Below the pieces are notes generated by a model that was not told where the DNA came from, did not search any database, and was given only the letters and a program-made list of their open reading frames with translations. A stretch of DNA of 51,915 nucleotides from an uncultured Bacteroidales bacterium (GTDB lineage: Bacteria > Bacteroidota > Bacteroidia > Bacteroidales > F082): the NCBI GenBank assembly GCA_900317155.1, contig ONFO01000024.1, forward strand, positions 1-51,915. The letters run 5' to 3'. Positions 1 through 51,915 of this stretch are shown piece by piece. The first letter of the stretch is position 1, and the number at the start of each line of letters is the position of its first letter. Made by a program: the position numbers and the translations under genes.

Positions 1-441
1 TCCACTCACTTCGGCACGGTTCACGCCCACTGAAACCACTTCCTTCGACTTCACCTCCGGCAGGTTGTACTCCTCCGTCTTGAAGGTCTTTATCTCCGTG
101 CGATAGGGCGCCTTGCCTCCATAATCCACCGAATAACGGTAGTAATAGGTCGTGTTCGTGCGCAGGTTCTTCACCTCAACACTGAAATCCGTGCCCTCAA
201 GCAGGGTGCGGTAGGCGTCGCCGTCCATCAGGTCGGCCTGGCGACCCAGCTCCAGCGTGATACCGTCTATCGCGCCCAAATAGGCATAGGTTCCTGTAAT
301 CTTCACCGATTGCGTCAACGCCTCTACTTTCTCGTTCTCTATCTTGAACGTGTCCTTGTTCACTTCTGTGTCTTTCTTGCAGGATACCGCAATCGTAGTC
401 AAAACAAGCAAGAAAGCATATATAAATGCGTGCTTTTTCAT
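1..441 (-). CDS. FN3-like repeat lipoprotein, partial at 3' end
   Basis: Open from ATG at 441 to the window edge (147 codons), so the C-terminus lies outside. The N-terminus is a lipoprotein signal: MKKHAFIYAF, a hydrophobic stretch, then VSCKKD with Cys21 as the likely lipidated residue. The next ~110 residues match the N-terminal part of the gene immediately upstream (472-1749). Both have a 'KITGTYAYLG'-type strand, a 'NTTYYYRYSVDYG' segment and a 'FKTEEYNLP' linker, typical of Bacteroidales FN3-like surface lipoproteins. It is last in a tight minus-strand run with the genes at 472, 1777 and 2681. Exact function is unknown; a surface-exposed or periplasm-facing adhesion or structural protein is plausible. 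Confidence 0.8.
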   Translation of the reverse strand, partial: MKKHAFIYAFLLVLTTIAVSCKKDTEVNKDTFKIENEKVEALTQSVKITGTYAYLGAIDGITLELGRQADLMDGDAYRTLLEGTDFSVEVKNLRTNTTYYYRYSVDYGGKAPYRTEIKTFKTEEYNLPEVKSKEVVSVGVNRAEVSG

Positions 442-471
442 ATTGATTCAATATTAAATGATAGCACCAAA

Positions 472-1749
472 TCAATGTTTCTTGGAAGGAATCACAAACG
501 ACACCTCGTTGCCGTAAGCCATACCCAGTGCATTAACGGCATACGCACGCACGTAATACGTAACATCTTGTTCCAAATCAGTCATCTGGCATGAAAACAC
601 GCCCATGCCTGAGCCGCTTGTGAGATACATGTCATCCACCGTAGGATTATGGCTTGTGCTCCAACAGATGCCTCTTTCAGTGACCTCAGACCCACCATCT
701 TCCACAACATTGCCACCACCAGTAGCCATGTTATCCAAAATGCTCACGACATCCTTTGTCACCACAGTAGGAACCGTCATCTCCGACTCCAAAGTGATGG
801 TAACTTCATTACTGTAAGCCACACCATGGCCGTTCACAGCGTAAGCGCGCACATAATATTTCGTATTGGTTGCCAGATTTGTAATGGTACGCGAAAACGA
901 TCCAATACCTTCGCCGCAGCTTTCATGGTTATTGTCCATAACAGGGCTTGGAGAAGTGTTCCAACAGATGCCTCTGACAATCACTGCGCTAGCACCCTGT
1001 TCAGAAACGGTTGCTGTAACAGCAAATGAGGTTGCACTTACATTGGAATAGTCGTCAATCGTCACCGTTGGCAATGATCCCACAGGTGCTGTCGTAAAGC
1101 TGACCTCATTGCCGTATGCAATGCCCTTGCTGTTGCCTGCAAAAGCCCTCACATAATAGGTCTGGTCGGGTTGAAGTTCACTCATTACACAATCGAAAGT
1201 GCCCAATCCAGTACCAGCATAGACATAAAAGTCGCCGATAGTCGGATTATGCGACAAGCTCCAGCACATACCACGAACTGATATCTGGTCACCGCCACCA
1301 TCCGTGGTCACCTCACCGTGGCCAGACGCCGTATTGGCTTGGATGCCATCCACTTCACCCGTCTTCACAATGGGCAGTTGGAAGTCTTCCGTGGCAAATG
1401 ACTTGACATTGGTGAGGAAAGTAGATGAAGCACCATAATCAATTTCATAGCAATAATAGTAATCCACTACAGGTTGAAGTCCCGTGATGGTCACATTGAA
1501 TTGTTTGTCGTTAACGATAGTTCTGTAATTCTCAGCATCCGACAAATCCGCATTTTGGCCGATTTTCACCTCGATGCTATTGATTTTACCTGCATAATCG
1601 TATTCACCTTCCATGCGAACCGACAAGGCATCGGCAACAATCTTTTCTTTTGTAATCTTAAAAGTGGTGATGTTGACATCTGAATCTTTTTTACAGCCAG
1701 CTAAAACCATAAAAGCCAGCAAAATAACTGTTAATTTGTAGTATTTCAT
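472..1749 (-). CDS. Lipoprotein with three FN3-like repeats
   Basis: A 425-residue lipoprotein starting MKYYKLTVIL with lipobox LAGC (Cys19) followed by KKDSD. An in-frame ATG six bases upstream (1755) is an alternative start. After a ~110-residue N-terminal domain shared with the next gene there are three ~95-residue repeats. Each has a 'RG(I/M)CWS' strand, an 'NPTVDD'-type loop and ends 'YYVRAYAVN..G.AYGNEVSF'. This repeat is common in Bacteroidales cell-surface lipoproteins and resembles fibronectin type III. The gap to the upstream gene (stop at 1777) is about 27 bases, consistent with one transcript. No enzymatic motif is seen; binding or a structural surface role is inferred. Confidence 0.85.
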   Translation of the reverse strand: MKYYKLTVILLAFMVLAGCKKDSDVNITTFKITKEKIVADALSVRMEGEYDYAGKINSIEVKIGQNADLSDAENYRTIVNDKQFNVTITGLQPVVDYYYCYEIDYGASSTFLTNVKSFATEDFQLPIVKTGEVDGIQANTASGHGEVTTDGGGDQISVRGMCWSLSHNPTIGDFYVYAGTGLGTFDCVMSELQPDQTYYVRAFAGNSKGIAYGNEVSFTTAPVGSLPTVTIDDYSNVSATSFAVTATVSEQGASAVIVRGICWNTSPSPVMDNNHESCGEGIGSFSRTITNLATNTKYYVRAYAVNGHGVAYSNEVTITLESEMTVPTVVTKDVVSILDNMATGGGNVVEDGGSEVTERGICWSTSHNPTVDDMYLTSGSGMGVFSCQMTDLEQDVTYYVRAYAVNALGMAYGNEVSFVIPSKKH

Positions 1750-1776
1750 TATCATGCTTTTTAAATTGTTTATCGT

Positions 1777-2670
1777 TTATTCTTTACTTATAACTATAGG
1801 TTTGATAATCACTTGCATATCCTTATCGGCGCGACGGCATCTCATGAGCCATTTCTGGAAATCGGAGTACGAAAGGAAACGAGGCAAGGATTCTGGTTTA
1901 CCGTTCACGTCGATGATTTTGTTCGACTCATCATCATTTGCTTTCGTGAACTTATTGGGTGAAAAAACGACATAGACCATATTCTGCTCAGCCGCTTCCT
2001 TTTCGCAAGTCATATCATATTCTTGACATTTCTCATCTTTTTCAGCATGGTCTTCTGAAAACAAGATGTACGACTTGTTCGCTTTCACGGTAAACTGTCC
2101 GTCTTCATCTTCAGAATAGGGTAAAAGGCAATAGGCATCACCATTCCCATCCATCAGATAGACAGCAAGATAACCCTTAGTTGGTGACTTAAAGGATAGA
2201 TACAGTTGCTCACCATGTCGGAACTGGTCTTCATCATGTTTGCCATTGGTTTGTTTCAGCAACTTGGCACTGATTTCTATGGGAGCAGAAACAATCTCAC
2301 GGGCATGTCCCCACACCTTTGCCTTTGCAATCATAAAGCCCGGATCGAATTTGACTTCAGTCTCAGGTTCCCTTGTGTCACCGAGCCATTCTCCTTTCAC
2401 CGAACTCTCGCCCAAAGAGAAGAAATTGGTGTTAGACTTGCCATTGTCGTTCTGGATCACACTGGTGCTTTGCATATCGATAAGCGTGCCGAAAGCCTCG
2501 GCAAGGGCTTGTATTTTGGCTTTCTCAATGGCTGTGGCTAAGGCTTCATTCGGCGTAATGTTCAATGGCGCATAATAGGCGTATTCCCCCGACACCTCCC
2601 GCTCTCTTTGAGCGAAAGATATCAAGGGAAACACGGCCAATATAATAAGCAATACTGACTTCCGTATCAT
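1777..2670 (-). CDS. Exported DUF4384-like protein with LPP20-like N-terminus
   Basis: A 297-residue protein with a signal peptide (MIRKSVLLIILAVFPLISFA, cleavage near AQ). Residues ~30-110 hold alternating helices with 'EALATAIEKAKIQALAEAFG', the Ala-rich pattern seen in LPP20-like domains. Residues ~140-240 look like DUF4384: 'GYLAVYLMDGNGDAYCLLPY', then 'VKANKSYILFS' and 'MVYVVFSPNKF'. DUF4384 proteins are envelope proteins of unknown biochemical role, often with repeat partners. Only 10 bases separate its start from the stop of the upstream gene, so the two are probably co-transcribed. The family call rests on motif resemblance, not a search. Confidence 0.7.
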   Translation of the reverse strand: MIRKSVLLIILAVFPLISFAQREREVSGEYAYYAPLNITPNEALATAIEKAKIQALAEAFGTLIDMQSTSVIQNDNGKSNTNFFSLGESSVKGEWLGDTREPETEVKFDPGFMIAKAKVWGHAREIVSAPIEISAKLLKQTNGKHDEDQFRHGEQLYLSFKSPTKGYLAVYLMDGNGDAYCLLPYSEDEDGQFTVKANKSYILFSEDHAEKDEKCQEYDMTCEKEAAEQNMVYVVFSPNKFTKANDDESNKIIDVNGKPESLPRFLSYSDFQKWLMRCRRADKDMQVIIKPIVISKE

Positions 2671-2680
2671 CTCTCAATTG

Positions 2681-3316
2681 TTAATCGCCAAGGATATCAT
2701 CCAATCTTTCGGAAAGTTCATTGGCCTCGTTTTCAAGTTCTTCCCTCATGGCAGCCTTGGCAGCTTTATCCGCCAAATCCCGGCTATAGTAAACGATAAC
2801 GCGCACTTCCATGTTGCCGTTCGGGAGGTCACGATACAACTTCACTGGAGTAATCACCTGACCTAACCTTTGGGAGATGAGGTTTTTGCTCGCACTAATA
2901 CTGGTCGCCAAAGAGACGGCTTCTTCTTTGGAGATTTCCTTGTTAGCCAACTTGTTGTCGATGATTTGGATAACACGGGTTTCCATCTTGCCAGCCAGAT
3001 TCAGTTTCGACAAGTTCTCCGCTTGGAACATGGCTGCATCATACACCTGCCCTACCGACATGGCGTCGCCTTGGATGAACTTGTCGTAACCATTTTCATC
3101 CTTTTGTCGCAGCATGACATAAGAATCTTTCAGCTGCATCTCAATCGAGGGGAGCCCAGGAGCCACTTTCCAACCCTCTTTCTTCAACTGTTTGGCTTCC
3201 TGTTTTGCAGTCTTCTCGATTTCCTTCATCTCTCTTTTGCTCAGCTGGGCATAAGAAGTGGGCATAGCAACGGCCATGGCGACCACTAACATCAATAACA
3301 TTCCAAGTTTTTTCAT
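2681..3316 (-). CDS. Exported protein of unknown function, LPP20-like
   Basis: A 211-residue protein with a clear signal peptide (MKKLGMLLMLVVAMAVA, cleavage near SYA-Q). The mature N-terminus is highly charged and helical ('SKREMKEIEKTAKQEAKQL'), probably a short coiled coil. A central segment 'QVYDAAMFQAENLSKLNLAG' followed by 'VIQIIDNKLANKEIS' has the Ala-rich helical pattern of LPP20-like domains, and 'NMEVRVIVYYSRDLA' forms a late strand. It is the first gene of the tight run 3316 to 1. A 142-base gap separates it from the anti-sigma gene, so it probably has its own promoter. I cannot assign a reaction or a partner. Confidence 0.7.
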   Translation of the reverse strand: MKKLGMLLMLVVAMAVAMPTSYAQLSKREMKEIEKTAKQEAKQLKKEGWKVAPGLPSIEMQLKDSYVMLRQKDENGYDKFIQGDAMSVGQVYDAAMFQAENLSKLNLAGKMETRVIQIIDNKLANKEISKEEAVSLATSISASKNLISQRLGQVITPVKLYRDLPNGNMEVRVIVYYSRDLADKAAKAAMREELENEANELSERLDDILGD

Positions 3317-3458
3317 TTTAGTGTTCCTTTCTTTTGTTTGATTTGTATTTGTTTAATTGTTTAATTTGCTAAATAGAGGACACAATTTCAAAAAAATAGT
3401 CCAATTGTTTGGTTTTCTTAGTAATTTATTATCTGTTTCGTTGGTTAACAATGTATAA

Positions 3459-4904
3459 TCATTTCTTTTCCAAAGTAATATACCAAGGATCAGCCAATGA
3501 AGGCCGATACATACCCTCCCACACTTGATAGCCCTCCTTCGTGACTTGCACGCGTTGGGTCTTGTCTTGCTTGGCAAAGGGAATCTCTATCCTGAACTGC
3601 CCGAAGGCATCGGTTTGCACTGTCATGTCTTGCAATGTCACCGTGGCATTTTCAATGGGTTGCTCCGTTTCAAAATCAACCACGCGACCAAACACCACAC
3701 CCAAGTCGTTGTTGCGTTTCAGATTCAGGCTCAACGACTTCTGCACCTTTATCACGGTATCGATAGTTTGGTAGCCATCGGCCTCAAAAACGACATGCAC
3801 GTCGGAGTTTCTGTATTTATAGGGTATCTCATTGAGGAACACAGTGGCATTATCGGCACCCACCTTGATGGTCTGCACCGCGTTGTCGGCATACTCGCAT
3901 TGCAGCGTGCCTTCTGCGAAGGGCAGCGACGGAATGCAGTAGTTCTTGTCTTCGGTAACGTTGATTTTCATCTGCAAAGGTGTCGACACACGCCAGAAGT
4001 AATATCCAATTCCACCTAACAAAAGCAACACTACAATTCCAAGGATATAAAATCTAAGCTTCTTTGCGGTCTCCGGTCCATGAGCCTGTCGAAGGGCCGG
4101 ATCTCCGATATAACCATCTTCCGCCAGCCGCTTGATGATCTCCTCGTATGCCACATCCGCAAACTTGCGCACATAGCCCAATTCGTAGTCGAAATGCTGC
4201 ATCTCAGGATTGGCCGACAAAGGAGCGGGTTGTTTGGTCGACACCATGAAACAGCCCGTATGCTTCCAGCGTTCCATGAACTCGTTGGCCGAATAGGTTT
4301 TGTCTTGCTCGGGATGCGAAGGATCTCTTACCACCACCTTCAAATGGTCGGGGTCGGTGGTGTCGATGCCTGCCACGAGCATCACGTGCTGGGCTTCCGC
4401 AGTATCAGCTGCATCAGCATCAACGCCCACGATGATCTTATGGCCTTGGCTCAGCTCGTGCATGATATGATAGACACCCGCGTTGCGCATCTGCACGGAT
4501 TCCACGCCATAGTGGTTGAGCAACTCACCCACGAAGTCGAAAGCGCTGCCCTTCCCTTCCTCAAACCAGCCTTGCTTCTTGGCCAAAGCCGTCAACTCTT
4601 CCGTGCTCACCTCGATGCCGTAGTTGCGAAGCACCATCTGTTGTGCCTTGATGGCGCAGTCCATCTTTTCAGATGCTGCCGCCAGCGCATATTCATCATA
4701 CTCTATCATGGAGCGGGCAAATACCGATGGACGGGCGATATCTTCCTGATAGGCCATCTCGGCACGGGCAGCGAGAAGGACATCCATTTCATCCTCGTTC
4801 TCGGAAAGATAAGCTTCAACCGCCTTCCTTTCCTCGTCGGTCACCTTGCCTTCAAGATAGCAGGCTATCAGTTCATCGGTGATTTGCATTTTTTCGTTTT
4901 TCAT
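3459..4904 (-). CDS. Membrane anti-sigma-like factor with C39-type cysteine protease domain
   Basis: 481 residues from the ATG at 4904; an in-frame GTG at 4910 overlaps the sigma gene stop. Residues ~1-50 look like an anti-sigma N-terminus ('ITDELIACYLEGKVTDEER'). Residues ~75-220 resemble a peptidase C39/papain-like domain: 'DCAIKAQQMVLRNYG' (Cys83), 'AQHVMLVAGID' (His173) and 'VVVRDPSHP' (Asp194) supply a complete Cys-His-Asp set. A transmembrane helix follows at ~284-305 (YILGIVVLLLLGGIGYYFW). The outer part holds a PEGA-like stretch and a carboxypeptidase-regulatory-like domain ('GVVFGRVVDFETEQPIENAT'). It follows the sigma gene by 2 bases, which supports a sigma/anti-sigma pair. With the helix as the only membrane segment, the protease-like domain would face the cytoplasm beside the sigma-binding part. 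A short repeat is inserted in the linker before the helix. Confidence 0.8.
   Translation of the reverse strand: MKNEKMQITDELIACYLEGKVTDEERKAVEAYLSENEDEMDVLLAARAEMAYQEDIARPSVFARSMIEYDEYALAAASEKMDCAIKAQQMVLRNYGIEVSTEELTALAKKQGWFEEGKGSAFDFVGELLNHYGVESVQMRNAGVYHIMHELSQGHKIIVGVDADAADTAEAQHVMLVAGIDTTDPDHLKVVVRDPSHPEQDKTYSANEFMERWKHTGCFMVSTKQPAPLSANPEMQHFDYELGYVRKFADVAYEEIIKRLAEDGYIGDPALRQAHGPETAKKLRFYILGIVVLLLLGGIGYYFWRVSTPLQMKINVTEDKNYCIPSLPFAEGTLQCEYADNAVQTIKVGADNATVFLNEIPYKYRNSDVHVVFEADGYQTIDTVIKVQKSLSLNLKRNNDLGVVFGRVVDFETEQPIENATVTLQDMTVQTDAFGQFRIEIPFAKQDKTQRVQVTKEGYQVWEGMYRPSLADPWYITLEKK
4075..4100 (-). repeat. Short interspersed repeat inserted in frame
   Basis: The sequence around 'gagcctgtcgaagggccgg' matches the widespread bacterial short repeat whose core is CTTCGACAGGCTCA. 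On the minus strand it is read as the peptide ALRQAHGPE, in the linker between the C39-like domain and the transmembrane helix of the anti-sigma-like protein. The reading frame is kept. Recognition is from memory of this repeat class. Confidence 0.5.
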
Positions 4905-4906
4905 GG

Positions 4907-5494
4907 TCACACTAACTTCTTTTCTTGCATTTTTGACTTCAACTCCAACCTGGCTTTCTTAGTCAAGTTGTACACTGCCGCTACCGTGCATCCCATCTCC
5001 TCGGCGATGTCCTCGGCACGCTTGCCCGTCAGGTCGGCCAACAGGGCATAACGTTCGCGAGGCTTCGAGAGCTGGTCGATGGCTTTGTAGAGTTCAAGGC
5101 GGCTCATCTCATTGATAACATCGTAGTCGTCCGTCTCGTTTTTCTTGGTCTCGACAATCAATTGAGGGTCTATCGCGACTAATTTAGTCTGAGAAATGTG
5201 CTTTTTTTTGAAAAATCTTACTGCAATGACAGTCAACCAGGTATCCAGCTTCGATTTAAACTCAAAGCTTCTCAACTTCTCCCAATTATTCTGGCTAATA
5301 AGCAGATAAAACTCGGTAATCAATTCTTCTTTCTGGCCTTGTGAATGGAAAATGCTGTTGATGATATGGGCAAACATGCCATTGCAACGGTAAAAGAACA
5401 AGTATTCGATAGCATCCTGGTCGTTGGCCAGCAACAGTTCAACCAGTTCCTTATCGCTCAGACTGTCAAAAAAAGCTTTGTTCCTTTCACGCAT
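4907..5494 (-). CDS. RNA polymerase sigma-70 family factor (ECF-like)
   Basis: 195 residues. Residues ~15-95 resemble sigma region 2: 'DQDAIEYLFFYRCNGMFAHI', then 'TEFYLLISQNNWEKLRSF' and 'LDTWLTVIAVRFFKKK', the usual -10 recognition helices. Residues ~135-185 resemble region 4: 'AIDQLSKPRERYALLADLTG', then 'AEDIAEEMGCTVAAVYNLTK', a helix-turn-helix for the -35 element. There is no region 1.1 or 3, as in extracytoplasmic-function sigma factors. It starts 2 bases after the upstream gene stop and its own stop abuts the anti-sigma gene. It probably directs transcription of nearby exported-protein genes in response to an envelope signal; the signal is not visible. Confidence 0.85.
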   Translation of the reverse strand: MRERNKAFFDSLSDKELVELLLANDQDAIEYLFFYRCNGMFAHIINSIFHSQGQKEELITEFYLLISQNNWEKLRSFEFKSKLDTWLTVIAVRFFKKKHISQTKLVAIDPQLIVETKKNETDDYDVINEMSRLELYKAIDQLSKPRERYALLADLTGKRAEDIAEEMGCTVAAVYNLTKKARLELKSKMQEKKLV

Positions 5495-5496
5495 GA

Positions 5497-6525
5497 CTAT
5501 TCGAAACTCTTCAACATTTCCTTTATTTCATCGATTTGGGTTCTAAAGTTCCCCACCTCCATCTCATTCAACATTTCATACATTCTCAAGGCTTTACGGA
5601 AACAATTCTCTGCCATCACCCTGTCTTGGGCATCCCTAAAGATCATGCCCAGGTAATAACAACTCTTGGCATACCTAGGTCCATCCGCCGCAAACCCGCT
5701 TTCGTACTGTTGGGTATAACTGTCAAGCACCATCACATCAGAATACAGTGAGTCGGGGATGTTGACCAAATCGTATTTACCTTTGGCCACATGGATTTCG
5801 GGATTCGTCATAGGATAGCTTCCTGAAAAAGCAAGATAATCATCCAAGACATCCGTCTCGGGTTCATCGCAAACAAGAGCCAATGCGTCAAACACCTCGC
5901 CCGAAAGGAGCTTCTCGTACAACGGCAGCTCCGTTCCCTTCAGGTCGTCTTGATTGATGCGGGCCATCATGTCGGCATACTCATCCATCCGCAGATAGGC
6001 GGTCTTCAGTTCCGCCTCGGCTTGCGACTCCCAATACTTCAATTCCGGTTCCGTTATCAACTGTTGCGCATACTGACGGTTAAAAAACGACATCGTGGAA
6101 TCGTAACGACGAATAGATGCCGCCTCGAGCAAGGCATAATAACGGGTGCGCGCTTCGGCAACCTTTCCAACAGGGGCCATCACTATCCGCAGGGAATCCT
6201 TGTCCGTCAAAGTGTAGCCTTCACGCGACACGTGATGATTCACCATCTCATAGCCATATTTCTTGGCATTCAATCCGAGCACCACATCACCTACTTTATG
6301 CTCACCGAAGCTAAGGCGAAACAAACCGAAGGCATCGCTCGACGTAGGCTGGCAATCGTGTGCCGATGGAATAGTAATGGCAACGCCCGACAAGGCCTTG
6401 CCTCCTGAATTCATCTCCACCACACAACCGTATTGAACCATTTGAGCCGACAAAAACTCACAAAACATGGCAAGAAATGCCATGAATAACCACTTTTTTC
6501 TACCAAGTAATGTACTCATATTCAT
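5497..6525 (-). CDS. Exported protein with carboxypeptidase-regulatory-like and TPR-like parts
   Basis: 342 residues; MNMSTLLGRKKWLF followed by a hydrophobic signal to ~28 (FLSAQ). A second ATG at 6519 is equally possible. Residues ~30-120 look like a beta-sandwich of the CarboxypepD_reg type ('GGKALSGVAITIPSA', 'SDAFGLFRLSFGEHKVGDVV'). The C-terminal ~70 residues carry one recognisable TPR-like unit ('CYYLGMIFRDAQDRVMAENC', 'FRKALRMYEML'). It lies 2 bases upstream of the sigma gene and 37 bases downstream of the transglutaminase-like gene, so it is probably in the same operon. It may act as the exported sensor or partner of the sigma/anti-sigma pair. That is inference from adjacency and from the shared outer beta-sandwich type. 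Confidence 0.7.
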   Translation of the reverse strand: MNMSTLLGRKKWLFMAFLAMFCEFLSAQMVQYGCVVEMNSGGKALSGVAITIPSAHDCQPTSSDAFGLFRLSFGEHKVGDVVLGLNAKKYGYEMVNHHVSREGYTLTDKDSLRIVMAPVGKVAEARTRYYALLEAASIRRYDSTMSFFNRQYAQQLITEPELKYWESQAEAELKTAYLRMDEYADMMARINQDDLKGTELPLYEKLLSGEVFDALALVCDEPETDVLDDYLAFSGSYPMTNPEIHVAKGKYDLVNIPDSLYSDVMVLDSYTQQYESGFAADGPRYAKSCYYLGMIFRDAQDRVMAENCFRKALRMYEMLNEMEVGNFRTQIDEIKEMLKSFE

Positions 6526-6562
6526 TTAAAATAATAAACTAACCACCCATAGGCAACTGGAA

Positions 6563-8098
6563 TCAGAGCCTCATCACCTTGGGGTTTTTATCTTTGTATT
6601 GGTTGGCGCAACGGCCCACCGGTGCTCCACTCAACCATGTCGGTTCGCAAATCATATACTTCTCACCGTCAACCATCAAATAATCACCTTTCACGGGCTC
6701 ATTGAAATGTACAGCCGTAGTCACATGGGCAGGATAACTCAGCAGCACCACATCGAGACCTACCAACTCACGCACCAAGCAGGAGAACAAGATGGAACGG
6801 TCCTCACAGTCACAATAGGGATAATAGAATGTTTCGTCAGGGTAAAGCGGGCGCTCGTAGCCAAACTGATCCATGTCGGAAGAATAGCCAAATCCCGTTT
6901 GGACAAAATTCAGCAACATGTCAACCGCCTCCACTTCCGTTTTTCCCTCAATTGCCTTTTGCAACACCGGATAGAGGTCACGCTTCACGCATTCGCTCAA
7001 CGAGGCGTAAGAATAATAGTTCCACTGGCTGGAAACCGGATAGTCGTCATAAAATGCCATCAGGTTTTTGTTCGTTACAATCGTGACCTCAATCTCAGGA
7101 TAATGTTGCGCCGAGAATGTTTGTTTTTCGGTCCTATCAAGACTGAACTTGGGTTGCACCATAGCCAGGGAAAGCGATTTCTCTTGTGGGAACGCCCTGT
7201 CAAACACAAGCATCGACTTGTCTTGCAAAGACTTGTCAATGATATAGTAGTGGATGCCATCCATCACCGTGTACTTATAATGATATATCCTTTCGTCTGA
7301 GCCTATCAGCAAGGTCAACTGGTCCTCAACCTTTGCGATACGCATCTGATAGCCCGACTGGACCAAAATGTACATTTGCAGTACCACGGCCTCATTGGTG
7401 CCTTTGCCAAAATACTTGCCGGCCATCTCCTCCGCCAACTTCACGTATGCCCAGTCACATAAGTTGCAAGCTTTTCTTTGCCTCAAGCATTCGGCCACAA
7501 TATTGTCGTAATAAGAGCATGACAACTTCTTCCACATTCTGGCCACACTTTTCTCAGAAACGTTCTTGAGTTTGATGGGACTTTTCGGCTCTGGCTCGAC
7601 GCGAACCTTGATAGGAGAACCATAGAGTGACAACGACTGCATAGAGGCGTCGGCGTCAAAGGTCGTCATAATCGGGTCAAGTGGCTCGGGCTGACCTGAC
7701 AGCACGAGACTCTCATTAGAAATAGAGCCCAAAGGCAGGCGAGTCTTTGGCAATCGCTCCGAGGGAGAGGCTTCGATTTCGTCATACTCTATCTTGGAGT
7801 TGGTCACAACGGCTTCATGCTCAAAAGTGATGGTCGTCGGCTTAGGCTGCATCGGAGGTTCCTCAGCATCCTTGACATTGTAAAGTGTCCATGCCTCTTC
7901 CATGAATTTGGCATATTCGGCATTGGCCTTCTGACGAAAGTCTTCAAACTCGTCGTTGGCCTGTTGCACGAATCTATCAAATTCGTCCATGGCTTTTTCC
8001 TTCGCATTTTTCGCCTCTTTTTTCATGTCGTCATCAACCTGGGCTGCGGCTGCGACTGTAAAAAGCAATGCCAAAAGTGTAAATGTCAACTTTTTCAT
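6563..8098 (-). CDS. Exported transglutaminase-fold protein, paralogue 1
   Basis: 511 residues with a signal peptide (MKKLTFTLLALLFTVAAAAQ) and a charged helical segment to ~70. The last ~130 residues resemble the transglutaminase/arylamine-acetyltransferase fold: 'FYYPYCDCEDRSILFSCLVR' (nucleophile Cys in DCED), 'YPAHVTTAVHF' (His) and 'MICEPTW' at the third triad position, where Glu stands instead of the usual Asp. It is paralogous along its whole length to the gene at 8138, with 39 bases between them, which points to tandem duplication. Such domains act as thiol proteases or amidases on cell-envelope substrates, or are inactive binding domains. The Asp-to-Glu change leaves activity open. 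Confidence 0.75.
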   Translation of the reverse strand: MKKLTFTLLALLFTVAAAAQVDDDMKKEAKNAKEKAMDEFDRFVQQANDEFEDFRQKANAEYAKFMEEAWTLYNVKDAEEPPMQPKPTTITFEHEAVVTNSKIEYDEIEASPSERLPKTRLPLGSISNESLVLSGQPEPLDPIMTTFDADASMQSLSLYGSPIKVRVEPEPKSPIKLKNVSEKSVARMWKKLSCSYYDNIVAECLRQRKACNLCDWAYVKLAEEMAGKYFGKGTNEAVVLQMYILVQSGYQMRIAKVEDQLTLLIGSDERIYHYKYTVMDGIHYYIIDKSLQDKSMLVFDRAFPQEKSLSLAMVQPKFSLDRTEKQTFSAQHYPEIEVTIVTNKNLMAFYDDYPVSSQWNYYSYASLSECVKRDLYPVLQKAIEGKTEVEAVDMLLNFVQTGFGYSSDMDQFGYERPLYPDETFYYPYCDCEDRSILFSCLVRELVGLDVVLLSYPAHVTTAVHFNEPVKGDYLMVDGEKYMICEPTWLSGAPVGRCANQYKDKNPKVMRL

Positions 8099-8137
8099 AT
8101 ACGCGTATTTTATTTGTTTTCAATAACAACTGGTTTT

Positions 8138-9673
8138 CTATAGCACCACAACTGTGGGACTGACAGATTTGTATTTCGGAGCGCATTCCCCTACACGAGC
8201 ATTGATATAGGTCGGATCGCAAATGATATAGGTCTTGTCGCCAACAAGCAAATAATCGCCTTTCACTTCTTCGTCGAAACATACCGCCGTAGCCAAATGC
8301 TCGGGATAGTTCAGCAACACCACATCCAATCCCAACAACTCGCGGACAAGGCAGGAAAACAAAATGGAACGGTCCTCACAATCACAAAAGGGATAATAAA
8401 ACGTCTCGTCGGGAAACAGCGGACGCTCATAACCAAACTGCACGTCGTCGGTTTGGTACTTGAATCCGGTTTGCACAAAATTCAGAAGGATGTTGGCGGC
8501 TTGCAGCGTCGTTTTCCCTTCAATGGCTTGGCGCAATGTTGGATACAATGATTCTTTCAGCACATCGCTCATCGATGCCTTGGTGTAATAATTCCACATC
8601 GAGCTCTGCGGATAATCGTTGTAAAAAGCAATCAGATTAGAGTTGGTTTGCACAGTGGCCTCAACCTCAGGATAACGTGACGAAGCCACGGTTCGCTTTT
8701 CCGTCAAGGTTTCCTGCAGCTTTGGCTGCGTCAAGGCCAACGACAACGAGGTTTCCTGTGGGAAAGCATGGTCGTAGACGAACATTTCCTTCTTGTTGAA
8801 CGACCTGTCGATGATATAATACCGAATTTCCTCCTTCTTGAAACACTGGTAACGATAGATTTGCTCTTTTGAGCCGATGAGCAAGAAGAGCCGATCCTCT
8901 TTATCGCGCCCGATGCGCATCTGATAGCCCGATTGGGTGAGCAGGTACATATGCATTACCACGGCTTCATTGGTGCCTTCGCCAAACTGTTTCTCGGCCA
9001 CCTGCTGGGTGAGCTTGACGTATGCCCAATCGCAGAGGTTGTATTTGTCGCGTTGTTGCAGACACTCAGCAACGATGGGGTCGAAACTTGAGTCGGACAG
9101 CTGCCGCCACATCTTCGCCACGCTCTTTTCAGAAGCGTCATCCAGATGCAGCGTCTGTTCACGCTCTAGATGAAAGGCAAAAGAAGAGCCATAAAGGAAC
9201 ACATTTTGGGCAGTTGACGAAGGGGCAGTGTTTGGTTTGATGGGTTCCAAAGGCTTGGGACGCTCCAGCTTGGGACTCGAATGACTTCCCGACAACTCCA
9301 AGATTTGAATCGGGTCAGGAATTCGGATGGGAGTTACCTCAGGTCGTGTATCGGGACCAGGTTCAGGATTAGGGTTTGGATCGGGTTCTGTGTCGTCAAA
9401 CACGGGGACGGGAGGCTTAGGTTTGGCGGGAGGCTCCTCGGCGGCTTGTATCTCAAACATTTTCCAGGCATTCTCCATGAATTTGGCATAATCCTCATTG
9501 GCTTTGCGACGAAAATCCTCATACTCCTGATGGGCTTGCCGTTGAAACTGCTCAAACTCCTTAAAGGCAGCGTTTTGCGAATCCTGGATTGCTTTTTTCC
9601 AATCGTCTTCCACTTGGGCTTGCAATGCGATAGCCAGCAACAAGGCTATTCCTGTCAATGTCAGTCTTTTCAT
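8138..9673 (-). CDS. Exported transglutaminase-fold protein, paralogue 2
   Basis: 511 residues from the ATG at 9673 (an in-frame GTG lies at 9679). It has a signal peptide (MKRLTLTGIALLLAIALQAQ) and a helical charged region to ~75. A Pro-rich, acidic linker follows ('DDTEPDPNPNPEPGPDTRPE') that paralogue 1 lacks. The C-terminal transglutaminase-like core has 'YYPFCDCEDRSILFSCLVRE' (Cys), 'YPEHLATAVCF' (His) and 'IICDPTYI' (Asp), so the Cys-His-Asp triad looks complete. A Bacteroidota -7 box lies ~44 bases upstream of the start. It probably heads the transcript that runs through the paralogue to the sigma/anti-sigma genes. The substrate is unknown. Confidence 0.78.
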   Translation of the reverse strand: MKRLTLTGIALLLAIALQAQVEDDWKKAIQDSQNAAFKEFEQFQRQAHQEYEDFRRKANEDYAKFMENAWKMFEIQAAEEPPAKPKPPVPVFDDTEPDPNPNPEPGPDTRPEVTPIRIPDPIQILELSGSHSSPKLERPKPLEPIKPNTAPSSTAQNVFLYGSSFAFHLEREQTLHLDDASEKSVAKMWRQLSDSSFDPIVAECLQQRDKYNLCDWAYVKLTQQVAEKQFGEGTNEAVVMHMYLLTQSGYQMRIGRDKEDRLFLLIGSKEQIYRYQCFKKEEIRYYIIDRSFNKKEMFVYDHAFPQETSLSLALTQPKLQETLTEKRTVASSRYPEVEATVQTNSNLIAFYNDYPQSSMWNYYTKASMSDVLKESLYPTLRQAIEGKTTLQAANILLNFVQTGFKYQTDDVQFGYERPLFPDETFYYPFCDCEDRSILFSCLVRELLGLDVVLLNYPEHLATAVCFDEEVKGDYLLVGDKTYIICDPTYINARVGECAPKYKSVSPTVVVL

Positions 9674-9716
9674 ATACACTTTGCTTTATTAACAAAAACA
9701 TAGAGGCTATCGGTGT

Positions 9717-9725
9717 GCAAAATTA
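9717..9725 (-). promoter_or_regulatory. Putative Bacteroidota -7 promoter box
   Basis: Minus-strand TAATTTTGC fits TAnnTTTGC, ~44 bases upstream of the start at 9673. No TTTG was found at the expected -33 spacing, so the call is moderate. Confidence 0.45.
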
Positions 9726-9918
9726 GTCCAAATATTTTAAATAAAAAAGAAATATCATGTTTTAGAGTAAAATACACCTATTGATTCTCGAAAATGAAAC
9801 CATCTTTACCGAAGATTTCAAATCCTTAGCCAACATCTTAAGTATAAGGAATACTTTATTTGCAATCCGACCGTCTAGAATAATAAACACGAATTACCAT
9901 AAATGAACCACAAATTTG

Positions 9919-10006
9919 CCATTAATCCTGCGGCTGCCACAATTGCCCGCTTTCGCATTGCAAATGTTGATATTCTCGCCTCCTGAATTGTAAATTCGGG
10001 AGAACG
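9919..10006. repeat. Intergenic repeat pair: 22-bp unit and 53-bp unit (copy 1)
   Basis: Two blocks recur in the 12.2-kb gap. The 22-bp block 9919-9940 is identical to 12223-12244. The 53-bp block 9954-10006 matches 12298-12350 and, less well, 12370-12422. The 53-bp unit contains ATTG(C/T)AAAT twice and ends GAACG. It lies 3' of the minus-strand gene at 10074. The rest of the ~400-base gap holds only the promoter at 9717 and a degenerate short-period tract. Confidence 0.75.
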
Positions 10007-10012
10007 AAAGTT

Positions 10013-10075
10013 GTCATTGTCATAGTCACAAGTCATTGTCCCGCAGTTCCGTAGTCCCTTAGTCTCGTGGTCTTT
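10013..10075. repeat. Degenerate 7-8 bp periodic tract
   Basis: AGTC/GTCC-like heptamers repeat with drifting period up to the stop codon of the gene at 10074. The period is imperfect, so this is a weaker call than the other short-period tracts in the window. Confidence 0.45.
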
Positions 10076-11996
10076 AATACACATCCGACAAGTCAAACAA
10101 ATCCTCCATGGGCAGTTTGTCGTTCTGCCAGGCACGGACGTGGATGACAGGCTCGTCGAAGCGCAGGTCAACGAGCAGGAAGAGATAGCCCACATCGCCG
10201 TAAGTGTCGGAGAAATACTCCTGCCTCACTCGGATGCCGTAAAAGTTCTTTCCGTTCGACGAACGCTCAAAGTCGGTTTCGGTGAAGTTCAGGTTGATGT
10301 ATTTCTTTCTGCCGAAGTGTTCGCGCAAACGCCTCATATACTGGACCTTCGACAAGGTGTCGTATTTCACGCTCTCCGTAATGATGATACGGTCGTTGTC
10401 CATCTTGCGCTGCATCAGCTTGTTGCCCACGATAATCAGGGCTTGCTCAGAAAAGATACGTTCCAGATAGTCGATTCTTCCCAGGGCGTAGGCCGTCTGA
10501 TAGTCTTCAAGGAAGCTCATCAGCAGCAGGCGCGAGTCGCGGTCCCAGTTACCCTTGCCCAAGATGTCGCTCTCGGCCACATCCGACAAGGTGAACGCCA
10601 ACGACTCAACGAGGTTGTCGGCATTGAAACGGAAAGTGACATCTTCGATAAACTGCTTCTTATTGTTCAAGAAGCTGAACTGCATGGTGATGCTGCGGCA
10701 GAGCGTGATGGGGCCAAAGTCCAGCAAACGGTATTGCGGTTTGCCCACAATAGAAGCCTTGCCATATTTGACAAGCTTGTTGAAACTGTCGTAGCCCTCA
10801 TCCGTGAAATAGTCCTTCACCGTGGCATACTCCTTGGTCCTGATAGCCAATTCGATGGCTTGGATGCGATTCAAAATCTCATTATGGTCGTGAGCGACAG
10901 GCTCAAACTTTCCACTAGTAGGCTCGGCGGCCAAAGTGTCAATCAGTTGAGATTCCTCAGCCGACTCCACCACTGGCTCAATTGAGTTTTCGCGCAACGA
11001 ATCGGGAACGACCACACGTTTAGTGGCCGCAGCGAAGGTCTTGTTGCCTTTGGTCTTGATTATTTCGTAAATGTCGGGCGGGGTCTCACTCTCATCATAT
11101 CTGTAGGTGATGTAAAAATCAACCTCATTGATGTCTTCGTACTGCAAGTCCAAAGTGCCCACACCGTCTCTGACGCGAGGTCCTCCTTGGTCAGAGGTGT
11201 TGCCGTCGTTGTATTTGTAGTCGAGATTAGTCACCTTCTTGGCCACGCCTTTATCGACATATTCGATATTCAAAATCACCGTGTATTTGTTCTGGAAATC
11301 GTTGATGGGCACTTGCTGGTAGGCAACGGGCGTCACGCGGATGGCATTCAACAGGTTCTCGATTTGGGTCTCAACGAGGCGGGCAGCGGGCTCTCTCCTA
11401 CCCCCCTGCTCAATGGTGATATTCGTCCCGAGACTGAGCACATAGCTCCAATACCAATACTTCAAGGCATCGCCTATCCTGACATCCTTCACCGCCTTGC
11501 AGCCTTCGGAATAGTAATGCCGCACATCGGTGGCCAGCTTCTCCTCTCTTTCCTTCTGCGCCTCCTTCTCGCGTTCCTCTATCTCTTCACAGATTTCCCT
11601 GACCTTGCCCTTGTCGATATAGACGAAGACCGTGTATGTCTTGTTTTTCTTGTCGGGCTTGCCCACGACGAGTGTCTGATACTCAGTGAGGCGGACATTG
11701 GTAAAAGTCTCCGAAACTTGATTGAACAGCACGGTCTCATCAATGTCGCCGTTTTCGAGGCGGTGGCTGAGGTCGTAATTGGAATAAGATGTCACGTTGG
11801 TCATTATTTGGCTGGCCAGCTGCTGCACGGCACTCGCTTTGGCTTGATCCAACGAATCAGCCGTAGCGGAGGCAAAAAGATAACGGTCGGAGGCTGCCTG
11901 CACCTGTTTCATGACGGCGCGAGTCTGTTTCACATCTTGGGCCGAAGCCGCAACAACGGTTAGAAAAAGGAATAGAAAGAGTAATAATTTCTTCAT
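10074..11996 (-). CDS. Large exported protein with LPP20-like N-terminus
   Basis: 640 residues from the ATG at 11996 (another ATG at 12014 would add six residues before the signal peptide). The signal is MKKLLLFLFLFLTVVAASAQ. Residues ~25-115 look LPP20-like: 'ATADSLDQAKASAVQQLASQ', then a strand and 'KKNKTYTVFVYIDKGKVREI'. A strongly charged helix follows ('EEIEEREKEAQKEREEKLAT'). The middle has beta-rich repeats such as 'YTVILNIEYVDKGVAKKVTN' and 'VDFYITYRYDE'. The C-terminal half has 'MQRKMDNDRIIITESVKYDT' and 'YFSDTYGDVGYLFLLVDLRF'. It has its own consensus promoter. The function is unknown; it is one of three LPP20-like exported proteins in this region and may be an envelope assembly factor. 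Confidence 0.72.
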   Translation of the reverse strand: MKKLLLFLFLFLTVVAASAQDVKQTRAVMKQVQAASDRYLFASATADSLDQAKASAVQQLASQIMTNVTSYSNYDLSHRLENGDIDETVLFNQVSETFTNVRLTEYQTLVVGKPDKKNKTYTVFVYIDKGKVREICEEIEEREKEAQKEREEKLATDVRHYYSEGCKAVKDVRIGDALKYWYWSYVLSLGTNITIEQGGRREPAARLVETQIENLLNAIRVTPVAYQQVPINDFQNKYTVILNIEYVDKGVAKKVTNLDYKYNDGNTSDQGGPRVRDGVGTLDLQYEDINEVDFYITYRYDESETPPDIYEIIKTKGNKTFAAATKRVVVPDSLRENSIEPVVESAEESQLIDTLAAEPTSGKFEPVAHDHNEILNRIQAIELAIRTKEYATVKDYFTDEGYDSFNKLVKYGKASIVGKPQYRLLDFGPITLCRSITMQFSFLNNKKQFIEDVTFRFNADNLVESLAFTLSDVAESDILGKGNWDRDSRLLLMSFLEDYQTAYALGRIDYLERIFSEQALIIVGNKLMQRKMDNDRIIITESVKYDTLSKVQYMRRLREHFGRKKYINLNFTETDFERSSNGKNFYGIRVRQEYFSDTYGDVGYLFLLVDLRFDEPVIHVRAWQNDKLPMEDLFDLSDVY

Positions 11997-12057
11997 ATAC
12001 TGCAAATTAACCATTAATTCAATATTGTTATCAATAGAATTTCACACTATTGAGCGT

Positions 12058-12089
12058 GCAAATTTACAAAATGAGGTGGCATGGACAAA
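12058..12089 (-). promoter_or_regulatory. Bacteroidota promoter (-33 TTTG, 19 bp, -7 TAAATTTGC)
   Basis: On the minus strand TTTG (12086-12089) is followed after exactly 19 bases by TAAATTTGC (12058-12066), the full Bacteroidota housekeeping consensus. It lies ~60 bases upstream of the 640-residue gene, so the leader is ~50 bases. Confidence 0.75.
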
Positions 12090-12222
12090 AAAAGATACCG
12101 TTGTTATGTTTATTTTGGTATTCATGACCGAGTTCAGAAAGCTGCCGTCCAATGCCAGACATAACAAAACATGAATCACCATAAATCCACCACGAAATCG
12201 AAGATTCGACGCAGTCAATTTC

Positions 12223-12422
12223 CCATTAATCCTGCGGCTGCCACGGTGTGACAGCCCTATACCCTACCACCACGGCAGCCGAATATCGTTGTTTTTCCGC
12301 ATTGCAAATGCTGATATTCTCGCCTCCCGAATTGCAAATGCGGAAGAACGGGGGTTCTGTGTTTTGTTTCGCATTGCAAATGCTTATATTCGATGCGGTC
12401 GGATTGCAAATCCGGCCGAACG
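12223..12422. repeat. Intergenic repeats: 22-bp copy and two 53-bp copies
   Basis: 12223-12244 is identical to 9919-9940. 12298-12350 and 12370-12422 are copies of the same 53-bp unit, each with two ATTGCAAAT cores and a final GAACG, separated by 19 bases. Together with the promoter at 12058 they account for most of this 445-base gap. The repeats sit directly 3' of the minus-strand gene that ends at 12442. Confidence 0.78.
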
Positions 12423-12441
12423 GGGCGAACGGGGATAGGAA

Positions 12442-15252
12442 TCATTGGGCAACGCGAACGAGACGGACAGATTGTCCGCGATATCGACCATTCGAAAGAA
12501 ACATTGAAGACGCTGAAGATGCATTGAAGAAATGTAAACGGTAGGCATAGCTATAATTGTAATTGAAGTTGTAGCCCGTCGAAGACCAGTAGTAGCCGTC
12601 ACTATTTACTTCTATAGTCGAATCTCCATTGCGATAGCCTGCGGCAGGCAGAAAGACCACTCCATGCGGTTGTAGACTATCGACCCAAGATGAAAAATCA
12701 ATTAAATTGGAATTGTACCACGCATCACTGGAGTTCGGATCGGACAAGTTGTAATAATCGCTACTCCAATTATCGGGCAGCAACAACACACCATTTACAG
12801 ACTCACCTCTTACATCTCTTATCATCGCCTTAGCATAGCGAATATCCGAGGCCGTATGTCGTGTGTTGAAAACATACTCCCATTCTTCAATGGTCAATAT
12901 ACGCCATACGTAACTCATATTTCCGTCATTGCTTATCGCGTTGTAGCGACCCCAGTCAGAGTTGGCAAAACTACCTGTCAGATTATTTCCAAAAGGACCA
13001 TAACAATCAGCACACATATTGTCATCCCAAGGTTTGTAGTAGGTGTTGCCACAGTTCCAACCGCTCGTTGCCCAACCAAAGAGGTCGATCCAACCATTAT
13101 AGATTTGTGAAATGTTGTTATTAGCCTCACCAATGTAATCATACTGGTTGACGGCAAAACGCCATGTGCCTTGTTGAATCGTACCATCCAAACACTGATG
13201 AGAACCTTGAGCAGCATTGTATTGCAAATTGCCTTGTGAGAACCATACTTGCTGCATTTCACTCACAGAGAACAATCCATTTATTGCGCCAATTGGAGTT
13301 TGCGTTTGTAGTATGAAATTAGCAACCAAGTCTCTGTTACCAGAAACATTAAAATTATAGTCAGCGTTGGTAGATACAACTATGCCATTCTCCATCCAAT
13401 TAGAAAAACTATATCCATCATTGGCCAAGGCATGTACAGTACATGATTGATTATAGTTATATGTGCCACCACCACTAACCATACCGCCATAACTAGGAAT
13501 AGCCAAGACGCTGATATCATAGGCATTTGGCACTTGATAAGTGAAGTTCGCCTCCAAATCTCGATTTCTAGTTACGGTAAAAGTATAATCGTCCTCAGTT
13601 GAGACTACATTGCCGTTCTCAGTCCAATTGGTAAAGGTATAACTATAACTAGCCGTTGCAACCACAGTGCACGATTGTCCCTCTTGATAGGTACCGCCCC
13701 CACTCACCGTGCCTCCCTCTGAAGGATTGGCCCAAACGGTAATGGTATAACTATTGGTACCCTCCAACTCGAAATTTGCCACCAAATCGCGGTTATTATC
13801 TACAGAGAAAGCGTAATTGGAGTCTTCCCACACTATTTCACCGTTTTCCGTCCAATTTGTGAAAATATAGCCATCGTTAGGTGTGGCTGTTACAATGCAT
13901 TGCTGGCCTTGCTGATACGTACCCCCACCCGTCACTGTTCCACCGTAGCTCGGGTTGGCTGACACGACAATTTCGTAGTTGTTTGGAATTTGAGCCGCAA
14001 AATTCGCCACCAAATTGCGATCGCCAATTACCGTAAAGGGATAATCCTCATTGGTAGAAACCACAACATCATTCTCAGTCCAGTAAATAAAGCTAAAACC
14101 GCTATTGGCCTCAGCCGACACCATGCAGCTTTGGCCGTGGTTATAAATGCCACCACCACTAACCGAGCCGCCGTCGCTTGGGTTGGCAGTGACTTCAACC
14201 GTGTAACTCTTTATTTCAAAATTCGCCACCAAATTGCGGTTGACGTTCACCGTAAATGTATAGCTGGCATTAGTTGAGACCACATTGCCGTTTTCCGTCC
14301 AGTTGGTGAAAGTGTAGCCTTCGTTGGCATTAGCCGTCACGGTGCATTCCTGGTCTTGGTTATATGAGCCACCTCCCGTCACTATGCCGCCATTGGAAGG
14401 ATTGGCAGAAACATTGATATTGTATTCATTAGGTTGCAACGCTGTGAAATGAGCCACCAAAGTACGGTTGTTCGTCACCGGGAATGAATAATTGGCTGAG
14501 TTTGAAACCACATTGCCGTTTTCCTTCCAACACGCGAAGGTATAACCCTCGTTGGCTGTTGCTGTTACGGTGCATTGCTGATCCTGCTGGTAGACACCCT
14601 CCCCCGTCACTGTGCCAGCACCTGCCGGCGTTAAAGATACGTTTATTGTGTATGTGTTTGGCGCCTGCACCGCAAAATTCGCTACAAGGTTGCGGTTTTG
14701 GGTCACTTTAAAGGTGTAATTCGCTTGGGTGGATACTTGAGCGCCGTTTTCCGTCCAATTCACGAAATCATATCCTTCGTTGCAAATAGCCTTCAACGTG
14801 CAGTATTGTCCTTCTTCATATTGTCCCGCCCCTGTTAACAAACCACCTTCTGTCGGAAGACATGAGGCTTTTATCACATATAAAGTTTTTTCCTTGGTCC
14901 TGAAATCTTTCGTTTCCTTCGCATAGCTACCGAACTTGTTCCACACCACAATGCGGTAATAATACTTTTTCCCCTCCGTCAAGCTATCCACAATGGCCTG
15001 ATAACCATCCCCCTCTTTTGAGGCTTCCACGCGCCTCAAGTCGGCCATGTTTTCGTTTTGGCTCACCTCCACGCCTGTCTGGAATTGCCCAGCAAAGTCA
15101 ACCTGCCACGAAAAACGAGCTTGGGTCTCTGAAACTGTCATTTCCACATTCGACACAACGGGATCCTTTGCATTCATTTCCTTATCCTTATGGCAAGCTG
15201 TCAAACAAGTCAACACCATGAGGAGCAACAAGATTATGTTTGGTTTTTTCAT
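12442..15252 (-). CDS. Lipoprotein with seven InlB-like repeats and FISUMP-like domain
   Basis: 936 residues from ATG at 15252. The lipoprotein signal MKKPNIILLLLMVLTCLTAC puts Cys20 at the lipobox. Residues ~35-120 are FN3-like ('FSWQVDFAGQFQTGVEVSQ'). Seven repeats of ~76 residues follow, each with 'NPS.GGTV(T/S)GGGTY', 'CTVTA.ANEGYTFTNWTENG' and 'NRDLVANF'; these are divergent InlB B-repeats (Listeria-Bacteroides type). The last ~280 residues resemble the FISUMP/DUF1566 family ('VWRILTIEEWEYVFNTR', 'FLPAAGYRNG', 'GYYWSST', 'GQSVRLVRV'). It is likely a surface adhesin or carbohydrate-binding protein. An earlier in-frame ATG at 15273 would precede the signal peptide and is less likely. Confidence 0.85.
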   Translation of the reverse strand: MKKPNIILLLLMVLTCLTACHKDKEMNAKDPVVSNVEMTVSETQARFSWQVDFAGQFQTGVEVSQNENMADLRRVEASKEGDGYQAIVDSLTEGKKYYYRIVVWNKFGSYAKETKDFRTKEKTLYVIKASCLPTEGGLLTGAGQYEEGQYCTLKAICNEGYDFVNWTENGAQVSTQANYTFKVTQNRNLVANFAVQAPNTYTINVSLTPAGAGTVTGEGVYQQDQQCTVTATANEGYTFACWKENGNVVSNSANYSFPVTNNRTLVAHFTALQPNEYNINVSANPSNGGIVTGGGSYNQDQECTVTANANEGYTFTNWTENGNVVSTNASYTFTVNVNRNLVANFEIKSYTVEVTANPSDGGSVSGGGIYNHGQSCMVSAEANSGFSFIYWTENDVVVSTNEDYPFTVIGDRNLVANFAAQIPNNYEIVVSANPSYGGTVTGGGTYQQGQQCIVTATPNDGYIFTNWTENGEIVWEDSNYAFSVDNNRDLVANFELEGTNSYTITVWANPSEGGTVSGGGTYQEGQSCTVVATASYSYTFTNWTENGNVVSTEDDYTFTVTRNRDLEANFTYQVPNAYDISVLAIPSYGGMVSGGGTYNYNQSCTVHALANDGYSFSNWMENGIVVSTNADYNFNVSGNRDLVANFILQTQTPIGAINGLFSVSEMQQVWFSQGNLQYNAAQGSHQCLDGTIQQGTWRFAVNQYDYIGEANNNISQIYNGWIDLFGWATSGWNCGNTYYKPWDDNMCADCYGPFGNNLTGSFANSDWGRYNAISNDGNMSYVWRILTIEEWEYVFNTRHTASDIRYAKAMIRDVRGESVNGVLLLPDNWSSDYYNLSDPNSSDAWYNSNLIDFSSWVDSLQPHGVVFLPAAGYRNGDSTIEVNSDGYYWSSTGYNFNYNYSYAYRLHFFNASSASSMFLSNGRYRGQSVRLVRVAQ

Positions 15253-15283
15253 ATATCTGGATTCAAAATTCAAAAATTCAAAA

Positions 15284-15374
15284 TTTAAGATTTAAGATTT
15301 AATAATTCAGCATTCTGCATTCTACATTCTACATTCTACATTCAGCATTCTGCATTCCCAACTCCCAACTGAAC
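15284..15374. repeat. Heptamer tract, 13 units
   Basis: Thirteen consecutive 7-bp units: TTTAAGA twice, TTTAATA, ATTCAGC, ATTCTGC, ATTCTAC three times, ATTCAGC, ATTCTGC, ATTCCCA, ACTCCCA and ACTGAAC. Units drift gradually from one to the next while the 7-bp period holds. The tract ends 9 bases before the stop of the PEGA-domain gene. Confidence 0.85.
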
Positions 15375-15383
15375 ATCTACTAA

Positions 15384-17225
15384 CTAAAAACTATACCCCA
15401 CTCCCACTTTCGCTTCCACGTCCTTAAAACTCGTCGTCACCGCTTCAAGGCTAAGAACAAAACCCTTCAGATGCACCTGCGCTCCAAAGGAAACATCCAC
15501 ACCTGTCCAACTGTCATCTGACATCTTCACCAACCGACCATCAGAGATGTACCAACTCTTCACACGCTGCCCATAGCCCACACCTGCGCGGAGATACAAC
15601 GGTTCTGCCACCTTCATCATGGCTCCTCCCATCACGGAAATACGCAAGCTGCATTTTTCGCCTGTGTAATAAGGATACTCTCCATCCACATAACCGTTTG
15701 CATCAGCAGTGTAGTTGTATTGCATCGCCTTGAAACCGAAATTGCTCATGGCACTTAAAAACCACCCAAATCGCTTCACCTGCCCCACACTGAAGCCAAA
15801 CGAGGCCTGCGGAGCCAAGGAATAGGCGACATTTGCCGTGGCAAACCACACACTTGGCGCGGTGGGCTTGGCAGGCTTTTCTATCTCAGGATTAAACTTT
15901 TCCTCTTTTTTGGGCTTTTCGGGCTTCACAACCACTGGTGCCTCGGCCTCCATTTTCTCTTCCAATTCCAAAGTCTTGCCATCCTCTATGTTAAACGACT
16001 TGTTTAAAGGCTTGTAACCTTCCTTAACCAACCAAAGACTATGCTTGCCCACATTGAGTTTGTTGATTCGCATCGGGGTCTCGCCCTTGCGTTCGCCATC
16101 AATGTAGATTTCGGCCATGGCTGGGGTGGAATTCAACACCAGCATACCCGTGAGGGGCTGCGGCACTTGCAAGGTCAAAGTGTGTCCGTTCATGTCGGCA
16201 GTGATGTCTTTTTCCTCCCGTGTAGGTTTACAATCTTTCATGCGGCACTCCACGATGTAGCTGTCCACCTCAAGGTTACCCGTCCAACTGCGGATTCCCT
16301 TTTTCTCTCCGTTCACCCAAATCTCGGCATCGGCATCCACTTTCAAGGTCACGTTGGCAAAGTTGGCGTTGAGGTTTACCTTCAAAGTGTAGGTCTCGTT
16401 GTCCTTAATAGTCACCGTCTGTTGGTAGGCTTGGTACATGGGATGCAGGACACGAACCTCGTGTTGGCCGCTGCCCAACCTTTGCGGCGACTGCAAAGCA
16501 TCGGAGCCGTTGGCATTGTCGATATATACCGAAGCCTTGGAGAGGATGTCCCTATCCCCCTCAATCTTCAAGTAACCGAAGGCTGGAGCAAGGCTTTTCT
16601 TTACAGTAACCTTATTGTCAGGGTCAAACACATCCACCTTCCCCGTAACCGCATGATAGTCCTTCACCTCAATGCGGTATTCGTAGGTCCCGAAATCGAC
16701 CATCTTTTGCGCAATGCCATCAATCACAGGCCATGGGGTTCCATTCACCGTCAGCATAGCGTCTTTTGGAGTTATGTCGAACACTAAAAATTGCTTCGTT
16801 ATGGCATTTGTGTTGGATGCCGTTGCCGTTCCTTGAAGGACAATCTTATAGGTATGCAAGGCCTCTACCGTGATGGCGTAATTGGAAGTATGCAAGTCCC
16901 ATTGTCCCAATGTGGTATGCTTGATCTTCAACGTTTTCAGGCCCGGCGAGACCCAAACCCAAATCTGTCCGTCGACAATCTGACGTTCCACCACAAACGA
17001 ATTCCAATCGCACTCGAAATGGAAGCCCATACGCTGTTCGGGCGTTATGTTCTGCGTGGCGATGCGAAACACGGCACATTGCCGTCCTCGCTCGTCTTGT
17101 TTGATATGCTCACGCGCCGTCATATCCAATGGCAGCGACTCCATGCTAATCACCTTGTAGTCTTGGGCTTTCATCGTCGATAAGAAAGCCGTGAATGCCA
17201 ATAAAAGTAAAAACCTTAATCTCAT
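15384..17225 (-). CDS. Exported PEGA-domain protein with C-terminal beta-barrel-like part
   Basis: 613 residues from the ATG at 17225; the signal is MRLRFLLLLAFTAFLSTMKA. The middle holds several PEGA-like beta domains, the clearest being 'LVLNSTPAMAEIYIDGERKG' followed by 'TPMRINKLNVGKHSLWLVKE' and 'GYKPLNKSF'. A Lys/Pro/Glu-rich linker (~430-455, 'VVVKPEKPKKEEKFN') leads to a C-terminal ~160 residues of alternating strands ('FGFSVGQVKRFGWFLSAMSN', 'VMGGAMMKVAEPLYLRAGVG') ending in aromatic 'VGVGYSF', as in outer-membrane barrels. It has a consensus promoter. PEGA domains are surface-protein modules; the role here may be linking envelope layers. Confidence 0.78.
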   Translation of the reverse strand: MRLRFLLLLAFTAFLSTMKAQDYKVISMESLPLDMTAREHIKQDERGRQCAVFRIATQNITPEQRMGFHFECDWNSFVVERQIVDGQIWVWVSPGLKTLKIKHTTLGQWDLHTSNYAITVEALHTYKIVLQGTATASNTNAITKQFLVFDITPKDAMLTVNGTPWPVIDGIAQKMVDFGTYEYRIEVKDYHAVTGKVDVFDPDNKVTVKKSLAPAFGYLKIEGDRDILSKASVYIDNANGSDALQSPQRLGSGQHEVRVLHPMYQAYQQTVTIKDNETYTLKVNLNANFANVTLKVDADAEIWVNGEKKGIRSWTGNLEVDSYIVECRMKDCKPTREEKDITADMNGHTLTLQVPQPLTGMLVLNSTPAMAEIYIDGERKGETPMRINKLNVGKHSLWLVKEGYKPLNKSFNIEDGKTLELEEKMEAEAPVVVKPEKPKKEEKFNPEIEKPAKPTAPSVWFATANVAYSLAPQASFGFSVGQVKRFGWFLSAMSNFGFKAMQYNYTADANGYVDGEYPYYTGEKCSLRISVMGGAMMKVAEPLYLRAGVGYGQRVKSWYISDGRLVKMSDDSWTGVDVSFGAQVHLKGFVLSLEAVTTSFKDVEAKVGVGYSF

Positions 17226-17247
17226 CAATGAATCTCTATTTCAGGCT

Positions 17248-17279
17248 GCAAATTTACGAATAGAGCCAACACTTTCAAA
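17248..17279 (-). promoter_or_regulatory. Bacteroidota promoter for PEGA gene
   Basis: Minus-strand TTTG (17276-17279), 19-bp spacer and TAAATTTGC (17248-17256), ~23 bases upstream of the ATG at 17225. It has the same -7 sequence as the promoter at 12058. Confidence 0.75.
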
Positions 17280-17317
17280 TTTTTATTCAGAAAAAAGAAA
17301 TCCGTTCTATTTTTCAT

Positions 17318-17326
17318 TATCTTTGC
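17318..17326 (+). promoter_or_regulatory. -7 promoter box for the phosphate-uptake operon
   Basis: TATCTTTGC fits TAnnTTTGC and lies 25 bases before the DUF47 start at 17352. No clear TTTG is seen at -33. It is divergent from the promoter at 17248. Confidence 0.55.
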
Positions 17327-17351
17327 CCCAAAATTCAAACCCATTTCGAAA

Positions 17352-18002
17352 ATGGCACTGAACAACCTTTTCACCAGAGGAAGCAACCGCGAAAAGCACT
17401 TCTTCCCCACCTATGCCAAGCAGGCAGAAACGGCGCAGATTGCCGCCAAATACCTCAAGGAGCTGGTCAAAAGCGACGACCCTGAGGAACGCAAGCTACT
17501 CACCCGCATGATCAAGAAACAAGAGACCACCGGCGACGAGCTGCTGCGCGAGTTCTACATCGAACTCAACGAGGCCTTTGTCACGCCTTTCGACCGCGAA
17601 GACATGAACTCCTTGGCTATGGATCTCGACAAGTTCCTCGACTTTATCAACCACTCGGCCAAGACTATCCTGATGTACAACCCCAAGAAAATCGACAAGC
17701 AGATCAAGGAAATCGTGGACAATATCCACGAAGATGCCACCATCATCATGGAGGTCTTTAACCTGCTCGACGACCTCGGAAAGAACCACCAAAAAATCAG
17801 TGAGTTGTGCCAAAAGGTCACCCTTATCGAGCATGCTGTCGACGATATCTATGGCGACTACATTTCCTACCTCTTCAACAACGAGAAGGACGAGATTGAG
17901 CTGCTGAAATCCAAGGAGATCGCCCAGGTGGTGGAAGACACCACCGACCGCGCCAAGGAGGTGACCGGTACCGTTAAAAGCCTTTTAATAAAAGAATCGT
18001 GA
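17352..18002 (+). CDS. DUF47 (PhoU-like) phosphate transport regulator 1
   Basis: 216 residues, the usual DUF47 length. It is all-helical and PhoU-like, with the family motif 'FVTPFDREDMNSLAMDLDKF' where acidic residues bind metal, and a second matching acidic helix 'TLIEHAVDDIYGDYIS'. DUF47 proteins are cytoplasmic partners of PiT phosphate permeases. Its TGA overlaps the ATG of the PiT gene by one base (TGATG), suggesting translational coupling. A -7 promoter box lies just upstream, so it heads the operon. Confidence 0.9.
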   Translation: MALNNLFTRGSNREKHFFPTYAKQAETAQIAAKYLKELVKSDDPEERKLLTRMIKKQETTGDELLREFYIELNEAFVTPFDREDMNSLAMDLDKFLDFINHSAKTILMYNPKKIDKQIKEIVDNIHEDATIIMEVFNLLDDLGKNHQKISELCQKVTLIEHAVDDIYGDYISYLFNNEKDEIELLKSKEIAQVVEDTTDRAKEVTGTVKSLLIKES

Positions 18003-19069
18003 TGAACCTCTTGACCATAGCCATCATCCTCTCCATCGTCCTTGCCTTCATCTTCACCTTCCTGAACGGCATGAACGACGCGGCCAACTCCATCTCGACC
18101 ATCATCGCCACTAAGGTGATGACGCCCGTGCAAGCCATCTTGTGGGCATCGTTTTGGGAGTTCATGGCCTTTATTTTCATCAGATTGATCCTCAACCAGC
18201 AGTTTGCCGTGGGTAACACCATGGCCAACTTCGCCGACCAAAGTGTCATCGACCCTTACCTAATCCTTTCGGCTCTTGTCGGCGCTGCCATCTGGGTGGC
18301 CATCTGCACCAAGAGTGGTATGCCCATCTCCACCTCGCACGCCCTCATCGGCGGCATCATAGGCGCTGCATGGTTCGTCAATGGCAGCAATGTGCTGCAC
18401 ATGACACCCATCATCATCACCCTGGCTTTCATCGTCCTTTCCCCACTCATCGGTTTGTTCCTGGGTTTCTTCCTCGAATGCTTCTTTCTGAGGATCTTCA
18501 AGAACAGCCAACGCAAGAGGGTCGACAAAATCTTCAAGGTGTTGCAGCACTTCTCCACAGCAGCTTTCTGCATCGGTCACGGCTCAAATGATGCGCCCAA
18601 GACCATGGGTATCATTGCCGTGCTGATGGCCAGCGTATTCACCACAAAGGGCGTCAGCCCCGCCATGCAAGACTTCATCAGCAACTTCTACGACAGCAGC
18701 CAAAGCTTCCATATTCCTGACACACTGGCCGTTATTTGTTACATCATCATGTCGTTAGGCATCCTGATTGGTGGCAAGAATGTCATCAAGACCATGGGCG
18801 GTGGTTTGGCCAAGATAACACCTGTGCGTGGCTTCTCTGCCGAGTTTGCCGGTGCCACCACCCTCATCGCTACCTCATTCCTCGGCATCCCCGTCAGCAC
18901 AACGCACACCATCACTGGTGGCGTCATCGGCGTAGGTCTCACCGACGGCATGAAATCAGTGAAATGGGTCACGGCTAAGCGTATCATCCTGTCGTGGATC
19001 CTCACCATCCCCGTGCCGCTCATCATCGGCGGCATTTTGAATCTGTTGTTTCACCTCTTAGTCAAGTAA
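18002..19069 (+). CDS. PiT-family inorganic phosphate transporter
   Basis: 355 residues from the ATG at 18002 (a GTG one codon earlier is less likely). The protein is strongly hydrophobic with about ten membrane segments. Both PiT signatures are present: 'LNGMNDAANSISTIIATKV' near the N-terminus and 'GHGSNDAPKTMGIIAVLM' in the second half, the inverted-repeat halves of the Na+/H+-phosphate symporter family. A late 'GIPVSTTHTITGGVIGVGL' matches the conserved C-terminal half-repeat. It is flanked by two DUF47 genes. It imports phosphate across the inner membrane. Confidence 0.93.
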   Translation: MNLLTIAIILSIVLAFIFTFLNGMNDAANSISTIIATKVMTPVQAILWASFWEFMAFIFIRLILNQQFAVGNTMANFADQSVIDPYLILSALVGAAIWVAICTKSGMPISTSHALIGGIIGAAWFVNGSNVLHMTPIIITLAFIVLSPLIGLFLGFFLECFFLRIFKNSQRKRVDKIFKVLQHFSTAAFCIGHGSNDAPKTMGIIAVLMASVFTTKGVSPAMQDFISNFYDSSQSFHIPDTLAVICYIIMSLGILIGGKNVIKTMGGGLAKITPVRGFSAEFAGATTLIATSFLGIPVSTTHTITGGVIGVGLTDGMKSVKWVTAKRIILSWILTIPVPLIIGGILNLLFHLLVK

Positions 19070-19073
19070 TGCC

Positions 19074-19721
19074 ATGAGTCTCAGCAGTTTTTTCCAGTTT
19101 TTCGTCCCTAAGGAAAAGAAGTTCTATCCGCTCTACCAGCAGCAGGCAGCATACATTGACAAGGCTGCCACGCTTTTGAGGCAGATGCTCTTGGAGACCA
19201 ATCTTGACCAGCTCGAAGCTTTGAGAAAAGACATCAAGGTCTGTGAGACGGAAGGCGACAAGGTGCTGCGCGACTTCTACAGTCAGCTCTTCGCCACCGT
19301 GCTCACCCCCTTCGACCGCGATGACGTGCATGAACTCGCCGAGATGATGGACACCTTCCTCGACCGCATCGACGATTCGGCCAACATCGTCCTTACCCGT
19401 CGTTTCCTAGCTGTGGATGCAGACCTCACTACCATGGCTGAGAACATCATGTTTGCCGCAGAGAACCTCAGTCTCATCATCCGTGACCTGCCCCAACTCT
19501 ACGACAATCGCAAAGAGATTGCCCGTCTTTGCCATGAAATCAAGACCTTGGAGCACGACAATGACGAACTCTATGGAAACTGCATCAGCAAGCTATTCCA
19601 AAAAGACTACACCCTCACCGAGATCATCAAACGCAAGGACCTGGTGCAGGTGCTTGAAAACACGACCAATTCAGTGAAGTATATATCGGATAAAGTTAGG
19701 AGTATTATTAGTAAATTATAG
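19074..19721 (+). CDS. DUF47 (PhoU-like) phosphate transport regulator 2
   Basis: 215 residues and helical, with the DUF47 motif 'VLTPFDRDDVHELAEMMDTF' and the second acidic helix 'TLEHDNDELYGNCIS'. It starts 4 bases after the PiT stop. It is clearly homologous to the first DUF47 but divergent, so the permease is bracketed by two non-identical regulators. They may form a heteromer or act in different phosphate states; this is inference. A long inverted repeat lies ~40 bases downstream. Confidence 0.9.
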   Translation: MSLSSFFQFFVPKEKKFYPLYQQQAAYIDKAATLLRQMLLETNLDQLEALRKDIKVCETEGDKVLRDFYSQLFATVLTPFDRDDVHELAEMMDTFLDRIDDSANIVLTRRFLAVDADLTTMAENIMFAAENLSLIIRDLPQLYDNRKEIARLCHEIKTLEHDNDELYGNCISKLFQKDYTLTEIIKRKDLVQVLENTTNSVKYISDKVRSIISKL

Positions 19722-19760
19722 GTTATGGGTGTGGAGTTAGAAGTATGGAATAAAGAGCTG

Positions 19761-19835
19761 TAAGCCATAAGCTATAAGCTAATAAAGCTTGGAGCAATTG
19801 ATAAGGCGGGCTTACAGCTTATAGCTTACGGCTTA
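19761..19835. repeat. Heptamer-built inverted repeat (20-bp stem)
   Basis: The left arm 19761-19780 (TAAGCCA TAAGCTA TAAGCT) pairs with 19816-19835 (AGCTTATAGCTTACGGCTTA) with one mismatch, around a 35-base loop. Both arms are themselves 7-bp repeats. It sits between the DUF47 operon and pncB and could end the upstream transcript, but it has no clear U-tract. Confidence 0.7.
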
Positions 19836-19883
19836 GACCCAACAATTAAACGAATAAACAATCAACATTCAACAATAAACACC

Positions 19884-21077
19884 ATGCGACAAATCATCAC
19901 CAGCCTGTTAGACAACGACCTCTACACCTTCAGTGTGTGCTACGCCTACCTGCAGAAGTTTCCCCGCGCCATGGGACAATATACCTTCGTCGACCGCAAC
20001 AACACGGTCTATCCCAAAGGCTTTGCCGAGAAGTTGCGCGAACAATTCGACCTTTACGGTAACATCAAAATCACTGACGAGGAAGTGCGTTTCATGAAAC
20101 GGAAATGCTACTATTTCCCGCTGTGGTTCTTCACCTTCCTGAAAGGCTTCCACATGCGGCCCTCCGAAGTCGAGGTGAACCAAGACGAGGAAGGGCACCT
20201 GCACATCACCGTCACGGGCCTGTTGTGGCGCACCGTGTTTTGGGAGATGCCCATCTTGGCCACTGTCTCCGAAATGATGCACGAACTGAAAGGCGAGTTT
20301 GAACACTACGATGCCGAGAAGGAATACCAAAAGTCCTACGCTAAGGGTATCCGCCTCATCGGCAATGGCGTGAAGTTCAGCGACTTCGGCACACGTCGCC
20401 GTTTCTCGTTTGAGCATCAGGATTTGGTCATTCGTAGCTTCATCGAGGCACAGAAACAGTTTACCAAAACCTGTTTCGTGGGTACCTCTAATGTGCTGCT
20501 AGCCATGAAGTACGACCTCACCCCCATTGGCACCATGAGCCACCAATTCATCGAGACCTGCTCACTCTACGGCTACAACGAAGCCAACTATCTCGCCATG
20601 GACTACTGGCAAGAGGTGTATGCCGGCAGCTTAGGTGTATTTCTCTACGACACCTACACCCGCAAGGCCTTCTTCCAAAACTTCACTACCCTGCACGCCA
20701 AACTATTTGACGGACTGCGCGTCGACAGCGGCGACAACTACGAGGCTTTGGAGGAAATCATCAACAAATACAAGGAACTCGGCATCGACCCGGCACAGAA
20801 GTCCATCATCTTCAGCAACGGCCTGAATGTGGACGAGGCCATCGCCATCCATGAGGCTGTCAACGGTAGGATGCTTGATTCGTTCGGCATTGGCACCCAC
20901 CTCACCTGCGACGTCGACAACGTGAAAGCCATGAATATCGTGGTGAAACTCACGGCGGCCAAGATTACCGAGAAGCGTACATGGAAGAAGGTGGTCAAGC
21001 TCAGCGACGACCTCGGCAAGTACACCGGCGACCCTGAAGAGATTGAGATTTGCAAGAAAACGCTGGAAATTGAGTAG
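19884..21077 (+). CDS. pncB: Nicotinate phosphoribosyltransferase
   Basis: 397 residues, normal for PncB. It converts nicotinate and PRPP, with ATP, to nicotinate mononucleotide in NAD salvage. It starts 'ITSLLDNDLYTFSVCYAYLQ', and has 'VGTSNVLLAMKYDLTPIGTM' followed by SHQF, the region of the phosphorylated His; 'GLRVDSGD' and 'IIFSNGLNVDEA' are the conserved PRT-barrel segments. It stands alone between the DUF47 hairpin and the AT-rich nuclease gene, with a 162-base gap upstream and no obvious promoter box. Confidence 0.95.
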   Translation: MRQIITSLLDNDLYTFSVCYAYLQKFPRAMGQYTFVDRNNTVYPKGFAEKLREQFDLYGNIKITDEEVRFMKRKCYYFPLWFFTFLKGFHMRPSEVEVNQDEEGHLHITVTGLLWRTVFWEMPILATVSEMMHELKGEFEHYDAEKEYQKSYAKGIRLIGNGVKFSDFGTRRRFSFEHQDLVIRSFIEAQKQFTKTCFVGTSNVLLAMKYDLTPIGTMSHQFIETCSLYGYNEANYLAMDYWQEVYAGSLGVFLYDTYTRKAFFQNFTTLHAKLFDGLRVDSGDNYEALEEIINKYKELGIDPAQKSIIFSNGLNVDEAIAIHEAVNGRMLDSFGIGTHLTCDVDNVKAMNIVVKLTAAKITEKRTWKKVVKLSDDLGKYTGDPEEIEICKKTLEIE

Positions 21078-21112
21078 AAATTACGAGTTCATAATTTCGT
21101 ATTTTAGCCAAT

Positions 21113-22360
21113 ATGAATTTGAAAATAAAACATTTGGAGTTTTTTCTCGAAGAGCTAAACATCATCAGAAAAAAGTACGAGGAATTAGATCTTCAAAAAG
21201 AACAATTTAATGTTTTTACGATATTACGAGATGAGAGCGACGAGGTAAAACTACACTCACGATTCATCTCTTCCTTGCTATCTTTTCAAAAGAAAACCCA
21301 ATATTTAGATACTTTTCTCAAAGAAATCGACAGCCAATTCGAATATGGAAATAACACTTTGGAGATTTATCCTTCATATTATTATAAAAACGAATATAAG
21401 GATATTGACATTCTATTAATTGACAGATTAACACAACATGCAATCATCATAGAAAACAAAATCTATGCTCGAGACAGTAATCATGAGGATGAAGGACAAT
21501 TAGAAAAGTATTATCGCATTATTGTTGATGAAGAAAAGATTAATGAAAAAAATGTCGAAATCTATTATATGACTCTTGATGGTCATGACCCCTCGGAACA
21601 AAGTATCTTTACGAGCAAAAAATACCCACAATTAAAAGAGAAGGTTTGTTGCATTTCCTATTCCAACGAAATAAAAAACTGGTTGACAATCTGTGCGAAG
21701 GAAGCTTATAACGAGCCTTTTCAACGCGAAACAATTCTACAATATTTAAAACTTATCAAGACCATGACGAATGATGTAGATATTGAAGAAAGGATTGAAA
21801 TCAAGCGATTAATTGGTGAATCTCAAAACAATCTAAAAAGTGCTAAATTACTAATAGATAATTTAAAACATTTACATTGGCATACTATTTCAGATTTTTG
21901 GGACAATCTTGCGGATTCATTAAAAGCAAAAGGTTTTGAAATTCTTTCTCAACCCCAAGCAGAAGATTTCGACACCATTGTTCATGGAGGAGAAAGGAAG
22001 AGAAAACAGGTCGGTCTGCATATTGATTTCAAGACCAACCTCACATTTAATGCACATATTGAAGAAAACTATTACGATCAACTTGGTTATGGGGTAAATT
22101 TCGCCAAACAAATCCCAAAGAAAACAACAAAAGTTTTTTCAGAGTTATGTGAAAAGTTCGAAAAGTATTCGAGCGATGATAAATGGGCTATTGTTGTCTA
22201 TCCATTATCTGAACAAGAAGAAATATTAAACTCATGGGAAATTGAAAATGATGCTACTTTTCAGATGATAAATCCCGAGTTTCAACACCAAACTATCAAT
22301 AAGATAGTTAGAGGAATTGAGCAGTTTTTAATTGATTATGAAAGCATAAACAATCGATAA
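21113..22360 (+). CDS. PD-(D/E)XK nuclease family protein (PDDEXK_4-like)
   Basis: 415 residues. Residues ~45-60 carry 'LHSRFISSLLSF', as in PDDEXK_4 proteins. The catalytic core is 'YKDIDILLIDR' (Asp97/Asp99) and 'IIIENKIYARD' (Glu114-x-Lys116), followed by 'EGQLEKYY' (Gln129). The rest is helical with no second catalytic set. The gene is markedly AT-rich compared with pncB and the genes beyond 26 kb, which suggests transfer. It stands alone 35 bases after pncB. Such nucleases are often accessory or defence genes; the target is unknown. It lies next to the topB remnant and the inverted-repeat module. Confidence 0.8.
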   Translation: MNLKIKHLEFFLEELNIIRKKYEELDLQKEQFNVFTILRDESDEVKLHSRFISSLLSFQKKTQYLDTFLKEIDSQFEYGNNTLEIYPSYYYKNEYKDIDILLIDRLTQHAIIIENKIYARDSNHEDEGQLEKYYRIIVDEEKINEKNVEIYYMTLDGHDPSEQSIFTSKKYPQLKEKVCCISYSNEIKNWLTICAKEAYNEPFQRETILQYLKLIKTMTNDVDIEERIEIKRLIGESQNNLKSAKLLIDNLKHLHWHTISDFWDNLADSLKAKGFEILSQPQAEDFDTIVHGGERKRKQVGLHIDFKTNLTFNAHIEENYYDQLGYGVNFAKQIPKKTTKVFSELCEKFEKYSSDDKWAIVVYPLSEQEEILNSWEIENDATFQMINPEFQHQTINKIVRGIEQFLIDYESINNR

Positions 22361-22398
22361 GAACAAAGGCAGTATTACCGTCGGCAAATATTCCCCAT

Positions 22399-22455
22399 TC
22401 AAAACGCCTTTCTCCACCCACAGCCATTCCGCCACTCCGAACAGCCGAAAGCCGC
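22399..22455 (-). pseudogene. Remnant of a second topB 3' end
   Basis: Minus-strand codons read AAFGCSEWRNGCGWRKAF then TGA. The intact topB at 24150 ends TAYGCSEWRNGCGWRKAF. Sixteen of 18 residues agree, but the DNA differs at several synonymous positions (TGC/TGT, TCC/TCG, CGA/CGG, GGT/GGC, CGG/AGA, and stop TAG/TGA). Directly upstream in frame is TAA, so only this fragment survives. The pattern indicates descent from a divergent but once functional topB. Confidence 0.75.
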
Positions 22456-22465
22456 TTATCTCAAC

Positions 22466-22490
22466 AATTAGCTTCTCCAAAAAGCTAATT
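22466..22490. terminator. 9-bp perfect hairpin
   Basis: AATTAGCTT (22466-22474), a 7-base loop and AAGCTAATT (22482-22490). It lies between the topB remnant and the inverted-repeat module. A short T-rich stretch follows on the plus strand; it may end transcription from the nuclease gene. Confidence 0.45.
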
Positions 22491-22510
22491 TTGAAAAGAA
22501 AACTCTATAG

Positions 22511-22555
22511 AAAATCAGCCAAAATCAAACATTTTTATCGATTTTGGCTGATTTT
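22511..22555. repeat. Left hairpin of the ATPase module
   Basis: 16-bp perfect stem (22511-22526 with 22540-22555) and a 13-base loop. A run of T follows on the plus strand. Confidence 0.85.
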
Positions 22556-22579
22556 TTATATCATATAAATATATTTATT

Positions 22580-22588
22580 TATCTTTGC
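22580..22588 (+). promoter_or_regulatory. -7 promoter box of the ATPase gene
   Basis: TATCTTTGC fits the Bacteroidota -7 consensus and lies 20 bases before the ATG at 22609. It supports that start over the TTG at 22585, which overlaps the box. It lies within the module. Confidence 0.6.
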
Positions 22589-22608
22589 AGCAATTAATTA
22601 GCATAATA

Positions 22609-24063
22609 ATGAACCCATCTTCAGTTATTGGAAGAGAAGAAGAACTCGCTACTATTTCGAGGCTTTATTCATCAGAGCGTTCTGAGTTTCTTGCCATTTA
22701 CGGGCGTCGTCGTGTCGGCAAGTCATTTCTCATCGAAGAAGCCCTTGGAAATAAAATCACCTTTATGGCTGTTGGATTCTTCCAAAAGATTGATAAAGAC
22801 AGCCCTGAGAAGGTTGAGTCGTACAGGCAGAAACAATTGGCACATTTTTATAACAGCCTTAAGGAATACGGTCTATCGGAAGGAAACCCGAGTCCGACAA
22901 GTTGGATGGAAGCCTTAATGCTTTTGAAGAAGCTATTGCAGAGCAAACGCTCCCGTCGCAAAGTCGTCTTCATCGATGAACTGCCTTGGCTCGCTGGCCC
23001 TCAGTCATCAGAACTATTAGAAGAACTTGGACACTTTTGGAATTCTTGGGCCAGAAAACGCAAAGACATCTTTCTCATCGTATGCGGCTCTGCCACCAGT
23101 TGGATGGTCGACAACGTCATGCGCGATTATGGGGGACTCTACGGAAGAATCACCGAACGCATCTTCCTCAAGCCCTTCACCCTCAAGGAGTGTGAAAAAT
23201 ATTGGATCAAACGAGGTTTTCATCTATCAAGATACGAAATCGCCCTTACCTATATGGTTATCGGTGGCGTGCCTTTCTACATGGACAGCATCCGACCCGA
23301 CAGGACGATGGCTGATAACATCAACGCCATCTATTTCGACAAGGATAAAGCTCGACAGGAATTCAAGGATGTTTACACAGGACTCTATTCAAGTTCCGAA
23401 ATATACATCGAAGTCATCCGTCAATTGGGCAAACGCTTTTACGGGATGACACGAGATGAACTACTCAAAGCCGTCGACAAGAAAGGAGGCGGCACCTTCT
23501 CCGACATTCTCGAAAATCTTATAGACTCTGGCATCATCAGGAGCTATACTCTATTTGGCGGCCCCAGGAAGCAGACTGTTTATCAGTTGGTCGATTTCTT
23601 CACCCTATTCTACTTGCGCTTTGTCGAAAACTCCGACTTTACCTCTTGGCGCTCTTTGCAAAGAAGCAGACCCTTCTACACATGGGCTGGCAACACCTTC
23701 GAGCTTTTAGTTTTGGAGCACATGCCCAAACTCGCCGACGCGCTCCGCATAAAAGAATATGCAACGCCATTCAGCTGGAAAGGAAAAACACCCGAGGGCG
23801 AGGGAGTCCAAGTGGACCTGATAATCCCGGCCACCGCCGAGCGGGCCGACTATATCTGCGAGATGAAATTCTCGGAGGGCAAATACACCTTGTCAAACGA
23901 CGATGTCGAGGAATTTACAAAGCAAATATCCGCCCTAAAAAATGCCAAAATCCACAAGCCCAGCCACTCCATCTATGTCACACTTGTCACAACTATTGGA
24001 GCAACAGATTCAAAACATAGATTACATGTAAATGAAATAGTTACACTTGAATCATTCTTTTAG
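22609..24063 (+). CDS. AAA ATPase with DUF234-type C-terminus
   Basis: 484 residues. Walker A is 'YGRRRVGKSFLIEEA' (residues ~31-45) and Walker B is 'VVFIDELPWLAG' (~119-130). The central region holds a winged-helix-like segment ('LGKRFYGMTRDELLKAVDKK'). The C-terminal ~90 residues include 'GVQVDLIIPA' and 'YICEMKFSEGK', a PD-(D/E)XK-like core as in the DUF234 domain. This ATPase/DUF234 family is multi-copy in many Bacteroidota and archaea, with unsettled function. It is flanked by perfect inverted repeats, and its stop codon is the first triplet of the 48-bp repeat copy on the right. Confidence 0.88.
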   Translation: MNPSSVIGREEELATISRLYSSERSEFLAIYGRRRVGKSFLIEEALGNKITFMAVGFFQKIDKDSPEKVESYRQKQLAHFYNSLKEYGLSEGNPSPTSWMEALMLLKKLLQSKRSRRKVVFIDELPWLAGPQSSELLEELGHFWNSWARKRKDIFLIVCGSATSWMVDNVMRDYGGLYGRITERIFLKPFTLKECEKYWIKRGFHLSRYEIALTYMVIGGVPFYMDSIRPDRTMADNINAIYFDKDKARQEFKDVYTGLYSSSEIYIEVIRQLGKRFYGMTRDELLKAVDKKGGGTFSDILENLIDSGIIRSYTLFGGPRKQTVYQLVDFFTLFYLRFVENSDFTSWRSLQRSRPFYTWAGNTFELLVLEHMPKLADALRIKEYATPFSWKGKTPEGEGVQVDLIIPATAERADYICEMKFSEGKYTLSNDDVEEFTKQISALKNAKIHKPSHSIYVTLVTTIGATDSKHRLHVNEIVTLESFF

Positions 24064-24108
24064 AAAATCAGCCAAAATCAAACATTTTTATCGATTTTGG
24101 CTGATTTT
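24064..24108. repeat. Right hairpin of the ATPase module
   Basis: Identical in sequence to the left hairpin (16-bp stem, 13-base loop) and starting right after the ATPase stop codon. It could terminate both the ATPase (plus) and topB (minus) transcripts. Confidence 0.85.
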
Positions 24109-24149
24109 CTATAGATTGATGATTGAAGAAAATATACCAACGAATGCGT

Positions 24150-26513
24150 CTAAAACGCCTTCCGCCACCCACAACCATTTCGCCACTCGGAGCAGCCGTA
24201 AGCCGTTTTACCTTTTATAATATGTCCTTTGCCGCATAATGGACATGGCTGCCCGATGATAGCATCAGTATTATCAAAATTATTTGATGCAGGATGCTCT
24301 TCCAAATTCACAGGATTCACCTCTATCTTCTCAATTTGAATACCATATTTCTTTGCTAAGAAACGCAATGCTTCGGGATAGGTGTAATGCTCGTGTTCCA
24401 TAAGGAACTTAACAGAATCACCTCCTTTACCACAACTGAAACACTTAAATATGTTTCGTGCTGGATTCACATTAAAAGTTCCTGACTTATCATCATGAAA
24501 AGGACAAAATCCATTCAAATTAGCCCCATGCCTCTTAAGCGTAACAAATTCGCCAACCACCTCTTCAATACGGGCTGCCTGTAGTATTTCACTTACAGTC
24601 TCTCTAGGAATAGATTTTTTTGTTGTAGATTTGGGAGAAACTGCCTTAGGTGTTTGCTCTGAGGATTTCTTGGCAGCCATCTTTTTCGGCACCAACTTCT
24701 TCGGCTTCTCCTCCACCACTGCCGCCGCAACACGTCGGTTGCTGTTGTCCAGCATCACCGAAGTGACAATCTCCGTTACCATCTGCTTCAGCTCATCGAG
24801 GAACTGCCGCGCCTCGTATTTGTGCTGCTCAATCTCACGGAGTTTCTTCTCCCAGATACCCGTCAACTCGGCACTCTTCAGCAAATCCTCATGAATAAGA
24901 CCGATAAGCTCGATACCCGTTGGTGTAGGCTCCAAGCTTTTGCGAACCTTCCTGATATAGTTGCGTTTGAACAACGTTTCAATGATAGCCGCTCGTGTTG
25001 AAGGCCGTCCGATACCGTTTTCCTTCATCACCTCGCGCAACGACTCGTCGTCGACCAACTTGCCCGCCGTTTCCATGGCTCGAAGCAGCGTAGCTTCAGT
25101 ATATGGCTTCGGCGGCGAAGTCCACTTCTCAGCCAATTGTGGCTGGTGCGGTCCGTGCTCACCCTTCACAAAAATAGGCAAGGTCTTCTCCTCGTCTTCC
25201 CCCTCTTTCTTTTCTTCTTCCTGCTTCATCGGCTTGATGACCTCACGCCAGCCAGGCACTAAAATCTGTTTGCCTGACGTTTTGAACTCAACGTCTTCCA
25301 CTTTACCCAACACTGTCGTCGTGGCAAACTGGCAGTCGGGATAGAACACGGCGATGAAATGGCGGCAGACCTCATCGTAGACCTGCTGTTCGACAAAACT
25401 CAACCCCGTCGGAACCACACCCGTCGGGATGATGGCATGGTGGTCGGTGACCTTGCTGTTGTCGAACACCTTCTTGCTCTTGGGCAATTTCTTACCCGCC
25501 AAAGGCGCTGTGTATTCGGCATAATTGGTCAGTTTCGCCAAGATGTCGGGACACTTGGGATAGATGTCATCACTCAAATAAGTCGTGTCGACACGCGGAT
25601 AGGTGGTGTATTTCTTCTCGTAAAGGCTCTGGATGGTCTGCAAGGTTTGGTCGGCGGACAAATTGTATTTCTTGTTGCACTCCACCTGCAAGGAAGTCAA
25701 ATCATACAGCCTCGGCGGGGCTTCCGTGCCTTTCTTTGTAGAGATATCGGTTACAGTAAACTCTTTTCCCTCAATGCTTTGTAAGTCTTTTTGGCCGTCC
25801 TCAACCGAGCCATATTTGCCCTTGGTGGCCGTAAAAGCCGTATCCCTATAAACGGTCGACAACACCCAATAAGCCTCTGGCTTGAAGTTCGCGATTTCGT
25901 GATATCGGTTGACAATCAGTGCCAAGGTTGGGGTCTGTACCCTGCCAATGGACAGCACCTGTCGGTTTTGGCCATATTTCAAGGTATAGAGACGTGTGGC
26001 ATTCATGCCCAAGAGCCAGTCACCGATGGCACGCGAGAGACCCGCTTCATAAAGTGACTGATAATCTGTCTGGTCTTTCAAAGTCTTGAAACCTTCCCTG
26101 ATGGACTCCTCAGTCAAAGAGGAAATCCAAAGACGTTTTACCGGACACTTTACTGCGGCCTTTTGCATCACCCAACGCTGGATGAGCTCGCCCTCCTGAC
26201 CAGCATCACCGCAGTTCACGATTTCGTCAGCCTTTTGAAACAACGACTCGATGACCTTAAACTGTTTCTCAACACCTTTGTCCGCAATCAGTTTAATGCC
26301 AAACCGTTGCGGGATCATCGGTAGTCGGCTCAAAGCCCATGCTTTCCACTGGTCGGTGTAATCGTGTGGCTCTTTCAGGGTACAAAGATGACCGAAGGTC
26401 CAAGTCACCTGGTAGCCATTACCCTCCATGTAACCCTCATGAGTGGTGTTGGCTCCCAACACCTTGGCGATGTCGCGGGCGACACTTGGCTTTTCGGCAA
26501 TGCAAACGATCAT
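24150..26513 (-). CDS. topB: DNA topoisomerase III with C-terminal CHC2 primase-type zinc domain
   Basis: 787 residues. TOPRIM starts 'MIVCIAEKPSVARDIAKVLG'; the catalytic Tyr is in 'YTTYPRVDTTYLSDDIYP' (~residue 315). The type IA core runs to ~590 and a Lys-rich linker follows. Residues ~640-728 match the DnaG N-terminal zinc domain: 'CPFHDDKSGTFNV' (Cys670, His673) and 'IFKCFSCGKGGDSVKFLMEH' (Cys691, Cys694). The last ~35 residues are a zinc-ribbon-like tail ('CPLCGKGH', 'YGCSEWRNGCGW'). It relaxes and decatenates DNA via a 5'-phosphotyrosine intermediate. The CHC2 part is not in standard TopB and looks more AT-rich than the core. Its start overlaps the antiporter stop by 4 bases. Confidence 0.92.
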   Translation of the reverse strand: MIVCIAEKPSVARDIAKVLGANTTHEGYMEGNGYQVTWTFGHLCTLKEPHDYTDQWKAWALSRLPMIPQRFGIKLIADKGVEKQFKVIESLFQKADEIVNCGDAGQEGELIQRWVMQKAAVKCPVKRLWISSLTEESIREGFKTLKDQTDYQSLYEAGLSRAIGDWLLGMNATRLYTLKYGQNRQVLSIGRVQTPTLALIVNRYHEIANFKPEAYWVLSTVYRDTAFTATKGKYGSVEDGQKDLQSIEGKEFTVTDISTKKGTEAPPRLYDLTSLQVECNKKYNLSADQTLQTIQSLYEKKYTTYPRVDTTYLSDDIYPKCPDILAKLTNYAEYTAPLAGKKLPKSKKVFDNSKVTDHHAIIPTGVVPTGLSFVEQQVYDEVCRHFIAVFYPDCQFATTTVLGKVEDVEFKTSGKQILVPGWREVIKPMKQEEEKKEGEDEEKTLPIFVKGEHGPHQPQLAEKWTSPPKPYTEATLLRAMETAGKLVDDESLREVMKENGIGRPSTRAAIIETLFKRNYIRKVRKSLEPTPTGIELIGLIHEDLLKSAELTGIWEKKLREIEQHKYEARQFLDELKQMVTEIVTSVMLDNSNRRVAAAVVEEKPKKLVPKKMAAKKSSEQTPKAVSPKSTTKKSIPRETVSEILQAARIEEVVGEFVTLKRHGANLNGFCPFHDDKSGTFNVNPARNIFKCFSCGKGGDSVKFLMEHEHYTYPEALRFLAKKYGIQIEKIEVNPVNLEEHPASNNFDNTDAIIGQPCPLCGKGHIIKGKTAYGCSEWRNGCGWRKAF

Positions 26514-28786
26514 CTTTCGTCCGGATTATAATTCATCAGGATCTCAGCCTTTTCCTTTTGCGCCACAAACCACACTAAATCAGCAGGTTGGAATGTGATT
26601 CTCGCAGACGGATTCAAAATGAAATGGCCGTCGCGTTCGATGGCAATAATCATGGCATCAAAGTTCTCGGCCAAGCCAGAGTCCATCAAAGCCACGCCAA
26701 CGTAAGGACTGATGGGTCGCACTTCCACCTTGTACAAATCCACTTCGCTCTCCTCATGCTCCTGAATCAACTGCTCGTCAAACAATTCCACACGTGGCAG
26801 CAACAGCCTCAAATGGTCTTCATGCCCCACAAAAGTAATCTTATCGTACGGAAAAAGCTGAAAATCAGACTTGGGCAATTCGACAAGTTGTTTGCCACGC
26901 TCCACGCTCACCACGCTCACATTATAATTGTCGCGGAAATCTGTCTCCCTGATAATTTTACCTGAATAAGGGCTATCTGGACTCAGCGTCATCTTCTGCA
27001 AATGGCAGTTTTCCTGCAAAATCTCAGGGATAGCGAACACTTGCGACGACTGTCTCTTGTTGAGGTTATCAAGGAAATTATCCTCAATGCGCTTGTAAAA
27101 GTTCATCGCCGGGCTCACTACACGAAGCAAAAGGGTGTAACCCAATGCCATAGCCACATTAATCCAACGACCAAATGAAGCACCTACGCCCAAACGAAGC
27201 CAAAACGCTTCATTGAAGAAATGACGCAAAACCGAGGTGGCCACCACCCATACGATGATGAAGCGCAAGATGAAAATCGAAAGAATCAATGTTTTGTTGA
27301 ACTTACTGTGTTCCATCAACTTATGCGTCGTCTTAACCAGAGTATGCCTGAAACCAATGGCCCATAGGAAAGGTGACACCAAAGCCAAAGTGATAACCGC
27401 TGCAATGACGTTACCCCACAAACCTGGCACATAAATCATGATTAAGGAACCCGCCCAAAAACAGATGAAAATCAACGCTATGATAATGGCGATATAGATG
27501 ATGATATGCTTGAACTGCCGTCCAATGAAGCTAGCCATGCTCACCTTCTCGCCACTCTTCACCTTGATGCCACTCTCCCTGTTTTCAAAATGATTCAGCC
27601 AGTTCTCTGAAAGATGCGTGCTCACCCATTGGTAAGTCGGGACTGCCGCCTTGATGGCATACGGCGTAAGGAAAGTCGTAATGATAGACACTGAAACGAT
27701 GATAGGATACAAGAACTCATCGATGACACCATAACTAAGTCCTAACGAAGCGATAATAAAGGAAAACTCACCGATTTGACTGAAACAGAAACCGCCTTGG
27801 AAGGCTTGTTTCAGCCCTAAACCAGCTATCAACCGGCCAGCCACGTTACTCAAAGGCTTGAAGAGAAGCAACACACCTGTAATCACCAATATTTGCCACC
27901 AATACTCAACCAAAATCTTCGGGTCGACCATCATACCCACCGAGACAAAGAACACGGCTCCAAACAAATTCTTAATCGGAGTAGTGACCTTATGAATCAT
28001 CTCAGCCTCAAGCGTTTCGGCCAAAATAGAGCCCATAATGAAGGCACCCAAAGCCGAAGAAAAACCAGCCAGATTGGCCAGTACAACCATCATAAAACAC
28101 AATCCCACCGAGAATACCGTCAAGGTTTCCTCCGACATGAACTTACGTGCCCAACGCAAAACGGTAGGCACGATGAAGATACCGCCCAAAAACCAAACCA
28201 GCAAGAAGAATCCTAGTTTCAACATACTGGAAACCAGTTGCATACCATCAAAGCTCTTACTTACTGCCAATGTAGACAAAACCACCATGAGCAAAACTGC
28301 CTCAAGGTCTTCAACCACCAACTCACCAATGACATTGCCGCTGAACTTCTCACGATGCAACTTCATGTCATCGAAGGCTTTAGCGATAATCGTAGTGGAC
28401 GAAATAGAAAGCATGGCGCCGAGGAAGATGCTGTCCATCTGCGACCAACCCAATAGTTTTCCAAGCATAAATCCAACCACACACATGGTCACTAACTCGG
28501 TCAATGCCGTGATGCCAACCGTCCCTCCCACCTTCTTCAGCTTCTTGAAGCTGAACTCCAAGCCGATACCGAACAACATGAACACCATACCAATTTCGCT
28601 CCAAGTCTCCACGCTCGTATGGTCGCTGATGACAGGAAACCATTCGAAATTAGGGCCAATCAAGAAGCCAGCAATGATGTAGCCCAACACAACAGGCTGT
28701 TTCAACCATTTGAAAATCACCGTGGTGAGACCAGCCGTAACCAATATCAAGGCGAGGTCGGAAAACAGTGCAGGTAAGGATTCCAT
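26510..28786 (-). CDS. Cation:proton antiporter, CPA2 type, with TrkA-C domains (1)
   Basis: 758 residues. About a dozen membrane segments come first, starting 'LPALFSDLALILVTAGLTTV' with the CPA2 motif 'GYIIAGFLIGPNF' and a Na+/H+-exchanger-like 'LFGIGLEFSFKKLKK'. The C-terminal ~190 residues hold two TrkA-C/RCK-C-like units: 'LSPDSPYSGKIIRETDF' and 'ISPYVGVALMDSGLAENFD'. No RCK-N (NAD-binding) part is present. It likely exchanges K+ or Na+ for H+ across the inner membrane. It is a tandem paralogue of the gene upstream, with 5 bases between them, and its stop overlaps topB. Confidence 0.9.
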   Translation of the reverse strand: MESLPALFSDLALILVTAGLTTVIFKWLKQPVVLGYIIAGFLIGPNFEWFPVISDHTSVETWSEIGMVFMLFGIGLEFSFKKLKKVGGTVGITALTELVTMCVVGFMLGKLLGWSQMDSIFLGAMLSISSTTIIAKAFDDMKLHREKFSGNVIGELVVEDLEAVLLMVVLSTLAVSKSFDGMQLVSSMLKLGFFLLVWFLGGIFIVPTVLRWARKFMSEETLTVFSVGLCFMMVVLANLAGFSSALGAFIMGSILAETLEAEMIHKVTTPIKNLFGAVFFVSVGMMVDPKILVEYWWQILVITGVLLLFKPLSNVAGRLIAGLGLKQAFQGGFCFSQIGEFSFIIASLGLSYGVIDEFLYPIIVSVSIITTFLTPYAIKAAVPTYQWVSTHLSENWLNHFENRESGIKVKSGEKVSMASFIGRQFKHIIIYIAIIIALIFICFWAGSLIMIYVPGLWGNVIAAVITLALVSPFLWAIGFRHTLVKTTHKLMEHSKFNKTLILSIFILRFIIVWVVATSVLRHFFNEAFWLRLGVGASFGRWINVAMALGYTLLLRVVSPAMNFYKRIEDNFLDNLNKRQSSQVFAIPEILQENCHLQKMTLSPDSPYSGKIIRETDFRDNYNVSVVSVERGKQLVELPKSDFQLFPYDKITFVGHEDHLRLLLPRVELFDEQLIQEHEESEVDLYKVEVRPISPYVGVALMDSGLAENFDAMIIAIERDGHFILNPSARITFQPADLVWFVAQKEKAEILMNYNPDER

Positions 28787-28814
28787 AGTTATCAGTTATC
28801 AGTTGTTAGTTGTT
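28787..28814. repeat. Four heptamers spanning a gene junction
   Basis: AGTTATC, AGTTATC, AGTTGTT, AGTTGTT (28787-28814). They cover the 5-base gap between the two antiporters and extend into the 3' end of the upstream one, encoding its last residues (QLTTDN) and stop. Confidence 0.75.
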
Positions 28815-31092
28815 CGGTTTTTGTTTCGTAAGCGTATTGAATCAATGCTTTGGCGTTGGTTTCAGTGGAAACAAACCACACTATATCGCCTTGTTGGAAC
28901 ACGAATGAGGACAATGGGTTAAGGAAGAAATCTTTGTCGCGTTCAATGGCAATTACCATGACATTGAAGTGATTGAGCAGGTCAGAATCATGAAGGGACA
29001 CGCCCGCAAAACGGCTGTTCGGACCCACAACTGAGTTATGGATATCAACATCACTCTCAGGACGTTCCTTGATCAGCACGTCATCTTCCACCTCAACGAA
29101 AGGTCTAAGCTTGGCCAGTTGCTCTTCGGTACCGATGAAAGTCACCTCGTCGTCAGGAAACAAGATGAAGTCGCGGCGCGGCAGGTCGATAAACTCATCG
29201 GCACGGTCAACACACACCACGCTGGTGCCATACGTTTGACGGAAGTCCGTCTCGCGTATGCGTTTGCCTACATATTGGCTCTTTGGACTCAAAGCCATTT
29301 TCTCCATAGCGAAATTCTCCTGCAACACCTCAGGCAACACAAACGACTTCAAAGTGTCGCGTTTGTTCATGTTTTCGAGGAAACGGCGCTCAATAGTCTC
29401 ATACCAATGCATCACAGGCGTAATCACACGAAGAACGACTATGTAAACGACTGCCAAACCCAAAGCAATCAGGTGGTTAGGAGCATTTCGCAAACCCAGG
29501 CTAGCCCAAAACTCAGTATCCAGATAATGGTTGTTGATATTGACAACGACACCCCAAACGATGATGATACGCAAGATGAAAATCAACTTGATGGAATTCT
29601 TGTTGAATTGACTCTCAGCCATCAGTTTTCCGGTAGTTTTCTTCATGCTATGCTTGAAGGCCACCGCCCACAGGAAGGGTGACATGACCAAAAGGGTGAC
29701 GGCCAGCGAGACCAAACCACCAATGGGCTGAGGAACATAATCTTCAATAAACATACAAAGCGAGAAGCAAATCAGCATCAAGGCGATGATGATGGAAGCA
29801 TAGAGCACAAGGTTTTTCAGCTGGCTCATAAGATAATCCTTCATTGTCACCTCTTCGCCATTCGTCGACTTCACAACTTTTTCTTCGCTTCCAAAGCCAT
29901 TTTTCCAGCTATCGGGCACTTTCTTCTCAATCCAATGGAATAATGGCTCTCCTCCCTTAATCATATAAGGCGTGAGGAAAGTGGTGATGATAGAAACCGA
30001 AACGATGATGGGATAAAGGAAATCGTCGATGACGCCAAAACTCATACCCACCGTGGCAATGATGAACGAGAACTCACCGATTTGGCCAAAACACATACCT
30101 GCGCGAACAGCATTGTGAAGGTTATCGCCCGAAAACAACATGCCCAAACCCGAACTCAATGATTTCAGCACGACCACGACAATAGTGATGACCAGAATCT
30201 GCCACCAATATTGCACCAAGATGGCCGGATTGACCATCATACCGACCGAAACGAAGAACACAGCTCCAAACAGGTTCTTGATAGGGGTAGTGAGTTTGTG
30301 AATCATCTCAGCCTCAAGTGTTTCAGCCAAGATAGAGCCCATAATGAAAGCACCCAAAGCCGATGAGAAACCCGCTTTGTTGGCCAGCCAAACCATAAAG
30401 AAACACAAACCTACCGAGAACACGGTCAACGTTTCTTCCGACATGAACTTTCGTGCCCACTTGAGGATGGTCGGAATCAGGAACACGCCACCGACATACC
30501 ACACCAATAGGAAGAAAACAAGTCGTACCACGCCCATCATCAACTCCTTCCCATCCAAGGTAGCACTGACCGCCATGGTGGAAAGCACCACCATCATCAG
30601 GATGGCGGCCAGGTCTTCAACCACCAGAACGCCAATAACGCTTCCCGTAAATCGCTCCCCTTTCATCTTCAGGTCGTCGAAAGCCTTGGCGATGATGGTT
30701 GTGGATGACATGGAAAGCATGGCGCCGAGGAAGATGCTGTCCATCTGCGACCAGCCCATGATTTTGCCAAGGACGAAGCCGATGATGCACATCGAAACCA
30801 GTTCCGTAAGTGCGGTAATTCCCACAGTACCAGCCTGTTTCTTCAATTTCTTGAAGCTAAATTCCAAGCCAATAGCGAACAGCAGGAAAACCATGCCGAT
30901 TTCGCTCCAAATCTCCATGCTTTCGTGGTCGCTAATGACTGGAAACCAAGGGAAATAAGGGCCAATGAGCAGACCAGCGATGATATAGCCCAACACCAAA
31001 GGCTGCTTCAACCATTTAAAAAGAACCGTTGTGACACCTGCCGTAACCAATATCAGGGCAAGGTCGGAAAATAATGCAGGTAACTCTGACAT
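28792..31092 (-). CDS. Cation:proton antiporter, CPA2 type, with TrkA-C domains (2)
   Basis: 766 residues from the ATG at 31092, where 'MSELPALFSDLALILVTAGV' lines up with the paralogue's N-terminus. An upstream in-frame ATG at 31155 would lie upstream of the promoter and inside the terminator. The order is the same as in paralogue 1: 'GYIIAGLLIGPYF', 'LFAIGLEFSFKKLKK', then TrkA-C-like 'LSPKSQYVGKRIRETDF' and 'VGPNSRFAGVSLHDSDLL'. Tandem duplication is evident. The tail QLTTDN comes from a heptamer repeat. It is expected to help K+/Na+ and pH balance. Confidence 0.9.
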   Translation of the reverse strand: MSELPALFSDLALILVTAGVTTVLFKWLKQPLVLGYIIAGLLIGPYFPWFPVISDHESMEIWSEIGMVFLLFAIGLEFSFKKLKKQAGTVGITALTELVSMCIIGFVLGKIMGWSQMDSIFLGAMLSMSSTTIIAKAFDDLKMKGERFTGSVIGVLVVEDLAAILMMVVLSTMAVSATLDGKELMMGVVRLVFFLLVWYVGGVFLIPTILKWARKFMSEETLTVFSVGLCFFMVWLANKAGFSSALGAFIMGSILAETLEAEMIHKLTTPIKNLFGAVFFVSVGMMVNPAILVQYWWQILVITIVVVVLKSLSSGLGMLFSGDNLHNAVRAGMCFGQIGEFSFIIATVGMSFGVIDDFLYPIIVSVSIITTFLTPYMIKGGEPLFHWIEKKVPDSWKNGFGSEEKVVKSTNGEEVTMKDYLMSQLKNLVLYASIIIALMLICFSLCMFIEDYVPQPIGGLVSLAVTLLVMSPFLWAVAFKHSMKKTTGKLMAESQFNKNSIKLIFILRIIIVWGVVVNINNHYLDTEFWASLGLRNAPNHLIALGLAVVYIVVLRVITPVMHWYETIERRFLENMNKRDTLKSFVLPEVLQENFAMEKMALSPKSQYVGKRIRETDFRQTYGTSVVCVDRADEFIDLPRRDFILFPDDEVTFIGTEEQLAKLRPFVEVEDDVLIKERPESDVDIHNSVVGPNSRFAGVSLHDSDLLNHFNVMVIAIERDKDFFLNPLSSFVFQQGDIVWFVSTETNAKALIQYAYETKTEQLTTDN

Positions 31093-31113
31093 AATAGGGT
31101 TTGAATTTGTGAT

Positions 31114-31122
31114 GCAAAAGTA
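31114..31122 (-). promoter_or_regulatory. -7 promoter box of the antiporter operon
   Basis: Minus-strand TACTTTTGC, 21 bases before the ATG at 31092. It starts just after the T-tract of the fadD terminator; the two signals abut. Confidence 0.6.
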
Positions 31123-31123
31123 C

Positions 31124-31152
31124 AAAAAAAACGGCCTCATTCGAGACCGTTT
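31124..31152 (-). terminator. Rho-independent terminator of acyl-CoA synthetase gene
   Basis: Minus-strand stem AAACGGTCTC / GAGGCCGTTT with a 4-base loop (one G-T pair), followed by at least seven T. It lies 6 bases after the stop at 31159. Confidence 0.85.
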
Positions 31153-31158
31153 CATTAT

Positions 31159-32982
31159 TTATTCCGCAAACATCCCGTCAATCAACGATTGGTATCGCTC
31201 TGCAATGGCCTTGCGACGGATTTTGAGACTAGGAGTCATCTCTCCGTCTTCGATGGTCCATTCATGGTCGAGCAGCTCAAAACGCTTGATCTTTTCATAG
31301 TCGCCGAAAAACTTGTTGTAACTATCGACCTCCTTGCGGAAGCGGTCGTTGACAGCTTTCATCTTAATCATTTCCGCATTGGTAGTATAGGCGATGTGAT
31401 TCTCCTCACACCAAGTCTTTAGATGATCAAAATTGGGGACAATCAAGGCTGCTGCAAACTTCTGGTTCTCGCCCACCACCATGATGCTGTTGATGAACGG
31501 CGACTCCATGAAGCGGTTTTCTATCAAGGCCGGGGAGATGTACTTGCCCATCGAGTCCTTGAAGATTTCCTTCATGCGGCCCGTAATTTTCAGCAGGCCG
31601 TCCTCGTCGAACTCGCCGATGTCGCCCGTATGGAAGTAACCCTCTTCGTCGATGGCGACTTTGGTCTGTTCCTCGTCCTTGTAGTAGCCCTTCATCACCG
31701 CCGAACCCTTCACGAGTATCTCGCCCGATTCAGGGTCGATCTTGAATTGCACACTTTTACAAGGCACGCCTACCGTTCCCGCCTTGATGATACCCAAAGC
31801 CAAGCTGTTGGTAGCAATCACGGGTGAGGTCTCCGTCAAGCCATAACCCTCGATGATAGGGATGTCCATAGCTGCAAAAAGACGCACCAAGCGTGGCTGC
31901 AAACTGGCACCACCCGAAATAATAAACTCCAAGCGACCGCCGAAGGCTTTCCTAACCTCCTTGAAGACCAATCGATTAGCCCAGTACAACTTGAATCGAT
32001 ATGTCCGTTGGGGTTTCTTCTCCGTCTCATCATAGCGTTCAGCTAACTTGAAAGCCCATAGGAAAATGCGTTTTTTCATGCCCTTCAGTTTGTCGCCCTT
32101 ACGGATAAAGCCGTTATACACTTTCTCAATAACGCGAGGCACCGTAGTGAAATGCTCGGGCTTCACATCAGAAAGGTCGCGCATGATGGTACCGAAGTTC
32201 TCCACATAATAGGTGGAATTGCCAAGATAGAGATGGGTATAAAGCACCGAGCGCTCGTAGATATGCGACAAGGGCAAAAAACTCACCACCTTGTGCGAAG
32301 AAGGCACAGGGTAATGCGGTCCGTAGTTGGCCACACAACTCATAAGGTTGTAATGCGTCAGCATCACGCCCTTTGGCATGCCAAGCGTGCCGGAAGTATA
32401 AATGATGGTAGCCACATCCTCAGGAGCGACAGCATCCTTATGCGCTTGCAATGCGAGCTGGCTCTTCTTGTCGATTTTGACGGAAACCATCAGTCCACGC
32501 AAGGTCATCATGCCTTCCACGGGATTGAAAGCGAACTCTTTGGGACGCACAGGCATCTGGTCAAGGGCTGGCTTCACCTTTTTATGAATAAGGGCACCTT
32601 CCTCAAAGACCACCTTGGGCTCGGCATGGTTGAGAATATGTTCGTAGTCGCTCTGGCGGGCCGTTGGATAAATGGGCACTAAGATAGCGCCAATCTGCTG
32701 AGCTGCGAAATCCACCATGTTCCACTGGGGGCAGTTGTTGGAAATCACCATCACACGGTCGCCCTTGCCAACGCCCAAACCAATCAGTCCTTGGCTAATC
32801 ACATCGGTCATTTTCACAAAGTCGCGGCTGATGTATTTTTTCCAAGCTCCGTCCACCTTACACGCAAACATGACTTTCTTCTTACCATATTTCTCAACAA
32901 ACCTTGGCAGGAGGTCGAAAGTACGTGGAGGTATGTCGGGATAGGCCTGAACGGTTTTTCCTTTATTGCTGTCCTTTTCCAT
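31159..32982 (-). CDS. fadD: Long-chain fatty acid-CoA ligase (AMP-forming)
   Basis: 607 residues. Motifs of the adenylate-forming family: P-loop 'TIIYTSGTLGMPKGVMLTH' (TSGT-L-G where T is usual), 'EGYGLTETSPVI' (A5), 'GYFHTGDIGEFDEDG' and 'ITGRMKEIFKDSMGKYISP' (A8 hinge and A10 region). It activates long-chain fatty acids to acyl-CoA with ATP at the inner membrane. Related ligases activate other acids, so the exact chain length is not fixed by sequence. It has its own terminator and is divergent from the phosphopantetheinyl transferase. Confidence 0.92.
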   Translation of the reverse strand: MEKDSNKGKTVQAYPDIPPRTFDLLPRFVEKYGKKKVMFACKVDGAWKKYISRDFVKMTDVISQGLIGLGVGKGDRVMVISNNCPQWNMVDFAAQQIGAILVPIYPTARQSDYEHILNHAEPKVVFEEGALIHKKVKPALDQMPVRPKEFAFNPVEGMMTLRGLMVSVKIDKKSQLALQAHKDAVAPEDVATIIYTSGTLGMPKGVMLTHYNLMSCVANYGPHYPVPSSHKVVSFLPLSHIYERSVLYTHLYLGNSTYYVENFGTIMRDLSDVKPEHFTTVPRVIEKVYNGFIRKGDKLKGMKKRIFLWAFKLAERYDETEKKPQRTYRFKLYWANRLVFKEVRKAFGGRLEFIISGGASLQPRLVRLFAAMDIPIIEGYGLTETSPVIATNSLALGIIKAGTVGVPCKSVQFKIDPESGEILVKGSAVMKGYYKDEEQTKVAIDEEGYFHTGDIGEFDEDGLLKITGRMKEIFKDSMGKYISPALIENRFMESPFINSIMVVGENQKFAAALIVPNFDHLKTWCEENHIAYTTNAEMIKMKAVNDRFRKEVDSYNKFFGDYEKIKRFELLDHEWTIEDGEMTPSLKIRRKAIAERYQSLIDGMFAE

Positions 32983-33117
32983 ATCTTTGAAAATTGTTGC
33001 GAAAATAAAAATAAATTTCCAACAACTCTATATTTTATCCAAACGATAGGTGATTTTTTGAACAAACAGGGTGATTTTTTCAACGAATTTTTTTGCAACC
33101 GATTGACCAAGAATAAT

Positions 33118-33126
33118 TATTTTTGC
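33118..33126 (+). promoter_or_regulatory. -7 promoter box of the phosphopantetheinyl transferase
   Basis: TATTTTTGC fits TAnnTTTGC, 17 bases before the ATG at 33143. A TTTG at 33092-33095 leaves a 22-base spacer, slightly long. Confidence 0.5.
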
Positions 33127-33142
33127 AAGAAAAAAGATTGGC

Positions 33143-33709
33143 ATGGTTTCCATTTTCGACGATATCACCCAGATTACGGAAGATGAAGTGCAAAGGATGT
33201 TGCCTTTGGTGAACGAACAACGGCGCAACGAAGCTTTGCGTTACAAACACCTGTTCGGACAATTTGCCTGTTTGAAGTCGTGGCTGATGTTGAAAGAATT
33301 GTTGCGACCATTGGGGGTCTACGATTTAAAAATGGAATTCAACGAACATGGCAAGCCGCTTCTGGTACAGCATCCTGACGTCCATTTCAACCTCAGTCAT
33401 TGCAAGAACGGCATTGCCGTGGTGGTCGACTTCTCCCCTGTCGGCATCGACATCGAGAGTTTCCGAAGAGACAACCTCTCCCTTGTCCGAAGGACGATGA
33501 ACCCTATCGAGGCAGAATGGATCCATGCTTCTTCCGATCCCGTGGAGACCTTCACCAAGTATTGGACCAAGAAAGAGGCCGTGGTGAAACTACGCGGCAC
33601 AGGCATCATTGACGATTTGAACCACGTATTGGATGGAGAGAACTACAGACTTGAAACACATCTCAACCGAGAGAAACGCTATGCCTGGAGCGTGGCTTTT
33701 ACCCAATAA
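33143..33709 (+). CDS. 4'-phosphopantetheinyl transferase (Sfp/AcpT-like)
   Basis: 188 residues. Signature pieces are 'FSPVGIDIESFRR' (metal-binding GIDxE) and 'FTKYWTKKEAVVKLRGTGI' (WxKKEAxxK). The family moves 4'-phosphopantetheine from CoA to a Ser of acyl- or peptidyl-carrier proteins in the cytoplasm. The carrier served cannot be told; no PKS/NRPS genes are nearby, so it may serve the fatty-acid carrier protein. It is a single gene with its own promoter, convergent with carbamate kinase. Confidence 0.88.
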   Translation: MVSIFDDITQITEDEVQRMLPLVNEQRRNEALRYKHLFGQFACLKSWLMLKELLRPLGVYDLKMEFNEHGKPLLVQHPDVHFNLSHCKNGIAVVVDFSPVGIDIESFRRDNLSLVRRTMNPIEAEWIHASSDPVETFTKYWTKKEAVVKLRGTGIIDDLNHVLDGENYRLETHLNREKRYAWSVAFTQ

Positions 33710-33738
33710 AAAGACTGCGAAGCCCAAGCTCCGCAGTC
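33708..33738 (-). terminator. Terminator of carbamate kinase gene
   Basis: Minus-strand stem GACTGCG / CGCAGTC (33713-33719 with 33732-33738) followed by TTTTT, which overlaps the stop of the convergent transferase gene. Confidence 0.75.
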
Positions 33739-33765
33739 AAATATGAAACACAAACAAAAATTGTT

Positions 33766-34704
33766 TTATTTGACGATTCTGGTTCCACAAGTCGGATCAC
33801 CAAGTTTCGTTGCCTCAGTGATGATGGCCTCATGACCCGTTGACTCCACAAACAGGATGGCTGCGCGGATTTTGGGAGCCATGCTACCCTCGGTGAAATG
33901 ACCTGCATCCAAATATTGCTTGGCCTCAGCGACAGTGATGGTATCGAGCGCCTTTTCGTTTTCCTTGCGGAAGTTGATATACACCTTCGGCACGTCGGTA
34001 AGAATATAAAACTCATCGGCGCCAATCTTGATAGCCGTCATAGCGGAAGCCAAGTCCTTGTCGATGACAGCCTCAACGCCCACATGCACGCCATCCTTCT
34101 TGATGACGGGGATGCCACCACCGCCAACAGTAATGACGATATTACCTTCCTCTGCCAAACGCTTCACAAGCTTAATATTCTGAATGTCAATCGGCTTAGG
34201 AGAAGCCACCACCTTGCGCCAGCCTTTGCCTTTAGGATCTGCCTTATAGATAGCTCCCGTCTCCTTAGCGTAAGCCTCGGCTTCTTCTTCGGTATAATAA
34301 GGACCGACGGGCTTGGTAGGATTCTTGAACATCGGGTCGTCCTTGTCGACAAGTACCTGGGTCACGAAAGTAACCACATTGCGGTCGATGTTTTCCTTCA
34401 CCATCACCTTTTCAAGGCCCATCTCTATCATGTATCCGATTTGGCCTTGGGTCTCGGCGCCACAAACATCCATCGGCATGGCGGGCAAACCGAACATCTG
34501 GGAACCCGCTTCATTCTGGAGCAACACGTTGCCTACCTGCGGTCCGTTTCCGTGACCGATAACCAAATTATAACCCTGTTTCAGGAAAGGCAGCAATGAC
34601 TCACAAGTGTCGGCCACGTTCTGCATCTGTTCCTGACAAGTTCCTTTCTGACCGCTTCTCAACAAGGCATTGCCTCCGAAAGCGACGACTGCTAATTTAC
34701 TCAT
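33766..34704 (-). CDS. arcC: Carbamate kinase
   Basis: 312 residues, the standard length. The amino-acid-kinase fold starts 'LAVVAFGGNALLRSGQKGT', with 'NLVIGHGNGPQVGNVLLQNE' (carbamoyl-phosphate site), 'VITVGGGGIPVIKKDG' and 'DKDLASAMTAIKIGADEFYI' (nucleotide site). It converts carbamoyl phosphate and ADP to carbamate and ATP. No arginine deiminase or ornithine carbamoyltransferase is near, so it may act with enzymes encoded elsewhere. It has a terminator downstream. Confidence 0.93.
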   Translation of the reverse strand: MSKLAVVAFGGNALLRSGQKGTCQEQMQNVADTCESLLPFLKQGYNLVIGHGNGPQVGNVLLQNEAGSQMFGLPAMPMDVCGAETQGQIGYMIEMGLEKVMVKENIDRNVVTFVTQVLVDKDDPMFKNPTKPVGPYYTEEEAEAYAKETGAIYKADPKGKGWRKVVASPKPIDIQNIKLVKRLAEEGNIVITVGGGGIPVIKKDGVHVGVEAVIDKDLASAMTAIKIGADEFYILTDVPKVYINFRKENEKALDTITVAEAKQYLDAGHFTEGSMAPKIRAAILFVESTGHEAIITEATKLGDPTCGTRIVK

Positions 34705-34710
34705 TATTAT

Positions 34711-34813
34711 TTAAATATTTAAAGATTCAAAATTTAAAGATTCAAAGATTCAAGATTTATTGATTTTGTGGTGCTTTGCGCAATTTCAAATATTAAATTT
34801 TGAATTTTGAATC
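34711..34813. repeat. AT-rich short-period tract with weak inverted symmetry
   Basis: Repeats of (A)AAGATTC and AAAATTT (period 7-8) at 34711-34759. A partial reverse copy lies at 34793-34813, so GATTCAAAATTTAA pairs with its complement with one mismatch. It fills most of the gap between the lipocalin-like gene and arcC. Confidence 0.6.
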
Positions 34814-34817
34814 AACT

Positions 34818-35165
34818 TTATTTTCTCTGATAAGTTACTGAATAGCCATCCTGACCAAGCACCAGCTGCTTGTCATCAAGGGAGATGATATCCAAAGTGT
34901 CGGCAAACTCATGAGGGTCGGAACCATTAATCATCCCTCTAATAACCAGCTGCTTGCCCAACTTTTCCCATGACTTGTATTCTCTGAAGCCCGTATTGAT
35001 GGAAACCATCTCGCCGTTTTCGAGCATCGTGAAGCCCACTTCGCCCAAAAGACTGCCTTCCGCGGCAGGCTCAACCCAGGTTCCTTCAATCGAAGGGCGG
35101 CTGCATGAAGCAAAAAGCAAGCCCATCATGCAAGCTAAAGCAATAAAAATCAAATGTTTATTCAT
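34818..35165 (-). CDS. Lipocalin-like lipoprotein
   Basis: 115 residues. The lipoprotein signal MNKHLIFIALACMMGLLFAS leads to Cys21. The mature part is a small beta-rich domain opening 'IEGTWVEPAAE' and closing 'LVLGQDGYSVTYQRK', like the Bacteroidales Lipocalin_3 family (membrane-anchored, ligand unknown). It lies ~27 bases before a -7 box. It is separate from the Ca2+-ATPase gene upstream (64-base gap). Confidence 0.75.
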   Translation of the reverse strand: MNKHLIFIALACMMGLLFASCSRPSIEGTWVEPAAEGSLLGEVGFTMLENGEMVSINTGFREYKSWEKLGKQLVIRGMINGSDPHEFADTLDIISLDDKQLVLGQDGYSVTYQRK

Positions 35166-35191
35166 CTTTTACTAGTATTTGATTTGGAGCG

Positions 35192-35200
35192 GCAAAGATA
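35192..35200 (-). promoter_or_regulatory. -7 promoter box of the lipocalin-like gene
   Basis: Minus-strand TATCTTTGC, 26 bases before the ATG at 35165. A CAAA (TTTG on this strand) 15 bases away is too close to be a standard -33. Confidence 0.5.
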
Positions 35201-35229
35201 AGACTTTTTAATTCACAAAAGCAAGAAGT

Positions 35230-38001
35230 TCAATTCTTTTTGGCTTTTTTCATTCTATGCACCCATCTTTCAATCTCGCCAAGCCACAAAATCAGCGAAG
35301 TTCCAATGATGATACGCACCCACTCATCGAAGGGCAAGGGCACCACACTGAACATCTCACCACCGAAGGTGATAATAAGCACTTGGCCGACTGCTATTAT
35401 TAATATGGTGAAGCCAAAGCCACTCCTTATGTCCTTGTCGAACAAGTTTTTAAACGCAGAGTCCATGGTGTGATAGGCTTTGGCGTTGAAGATATTCCAG
35501 AATTGCATGAACACGAAGATGGTGAAGAGCAAAGACAACTCCTTAGGTGTGAAATTGCCTCCCACATGGTGGAAATTGAAATAGCTGGAGAAATAGTCAC
35601 GGAACGAGAACTCGGCCAATGAATCGACACCAAAGTGCATGAAGTACTGGATGAAACCAAACAATACCGCAACAAATAGCAGTCCCACACCGAAGATGCG
35701 CCGCCCCATGTCTTTGGTGATAATGAAAGCCGTGCGCGAGCGGGGCTTGTCCTTCAAAACACTTTGGTCGGGAGGCAAGGAAGCCAAAGCCATCGCAGCA
35801 AAAGTGTCCATGATAAGGTTGATCCAAAGCATTTGGGTCACAGTAAGCGGCGAATCCGTTCCCATCACTGCACCCAACAACACAATGAGGCAAGCCGCCA
35901 CGTTGATGGTCATCTGGAACAGGATAAAACGCTGGATGTTAAGGTATAAAGAACGCCCCCACATCACGGCGCGTGCAATGCTCTTGAATGAGTTGTCGAG
36001 GATGGTGATATCGCTGGCTTCCTTAGCCACCGAAGTGCCATCACCCATCGAAAGGCCGATTTGCGCCTTGTTCAAGGCGGGTGCATCGTTGGTGCCATCG
36101 CCTGTCACGGCGACCACCTCTCCCCTTTCCTGCAACAGGCGCACAAGGCGTTCCTTGTCAGACGGCCTCGCTCGCGACATGATTTTCAAGTCCTCGACAC
36201 GCTCAAGCAACTCTTCGTCGGTCAACAAATTGAATTCCTTTCCCGTAATCATCTGTCGTTGTGGGTCATCAGTTTCTTTCCACAGACCTACCTGCCTGCC
36301 AATCTCTTTTGCCGTCCCAGGCGTGTCGCCCGTAACAATCTTAATGCTGATGCCCGCATTCAGACAGTCTTGAATGGAATCGGCCACATCATCACGGATG
36401 GGATCGATGATACCCACGATTCCGAGGAAACAAAGGTCTTCGATTTGCAGCTTCCCATTTTCAAACACCCGGTCCACATCCTCTTCCGAGAGGTATTTGT
36501 AGGCAAAGCCCAAGGTGCGCATCGCTTTGCTTTGAAATTCAAGCAACTTGACATCGACTTCGCCTTTCACACTTACAATATCCGACTCGCTGCCAGCCTT
36601 CCTGACCGTAGTACAACGTTTCATGATGATTTCAGGTGCTCCTTTCACATACAACACGTATTCGCCCATGATGGGTGTCTTGACCACCGTTGCCATGTAT
36701 TTGTATTTGGTCGTGAAAGGCAATTGTTTGACAATCAAGGCATTGTCACGAATCCTGACAAAGTCCACATTATGGTCGAAAAGCCATAGCAGCAAGGCGC
36801 CCTCCGTAGGGTTGCCGACCACTTTCACTTTCTGCTTGTCGGAATAATCCAAGAAAGCCGTAGAATTAACTGCAATTCCCTCCGCCACGAGATTTCCCAC
36901 TTCAGAATCATCAAGCGCTCCTCTTTTCAGACCATAGAAGAGGCTGTCGCCTAGGCTCATACGGTTTTTGGTGAGCGTCCCTGTTTTGTCGGAACAAATC
37001 ACCGTGGCAGCTCCCATCGTTTCACAAGCATGCATTTTACGAACCAAGTTGTTGGTTTCCAACATCCTCTTCATGCTTAAAGCCAAACTCAACGTAACGC
37101 TCATGGGTAAACCTTCTGGAACAGCCACCACGACCAATGTCACAGCAATCATCAGTGTGTTAAGCAGATAGCGTGCAAAGTCCATCCAATTGAAAGGGGT
37201 GTCATTTGGGTAAATGAAATACATCAACATACGCAAAACCACGATGAGCCCTGCGATGACATAGCTAGCTATGGTGATGCCATTACCGAGGCGGTCGAGC
37301 TGTTCATTCAACGGAGTTTTCACCTTGTTGTCGATCTGCGCACCGCGATACACCTTTCCCCATTCGGTGGAATCGCCCACTTTTTCAACCACAAACAAAC
37401 CGTGACCTTCCATTACCGAGCTGCCGCGACAGATATAGTTGGAGGGATAGGTAGCCTCTTCATTAAACTCCGATGCTTCTGTTGTCTTGCTGCACGAAGG
37501 CTCGCCTGTCAAATCGGATTCATTCACTCTCAGGGAAATAGCTTCCATCAAGGTCCCATCTGCGGGCACTTCATCACCCGTCTCCACCACCACTGAGTCG
37601 CCCACGACGACGTCTTTCCTCTCAATCCGCTGTATCATTCCATCGCGGAAGACCGTTACCAACTGCTCATCTTCCGTCTGATTCAAAATGTCGAATTTCT
37701 TGTTGGCACTCAGTTCAAAGACAAAACCGACGGTTGTGGCCAACATCACCGCCACAAAAATGCCCAAAGGCTCGAGCAAAACGTGCATGCCTTCGGCTCC
37801 AGTAAACAATTGATACAAAGAAACAGCCACCGATAGCAACAAGGCAATCAACAAGATACGGATAATTGGATCCTCAAACTTCTCTAAAAACTGCTTCCAA
37901 AGCGGGTCTTTTACGGGCGGCGTCAACACATTGTCGCCATATTTAAGCCGGCTTCTTTTAACCTCGTCTTGTGTCAAACCGCTTCTATAATCTCTTGCCA
38001 T
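35230..38001 (-). CDS. Ca2+-translocating P-type ATPase (PMCA-like, type IIB)
   Basis: 923 residues. It has an N-terminal cytoplasmic actuator domain with 'NESDLTGEPSCSKT' (TGE loop), membrane helix 4 with 'VVAVPEGLPMSVTLSLALS' (PEGLP, Ca site), the phosphorylation motif 'VICSDKTGTLTKN', an ATP-binding part with 'KGAPEIIMKRC', hinge 'VVAVTGDGTNDAPALNKAQ', and six C-terminal helices. It hydrolyses ATP through the aspartyl-phosphate to move Ca2+ out. Transport of another cation cannot be excluded. No regulatory C-terminal tail is present. A -7 box lies 38 bases upstream. Confidence 0.92.
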   Translation of the reverse strand: MARDYRSGLTQDEVKRSRLKYGDNVLTPPVKDPLWKQFLEKFEDPIIRILLIALLLSVAVSLYQLFTGAEGMHVLLEPLGIFVAVMLATTVGFVFELSANKKFDILNQTEDEQLVTVFRDGMIQRIERKDVVVGDSVVVETGDEVPADGTLMEAISLRVNESDLTGEPSCSKTTEASEFNEEATYPSNYICRGSSVMEGHGLFVVEKVGDSTEWGKVYRGAQIDNKVKTPLNEQLDRLGNGITIASYVIAGLIVVLRMLMYFIYPNDTPFNWMDFARYLLNTLMIAVTLVVVAVPEGLPMSVTLSLALSMKRMLETNNLVRKMHACETMGAATVICSDKTGTLTKNRMSLGDSLFYGLKRGALDDSEVGNLVAEGIAVNSTAFLDYSDKQKVKVVGNPTEGALLLWLFDHNVDFVRIRDNALIVKQLPFTTKYKYMATVVKTPIMGEYVLYVKGAPEIIMKRCTTVRKAGSESDIVSVKGEVDVKLLEFQSKAMRTLGFAYKYLSEEDVDRVFENGKLQIEDLCFLGIVGIIDPIRDDVADSIQDCLNAGISIKIVTGDTPGTAKEIGRQVGLWKETDDPQRQMITGKEFNLLTDEELLERVEDLKIMSRARPSDKERLVRLLQERGEVVAVTGDGTNDAPALNKAQIGLSMGDGTSVAKEASDITILDNSFKSIARAVMWGRSLYLNIQRFILFQMTINVAACLIVLLGAVMGTDSPLTVTQMLWINLIMDTFAAMALASLPPDQSVLKDKPRSRTAFIITKDMGRRIFGVGLLFVAVLFGFIQYFMHFGVDSLAEFSFRDYFSSYFNFHHVGGNFTPKELSLLFTIFVFMQFWNIFNAKAYHTMDSAFKNLFDKDIRSGFGFTILIIAVGQVLIITFGGEMFSVVPLPFDEWVRIIIGTSLILWLGEIERWVHRMKKAKKN

Positions 38002-38039
38002 GATTCAATTTTTACTATTTTTGCATTGTAAAAAACGGC

Positions 38040-38048
38040 GCAAAAATA
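38040..38048 (-). promoter_or_regulatory. -7 promoter box of the Ca2+-ATPase gene
   Basis: Minus-strand TATTTTTGC, 38 bases before the ATG at 38001. Confidence 0.5.
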
Positions 38049-38112
38049 CAATCTCCAGCAAAACTGAAAAAAGGTTGTAAGGTTACAACCCAAAATCCGA
38101 GAAGATAAAACG

Positions 38113-39498
38113 ATGAAATTCAAGGAACAACATAAAACCGCCTTAGCTAAGGTACTCTCCGACCTCGTGCAGTGCGACGGGATTGTCAACCAAGGCGAGA
38201 TAGATTTCCTTCAGCGCGCCTATTCCGTCTTTAGCATCACGCCCACCAGCCGTAAAAAATCCACCAACATCAGCCTTTCGGAGGCAGTCAGAACACTAAA
38301 GACCCTTGGCGATGAAGAGAAAAGCGCCCTCCTCAGGGTACTTCAGATGCTTTCCATGTCGGACGACGACCTGGCCGGAAACGAATCGCAGTTCATCACA
38401 GCGCTTCTACTCTCCATTGGGATTCGAATACCCGAAATCGAAAGCATCAAAGCCGAATTTGTGTCCATCCCCAACCTGAGTTTCGACACGAGTAATGCCG
38501 TCCTTTATGTTGAACCTTATTATGATCAAGACGTCAACGCCAGTATCGAACGCGATTACGATGCCATCTGTAAAGCCATCAGAACTTTGGGACGCGAGTT
38601 CTTTTACTTACCCCATGTCATCCGCGACCTGGAAAACAAAAAAGACACCTTCCGCAATACGCTTAGTTACCTCGAGCCCACCCTATCTGAAGAACAACTC
38701 GACCATATCAACCGCAATTTGGCGCAACTCAGCAGTGTCTTCTTTTCCAAAGAAATCTTCCTCAACCACCTAAACGCCAACGGATTAAACATCGACAAGC
38801 CTGCGTTATTCCTGAAAATCAGCACGCCGATAACTGGACGTGGACAAGATTTCCTCATCATCGAGATTAACGGAAGCCCCTTGGAAACAATAAAAAGTGT
38901 CATTTGGCTCAACAATCATATCCTCACCATCGACCCGCCTGTGGAAAACGACAGAGAAACGCGTCTCATCGCAAAATTCAAGGCTTGTTACGGTGACGCA
39001 ATCCACGACGAGTTGCAATACAGCGGGCTCCACAAGATCATCATCGACACTGTATTGAAATACAATGCCTCCCACCAAATCAGCCGTCTATACATCACCA
39101 AGCATGGGAGCATTTTCCTCACCGACCGTAACAACACCGAAGTGAAGATGCCCGCACTATGCAAGGCTTTGTATATCTTTTTTCTTTTCCACGAGGATGG
39201 CATCTCGCTGAACTACCTAAACGACCACAAATCAGAACTTTATTCCATCTACAAAGGCATTTCCACCTATGGCGATGAAAAACTGCTGACCAAAGCCATC
39301 GATAACCTGACTGATTTCATAGGCTCCACCATGAACACCAACTTTTCGCGCATCCGTAAAGCCTTCCGCGATGTGTTGGGCGATGAAGCCTCACCCTACC
39401 TCATTAAAGGCGAAAAAGGTGGACGAAAAATCATCCACCTTAATCGCGACCTTGTCGTGTTTGAAGACCGCAAGGCTTTCGAATGGCATAAGGTTTAA
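38113..39498 (+). CDS. TerB-like domain protein of unknown function
   Basis: 461 residues, no signal peptide. Residues ~5-100 form a TerB-like helical bundle with 'VLSDLVQCDGIVNQGEIDFL' and 'MLSMSDDDLAGNES', the acidic metal-type motif of the tellurite-resistance family. The middle is mixed alpha/beta. The C-terminal ~130 residues ('MPALCKALYIFFLFHEDGIS', then 'RKAFRDVLGDEASPYLIKG') look like a winged-helix, DNA-binding-type domain seen in Bacteroidota TerB proteins. It is convergent with pepE and the stop codons overlap by 3 bases. It is not linked to a ter operon here; the function is unknown. Confidence 0.7.
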   Translation: MKFKEQHKTALAKVLSDLVQCDGIVNQGEIDFLQRAYSVFSITPTSRKKSTNISLSEAVRTLKTLGDEEKSALLRVLQMLSMSDDDLAGNESQFITALLLSIGIRIPEIESIKAEFVSIPNLSFDTSNAVLYVEPYYDQDVNASIERDYDAICKAIRTLGREFFYLPHVIRDLENKKDTFRNTLSYLEPTLSEEQLDHINRNLAQLSSVFFSKEIFLNHLNANGLNIDKPALFLKISTPITGRGQDFLIIEINGSPLETIKSVIWLNNHILTIDPPVENDRETRLIAKFKACYGDAIHDELQYSGLHKIIIDTVLKYNASHQISRLYITKHGSIFLTDRNNTEVKMPALCKALYIFFLFHEDGISLNYLNDHKSELYSIYKGISTYGDEKLLTKAIDNLTDFIGSTMNTNFSRIRKAFRDVLGDEASPYLIKGEKGGRKIIHLNRDLVVFEDRKAFEWHKV

Positions 39499-40268
39499 GC
39501 CATCCGTTTTTCCAAGAGGAAGCTCACATCTGAGTTCGGGTCGATTTCAACCGCCTCTTTGCCGTAGCGCATAATGACCATCTTCTTGCCACCTTTGAGC
39601 AGCATCTGGCCATCGGTCACCCAAAGCGCCGAAGCTTCACGTAGACCTACAACGGTCATGTCCTGGTTAACTGCAAGATACTCGTTGATACGGTCCTGAC
39701 GCGTCTCACCGCCATGTTTGATCATCTTGTCGATTTCGGGATGCGGGTCAAGATAGTGCGGGTTGATTTGGAAAGGAACGAGGTTGAGGCACTTGAACGA
39801 TGCCGGCTCCACAATAGGCATGTCGTTGGTGGTGCAAAGCATGGGGCAAGCCACGTTTGAGCCAGCACTCCAGCCCATGTAAGGCACGCCTGCCAAAGCA
39901 CGGTTGCGGATGGCTTCCATGAGTCCGTAGCGATGCATCTCGGCCACAAGATGGAAGGTGTTGCCACCACCCACAACGATGCAGTCAGCCTCGTTGACGG
40001 CCTTCACCTTGTCGTCGAAATGATGCACGGAAGTAAAGTTCTCTAGACCAAACTTGGTGCGGAAGACATTCCTCACTTTTGACTCATAGGCATCGTAGCT
40101 CTGAGGATAGGCCATGCCTCCAATATTGACGCCGGCAAAAGGAATAAAGATGATACGGCTCTCCTTATTAATATGGTTCTGCAAGCAGAACAACTCGATT
40201 TGGGTCGAAGCCCAAGCCAGATAATTCTCACCGAAGTTGGTCGAATTGCTAATCAGTAATAATTTCAT
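39495..40268 (-). CDS. pepE: Dipeptidase E (S51, type 1 glutamine amidotransferase fold)
   Basis: 257 residues. It begins 'MKLLLISNSTNFGENYL'; the nucleophile elbow is 'YMGWSAGSNVACPM' (catalytic Ser), with an earlier 'ADCIVVGGGNTFHLVAEM'. 'NPHYLDPHPE' holds the conserved His region. The family hydrolyses Asp-X dipeptides in the cytoplasm. It has its own -7 box and overlaps the convergent TerB-like gene at the stop. Confidence 0.85.
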   Translation of the reverse strand: MKLLLISNSTNFGENYLAWASTQIELFCLQNHINKESRIIFIPFAGVNIGGMAYPQSYDAYESKVRNVFRTKFGLENFTSVHHFDDKVKAVNEADCIVVGGGNTFHLVAEMHRYGLMEAIRNRALAGVPYMGWSAGSNVACPMLCTTNDMPIVEPASFKCLNLVPFQINPHYLDPHPEIDKMIKHGGETRQDRINEYLAVNQDMTVVGLREASALWVTDGQMLLKGGKKMVIMRYGKEAVEIDPNSDVSFLLEKRMA

Positions 40269-40294
40269 GGTGTAAAATGTTGGTTAACGATGGC

Positions 40295-40303
40295 GCAAAG
40301 ATA
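40295..40303 (-). promoter_or_regulatory. -7 promoter box of pepE
   Basis: Minus-strand TATCTTTGC, 26 bases before the ATG at 40268. Confidence 0.55.
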
Positions 40304-40440
40304 GCAAAAAAGTGATTGCCTTTACAATAAAACATCGAAATCATATTCCTTGGAACAAAATTATCAATTTGATTATCAAGTATTTGTAATAAACAACAAA
40401 AATTTTCATGAATTTTTGCTTGCATGAATAAAAAAAGCTG

Positions 40441-40449
40441 TACTTTTGC
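40441..40449 (+). promoter_or_regulatory. -7 promoter box of the tRNA pair
   Basis: TACTTTTGC, 16 bases before tRNA-Arg. A TTTG at 40415-40418 leaves a 22-base spacer. Confidence 0.6.
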
Positions 40450-40465
40450 AGTGTCAAAAACGACT

Positions 40466-40539
40466 GGACTAGTAGCTCAATTGGATAGAGTCCCTGACTA
40501 CGGATCAGGCGGTTGTGGGTTCGACTCCCGCCTAGTTCA
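40466..40539 (+). tRNA. tRNA-Arg (ACG)
   Basis: 74 nt. Acceptor GGACTAG pairs with CTAGTTC (one G-T). The anticodon arm CCTGA-CTACGGA-TCAGG puts ACG in the anticodon, and the T-arm is GCGGG-type around TTCGACT. CCA is not encoded. A promoter box lies upstream and a terminator hairpin starts 5 bases after the 3' end. Confidence 0.92.
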
Positions 40540-40543
40540 CACG

Positions 40544-40571
40544 AAAGGTTCCGCAAAAAGAACCTTTTTTT
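40544..40571 (+). terminator. Terminator between the two tRNAs
   Basis: Stem AAAGGTTC / GAACCTTT with an 8-base loop, followed by T; it ends at the base before tRNA-Glu. It would normally stop the tRNA-Arg transcript, so tRNA-Glu needs read-through or a promoter not seen. Confidence 0.8.
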
Positions 40572-40643
40572 GGCCCATTCGACTAGCGGTTAGGTCGTAA
40601 GTTTCTCACACTTAAAACAGCGGTTCGATTCCGCTATGGGCTA
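40572..40643 (+). tRNA. tRNA-Glu (CTC)
   Basis: 72 nt. Acceptor GGCCCAT pairs with ATGGGCT (G1-T72 wobble). The anticodon arm TAAGT-TTCTCAC-ACTTA gives anticodon CTC, and the T-arm AGCGG-TTCGATT-CCGCT is regular. CCA is not encoded. It is the last chromosomal landmark before the island. Confidence 0.85.
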
Positions 40644-40660
40644 CAGATAATTCAAAACTA

Positions 40661-40690
40661 CCCAACTGAAAATCAATCAGTTGGGTTTTT
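40661..40690 (+). terminator. Terminator after tRNA-Glu
   Basis: Stem CCCAACTGA / TCAGTTGGG with a 7-base loop, then TTTTT. It lies 17 bases past the tRNA. Confidence 0.88.
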
Positions 40691-40714
40691 TAATACCCCC
40701 AAACTCCCCCTCCC

Positions 40715-40817
40715 GTGTCAACCACGTGTCAACCGATTTCCAATTTCTTGATACCTCGTTGACACCTCTACCGAAAATAGTCGACAATTTTTCCACTTTT
40801 TTCCTCCCCGTTGACAC
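40715..40817. repeat. Four copies of GTGTCAAC, two direct and two inverted
   Basis: GTGTCAAC at 40715-40722 and 40726-40733, then its complement GTTGACAC at 40758-40765 and 40810-40817. They fill most of the 239-base stretch between the tRNA terminator and the first island gene, which holds no convincing gene. Such clustered sites next to a tRNA could be recombinase or regulator binding sites. Confidence 0.55.
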
Positions 40818-40928
40818 GGCATAGCCTGCCGTTCTATTCCTATTAGCCTGCTCACGAACGTCCATTTTTTTGCCTATACTTGTGACTGAAACATTGGGCG
40901 CCTCGCGACCCTCTAAAACTTTTCAGTT

Positions 40929-41924
40929 ATGGCTCATCAAAGTTTTCATTTCGTGAAAAGGAAATCCTTGGCCGCTTTCCTTTCCGAAAACCTCCCCAAC
41001 CACTTCCTTTATCGCTGCCTCAAGGCCAACACAAACCTTCCTGATGAAACTATCTTGGAAGCTTTCAACGAGGCATACCAGTACTGCATCGATGTCCTGG
41101 CAGAACCTGACATCCGAAACGCCCGAAGCGCGTCGCTCCCAACAATGGGAGCCAGCGCACCACGCTCCTCCCTCCTACGCTATTGTTTCGTCTACTACTT
41201 GCTATCATTCCACGAAGAGGCCGCCTTGCTGCGGCCTTTTTTGTCGAATGTGCGTGCCATGCTCGAAGCACAGCTGCCAGAGCTGTCTTTTCACCTGATA
41301 GAGGATGCCGACAAACTGTCTCAGGAGTTCCCAAGCACCATCAGCTTCGACGAGCATCCATACCTGCCTCTGCCGCAGTCCGACAATTCCCTAGCAGATA
41401 GCCGTTACGTCAAAATCCCAACGCTCATCCTCCTCGCTGAGCGCTTGCCTCCCGACGACGCAAAGCTGGTCTTAGACATCATCAGTGCTGCCATCGCCTT
41501 TGAAAAAAGCGACTGGCATACAATCCTTGAAATGGCCAAGGAACACACCTTCTTACGTTCTGAGACAGTCCTTTACACAAGCAGATTCCATCTCCGAGAT
41601 GGCCAAACCTCAAGGTTTATAAAAATCTTGCGAACTATGTGGCTGTTAAACATCTTTCTCGACGAGAAAAACCAATACGCAGGGAAATTTGAAGACTTGG
41701 CTTATTCATTCTGCTGTTTCCTGAATACACAGCAGACCTCAACAATCAGCAATCTACTTTATGAAGGTCGTCAAGTAAAAGAGGAAACATACTTGAAAGA
41801 CTTCGACACAATGAAAAAAAATGCTCGTGAGTATTTCTTTAAGGGTGACGACCCGAAAGACAAAGCAGGAAAAAGCACCAAAACCGATGCTAAGGAATAC
41901 TCACAAGGCGAGTTGAAAATGTAA
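40929..41924 (+). CDS. Island protein of unknown function (331 aa)
   Basis: 331 residues, no signal or membrane segment. The N-terminus reads 'FHFVKRKSLAAFLSENLPNH', and the middle and C-terminus are helical with no motif I recognise. A peptide at ~residues 60-75 (RNARSASLPTMGAS) is coded by a short palindromic insert that keeps frame. Inside the gene at 41218-41242 is a terminator-like hairpin. It is the first gene after the tRNAs and precedes the HTH and primase genes of the island. I cannot name a function. Confidence 0.6.
   Translation: MAHQSFHFVKRKSLAAFLSENLPNHFLYRCLKANTNLPDETILEAFNEAYQYCIDVLAEPDIRNARSASLPTMGASAPRSSLLRYCFVYYLLSFHEEAALLRPFLSNVRAMLEAQLPELSFHLIEDADKLSQEFPSTISFDEHPYLPLPQSDNSLADSRYVKIPTLILLAERLPPDDAKLVLDIISAAIAFEKSDWHTILEMAKEHTFLRSETVLYTSRFHLRDGQTSRFIKILRTMWLLNIFLDEKNQYAGKFEDLAYSFCCFLNTQQTSTISNLLYEGRQVKEETYLKDFDTMKKNAREYFFKGDDPKDKAGKSTKTDAKEYSQGELKM
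41135..41152. repeat. Small palindrome within the 331-aa gene
   Basis: GCTCCC, six bases, GGGAGC. It lies within a low-complexity in-frame insert encoding SASLPTMGAS. Confidence 0.4.
41218..41242 (+). terminator. Terminator-like hairpin inside a coding region
   Basis: Stem AGGCCGC / GCGGCCT (7 bp, GC-rich, perfect) with a 6-base loop, followed by TTTTT. It lies ~290 bases into the 331-aa gene and could cause premature ending of its transcript. Confidence 0.5.
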
Positions 41925-42036
41925 AAAAACAACTTTAGTCCAGCCTTAGTCAAGGGATTTATTGTCAACAACTCCTCAACTTTGCCCGCGATTTAACCAC
42001 CGTGGGCCATGTGCCTACGCCTAAAACCAATGTACT

Positions 42037-42417
42037 ATGTTAGACACAATCACATTCGACCAACTGCCAAAGGCCGTCGCCGACATCCTAGACGGCATCG
42101 CAGAAATCAAATCAATCTGCAACGCCATCCGCGACAAAGAGTCCGATAAGGATGACTATCTCACCGTGGAGGAACTTTGCGCCTACCATCCTGCGCATCC
42201 TTCTCACCAAACCGTTCGCCGTTGGAAACGACTCGGTTACATACCTTATTATAAAGATGAGGTTACACGCCGCATTAAGTTCAAGAAGTCTGAAATCGAC
42301 GCTTGGCTGGCTTCCAGTCGCCACATGTCTCAGGAAGAACTTAACAAAATCCACGATGCTCAAATTCTCGCCAAACGTCGACAAATGAAGATAGGAGGTC
42401 TTGACGATGGAGAATGA
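42037..42417 (+). CDS. Helix-turn-helix (excisionase-like) DNA-binding protein 1
   Basis: 126 residues. The centre carries 'TVEELCAYHPAHPSHQTVRR' and 'KSEIDAWLAS', the winged-helix/MerR-like pattern of Bacteroidota island HTH proteins (HTH_17/excisionase). The N-terminal ~45 residues are a coiled-coil-like helix. The next gene starts 11 bases before its stop, behind a strong Shine-Dalgarno site inside this gene. It is probably a transcription or excision regulator of the island. Confidence 0.75.
   Translation: MLDTITFDQLPKAVADILDGIAEIKSICNAIRDKESDKDDYLTVEELCAYHPAHPSHQTVRRWKRLGYIPYYKDEVTRRIKFKKSEIDAWLASSRHMSQEELNKIHDAQILAKRRQMKIGGLDDGE
42393..42398 (+). promoter_or_regulatory. Strong Shine-Dalgarno site
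   Basis: AGGAGG, 8 bases before the ATG at 42407. It decides that start over the TTG at 42401. Bacteroidota genes seldom use strong SD sites, so it stands out. Confidence 0.65.
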
Positions 42418-42613
42418 AGTCCCCCACCCCATCCTATTTGACTGGATTGAACTATCCGACCTGATGCTTATGCTACACCTCACCAAGAACACCCTCAAAG
42501 AGTGGTGCTCTGAAGGCGACCTGAAATGCTGCCGCATCAAAAACAAAACCTATTTCCTACGCCAAGACATTGAACGCTTTATGTATTCACACTATCAAAC
42601 CTATAGACCATGA
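42407..42613 (+). CDS. Helix-turn-helix DNA-binding protein 2
   Basis: 68 residues from ATG at 42407. One HTH domain: 'WIELSDLMLMLHLTKNTLKE' followed by 'CCRIKNKTYFLRQDIERFM'. It is the same class as the preceding protein, like excisionase/HTH_17 pairs before the primase gene in Bacteroides mobilisable elements. It overlaps its upstream neighbour by 11 bases and the next gene by 4. Confidence 0.75.
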   Translation: MENEVPHPILFDWIELSDLMLMLHLTKNTLKEWCSEGDLKCCRIKNKTYFLRQDIERFMYSHYQTYRP

Positions 42614-43272
42614 ACATCGATAAAACCAACGCCCCTGCCATGTACTTTTGGGGAACTCCCAACAACTATGCCGTCAAGCCATCGCCCGAGTGCGACCTAT
42701 TGAACATGCCTTGTTTTTCCATCTTCAGACGGCCTATCACAAACAAATATCCGTACCAAGTCGTAAACCTGATTGATGTATACAACTACATCATCAGCAA
42801 TTATGCCAAAGACCGCACCAACGAATATCGCGCAATCAAGGAAGATCGGTACCGCCGCCAATACAAAGCCGACAAGTTCGACTACTGCACTTTTTCAGGT
42901 ATCTTTTCAGTCCGCAACGATAAAGCTATCATTCTGCATTCAGGCCTCATTTGTCTCGACTTCGACCACCTTAAAGACGTCGAAGACACCTTTAATGCAC
43001 TATTGAAAGACCCTTATTTTGAAACATTGATGCTCTTCCGCAGTCCGTCTGGAGACGACCTAAAATGGATAATATCGTTCCATGATTCCTTTTCCCGTTA
43101 TGGAAACAAAGGTGAATCACTTGGCGACTACCAAGTCAGATTTTTCGTCAGCCTCTACAATTATATCTCCAACCACTACGGCGTTAAAATCGACAGTACT
43201 TGCCGCAATCTTTCCCGTGCTTGTTTCTTGCCTCATGACCCCAATGCCTTCCTTAATCCCTCCTTGCTATGA
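42610..43272 (+). CDS. BT4734/BF3469-family protein (VirE N-terminal-like, primase-type)
   Basis: 220 residues. 'GLICLDFDHLKDVEDTFNAL' and 'LMLFRSPSGDDLKWIISFHD' are the motifs of the BT4734/BF3469 family, an archaeo-eukaryotic-primase-like fold with catalytic acidic pair DFD. It sits 4 bases over the next gene, which supplies PriCT-2 and DUF3987 parts. Together they look like a primase-helicase split over two genes, used for replication of the mobile element. The fold call is by motif resemblance. Confidence 0.8.
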   Translation: MNIDKTNAPAMYFWGTPNNYAVKPSPECDLLNMPCFSIFRRPITNKYPYQVVNLIDVYNYIISNYAKDRTNEYRAIKEDRYRRQYKADKFDYCTFSGIFSVRNDKAIILHSGLICLDFDHLKDVEDTFNALLKDPYFETLMLFRSPSGDDLKWIISFHDSFSRYGNKGESLGDYQVRFFVSLYNYISNHYGVKIDSTCRNLSRACFLPHDPNAFLNPSLL

Positions 43273-45167
43273 AAAAAGAAGTCTTCAATCCTGATGACTG
43301 GAACACCCCGAACGTAGGGCGCGAGCCCATGTGCTCGCCCACCTCCCTCTCCTCTAAAGGAGAGGGTCGGGGTGAGGCTCTCTCCGCCATCCTCGCTCTC
43401 GTGGATGCCGTCGAAGCCTCAGGCATCGACATCACATCCACTTACTCGGAATGGCTGGATATAGCCTTTGCCTTGGTCTCTGAACTCGGCGAAGATGGCC
43501 GCGATATCTTCCATCGTCTCAGCCGCTTCAATCAGCACTACGAACATGAAGAGACAGACCGCCAGTATTCCCACTGCCTCAAAGACGGTAGCCGAGAAAT
43601 CACTCTCGGCACCCTCTTCCACATCGCCCAAACGCATGGTGTGCGCTGGGAATGTCCCCCTCTGAGAGGAGGCCAGAGAAAGTCCTCACAAAATCAAGTT
43701 GAGGAAAATGAGGAATTGAGGAAATCAAAATCAATCAAATTCGCAAATTTGACCGATTTTGACCAAACAAACGTTTTCGATGATGTATCAAAACCGCTCA
43801 AAATCGGTACTTTTTCCCAAACCGTCCGCGAACAGCTGCCCGACATTCTGAAACGAATTGTATCCGATGCCGTTTCCGATGTAGATGCCGATCTGCTCAT
43901 TCTTGGCTCCCTGACCGTCTTTTCGGCTTGCCTTCCTCAAGTGTATGGTGTTTATGACCGTCGCGAGGTCTTTTCAAACCTGTTCCTTTATGTCACCGCT
44001 CGCGCATCAGCCGGAAAGGGTCGCTTATCTCTTTGCCGTCATCTCATCAATCCAATCCATCGGGAATTGCGCGAAAAATACGCCAAGTCCATGGAGAAGT
44101 ACAAGCAAGACCAACTCCAGTATGTCCTAAACAAGAAGAACGGCGAAGCAAAAGAGCCAGAGGAACCACCATTCCTTACTCTGATAATCCCCGCCAACAG
44201 TACCGCCACTGTCGTTTACCAAACGTTATCCCAAAACAACGGTGTCGGCCTTTTGTTTGAGACAGAAGGCGATACACTGGCCAACGCCTTCAACTCCGAC
44301 CTTGGTAATTACTCCGATGGCTTCCGAAAAGCTTTCCACCATGAAACGATTTCCTACCTCAGAAAAAAAGACCGTGAATATGTGGAAATCACTAAGCCGA
44401 AATTCTCAGCCATACTCTCAGGCACGCCACAACAGGTTTTCAACCTCATCCCATCAGCTGAAAACGGCCTTTTCAGCCGCTTCATCTTTTACATCATGCC
44501 AACAGAGGTGGTGTGGCACGACATGTTCGACGAGACTGACAACCTCACCGCTGATGAGCTTTTCAAACAAATTGGCTACGACTTCTACCAATTCCACAAG
44601 ATGCTGGGCAATCATCCCATTCGATTCACACTCCAACGCGACCAGCAACGCCAGTTCAACGAATATTTCTCCACCACCCAAGCCGAATATGCAGCCATCT
44701 TTGGCGACGACATCATTGCCTCGGTGCGCCGCCTCGGCCTCATCCTATTTCGCTTCGCGATGATCTTGACCGTCTTGCGCCAAATGGATGATAACACGTT
44801 CCTGTTACCCGATGGTAACACCGAAAACCAGGCATCCGAAACCATCCTTTATTGCTCCGACACCGACTTTGCCACCGCGCTTGCGATGGTCAAAGTCCTA
44901 CTGGAGCACTCCACTGCCGTCTTTCAGGCCCTGCCCCGCAGAGCCGAAAGAGGTTTCCGACAATCCCGCAAGCAACGCACCGAAAACACCCGTCAAGCCT
45001 TCTTCGCCGCCTTGCCCGATAACTTCAACCGTTCCGACTACCTCCATACCGCTGCCGTAGTCGGCATCAGCGACAAAACCGCCGAGCGTTACCTCGCCGA
45101 CTTCTGCAAAGTCGGCCAACTCTCCCACCCATCCAACGGCCAATACATCAAAACCCCGTTGGGGTGA
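43269..45167 (+). CDS. PriCT-2 / DUF3987 primase-associated protein
   Basis: 632 residues. Residues ~45-130 resemble PriCT-2 ('YSEWLDIAFALVSELGEDGR', 'ITLGTLFHIAQTHGV'). The rest is DUF3987: 'VYDRREVFSNLFLYVTA' with a P-loop-like 'ASAGKGRLS', then 'GLLFETEGDTLANAFNSDLG' and 'ENGLFSRFIFYIMP'. It is probably an NTPase/helicase partner of the primase-like protein upstream (overlap 4 bases). Two short palindromes are inserted in frame near the N-terminus, and its stop codon lies in a copy of an island repeat. Confidence 0.85.
   Translation: MKKEVFNPDDWNTPNVGREPMCSPTSLSSKGEGRGEALSAILALVDAVEASGIDITSTYSEWLDIAFALVSELGEDGRDIFHRLSRFNQHYEHEETDRQYSHCLKDGSREITLGTLFHIAQTHGVRWECPPLRGGQRKSSQNQVEENEELRKSKSIKFANLTDFDQTNVFDDVSKPLKIGTFSQTVREQLPDILKRIVSDAVSDVDADLLILGSLTVFSACLPQVYGVYDRREVFSNLFLYVTARASAGKGRLSLCRHLINPIHRELREKYAKSMEKYKQDQLQYVLNKKNGEAKEPEEPPFLTLIIPANSTATVVYQTLSQNNGVGLLFETEGDTLANAFNSDLGNYSDGFRKAFHHETISYLRKKDREYVEITKPKFSAILSGTPQQVFNLIPSAENGLFSRFIFYIMPTEVVWHDMFDETDNLTADELFKQIGYDFYQFHKMLGNHPIRFTLQRDQQRQFNEYFSTTQAEYAAIFGDDIIASVRRLGLILFRFAMILTVLRQMDDNTFLLPDGNTENQASETILYCSDTDFATALAMVKVLLEHSTAVFQALPRRAERGFRQSRKQRTENTRQAFFAALPDNFNRSDYLHTAAVVGISDKTAERYLADFCKVGQLSHPSNGQYIKTPLG
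43317..43366. repeat. Two palindromes inserted in frame in the DUF3987 gene
   Basis: GGGCGCGAGC/GTGCTCGCCC (43317-43340, one mismatch) and CCCTCTCCT/AGGAGAGGG (43345-43366). The peptide read through them is 'GREPMCSPTSLSSKGEGRGE', low-complexity and unlike the flanking domain. It matches the kind of interspersed repeat whose translation recurs in many unrelated proteins. Confidence 0.5.
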
Positions 45168-45242
45168 AACGACATTAACCAGGGGTTTCAACCCATGGCC
45201 TTCGCAATCACGATAGCACAATAGCACGAATAACGAAACATC
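45152..45242. repeat. Island composite repeat, copy A (91 bp)
   Basis: 91 bp with three parts: a stem AACCCC-type start, the palindrome CCAGGGGTTTCAACCCATGG and an octamer tract (cacgatag, cacaatag, cacgaata). It matches copy B at 45480-45570 base for base apart from substitutions. It carries the stop codon (TGA) of the DUF3987 gene and ends 7 bases before the next ATG. Confidence 0.8.
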
Positions 45243-45249
45243 TATCATC

Positions 45250-45489
45250 ATGAAAATCACCATCCACATAGAAACCTACACCGCGGCCGCATACCGCGCC
45301 ATCCGTCCTGCCGTAGTTGCCTCAAACATCGGCATCTTCGGCGTTTGTGGCCTCACAATCTCGGCCACCATCAAACAATCAGACTATAATCGCCTCATTG
45401 AGGTCGCTGACCACGCTGCGCAAAGCGCAAACATCCCTCACTCCGAATATGCCATCATAACCATGCAAAACATCCCACAAACCCCGTAG
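45250..45489 (+). CDS. Small island protein A (79 aa)
   Basis: 79 residues, starting 'MKITIHIETYTAAAYRAIRP' and ending NIPQTP, whose last codons and TAG come from repeat copy B. It is similar to the next small protein in length, the N-terminal '(I/T)IxIET....AY.AI' pattern and placement after the same repeat. They look like products of a local duplication. A short alpha/beta protein is expected; the function is unknown. Whether it is expressed cannot be told. Confidence 0.5.
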   Translation: MKITIHIETYTAAAYRAIRPAVVASNIGIFGVCGLTISATIKQSDYNRLIEVADHAAQSANIPHSEYAIITMQNIPQTP

Positions 45490-45570
45490 GGGTGAAACGA
45501 CATTAACCAGGGGTTTCACCCCCTGGCATTCACAAGCACGATAATACGATAGTACGAATAACGAAACATC
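45480..45570. repeat. Island composite repeat, copy B (91 bp)
   Basis: Same organisation as copy A: AACCCCGTAGGGG start, palindrome CCAGGGGTTTCACCCCCTGG, then an octamer-like tract. It supplies the TAG of the 79-aa gene. Confidence 0.8.
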
Positions 45571-45599
45571 CATCCCATAACTCCAAACTCCTAACTTAT

Positions 45600-45833
45600 A
45601 TGATTTACACCATCCAAATCGAAACCCGCTCCATGTACGCCTACGTCGCCATCCATCAAATCATGGTCAAATCACATGTAATCAAACGGCGCTGGAACGG
45701 CATCTGTTATTATGCCACCATAACAACACGAAAAGGCCCGCAACTATACAACAACCTGACAACCGCCTTACAAGAAGCCGGAATCCATCATGTCCACTAC
45801 AAAATACAGATTGACCCACCGCCCATCCCATAG
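45600..45833 (+). CDS. Small island protein B (77 aa)
   Basis: 77 residues, starting 'MIYTIQIETRSMYAYVAIHQ', with a late strand 'VHYKIQIDPPPIP'. It is a probable paralogue of the 79-aa protein, 110 bases downstream, again preceded by the composite repeat. Its stop is in 'cccatag', again like the repeat edge. The function is unknown. Both small genes are in an otherwise repeat-filled stretch, so spurious ORFs remain possible. Confidence 0.45.
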   Translation: MIYTIQIETRSMYAYVAIHQIMVKSHVIKRRWNGICYYATITTRKGPQLYNNLTTALQEAGIHHVHYKIQIDPPPIP

Positions 45834-45966
45834 GGATGTTGTGTGTGTCTTTCCTCACTTTCCTCATTTTCCTCACGAAATTTCATGAGGAAAACCATGA
45901 ACCCTACTTTTTCGCCACCCTTCTTATCCGTCTTATTTGTCTCATCCGTCCTCTATTGGCCATGGT

Positions 45967-47967
45967 TTACTTGCCCCGTGCCTTCGGCGGCACAAAGCCG
46001 TCACCATATTTCCTATTCAACAAGCCATAATAACCCTCGCCATATAGGACAAACCTGTCCTTGTCGCTATTTATACTCGAAGTAACGCTATTCTTGTTGG
46101 TAAAAGGATAAACCTTCAGCACCCTCTTCATGATATGGTCAATATGTAAAGGTGTCCTGGCCCTCTTTAATATGTCGGCCACCAAATCCCTGATGCTTCC
46201 TTTGTACACACCACACCATTCAGCCAATGCGTATCTCCCACTCTTTCCGATAGACTTTAAATCTTTGGATTTGAGCACTATCGGCTTGATTTGTTCAGGC
46301 TTCTTATACCTGACATCTGGACACCTTTGTCTCAGTGATGTAAACAACTCCTTTAGGCTCATCGGTCTGCCTTTTTCACGCAGGATTTCACTCAGTTCGT
46401 AAACCACATCAACCCCATTGGGAGGCAAAACGATATCCCCGTCCACGTTAACCAATAACCCGTATGCCTTTCTGATGATTATTGACAAAGCACACTTATA
46501 ATCGTCTTTCTTGTCATCAGGAATGTCCGTCAATAAATCGTCTATCTGTAAAGTTTCGATTCCCGATTTTATTCGCTTGTTTTGCATCTTGACTTCTTGG
46601 CAGACCTTATTGATAGTTTGGCTGCTAAAGCGATTATTGACAAGAAAACGCATATTGTTCTCTTTAATCGTTTTCAATGGAAATCCCATGACGCAAACCT
46701 GGGCAAACAAGTCGAAAGGAATATCAACTTTCTCATGTTCAACAACATTCTTATACAATTCATCGTCTTCTGCGATAACAAAGGTGCTGCCAAATTGGTA
46801 ATACATCCATTCCTTGTCTTTGAACAAGTCTTTCGGCGCGATGGCCATCAGTTGTTTGACTTGCTCTTTGCTAAGGTTTAGTTCCTTCCCGATTTCAGCC
46901 AAATCCCTACGACATCCGCCACAGATACCCGTTGCCATGGCAAACAACACATCCTGCTTTTTCTCCGACTTCTCCAAATACGCCTTTAGAAGGAAGAACA
47001 TGGGAAAGTATCTGTATTGACTGTAAAATTCCGCAACAAAACCGACTTGCTCTTCCGTCAGATACGGATATTTAGTTACCACAACGTTTTTGCTGATCTC
47101 CATCATGTCAAGGCTCTCGTACCGAAACAGCACACCACTCCTCTCAGCCAAAAAATGAAACACCTCGCCGTAACCAGTTCTCATATCCCATGCTATATGC
47201 ACAAGGTCATCCACTTCTTCTTCCGAAAGGTGAAACATTGTGATAGTCTTCAAATAAGTAGAAATCACTTTTTGTTGAAGGAGTTTCGCCCGCTTTGTTA
47301 GTTTCTCGATACTTTCACCAAAATCCGCCAAAAGAATTCCTCTCTTAACCTTCAAATTCACATCTGATGCTTCAAGTTCTTCGGCAAACTGATCATCGCA
47401 GAACCATAGAACAGCCCGCGCTACGACCAACAATTCATAAATATAAGTGTCATCCAGTTGCTCCTTCATGAACGATGAATGAATTTCCGAAAGCAGCTGA
47501 TAGCAATAGTGTTTCAGTTCCCAACCATCTAAACCATTGAATCTTTCGGCCAAGTTCTTTTGGTCGAGGAAGAAGAAGGAATAAAACGCGCAAGCATGGT
47601 CGAAGGTGGCATAAAACTGCTTTATGCAACCCATCGTAAAGTCAAGCAATGGCCTACGGAAATTATCCACAATGACAGTTCTGATTTCCTCTGGCAAATC
47701 GCTGTATCGGTCAAGCTTGTTGAGAAACCGAATCGCTTTTTCAGTATCAACTTGACTCATGATTCCCTCCAGCTCAAAAACGCTCATCGGACCACATTTT
47801 GGCAAGCTCAACAATCCCCTATCGTGATGAAACCGAATAAGCTCTCCTAAAGTGAAAATCCTAGCAGCTTCGCAAATAGTGAAAGCCCGAGTGGAAATCA
47901 AACCATCCTTATGATACATCACAATCGGTGTCCTAAGAATCGCCCTTATGTCTTTATCATCATTCAT
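45967..47967 (-). CDS. HARE-HTH protein with alpha-CTD-like N-terminus
   Basis: 666 residues. Residues ~28-75 ('FTICEAARIFTLGELIRFHH', 'LPKCGPMSVFELEGIM') resemble the helix-hairpin-helix of the RNA polymerase alpha C-terminal domain. The middle is helical with an HTH-like 'LAEIGKELNLSKEQVKQLMA'. The last ~140 residues hold two winged-helix units of HARE-HTH type: 'ILREKGRPMSLKELFTSLRQ' ending 'GRYALAEW', and 'ILKRARTPLHIDHIMKRVLK' ending 'GEGYYGLLNRKYG'. HARE-HTH domains are known in restriction enzymes and RNA polymerase delta. It lies beside an RHH-like gene and an MmeI-like enzyme on the same strand, suggesting a DNA-modification or defence role. Confidence 0.65.
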   Translation of the reverse strand: MNDDKDIRAILRTPIVMYHKDGLISTRAFTICEAARIFTLGELIRFHHDRGLLSLPKCGPMSVFELEGIMSQVDTEKAIRFLNKLDRYSDLPEEIRTVIVDNFRRPLLDFTMGCIKQFYATFDHACAFYSFFFLDQKNLAERFNGLDGWELKHYCYQLLSEIHSSFMKEQLDDTYIYELLVVARAVLWFCDDQFAEELEASDVNLKVKRGILLADFGESIEKLTKRAKLLQQKVISTYLKTITMFHLSEEEVDDLVHIAWDMRTGYGEVFHFLAERSGVLFRYESLDMMEISKNVVVTKYPYLTEEQVGFVAEFYSQYRYFPMFFLLKAYLEKSEKKQDVLFAMATGICGGCRRDLAEIGKELNLSKEQVKQLMAIAPKDLFKDKEWMYYQFGSTFVIAEDDELYKNVVEHEKVDIPFDLFAQVCVMGFPLKTIKENNMRFLVNNRFSSQTINKVCQEVKMQNKRIKSGIETLQIDDLLTDIPDDKKDDYKCALSIIIRKAYGLLVNVDGDIVLPPNGVDVVYELSEILREKGRPMSLKELFTSLRQRCPDVRYKKPEQIKPIVLKSKDLKSIGKSGRYALAEWCGVYKGSIRDLVADILKRARTPLHIDHIMKRVLKVYPFTNKNSVTSSINSDKDRFVLYGEGYYGLLNRKYGDGFVPPKARGK

Positions 47968-48026
47968 TTATTCCATTCTTTTGTTCTGTTCTTTCTTCCC
48001 CTTTCCAAAGGAAACCACCTCCGTCA

Positions 48027-48062
48027 GTACGAAAGCACGAAAGTACGAAAGCACGAAAGCAC
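48027..48062. repeat. Octamer tract (gaaag(c/t)ac)n
   Basis: Four tandem GAAAG(C/T)AC units from 48031 to 48062, plus a partial one before. It resembles the octamer part of the composite repeats at 45 kb. It lies in the gap between the HARE-HTH and RHH-like genes. Confidence 0.8.
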
Positions 48063-48078
48063 TTCATCAAATTCAATC

Positions 48079-48699
48079 TTAATTCTTAGTCGAAAAGTCC
48101 ATAGTGTCTTTACAAATCAGCTCAATAAGCTTGCCTTGCGTTATTCCCATTTCATGTGCCTTTGCCTTGATGAACTCGGCAACTTCAACTTTGAGCGTAT
48201 AATAACAAGGTACGGCTCCCCTTGCATTGGGTTTCTTATCTGAAATCACACCCTCGTTGCTCAAATAACGTCTTCTCTTGGGCGGCTCGTTTACCATTTC
48301 AGGGAAATTCACAGTCACCCAGTCCACTATTTCCTTCACTGTCGCTTCAACCTCTCTCGGGTCGACTTCCTCATTGCTCGGCAACCCCCATACACGCTGC
48401 ATGTCATTGAGATGACCCTTCTTGAACTCAAACCGTATGCCAGCCGCCTCATAATCCACATAGTACCATTTGCGCCTACTCGGTGAATTGGTCATAGACA
48501 TTGGGCTGTCAGTAGGTGCCCAAAACACAGGCTTGATTTCAATCCCTATGATGGTCTCATCGATATGCTCAGCCTCAAAAGCCTGGTATTCCTCAGACCT
48601 TTTCGCCCACTTCAGCGCAACTTCCGGACGGTTTGCATCAATGATGATTTTAAACTCATCGCCCCCGCTGAATTTTATGGTGACACTATTCTTTTTCAT
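48079..48699 (-). CDS. RHH-like small protein of the R-M region
   Basis: 206 residues. The N-terminal ~140 residues are beta-rich ('VTIKFSGGDEFKIIIDANRP', 'KWYYVDYEAAGIRFEFKKG') with no family I recognise. The C-terminal 50 residues, 'CYYTLKVEVAEFIKAKAHEM' followed by 'GITQGKLIELI', look like a ribbon-helix-helix DNA-binding unit. It lies ~110 bases upstream of the HARE-HTH gene and just after the MmeI-like enzyme. It may be a transcriptional regulator of the operon; this is inference. Confidence 0.55.
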   Translation of the reverse strand: MKKNSVTIKFSGGDEFKIIIDANRPEVALKWAKRSEEYQAFEAEHIDETIIGIEIKPVFWAPTDSPMSMTNSPSRRKWYYVDYEAAGIRFEFKKGHLNDMQRVWGLPSNEEVDPREVEATVKEIVDWVTVNFPEMVNEPPKRRRYLSNEGVISDKKPNARGAVPCYYTLKVEVAEFIKAKAHEMGITQGKLIELICKDTMDFSTKN

Positions 48700-48725
48700 A
48701 CTCGTTCATTCTTTTTATCATTAGC

Positions 48726-48773
48726 ACAACCCTGAAAGGGTGTCCCTATCACAACCAGGGGTTTCAACCCCTG
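48726..48773. repeat. Island repeat, third copy of the CCAGGGG palindrome
   Basis: A copy of the CCAGGGGTTTCAACCCCTGG palindrome, perfect here, preceded by CCTGAAAGGG. It overlaps the 3' end of the MmeI-like gene. Confidence 0.7.
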
Positions 48774-51616
48774 GCCACCGACATCCCCACCATCCCTTGA
48801 TACATCCTAAATAGTTCCGCCACAATCTCACTCTCATCCAAGTCGGGTTTGAATCCGTATGCCGCCATTACTGCCTTATCATTCTCTCGATGGGCTTTGC
48901 GAAGTTCGGGCGGCATGGTGGCTTCGTCATATAAGTCAGCAAGGCTTGCTTCAGGAAACAACTCTCGGGCATCAAGTATTGCTTGGGCTGTCTGCATTAT
49001 TTTTGCCTTTTGTCCGTCTGAAGAATTGGGCCACGGAAAGTTGTTGTAAACGGCTGGAGAATAACTATAGTCACTCTTTAATCGGCCAGCTGTAACTCGC
49101 ATCCATGAATTATGTGTGTTGCTTGTAAGAATGCCAAAGAGATATAAATCAGCATTTTGAACAATGTATAATTTGTTGTTAGCAATCACATCTGGCTTTA
49201 AGAATCCTATAGGGATATATCTCCTACGCTGTGATGAAACCTCGGGTACAACAAGATAGTTTGTGTCTGGTTGTCGTATTTGAGTAAACAACATTGGGAT
49301 TTCAGCATCACGTTTAACGGATGCGGTTGGACTCTTTCTTCTTGCTACTGCCACTTTTTCAAGACGTTCTATAATTGGCGGTATTTTACGGTACTCATTG
49401 GGTGAGACACCTTTGAGCCACAAACAGAAACGCTTTTTATTGTTGATGAAATCCTCCGAGCTGATATATTGCTTGATAAAGCATTCGGATTCGGGATACT
49501 TATTGATTAAATCATCACGTTCTTCCTCTGACAGTATTAAATGACCGCCATCTGTTGGCTGGCTTCCTTTACTCATCTTTGCGAGGTTCTCATTGATTGG
49601 TTTGCCTCTGTTTTCGATAAAAACATTTGGAGCATCCAAAAGATAACCATTGATGTGATGTGCATCAACACATGTACCATCATCATTAAAAATATGTTTA
49701 GTTGAATCAGAACTATAGCAGTTGAATCCAATAATCACACAATGTACATGAGCTTTATCCGTGCTGTCGCTATCCCAAACAAACGTGCGCCACGCAAAAC
49801 TAATTTCAAGCTGTTTCTTCTCAAAAAGAGGTTTCCACATTGTTGCTACACTTTCACCTTGCACGATTGAGTTTGTGGAAACAAAAGCGCATTGGATATT
49901 GGTGCCTTGCATGAGGTCGCAAGCTTTTTTATACCAACAACATACATAATCTAACTTCCCATAGTTTGTCCCCAAATCAGTAAAGACCAAATCCATGTCT
50001 TTTTGCTGTGCTTCACTACGCCACTGGTGCCCGATAAACGGTGGATTGCCCATAATGTAATCATAATGGTGGACCCGGCCATCTGTTTCAGTGGTGAAGC
50101 CCGTAAACAAGCCTTCCTTCGGCTGTTCGTCTTGTTCCGTTGGTTTGAGCGTGCTCCAATCCATCCGGAGAGCGTTGCCCTCCACAATGAAGGCATTGGT
50201 CGTAAGCGGTAGGAAGTCTATCGTTTGGCTCAATATGCTTTCCGTCTCGGCCACCATTTGGCTCTCGGCAATCCAAAGCGCAGTCTTTGCCACCGTCACG
50301 GCAAAATCATTGATTTCGATGCCGTAGAACTGATTGATCTTAACGCAGATGAACTCGTCAAAGCCAAACACTCTCTCGCCTCGGTTCAATAACGTGATGA
50401 CCTTGTTTTCCAATCGTCGCAAGCTCAGGTAGGTCTCGGTCAAAAAGTTGCCGCTACCACAGGCAGGATCCAGGAAAGTAAGGTTTCCAAGTTTCTGCTG
50501 GAAAGCCAATAGTTTTTCATCACGCTGCTTTGCTATTTTTGTCGCACATATCGCTTCAAACTCGGCATTGAGGCCATCCATAAAAAGCGGGTCAATCACC
50601 TTGTGGATGTTGGCAATGCTCGTGTAGTGCATCCCGCCTTTGCGCCGTGTTTCGGGGTTCAAAGTGCTTTCAAACACAGCTCCGAATATCGTTGGGCTGA
50701 TGTCTCTCCAGTCAAACGGAGCGCAGTGATTCACGATGACATCTACAATTTCTTCCGTGAAATTGGGAATTTCAATTTGTTCATCGCGGAACAAGCCTCC
50801 ATTCACGTATGGGAAAGGCTTTATCTTGGTGTCGTATTTGTCGCGCTGCTCCAAACGAGTATCCAAAGCCTTGAACAATTTGATAATGCCGTCGCGTAGG
50901 TTTTCCAACGAAAACGACTTGATGTAATCCTCAAAGCTCGTTTTCGTCTCAAACAGTCCAGCGTCTTCAGCGTATAGGCAAAACACGATACGGACACAAA
51001 GGATGTTGAGAGAACGGAAACTATTATCATCAGGGTCGATGTACTCCTTAATCAATGCGTCATAGAGTTTCCCGACCAACACTCCGGCTTTCAACGAGAG
51101 TTCTTCCTCTCGCTTGATGTTCTCATTCTTTAGGTCAACAAGAAACTGAAGCCGATAGTATTCCTTTTCAAGATTCTCCAACAATATTTTCTGTGGTTCG
51201 TTGTTGGGGTGCTCCATGTCATAGACCCAGAACTCCTTGAAGTTGCATGTGATAATCCAACGAGGTTTTTGTGACAAAGGCAGACCTTCAGCATAACGGC
51301 GAGCCTGCTGGTACGGCGTAAGCTCGGAATTGTCGCTTTGTTTGGCCTTTAAAGCAAGGTCTATATGTGAGCCTTTCTGCTCAATCAGTACCTTGGTTGG
51401 GGTGATATAGCCGTCGATGAAATCGGCTCCTTTCTCCTTGGTGATGGTCTTTACTGGAATCTCGAATTGCATTGTTTTTGTGGGGTCATCCTCACCAAAA
51501 ACATTGTGAAGAAGATCCAACCAAAAGCGTTGTGTTTCGCCTTTCTCATATCCCTTGCCATGCCATCTCTCGGCAAACGCGGCAGCTGCCGCAGCGATTT
51601 GTTTTTCCGTTTTCAT
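48764..51616 (-). CDS. Type IIL (MmeI-like) restriction-modification enzyme
   Basis: 950 residues from the ATG at 51616; a farther ATG at 51643 lies upstream of the promoter box. The N-terminal nuclease part has 'GADFIDGYITPTKVLIEQKG' (Asp68, Glu79-x-Lys81), near the PD-(D/E)XK spacing of MmeI. The methyltransferase core has motif I DPACGSGN (383-390) and motif IV NPPF (524-527). The rest is the target-recognition and C-terminal part. One chain cuts and methylates, so no separate restriction gene is needed. A start at 51616 follows the usual MmeI N-terminus ('FWLDLLHNVFG'). It is next to a truncated traG. Confidence 0.88.
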   Translation of the reverse strand: MKTEKQIAAAAAAFAERWHGKGYEKGETQRFWLDLLHNVFGEDDPTKTMQFEIPVKTITKEKGADFIDGYITPTKVLIEQKGSHIDLALKAKQSDNSELTPYQQARRYAEGLPLSQKPRWIITCNFKEFWVYDMEHPNNEPQKILLENLEKEYYRLQFLVDLKNENIKREEELSLKAGVLVGKLYDALIKEYIDPDDNSFRSLNILCVRIVFCLYAEDAGLFETKTSFEDYIKSFSLENLRDGIIKLFKALDTRLEQRDKYDTKIKPFPYVNGGLFRDEQIEIPNFTEEIVDVIVNHCAPFDWRDISPTIFGAVFESTLNPETRRKGGMHYTSIANIHKVIDPLFMDGLNAEFEAICATKIAKQRDEKLLAFQQKLGNLTFLDPACGSGNFLTETYLSLRRLENKVITLLNRGERVFGFDEFICVKINQFYGIEINDFAVTVAKTALWIAESQMVAETESILSQTIDFLPLTTNAFIVEGNALRMDWSTLKPTEQDEQPKEGLFTGFTTETDGRVHHYDYIMGNPPFIGHQWRSEAQQKDMDLVFTDLGTNYGKLDYVCCWYKKACDLMQGTNIQCAFVSTNSIVQGESVATMWKPLFEKKQLEISFAWRTFVWDSDSTDKAHVHCVIIGFNCYSSDSTKHIFNDDGTCVDAHHINGYLLDAPNVFIENRGKPINENLAKMSKGSQPTDGGHLILSEEERDDLINKYPESECFIKQYISSEDFINNKKRFCLWLKGVSPNEYRKIPPIIERLEKVAVARRKSPTASVKRDAEIPMLFTQIRQPDTNYLVVPEVSSQRRRYIPIGFLKPDVIANNKLYIVQNADLYLFGILTSNTHNSWMRVTAGRLKSDYSYSPAVYNNFPWPNSSDGQKAKIMQTAQAILDARELFPEASLADLYDEATMPPELRKAHRENDKAVMAAYGFKPDLDESEIVAELFRMYQGMVGMSVARG

Positions 51617-51620
51617 GGCT

Positions 51621-51629
51621 GCAAAGATA
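51621..51629 (-). promoter_or_regulatory. -7 promoter box 4 bases before the MmeI-like start
   Basis: Minus-strand TATCTTTGC at 51621-51629 with the ATG at 51616. The predicted start point is at or very near the initiation codon, so the mRNA may be leaderless. If so, translation would start without an SD. Confidence 0.5.
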
Positions 51630-51665
51630 GGGTTTATTCCCATAATTCCAAACCAGAATCAATAA

Positions 51666-51915
51666 CTACCTCAGATACCTAAAAGTGGACTTGAAAGGTA
51701 AATAGTCAGCACCGGTATCAACCAACACAATATCAGTATCGGCCAATACCCATTGCCGTACCTTTGAGTTCACATAGAAAGATTTGCCAGATCCGGATGG
51801 ACCAAGAACGAAAAAGTTACTGTTATTGGTAAGCTTCTCTTCGCCTTCCTTACCTGACACATCTATTCCGATGGGCAATCCCCGCCTGTCAGTGAAGTAT
51901 GTCAAGAATGGACTT
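51666..51915 (-). pseudogene. traG: Truncated TraG conjugative-transposon ATPase fragment
   Basis: The reading frame is open to the window edge. It contains 'YFTDRRGLPIGID', Walker A 'FVLGPSGSGKSFYVN' and 'DIVLVDTGADY', the start of the VirB4-like TraG ATPase of Bacteroides conjugative transposons (normally over 800 residues). It ends 23 codons after Walker B in 'FKSTFRYLR', so the C-terminal two-thirds are missing. Hence it is a broken gene, cut just before the MmeI-like gene, and 5' truncated only by the window. The family call is by motif. Confidence 0.7.

Follow-up and report, generated by a model that had tools for sequence, protein, structure and literature searches.

A candidate mobile cassette of one STAND ATPase-nuclease gene, flanked by palindromes that change with the protein subfamily

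A 51,915-nt stretch of DNA from a rumen bacterium (hereafter the window, meaning the whole stretch analysed) contains a cassette with one gene, which lies between two direct copies of a palindrome (Table 1). Comparison with homologous loci makes it rather probable, in our judgement, that this is a mobile single-gene cassette whose palindrome serves as the cognate site of its own STAND ATPase-nuclease, a protein with a probable role in defence.

The earlier note on this DNA described a segment sealed between inverted termini, and the matches behind that description were all recovered. Positions 22505-22526 are the exact reverse complement of 24093-24114 (22 nt), the two ends share an identical 48-nt stretch (22508-22555 and 24061-24108), and each end is self-complementary, with left arms of 21 nt (95%), right arms of 19 nt (100%) and a loop of 13 nt. 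Inverted termini as the defining feature, however, were not supported: the 48-nt identity is part of a 53-nt direct repeat that is 98% identical, whereas the window ends aligned in inverted orientation are only 82% identical over 55 nt. Direct copies of one palindrome therefore fit better, and the 22-nt inverted match exists because each end copy is itself a palindrome. Single-strand DNA folding gave z-scores of -7.9 to -9.7 for the four strands, with none of 200 shuffles matching the value on any of them, and the palindrome pattern occurred twice in the window and not at all in 100 shuffled windows. The box TATCTTTG, which we assign to the Bacteroidota -7 promoter type, starts 19 nt past the left palindrome. 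Reading of the window sequence revealed no short target-site duplication of the classical insertion sequence kind flanking 22505 and 24114.

Table 1. Positions of the cassette, its parts and its neighbours in the window.
Feature	Coordinates	Strand	Basis or remark
Upstream palindrome, TATAGAAAATCAGCCAAAATC-13-GATTTTGGCTGATTTTTTATA	22506..22560		Repeat search; 94.2% of cells paired in clade alignment
Downstream palindrome	24061..24113		Direct repeat of the upstream palindrome (98%); begins with the three bases of the stop codon
TATCTTTG, presumed Bacteroidota-type -7 promoter box	22580..22587	+	Read from sequence
ATPase gene, 484 aa: ATPase_2/STAND, likely winged-helix region, PD-(D/E)XK nuclease; PDC-S27	22609..24063	+	
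C-terminal PD-(D/E)XK domain, about residues 340-484	23626..24060	+	E365, E418 and K420 invariant; D403 in at least 90%
397-aa ORF called NAPRT	19884..21077	+	Its end abuts the topB end in empty relatives
PDDEXK_4 gene, candidate defence family PDC-S26	21113..22360	+	Absent at this spot in L015
Displaced 57-nt copy of topB 3' end, 86%	22401..22457	-	Adjoins NAPRT gene end in L015
topB-type topoisomerase gene, own 3' end	24150..26513	-	Stretch matching the displaced copy is 24152-24208

The gene inside had been called an AAA/DUF234 ATPase. A single ATPase gene is indeed present; DUF234 (PF03008) is absent from the matches of the window protein at E≤0.01 and was matched in 19 of 58 relatives. 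The remaining ORFs within 22505-24114 are short and all overlap the ATPase gene, and no transposase was recognised there, leaving the ATPase as the sole gene. The suggestion of a cassette with a regulatory- or defence-type ATPase that is unlike an ordinary insertion sequence is supported. The product matches the PADLOC model of PDC-S27 (PDLC04984) almost end to end (residues 5-484, E 1.8e-150) and ATPase_2 (PF01637) at 67.6 bits, against a cut-off of 33.2. Walker A/B residues with an NLR/SSO1545-like predicted fold identify it as a STAND ATPase, and a D...ExK motif with the predicted fold identifies a PD-(D/E)XK nuclease; the STAND ATPases SSO1545 (2fna) and PABY2304 (2qen) are among the closest known systems. 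ATPase genes of this kind are under purifying selection (dN/dS 0.03-0.11 in 10 of 11 homolog pairs, the remaining pair being saturated).

A defence role is suggested by the STAND-plus-nuclease layout together with the PADLOC match, and in the cell the protein is probably a dormant sensor with a nuclease, directed against phages or plasmids. Since its ATPase and nuclease residues are retained, it might also act on its own ends, and the cassette may or may not be non-autonomous as the earlier note suggested. In the portions of the literature consulted, PDC-S27 is treated as an abundant defence candidate (PMC12988326, PMC13356809), with 3503 archaeal and 4562 bacterial systems (PMC12988326) and 2865 in rumen genomes (PMC13356809), and most PDCs are said still to await validation as defence systems (PMC12988326). 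The same portions describe the family with no mention of cognate palindromes, cassette boundaries or clean loss (PMC12988326, PMC13356809).

Homologs were present in 39 of 60 sampled genus genomes, with 0 to at least 26 per genome (26 at most were scored in any one); a scan of the species genomes yielded 52 loci, and the window's own genome holds nine ATPase copies. A set of 109 distinct genus genes was collected, 80 of the loci being picked by hand among the matches listed; two genes without full flanks were dropped before the association count and one before the palindrome survey. A long-stem palindrome was found within 200 nt upstream of 97 of 107 homologs, compared with 11 of 137 neighbouring non-ATPase ORFs, which were selected by length and are not annotated genes, and with 0 of 107 shuffled upstream regions, the mononucleotide shuffle preserving single-base composition only. 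The palindrome was repeated downstream (≥12 nt) in 46 of the 107 homologs and in none of the 137 ORFs (Fisher 3e-20), or in 48 and one, respectively, at a looser ≥10 nt; at ≥12 nt the downstream copy is absent in 61 of 107. Within the window's own genome, eight of the nine copies have the upstream palindrome and two have a matched downstream one. Matched upstream and downstream pairs (n=62) were direct in 47 cases and inverted in 15. The TAnnTTTG box is present in 122 of 135 distinct palindrome-bearing genes; in 101 of these 122, 0-40 nt separate the end of the palindrome from the box downstream of it, the position expected of an operator, and in 11 the two overlap. Two or more upstream palindromes occur in 50 of the 135 genes.

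The association also holds when the palindromes are searched for directly. In a set of overlapping loci, mostly chosen for containing ATPases, 353 of 376 palindrome matches have an ATPase ORF no more than 260 nt away; four of the other 23 are a promoter repeat mis-picked in L098, and the rest are mostly sites discussed here. The earlier note would have been undermined had the repeats been common elsewhere without ATPases, and this was not found: the window palindrome was matched at E≤1e-5 in 10 of 99 genus genomes, nine of them with a full ATPase alongside. Genome G064 has it twice, both times as deletion remnants, and in G081 a second copy adjoins a 66-residue ATPase fragment. Among weaker matches (E 5e-5 to 0.01), five of the six loci inspected were away from ATPases. 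The phylum search returned a match in 14 of 198 genomes, the window's own counted, and outside the genus a palindrome was scored for seven of eight strong homologs and two of six weak ones. Homologs from other Bacteroidota families and classes, from a plasmid of Butyrivibrio and from a contig of a gut phage share the plan with different sequences. For viral, plasmid and phage records (nine viral loci found and seven used; seven plasmid or phage loci taken among the matches listed), an upstream palindrome was scored in 8 of 14 homologs and absent in 6. In Wolbachia phage WO (L340, MN180249) the ATPase is annotated as a DUF234 fusion and lies among phage genes, and two tandem ACCGCGG...TATAAT...CCGCGGT-like sequences were seen by eye upstream of it.

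Palindrome and protein co-diverge by subfamily. Grouped at 70% protein identity, the 137 palindrome-bearing entries (four genes counted twice) yield 38 clusters, and TCAGCC, AAAAGTGTCC, TCCGTTCATAGC and CTCTGCGGAAAG are among their palindrome types; the TCAGCC type is common to two large clusters that are ∼52% identical to each other. An arm word of at least 8 nt is common to 80% of pairs at 70-85% protein identity, 12-14% at 50-70%, 3% below 50% and 1% when shuffled. Throughout the window clade, which spans 98% to 49% protein identity, the invariant upstream columns are parts of the arms and the promoter box, and TA..TTTG is invariant across 32 aligned upstream regions. Pairing in the clade alignment (94.2% of palindrome cells) was reached by none of 500 shuffles, and the covariation score exceeds all 500. 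The number of pairs with changes on both sides (8 of 16) was matched by 83 of 500 shuffles and the value for further pair types was reached by 102 of 500, neither being beyond chance. This signal is expected equally of a hairpin and of a protein site with two-fold symmetry, so pairing cannot separate the two. In the upstream palindromes of near relatives, the A/T-rich loop appears flipped between L043 and L052 and between L033 and L034 (A run versus T run), as if it inverts between the arms.

The cassette occupies changing contexts, and many breakpoints fall at the palindrome or the stop codon. A comparison of empty and filled loci on the topB 3' side, proposed in the earlier note, found both states among relatives. 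In the empty state the 397-aa ORF, which we read as NAPRT from its sequence, abuts topB (L078, L079, L094); L015 has the cassette and the topB-tail copy, the window has the PDDEXK_4 gene in addition to these, and L020 has the cassette plus two other genes. Other members of the window clade lie elsewhere, for example with an ABC-transporter gene as neighbour or with unrelated genes on both sides. The ATPase does not sit at one fixed spot in all relatives, the other finding that would have undermined the earlier note. For the 57-nt topB copy (86%), a target-site duplication and the att site of a lost integrase were both considered, and neither was established. The topB/NAPRT spot, which varies between species, is shared by a PDC-S26 gene and a PDC-S27 gene.

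In 20 of the clade loci at other sites (L016-L019, L021-L036), the stretch shared with the window has its left limit between 22507 and 22511 in 16 cases and its right limit between 24111 and 24120 in eight. Close relatives (86-97% DNA identity) can occupy unrelated contexts. Breakpoints were counted in 92 pairs at ≥86% DNA identity after removal of four duplicate genes and of the mis-picked L098 promoter repeat; the pairs share members, with 11 of 17 gene clusters contributing on the left and 10 of 17 on the right, and the genomes include metagenome assemblies, in which contig edges can mislead. Left flanks were unrelated in 42 of the 92, and 19 of these break within 8 nt of the palindrome edge (3.4 expected under a uniform null, with a maximum of 11 in 1000 draws). 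Right flanks were unrelated in 45, of which 10 break at the palindrome edge and 21 at the stop codon (4.7 expected under the null, maximum 14). Breakpoints at neither position numbered 23 of 42 on the left and 14 of 45 on the right, and where both flanks were unrelated (23 pairs) both sides fell at such an edge in only seven. Within single genomes, no two ATPase copies were >61% identical (88 copies, nine genomes; lists incomplete), which argues against copy-and-paste and led us to judge self-mobility less likely and a purely operator function more likely. Accordingly, no palindrome type was seen to recur in one genome with closely similar proteins. At L034, positions 3007-3764 and 5519-6021 flank the ATPase, and both match one integrase-like ORF region of L033 at ∼93%.

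Clean loss was observed at one site in several species. For the CAACTCTGCGGAAAGTGC family, the gap between two genes that we read as elbB and enoyl-CoA hydratase, or one side of that gap, was inspected in 18 of 88 matching genomes. In G024, G019, G085 and G028 the gap is short and contains nothing; in G080 it contains palindrome-ATPase-palindrome and no more, whereas in G055, G084 and G049 this unit is joined by extra genes. A solo palindrome occupies the gap in G012, G007, G018 and G047, and in G003 and G043 a solo is accompanied by other genes. The unit is flanked in G088 by a biotin-carboxylase-like gene on one side and the hydratase on the other, and in G056 it adjoins that carboxylase. 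All four gene-free solos are chimeric, joining the outer left flank of the upstream copy to the outer right flank of the downstream copy, the pattern expected from deletion of the unit by exchange between its two copies. Insertion into a solo, the reverse reaction, would predict identical sequences. Direct repeats of ∼50 nt can recombine without a special enzyme. A further solo, L222 (G055:C14), was set aside as proof: its left flank is that of L145 and its right flank diverges after a few bases.

Loss in the window's own family was ragged where we saw it: in G064 two decayed copies retain the last ATPase codons and the right palindrome. No clean solo of this family was seen, the solitary palindromes of G064 being deletion remnants; the one on G064:C86 was rejected as a clean solo because its flanking bases are the last ATPase codons. 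In G018 a second solo, belonging to another ATPase family, adjoins the first, and by eye the same holds for G047. Solos of the L174-type ATPase family, without its ATPase, were found at L226:1584-1631 and L231:5252-5304, next to or near the first. Copies of the enoyl-CoA hydratase tail (43-62 nt by alignment) flank a different ATPase (MERLMQRYQ..., taken to be AAA_14/DUF4143) in G055 and G084, and G083 also carries a duplicated tail. Yet another ATPase type (IIREGQD...) is held by the elbB/hydratase gap at L304:626-1885 (G082) and, on the reverse strand, in L300 (G049), so the gap is a general insertion spot.

Since the private palindromes change with the protein and adjoin the promoter, the simplest account is that the protein binds the palindrome and represses itself. 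We propose that the cassette (22506-24113) would arrive at gene ends together with its palindrome, and that its product would bind that palindrome as a putative cognate DNA site, for autoregulation and perhaps also for end recognition. The upstream copy would most likely be the operator for self-repression, and the downstream copy, following the stop codon, would mark the far end or permit clean loss. Recombination between the two would remove the cassette and leave one chimeric palindrome. In mobile elements, one protein often both represses its own gene and binds the element ends. Binding by the own protein, repression, the defence role and the insertion route are what we infer from these comparisons. 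A stronger claim, that STAND ATPase-PD-(D/E)XK nucleases constitute a new class of mobile element that represses itself and excises or inserts its own cassette at the palindromes without a known transposase or recombinase, seems to us doubtful.

Alternatively, the palindromes would be operators only, belonging to a self-regulated defence gene that spreads by ordinary horizontal transfer and homologous recombination; the palindrome edge would then mimic a boundary because the functional region stops there. Where a promoter box is present, the palindrome mostly adjoins it, it surrounds the box itself in the distant homologs L309, L310, L321 and L340, and the upstream copy is far more frequent than the downstream one. 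The ≤61% identity among 88 copies in nine genomes likewise resembles a repertoire rather than a spreading element. However, operators alone do not explain why 46 of 107 homologs repeat the palindrome beyond the stop codon, nor the palindrome-edge breakpoints at 93-97% DNA identity or the chimeric solos, and we regard this account as a real possibility, though an unlikely one. Bidirectional transcription terminators or insulators would suit the A/T-rich outer arms and the placement directly after the stop codon in the window, yet many palindromes of other subfamilies have no T run, the palindrome sequence is subfamily-specific and neighbouring ORFs have no matched pairs. A terminator scan found none, its loop limit of 8 making it uninformative here; of all the explanations we give this one the least credence.

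Mobility might instead be driven by a dedicated enzyme. If the ATPase-nuclease cut its own palindromes and moved the cassette, the proximity of 353 of 376 palindrome matches to an ATPase ORF (≤260 nt), a private palindrome for each subfamily, conserved nuclease residues and a patchy spread would all be expected. We nevertheless consider this quite unlikely: no transposase chemistry is known from this fold alone, no target-site duplication was seen, close within-genome copies are lacking (top identity 61% among the 88 copies in nine genomes) and a single homologous recombination event is enough for the observed loss. Movement in trans by an enzyme encoded elsewhere, such as an IS200/IS605- or RAYT-like hairpin transposase, would be in keeping with hairpins that are direct in 47 of 62 matched pairs, as at IS200/IS605 ends; but 38 clusters with different palindromes would require many matching enzymes, and the palindromes track the ATPase gene, so that we hold it to be very unlikely. 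Our preferred reading remains a mobile cassette whose palindrome is probably the cognate site of its own protein.

What is new is the packaging of a defence-candidate gene as a cassette tagged with palindromes; the protein family itself was already known. No published account of these palindromes was found among the matches listed in the open-licence PMC literature. With a palindrome of its own in each of 38 protein clusters, the family offers a ready-made substrate for comparing a protein's own DNA sites with those of its cousins, and solo palindromes let the spread and loss of single-gene defence candidates be traced in sequence. Such a nuclease-sensor might even move itself; self-mobilisation would be new if true.

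Two known systems invite comparison. RAYT/REP and IS200/IS605 elements consist of a gene plus its own hairpins, and the cassette resembles them in having a single gene with its own hairpins, mostly direct, whose sequences change with the protein. Unlike them, it has no recognised Y1 HUH transposase in the unit (ATPase only), and few solitary palindromes were seen. Integron gene cassettes with attC likewise combine one gene with a foldable palindrome at the stop codon and exchange at palindromes, whereas here a palindrome also lies upstream, the promoter is inside the unit and the palindrome is private to the subfamily.
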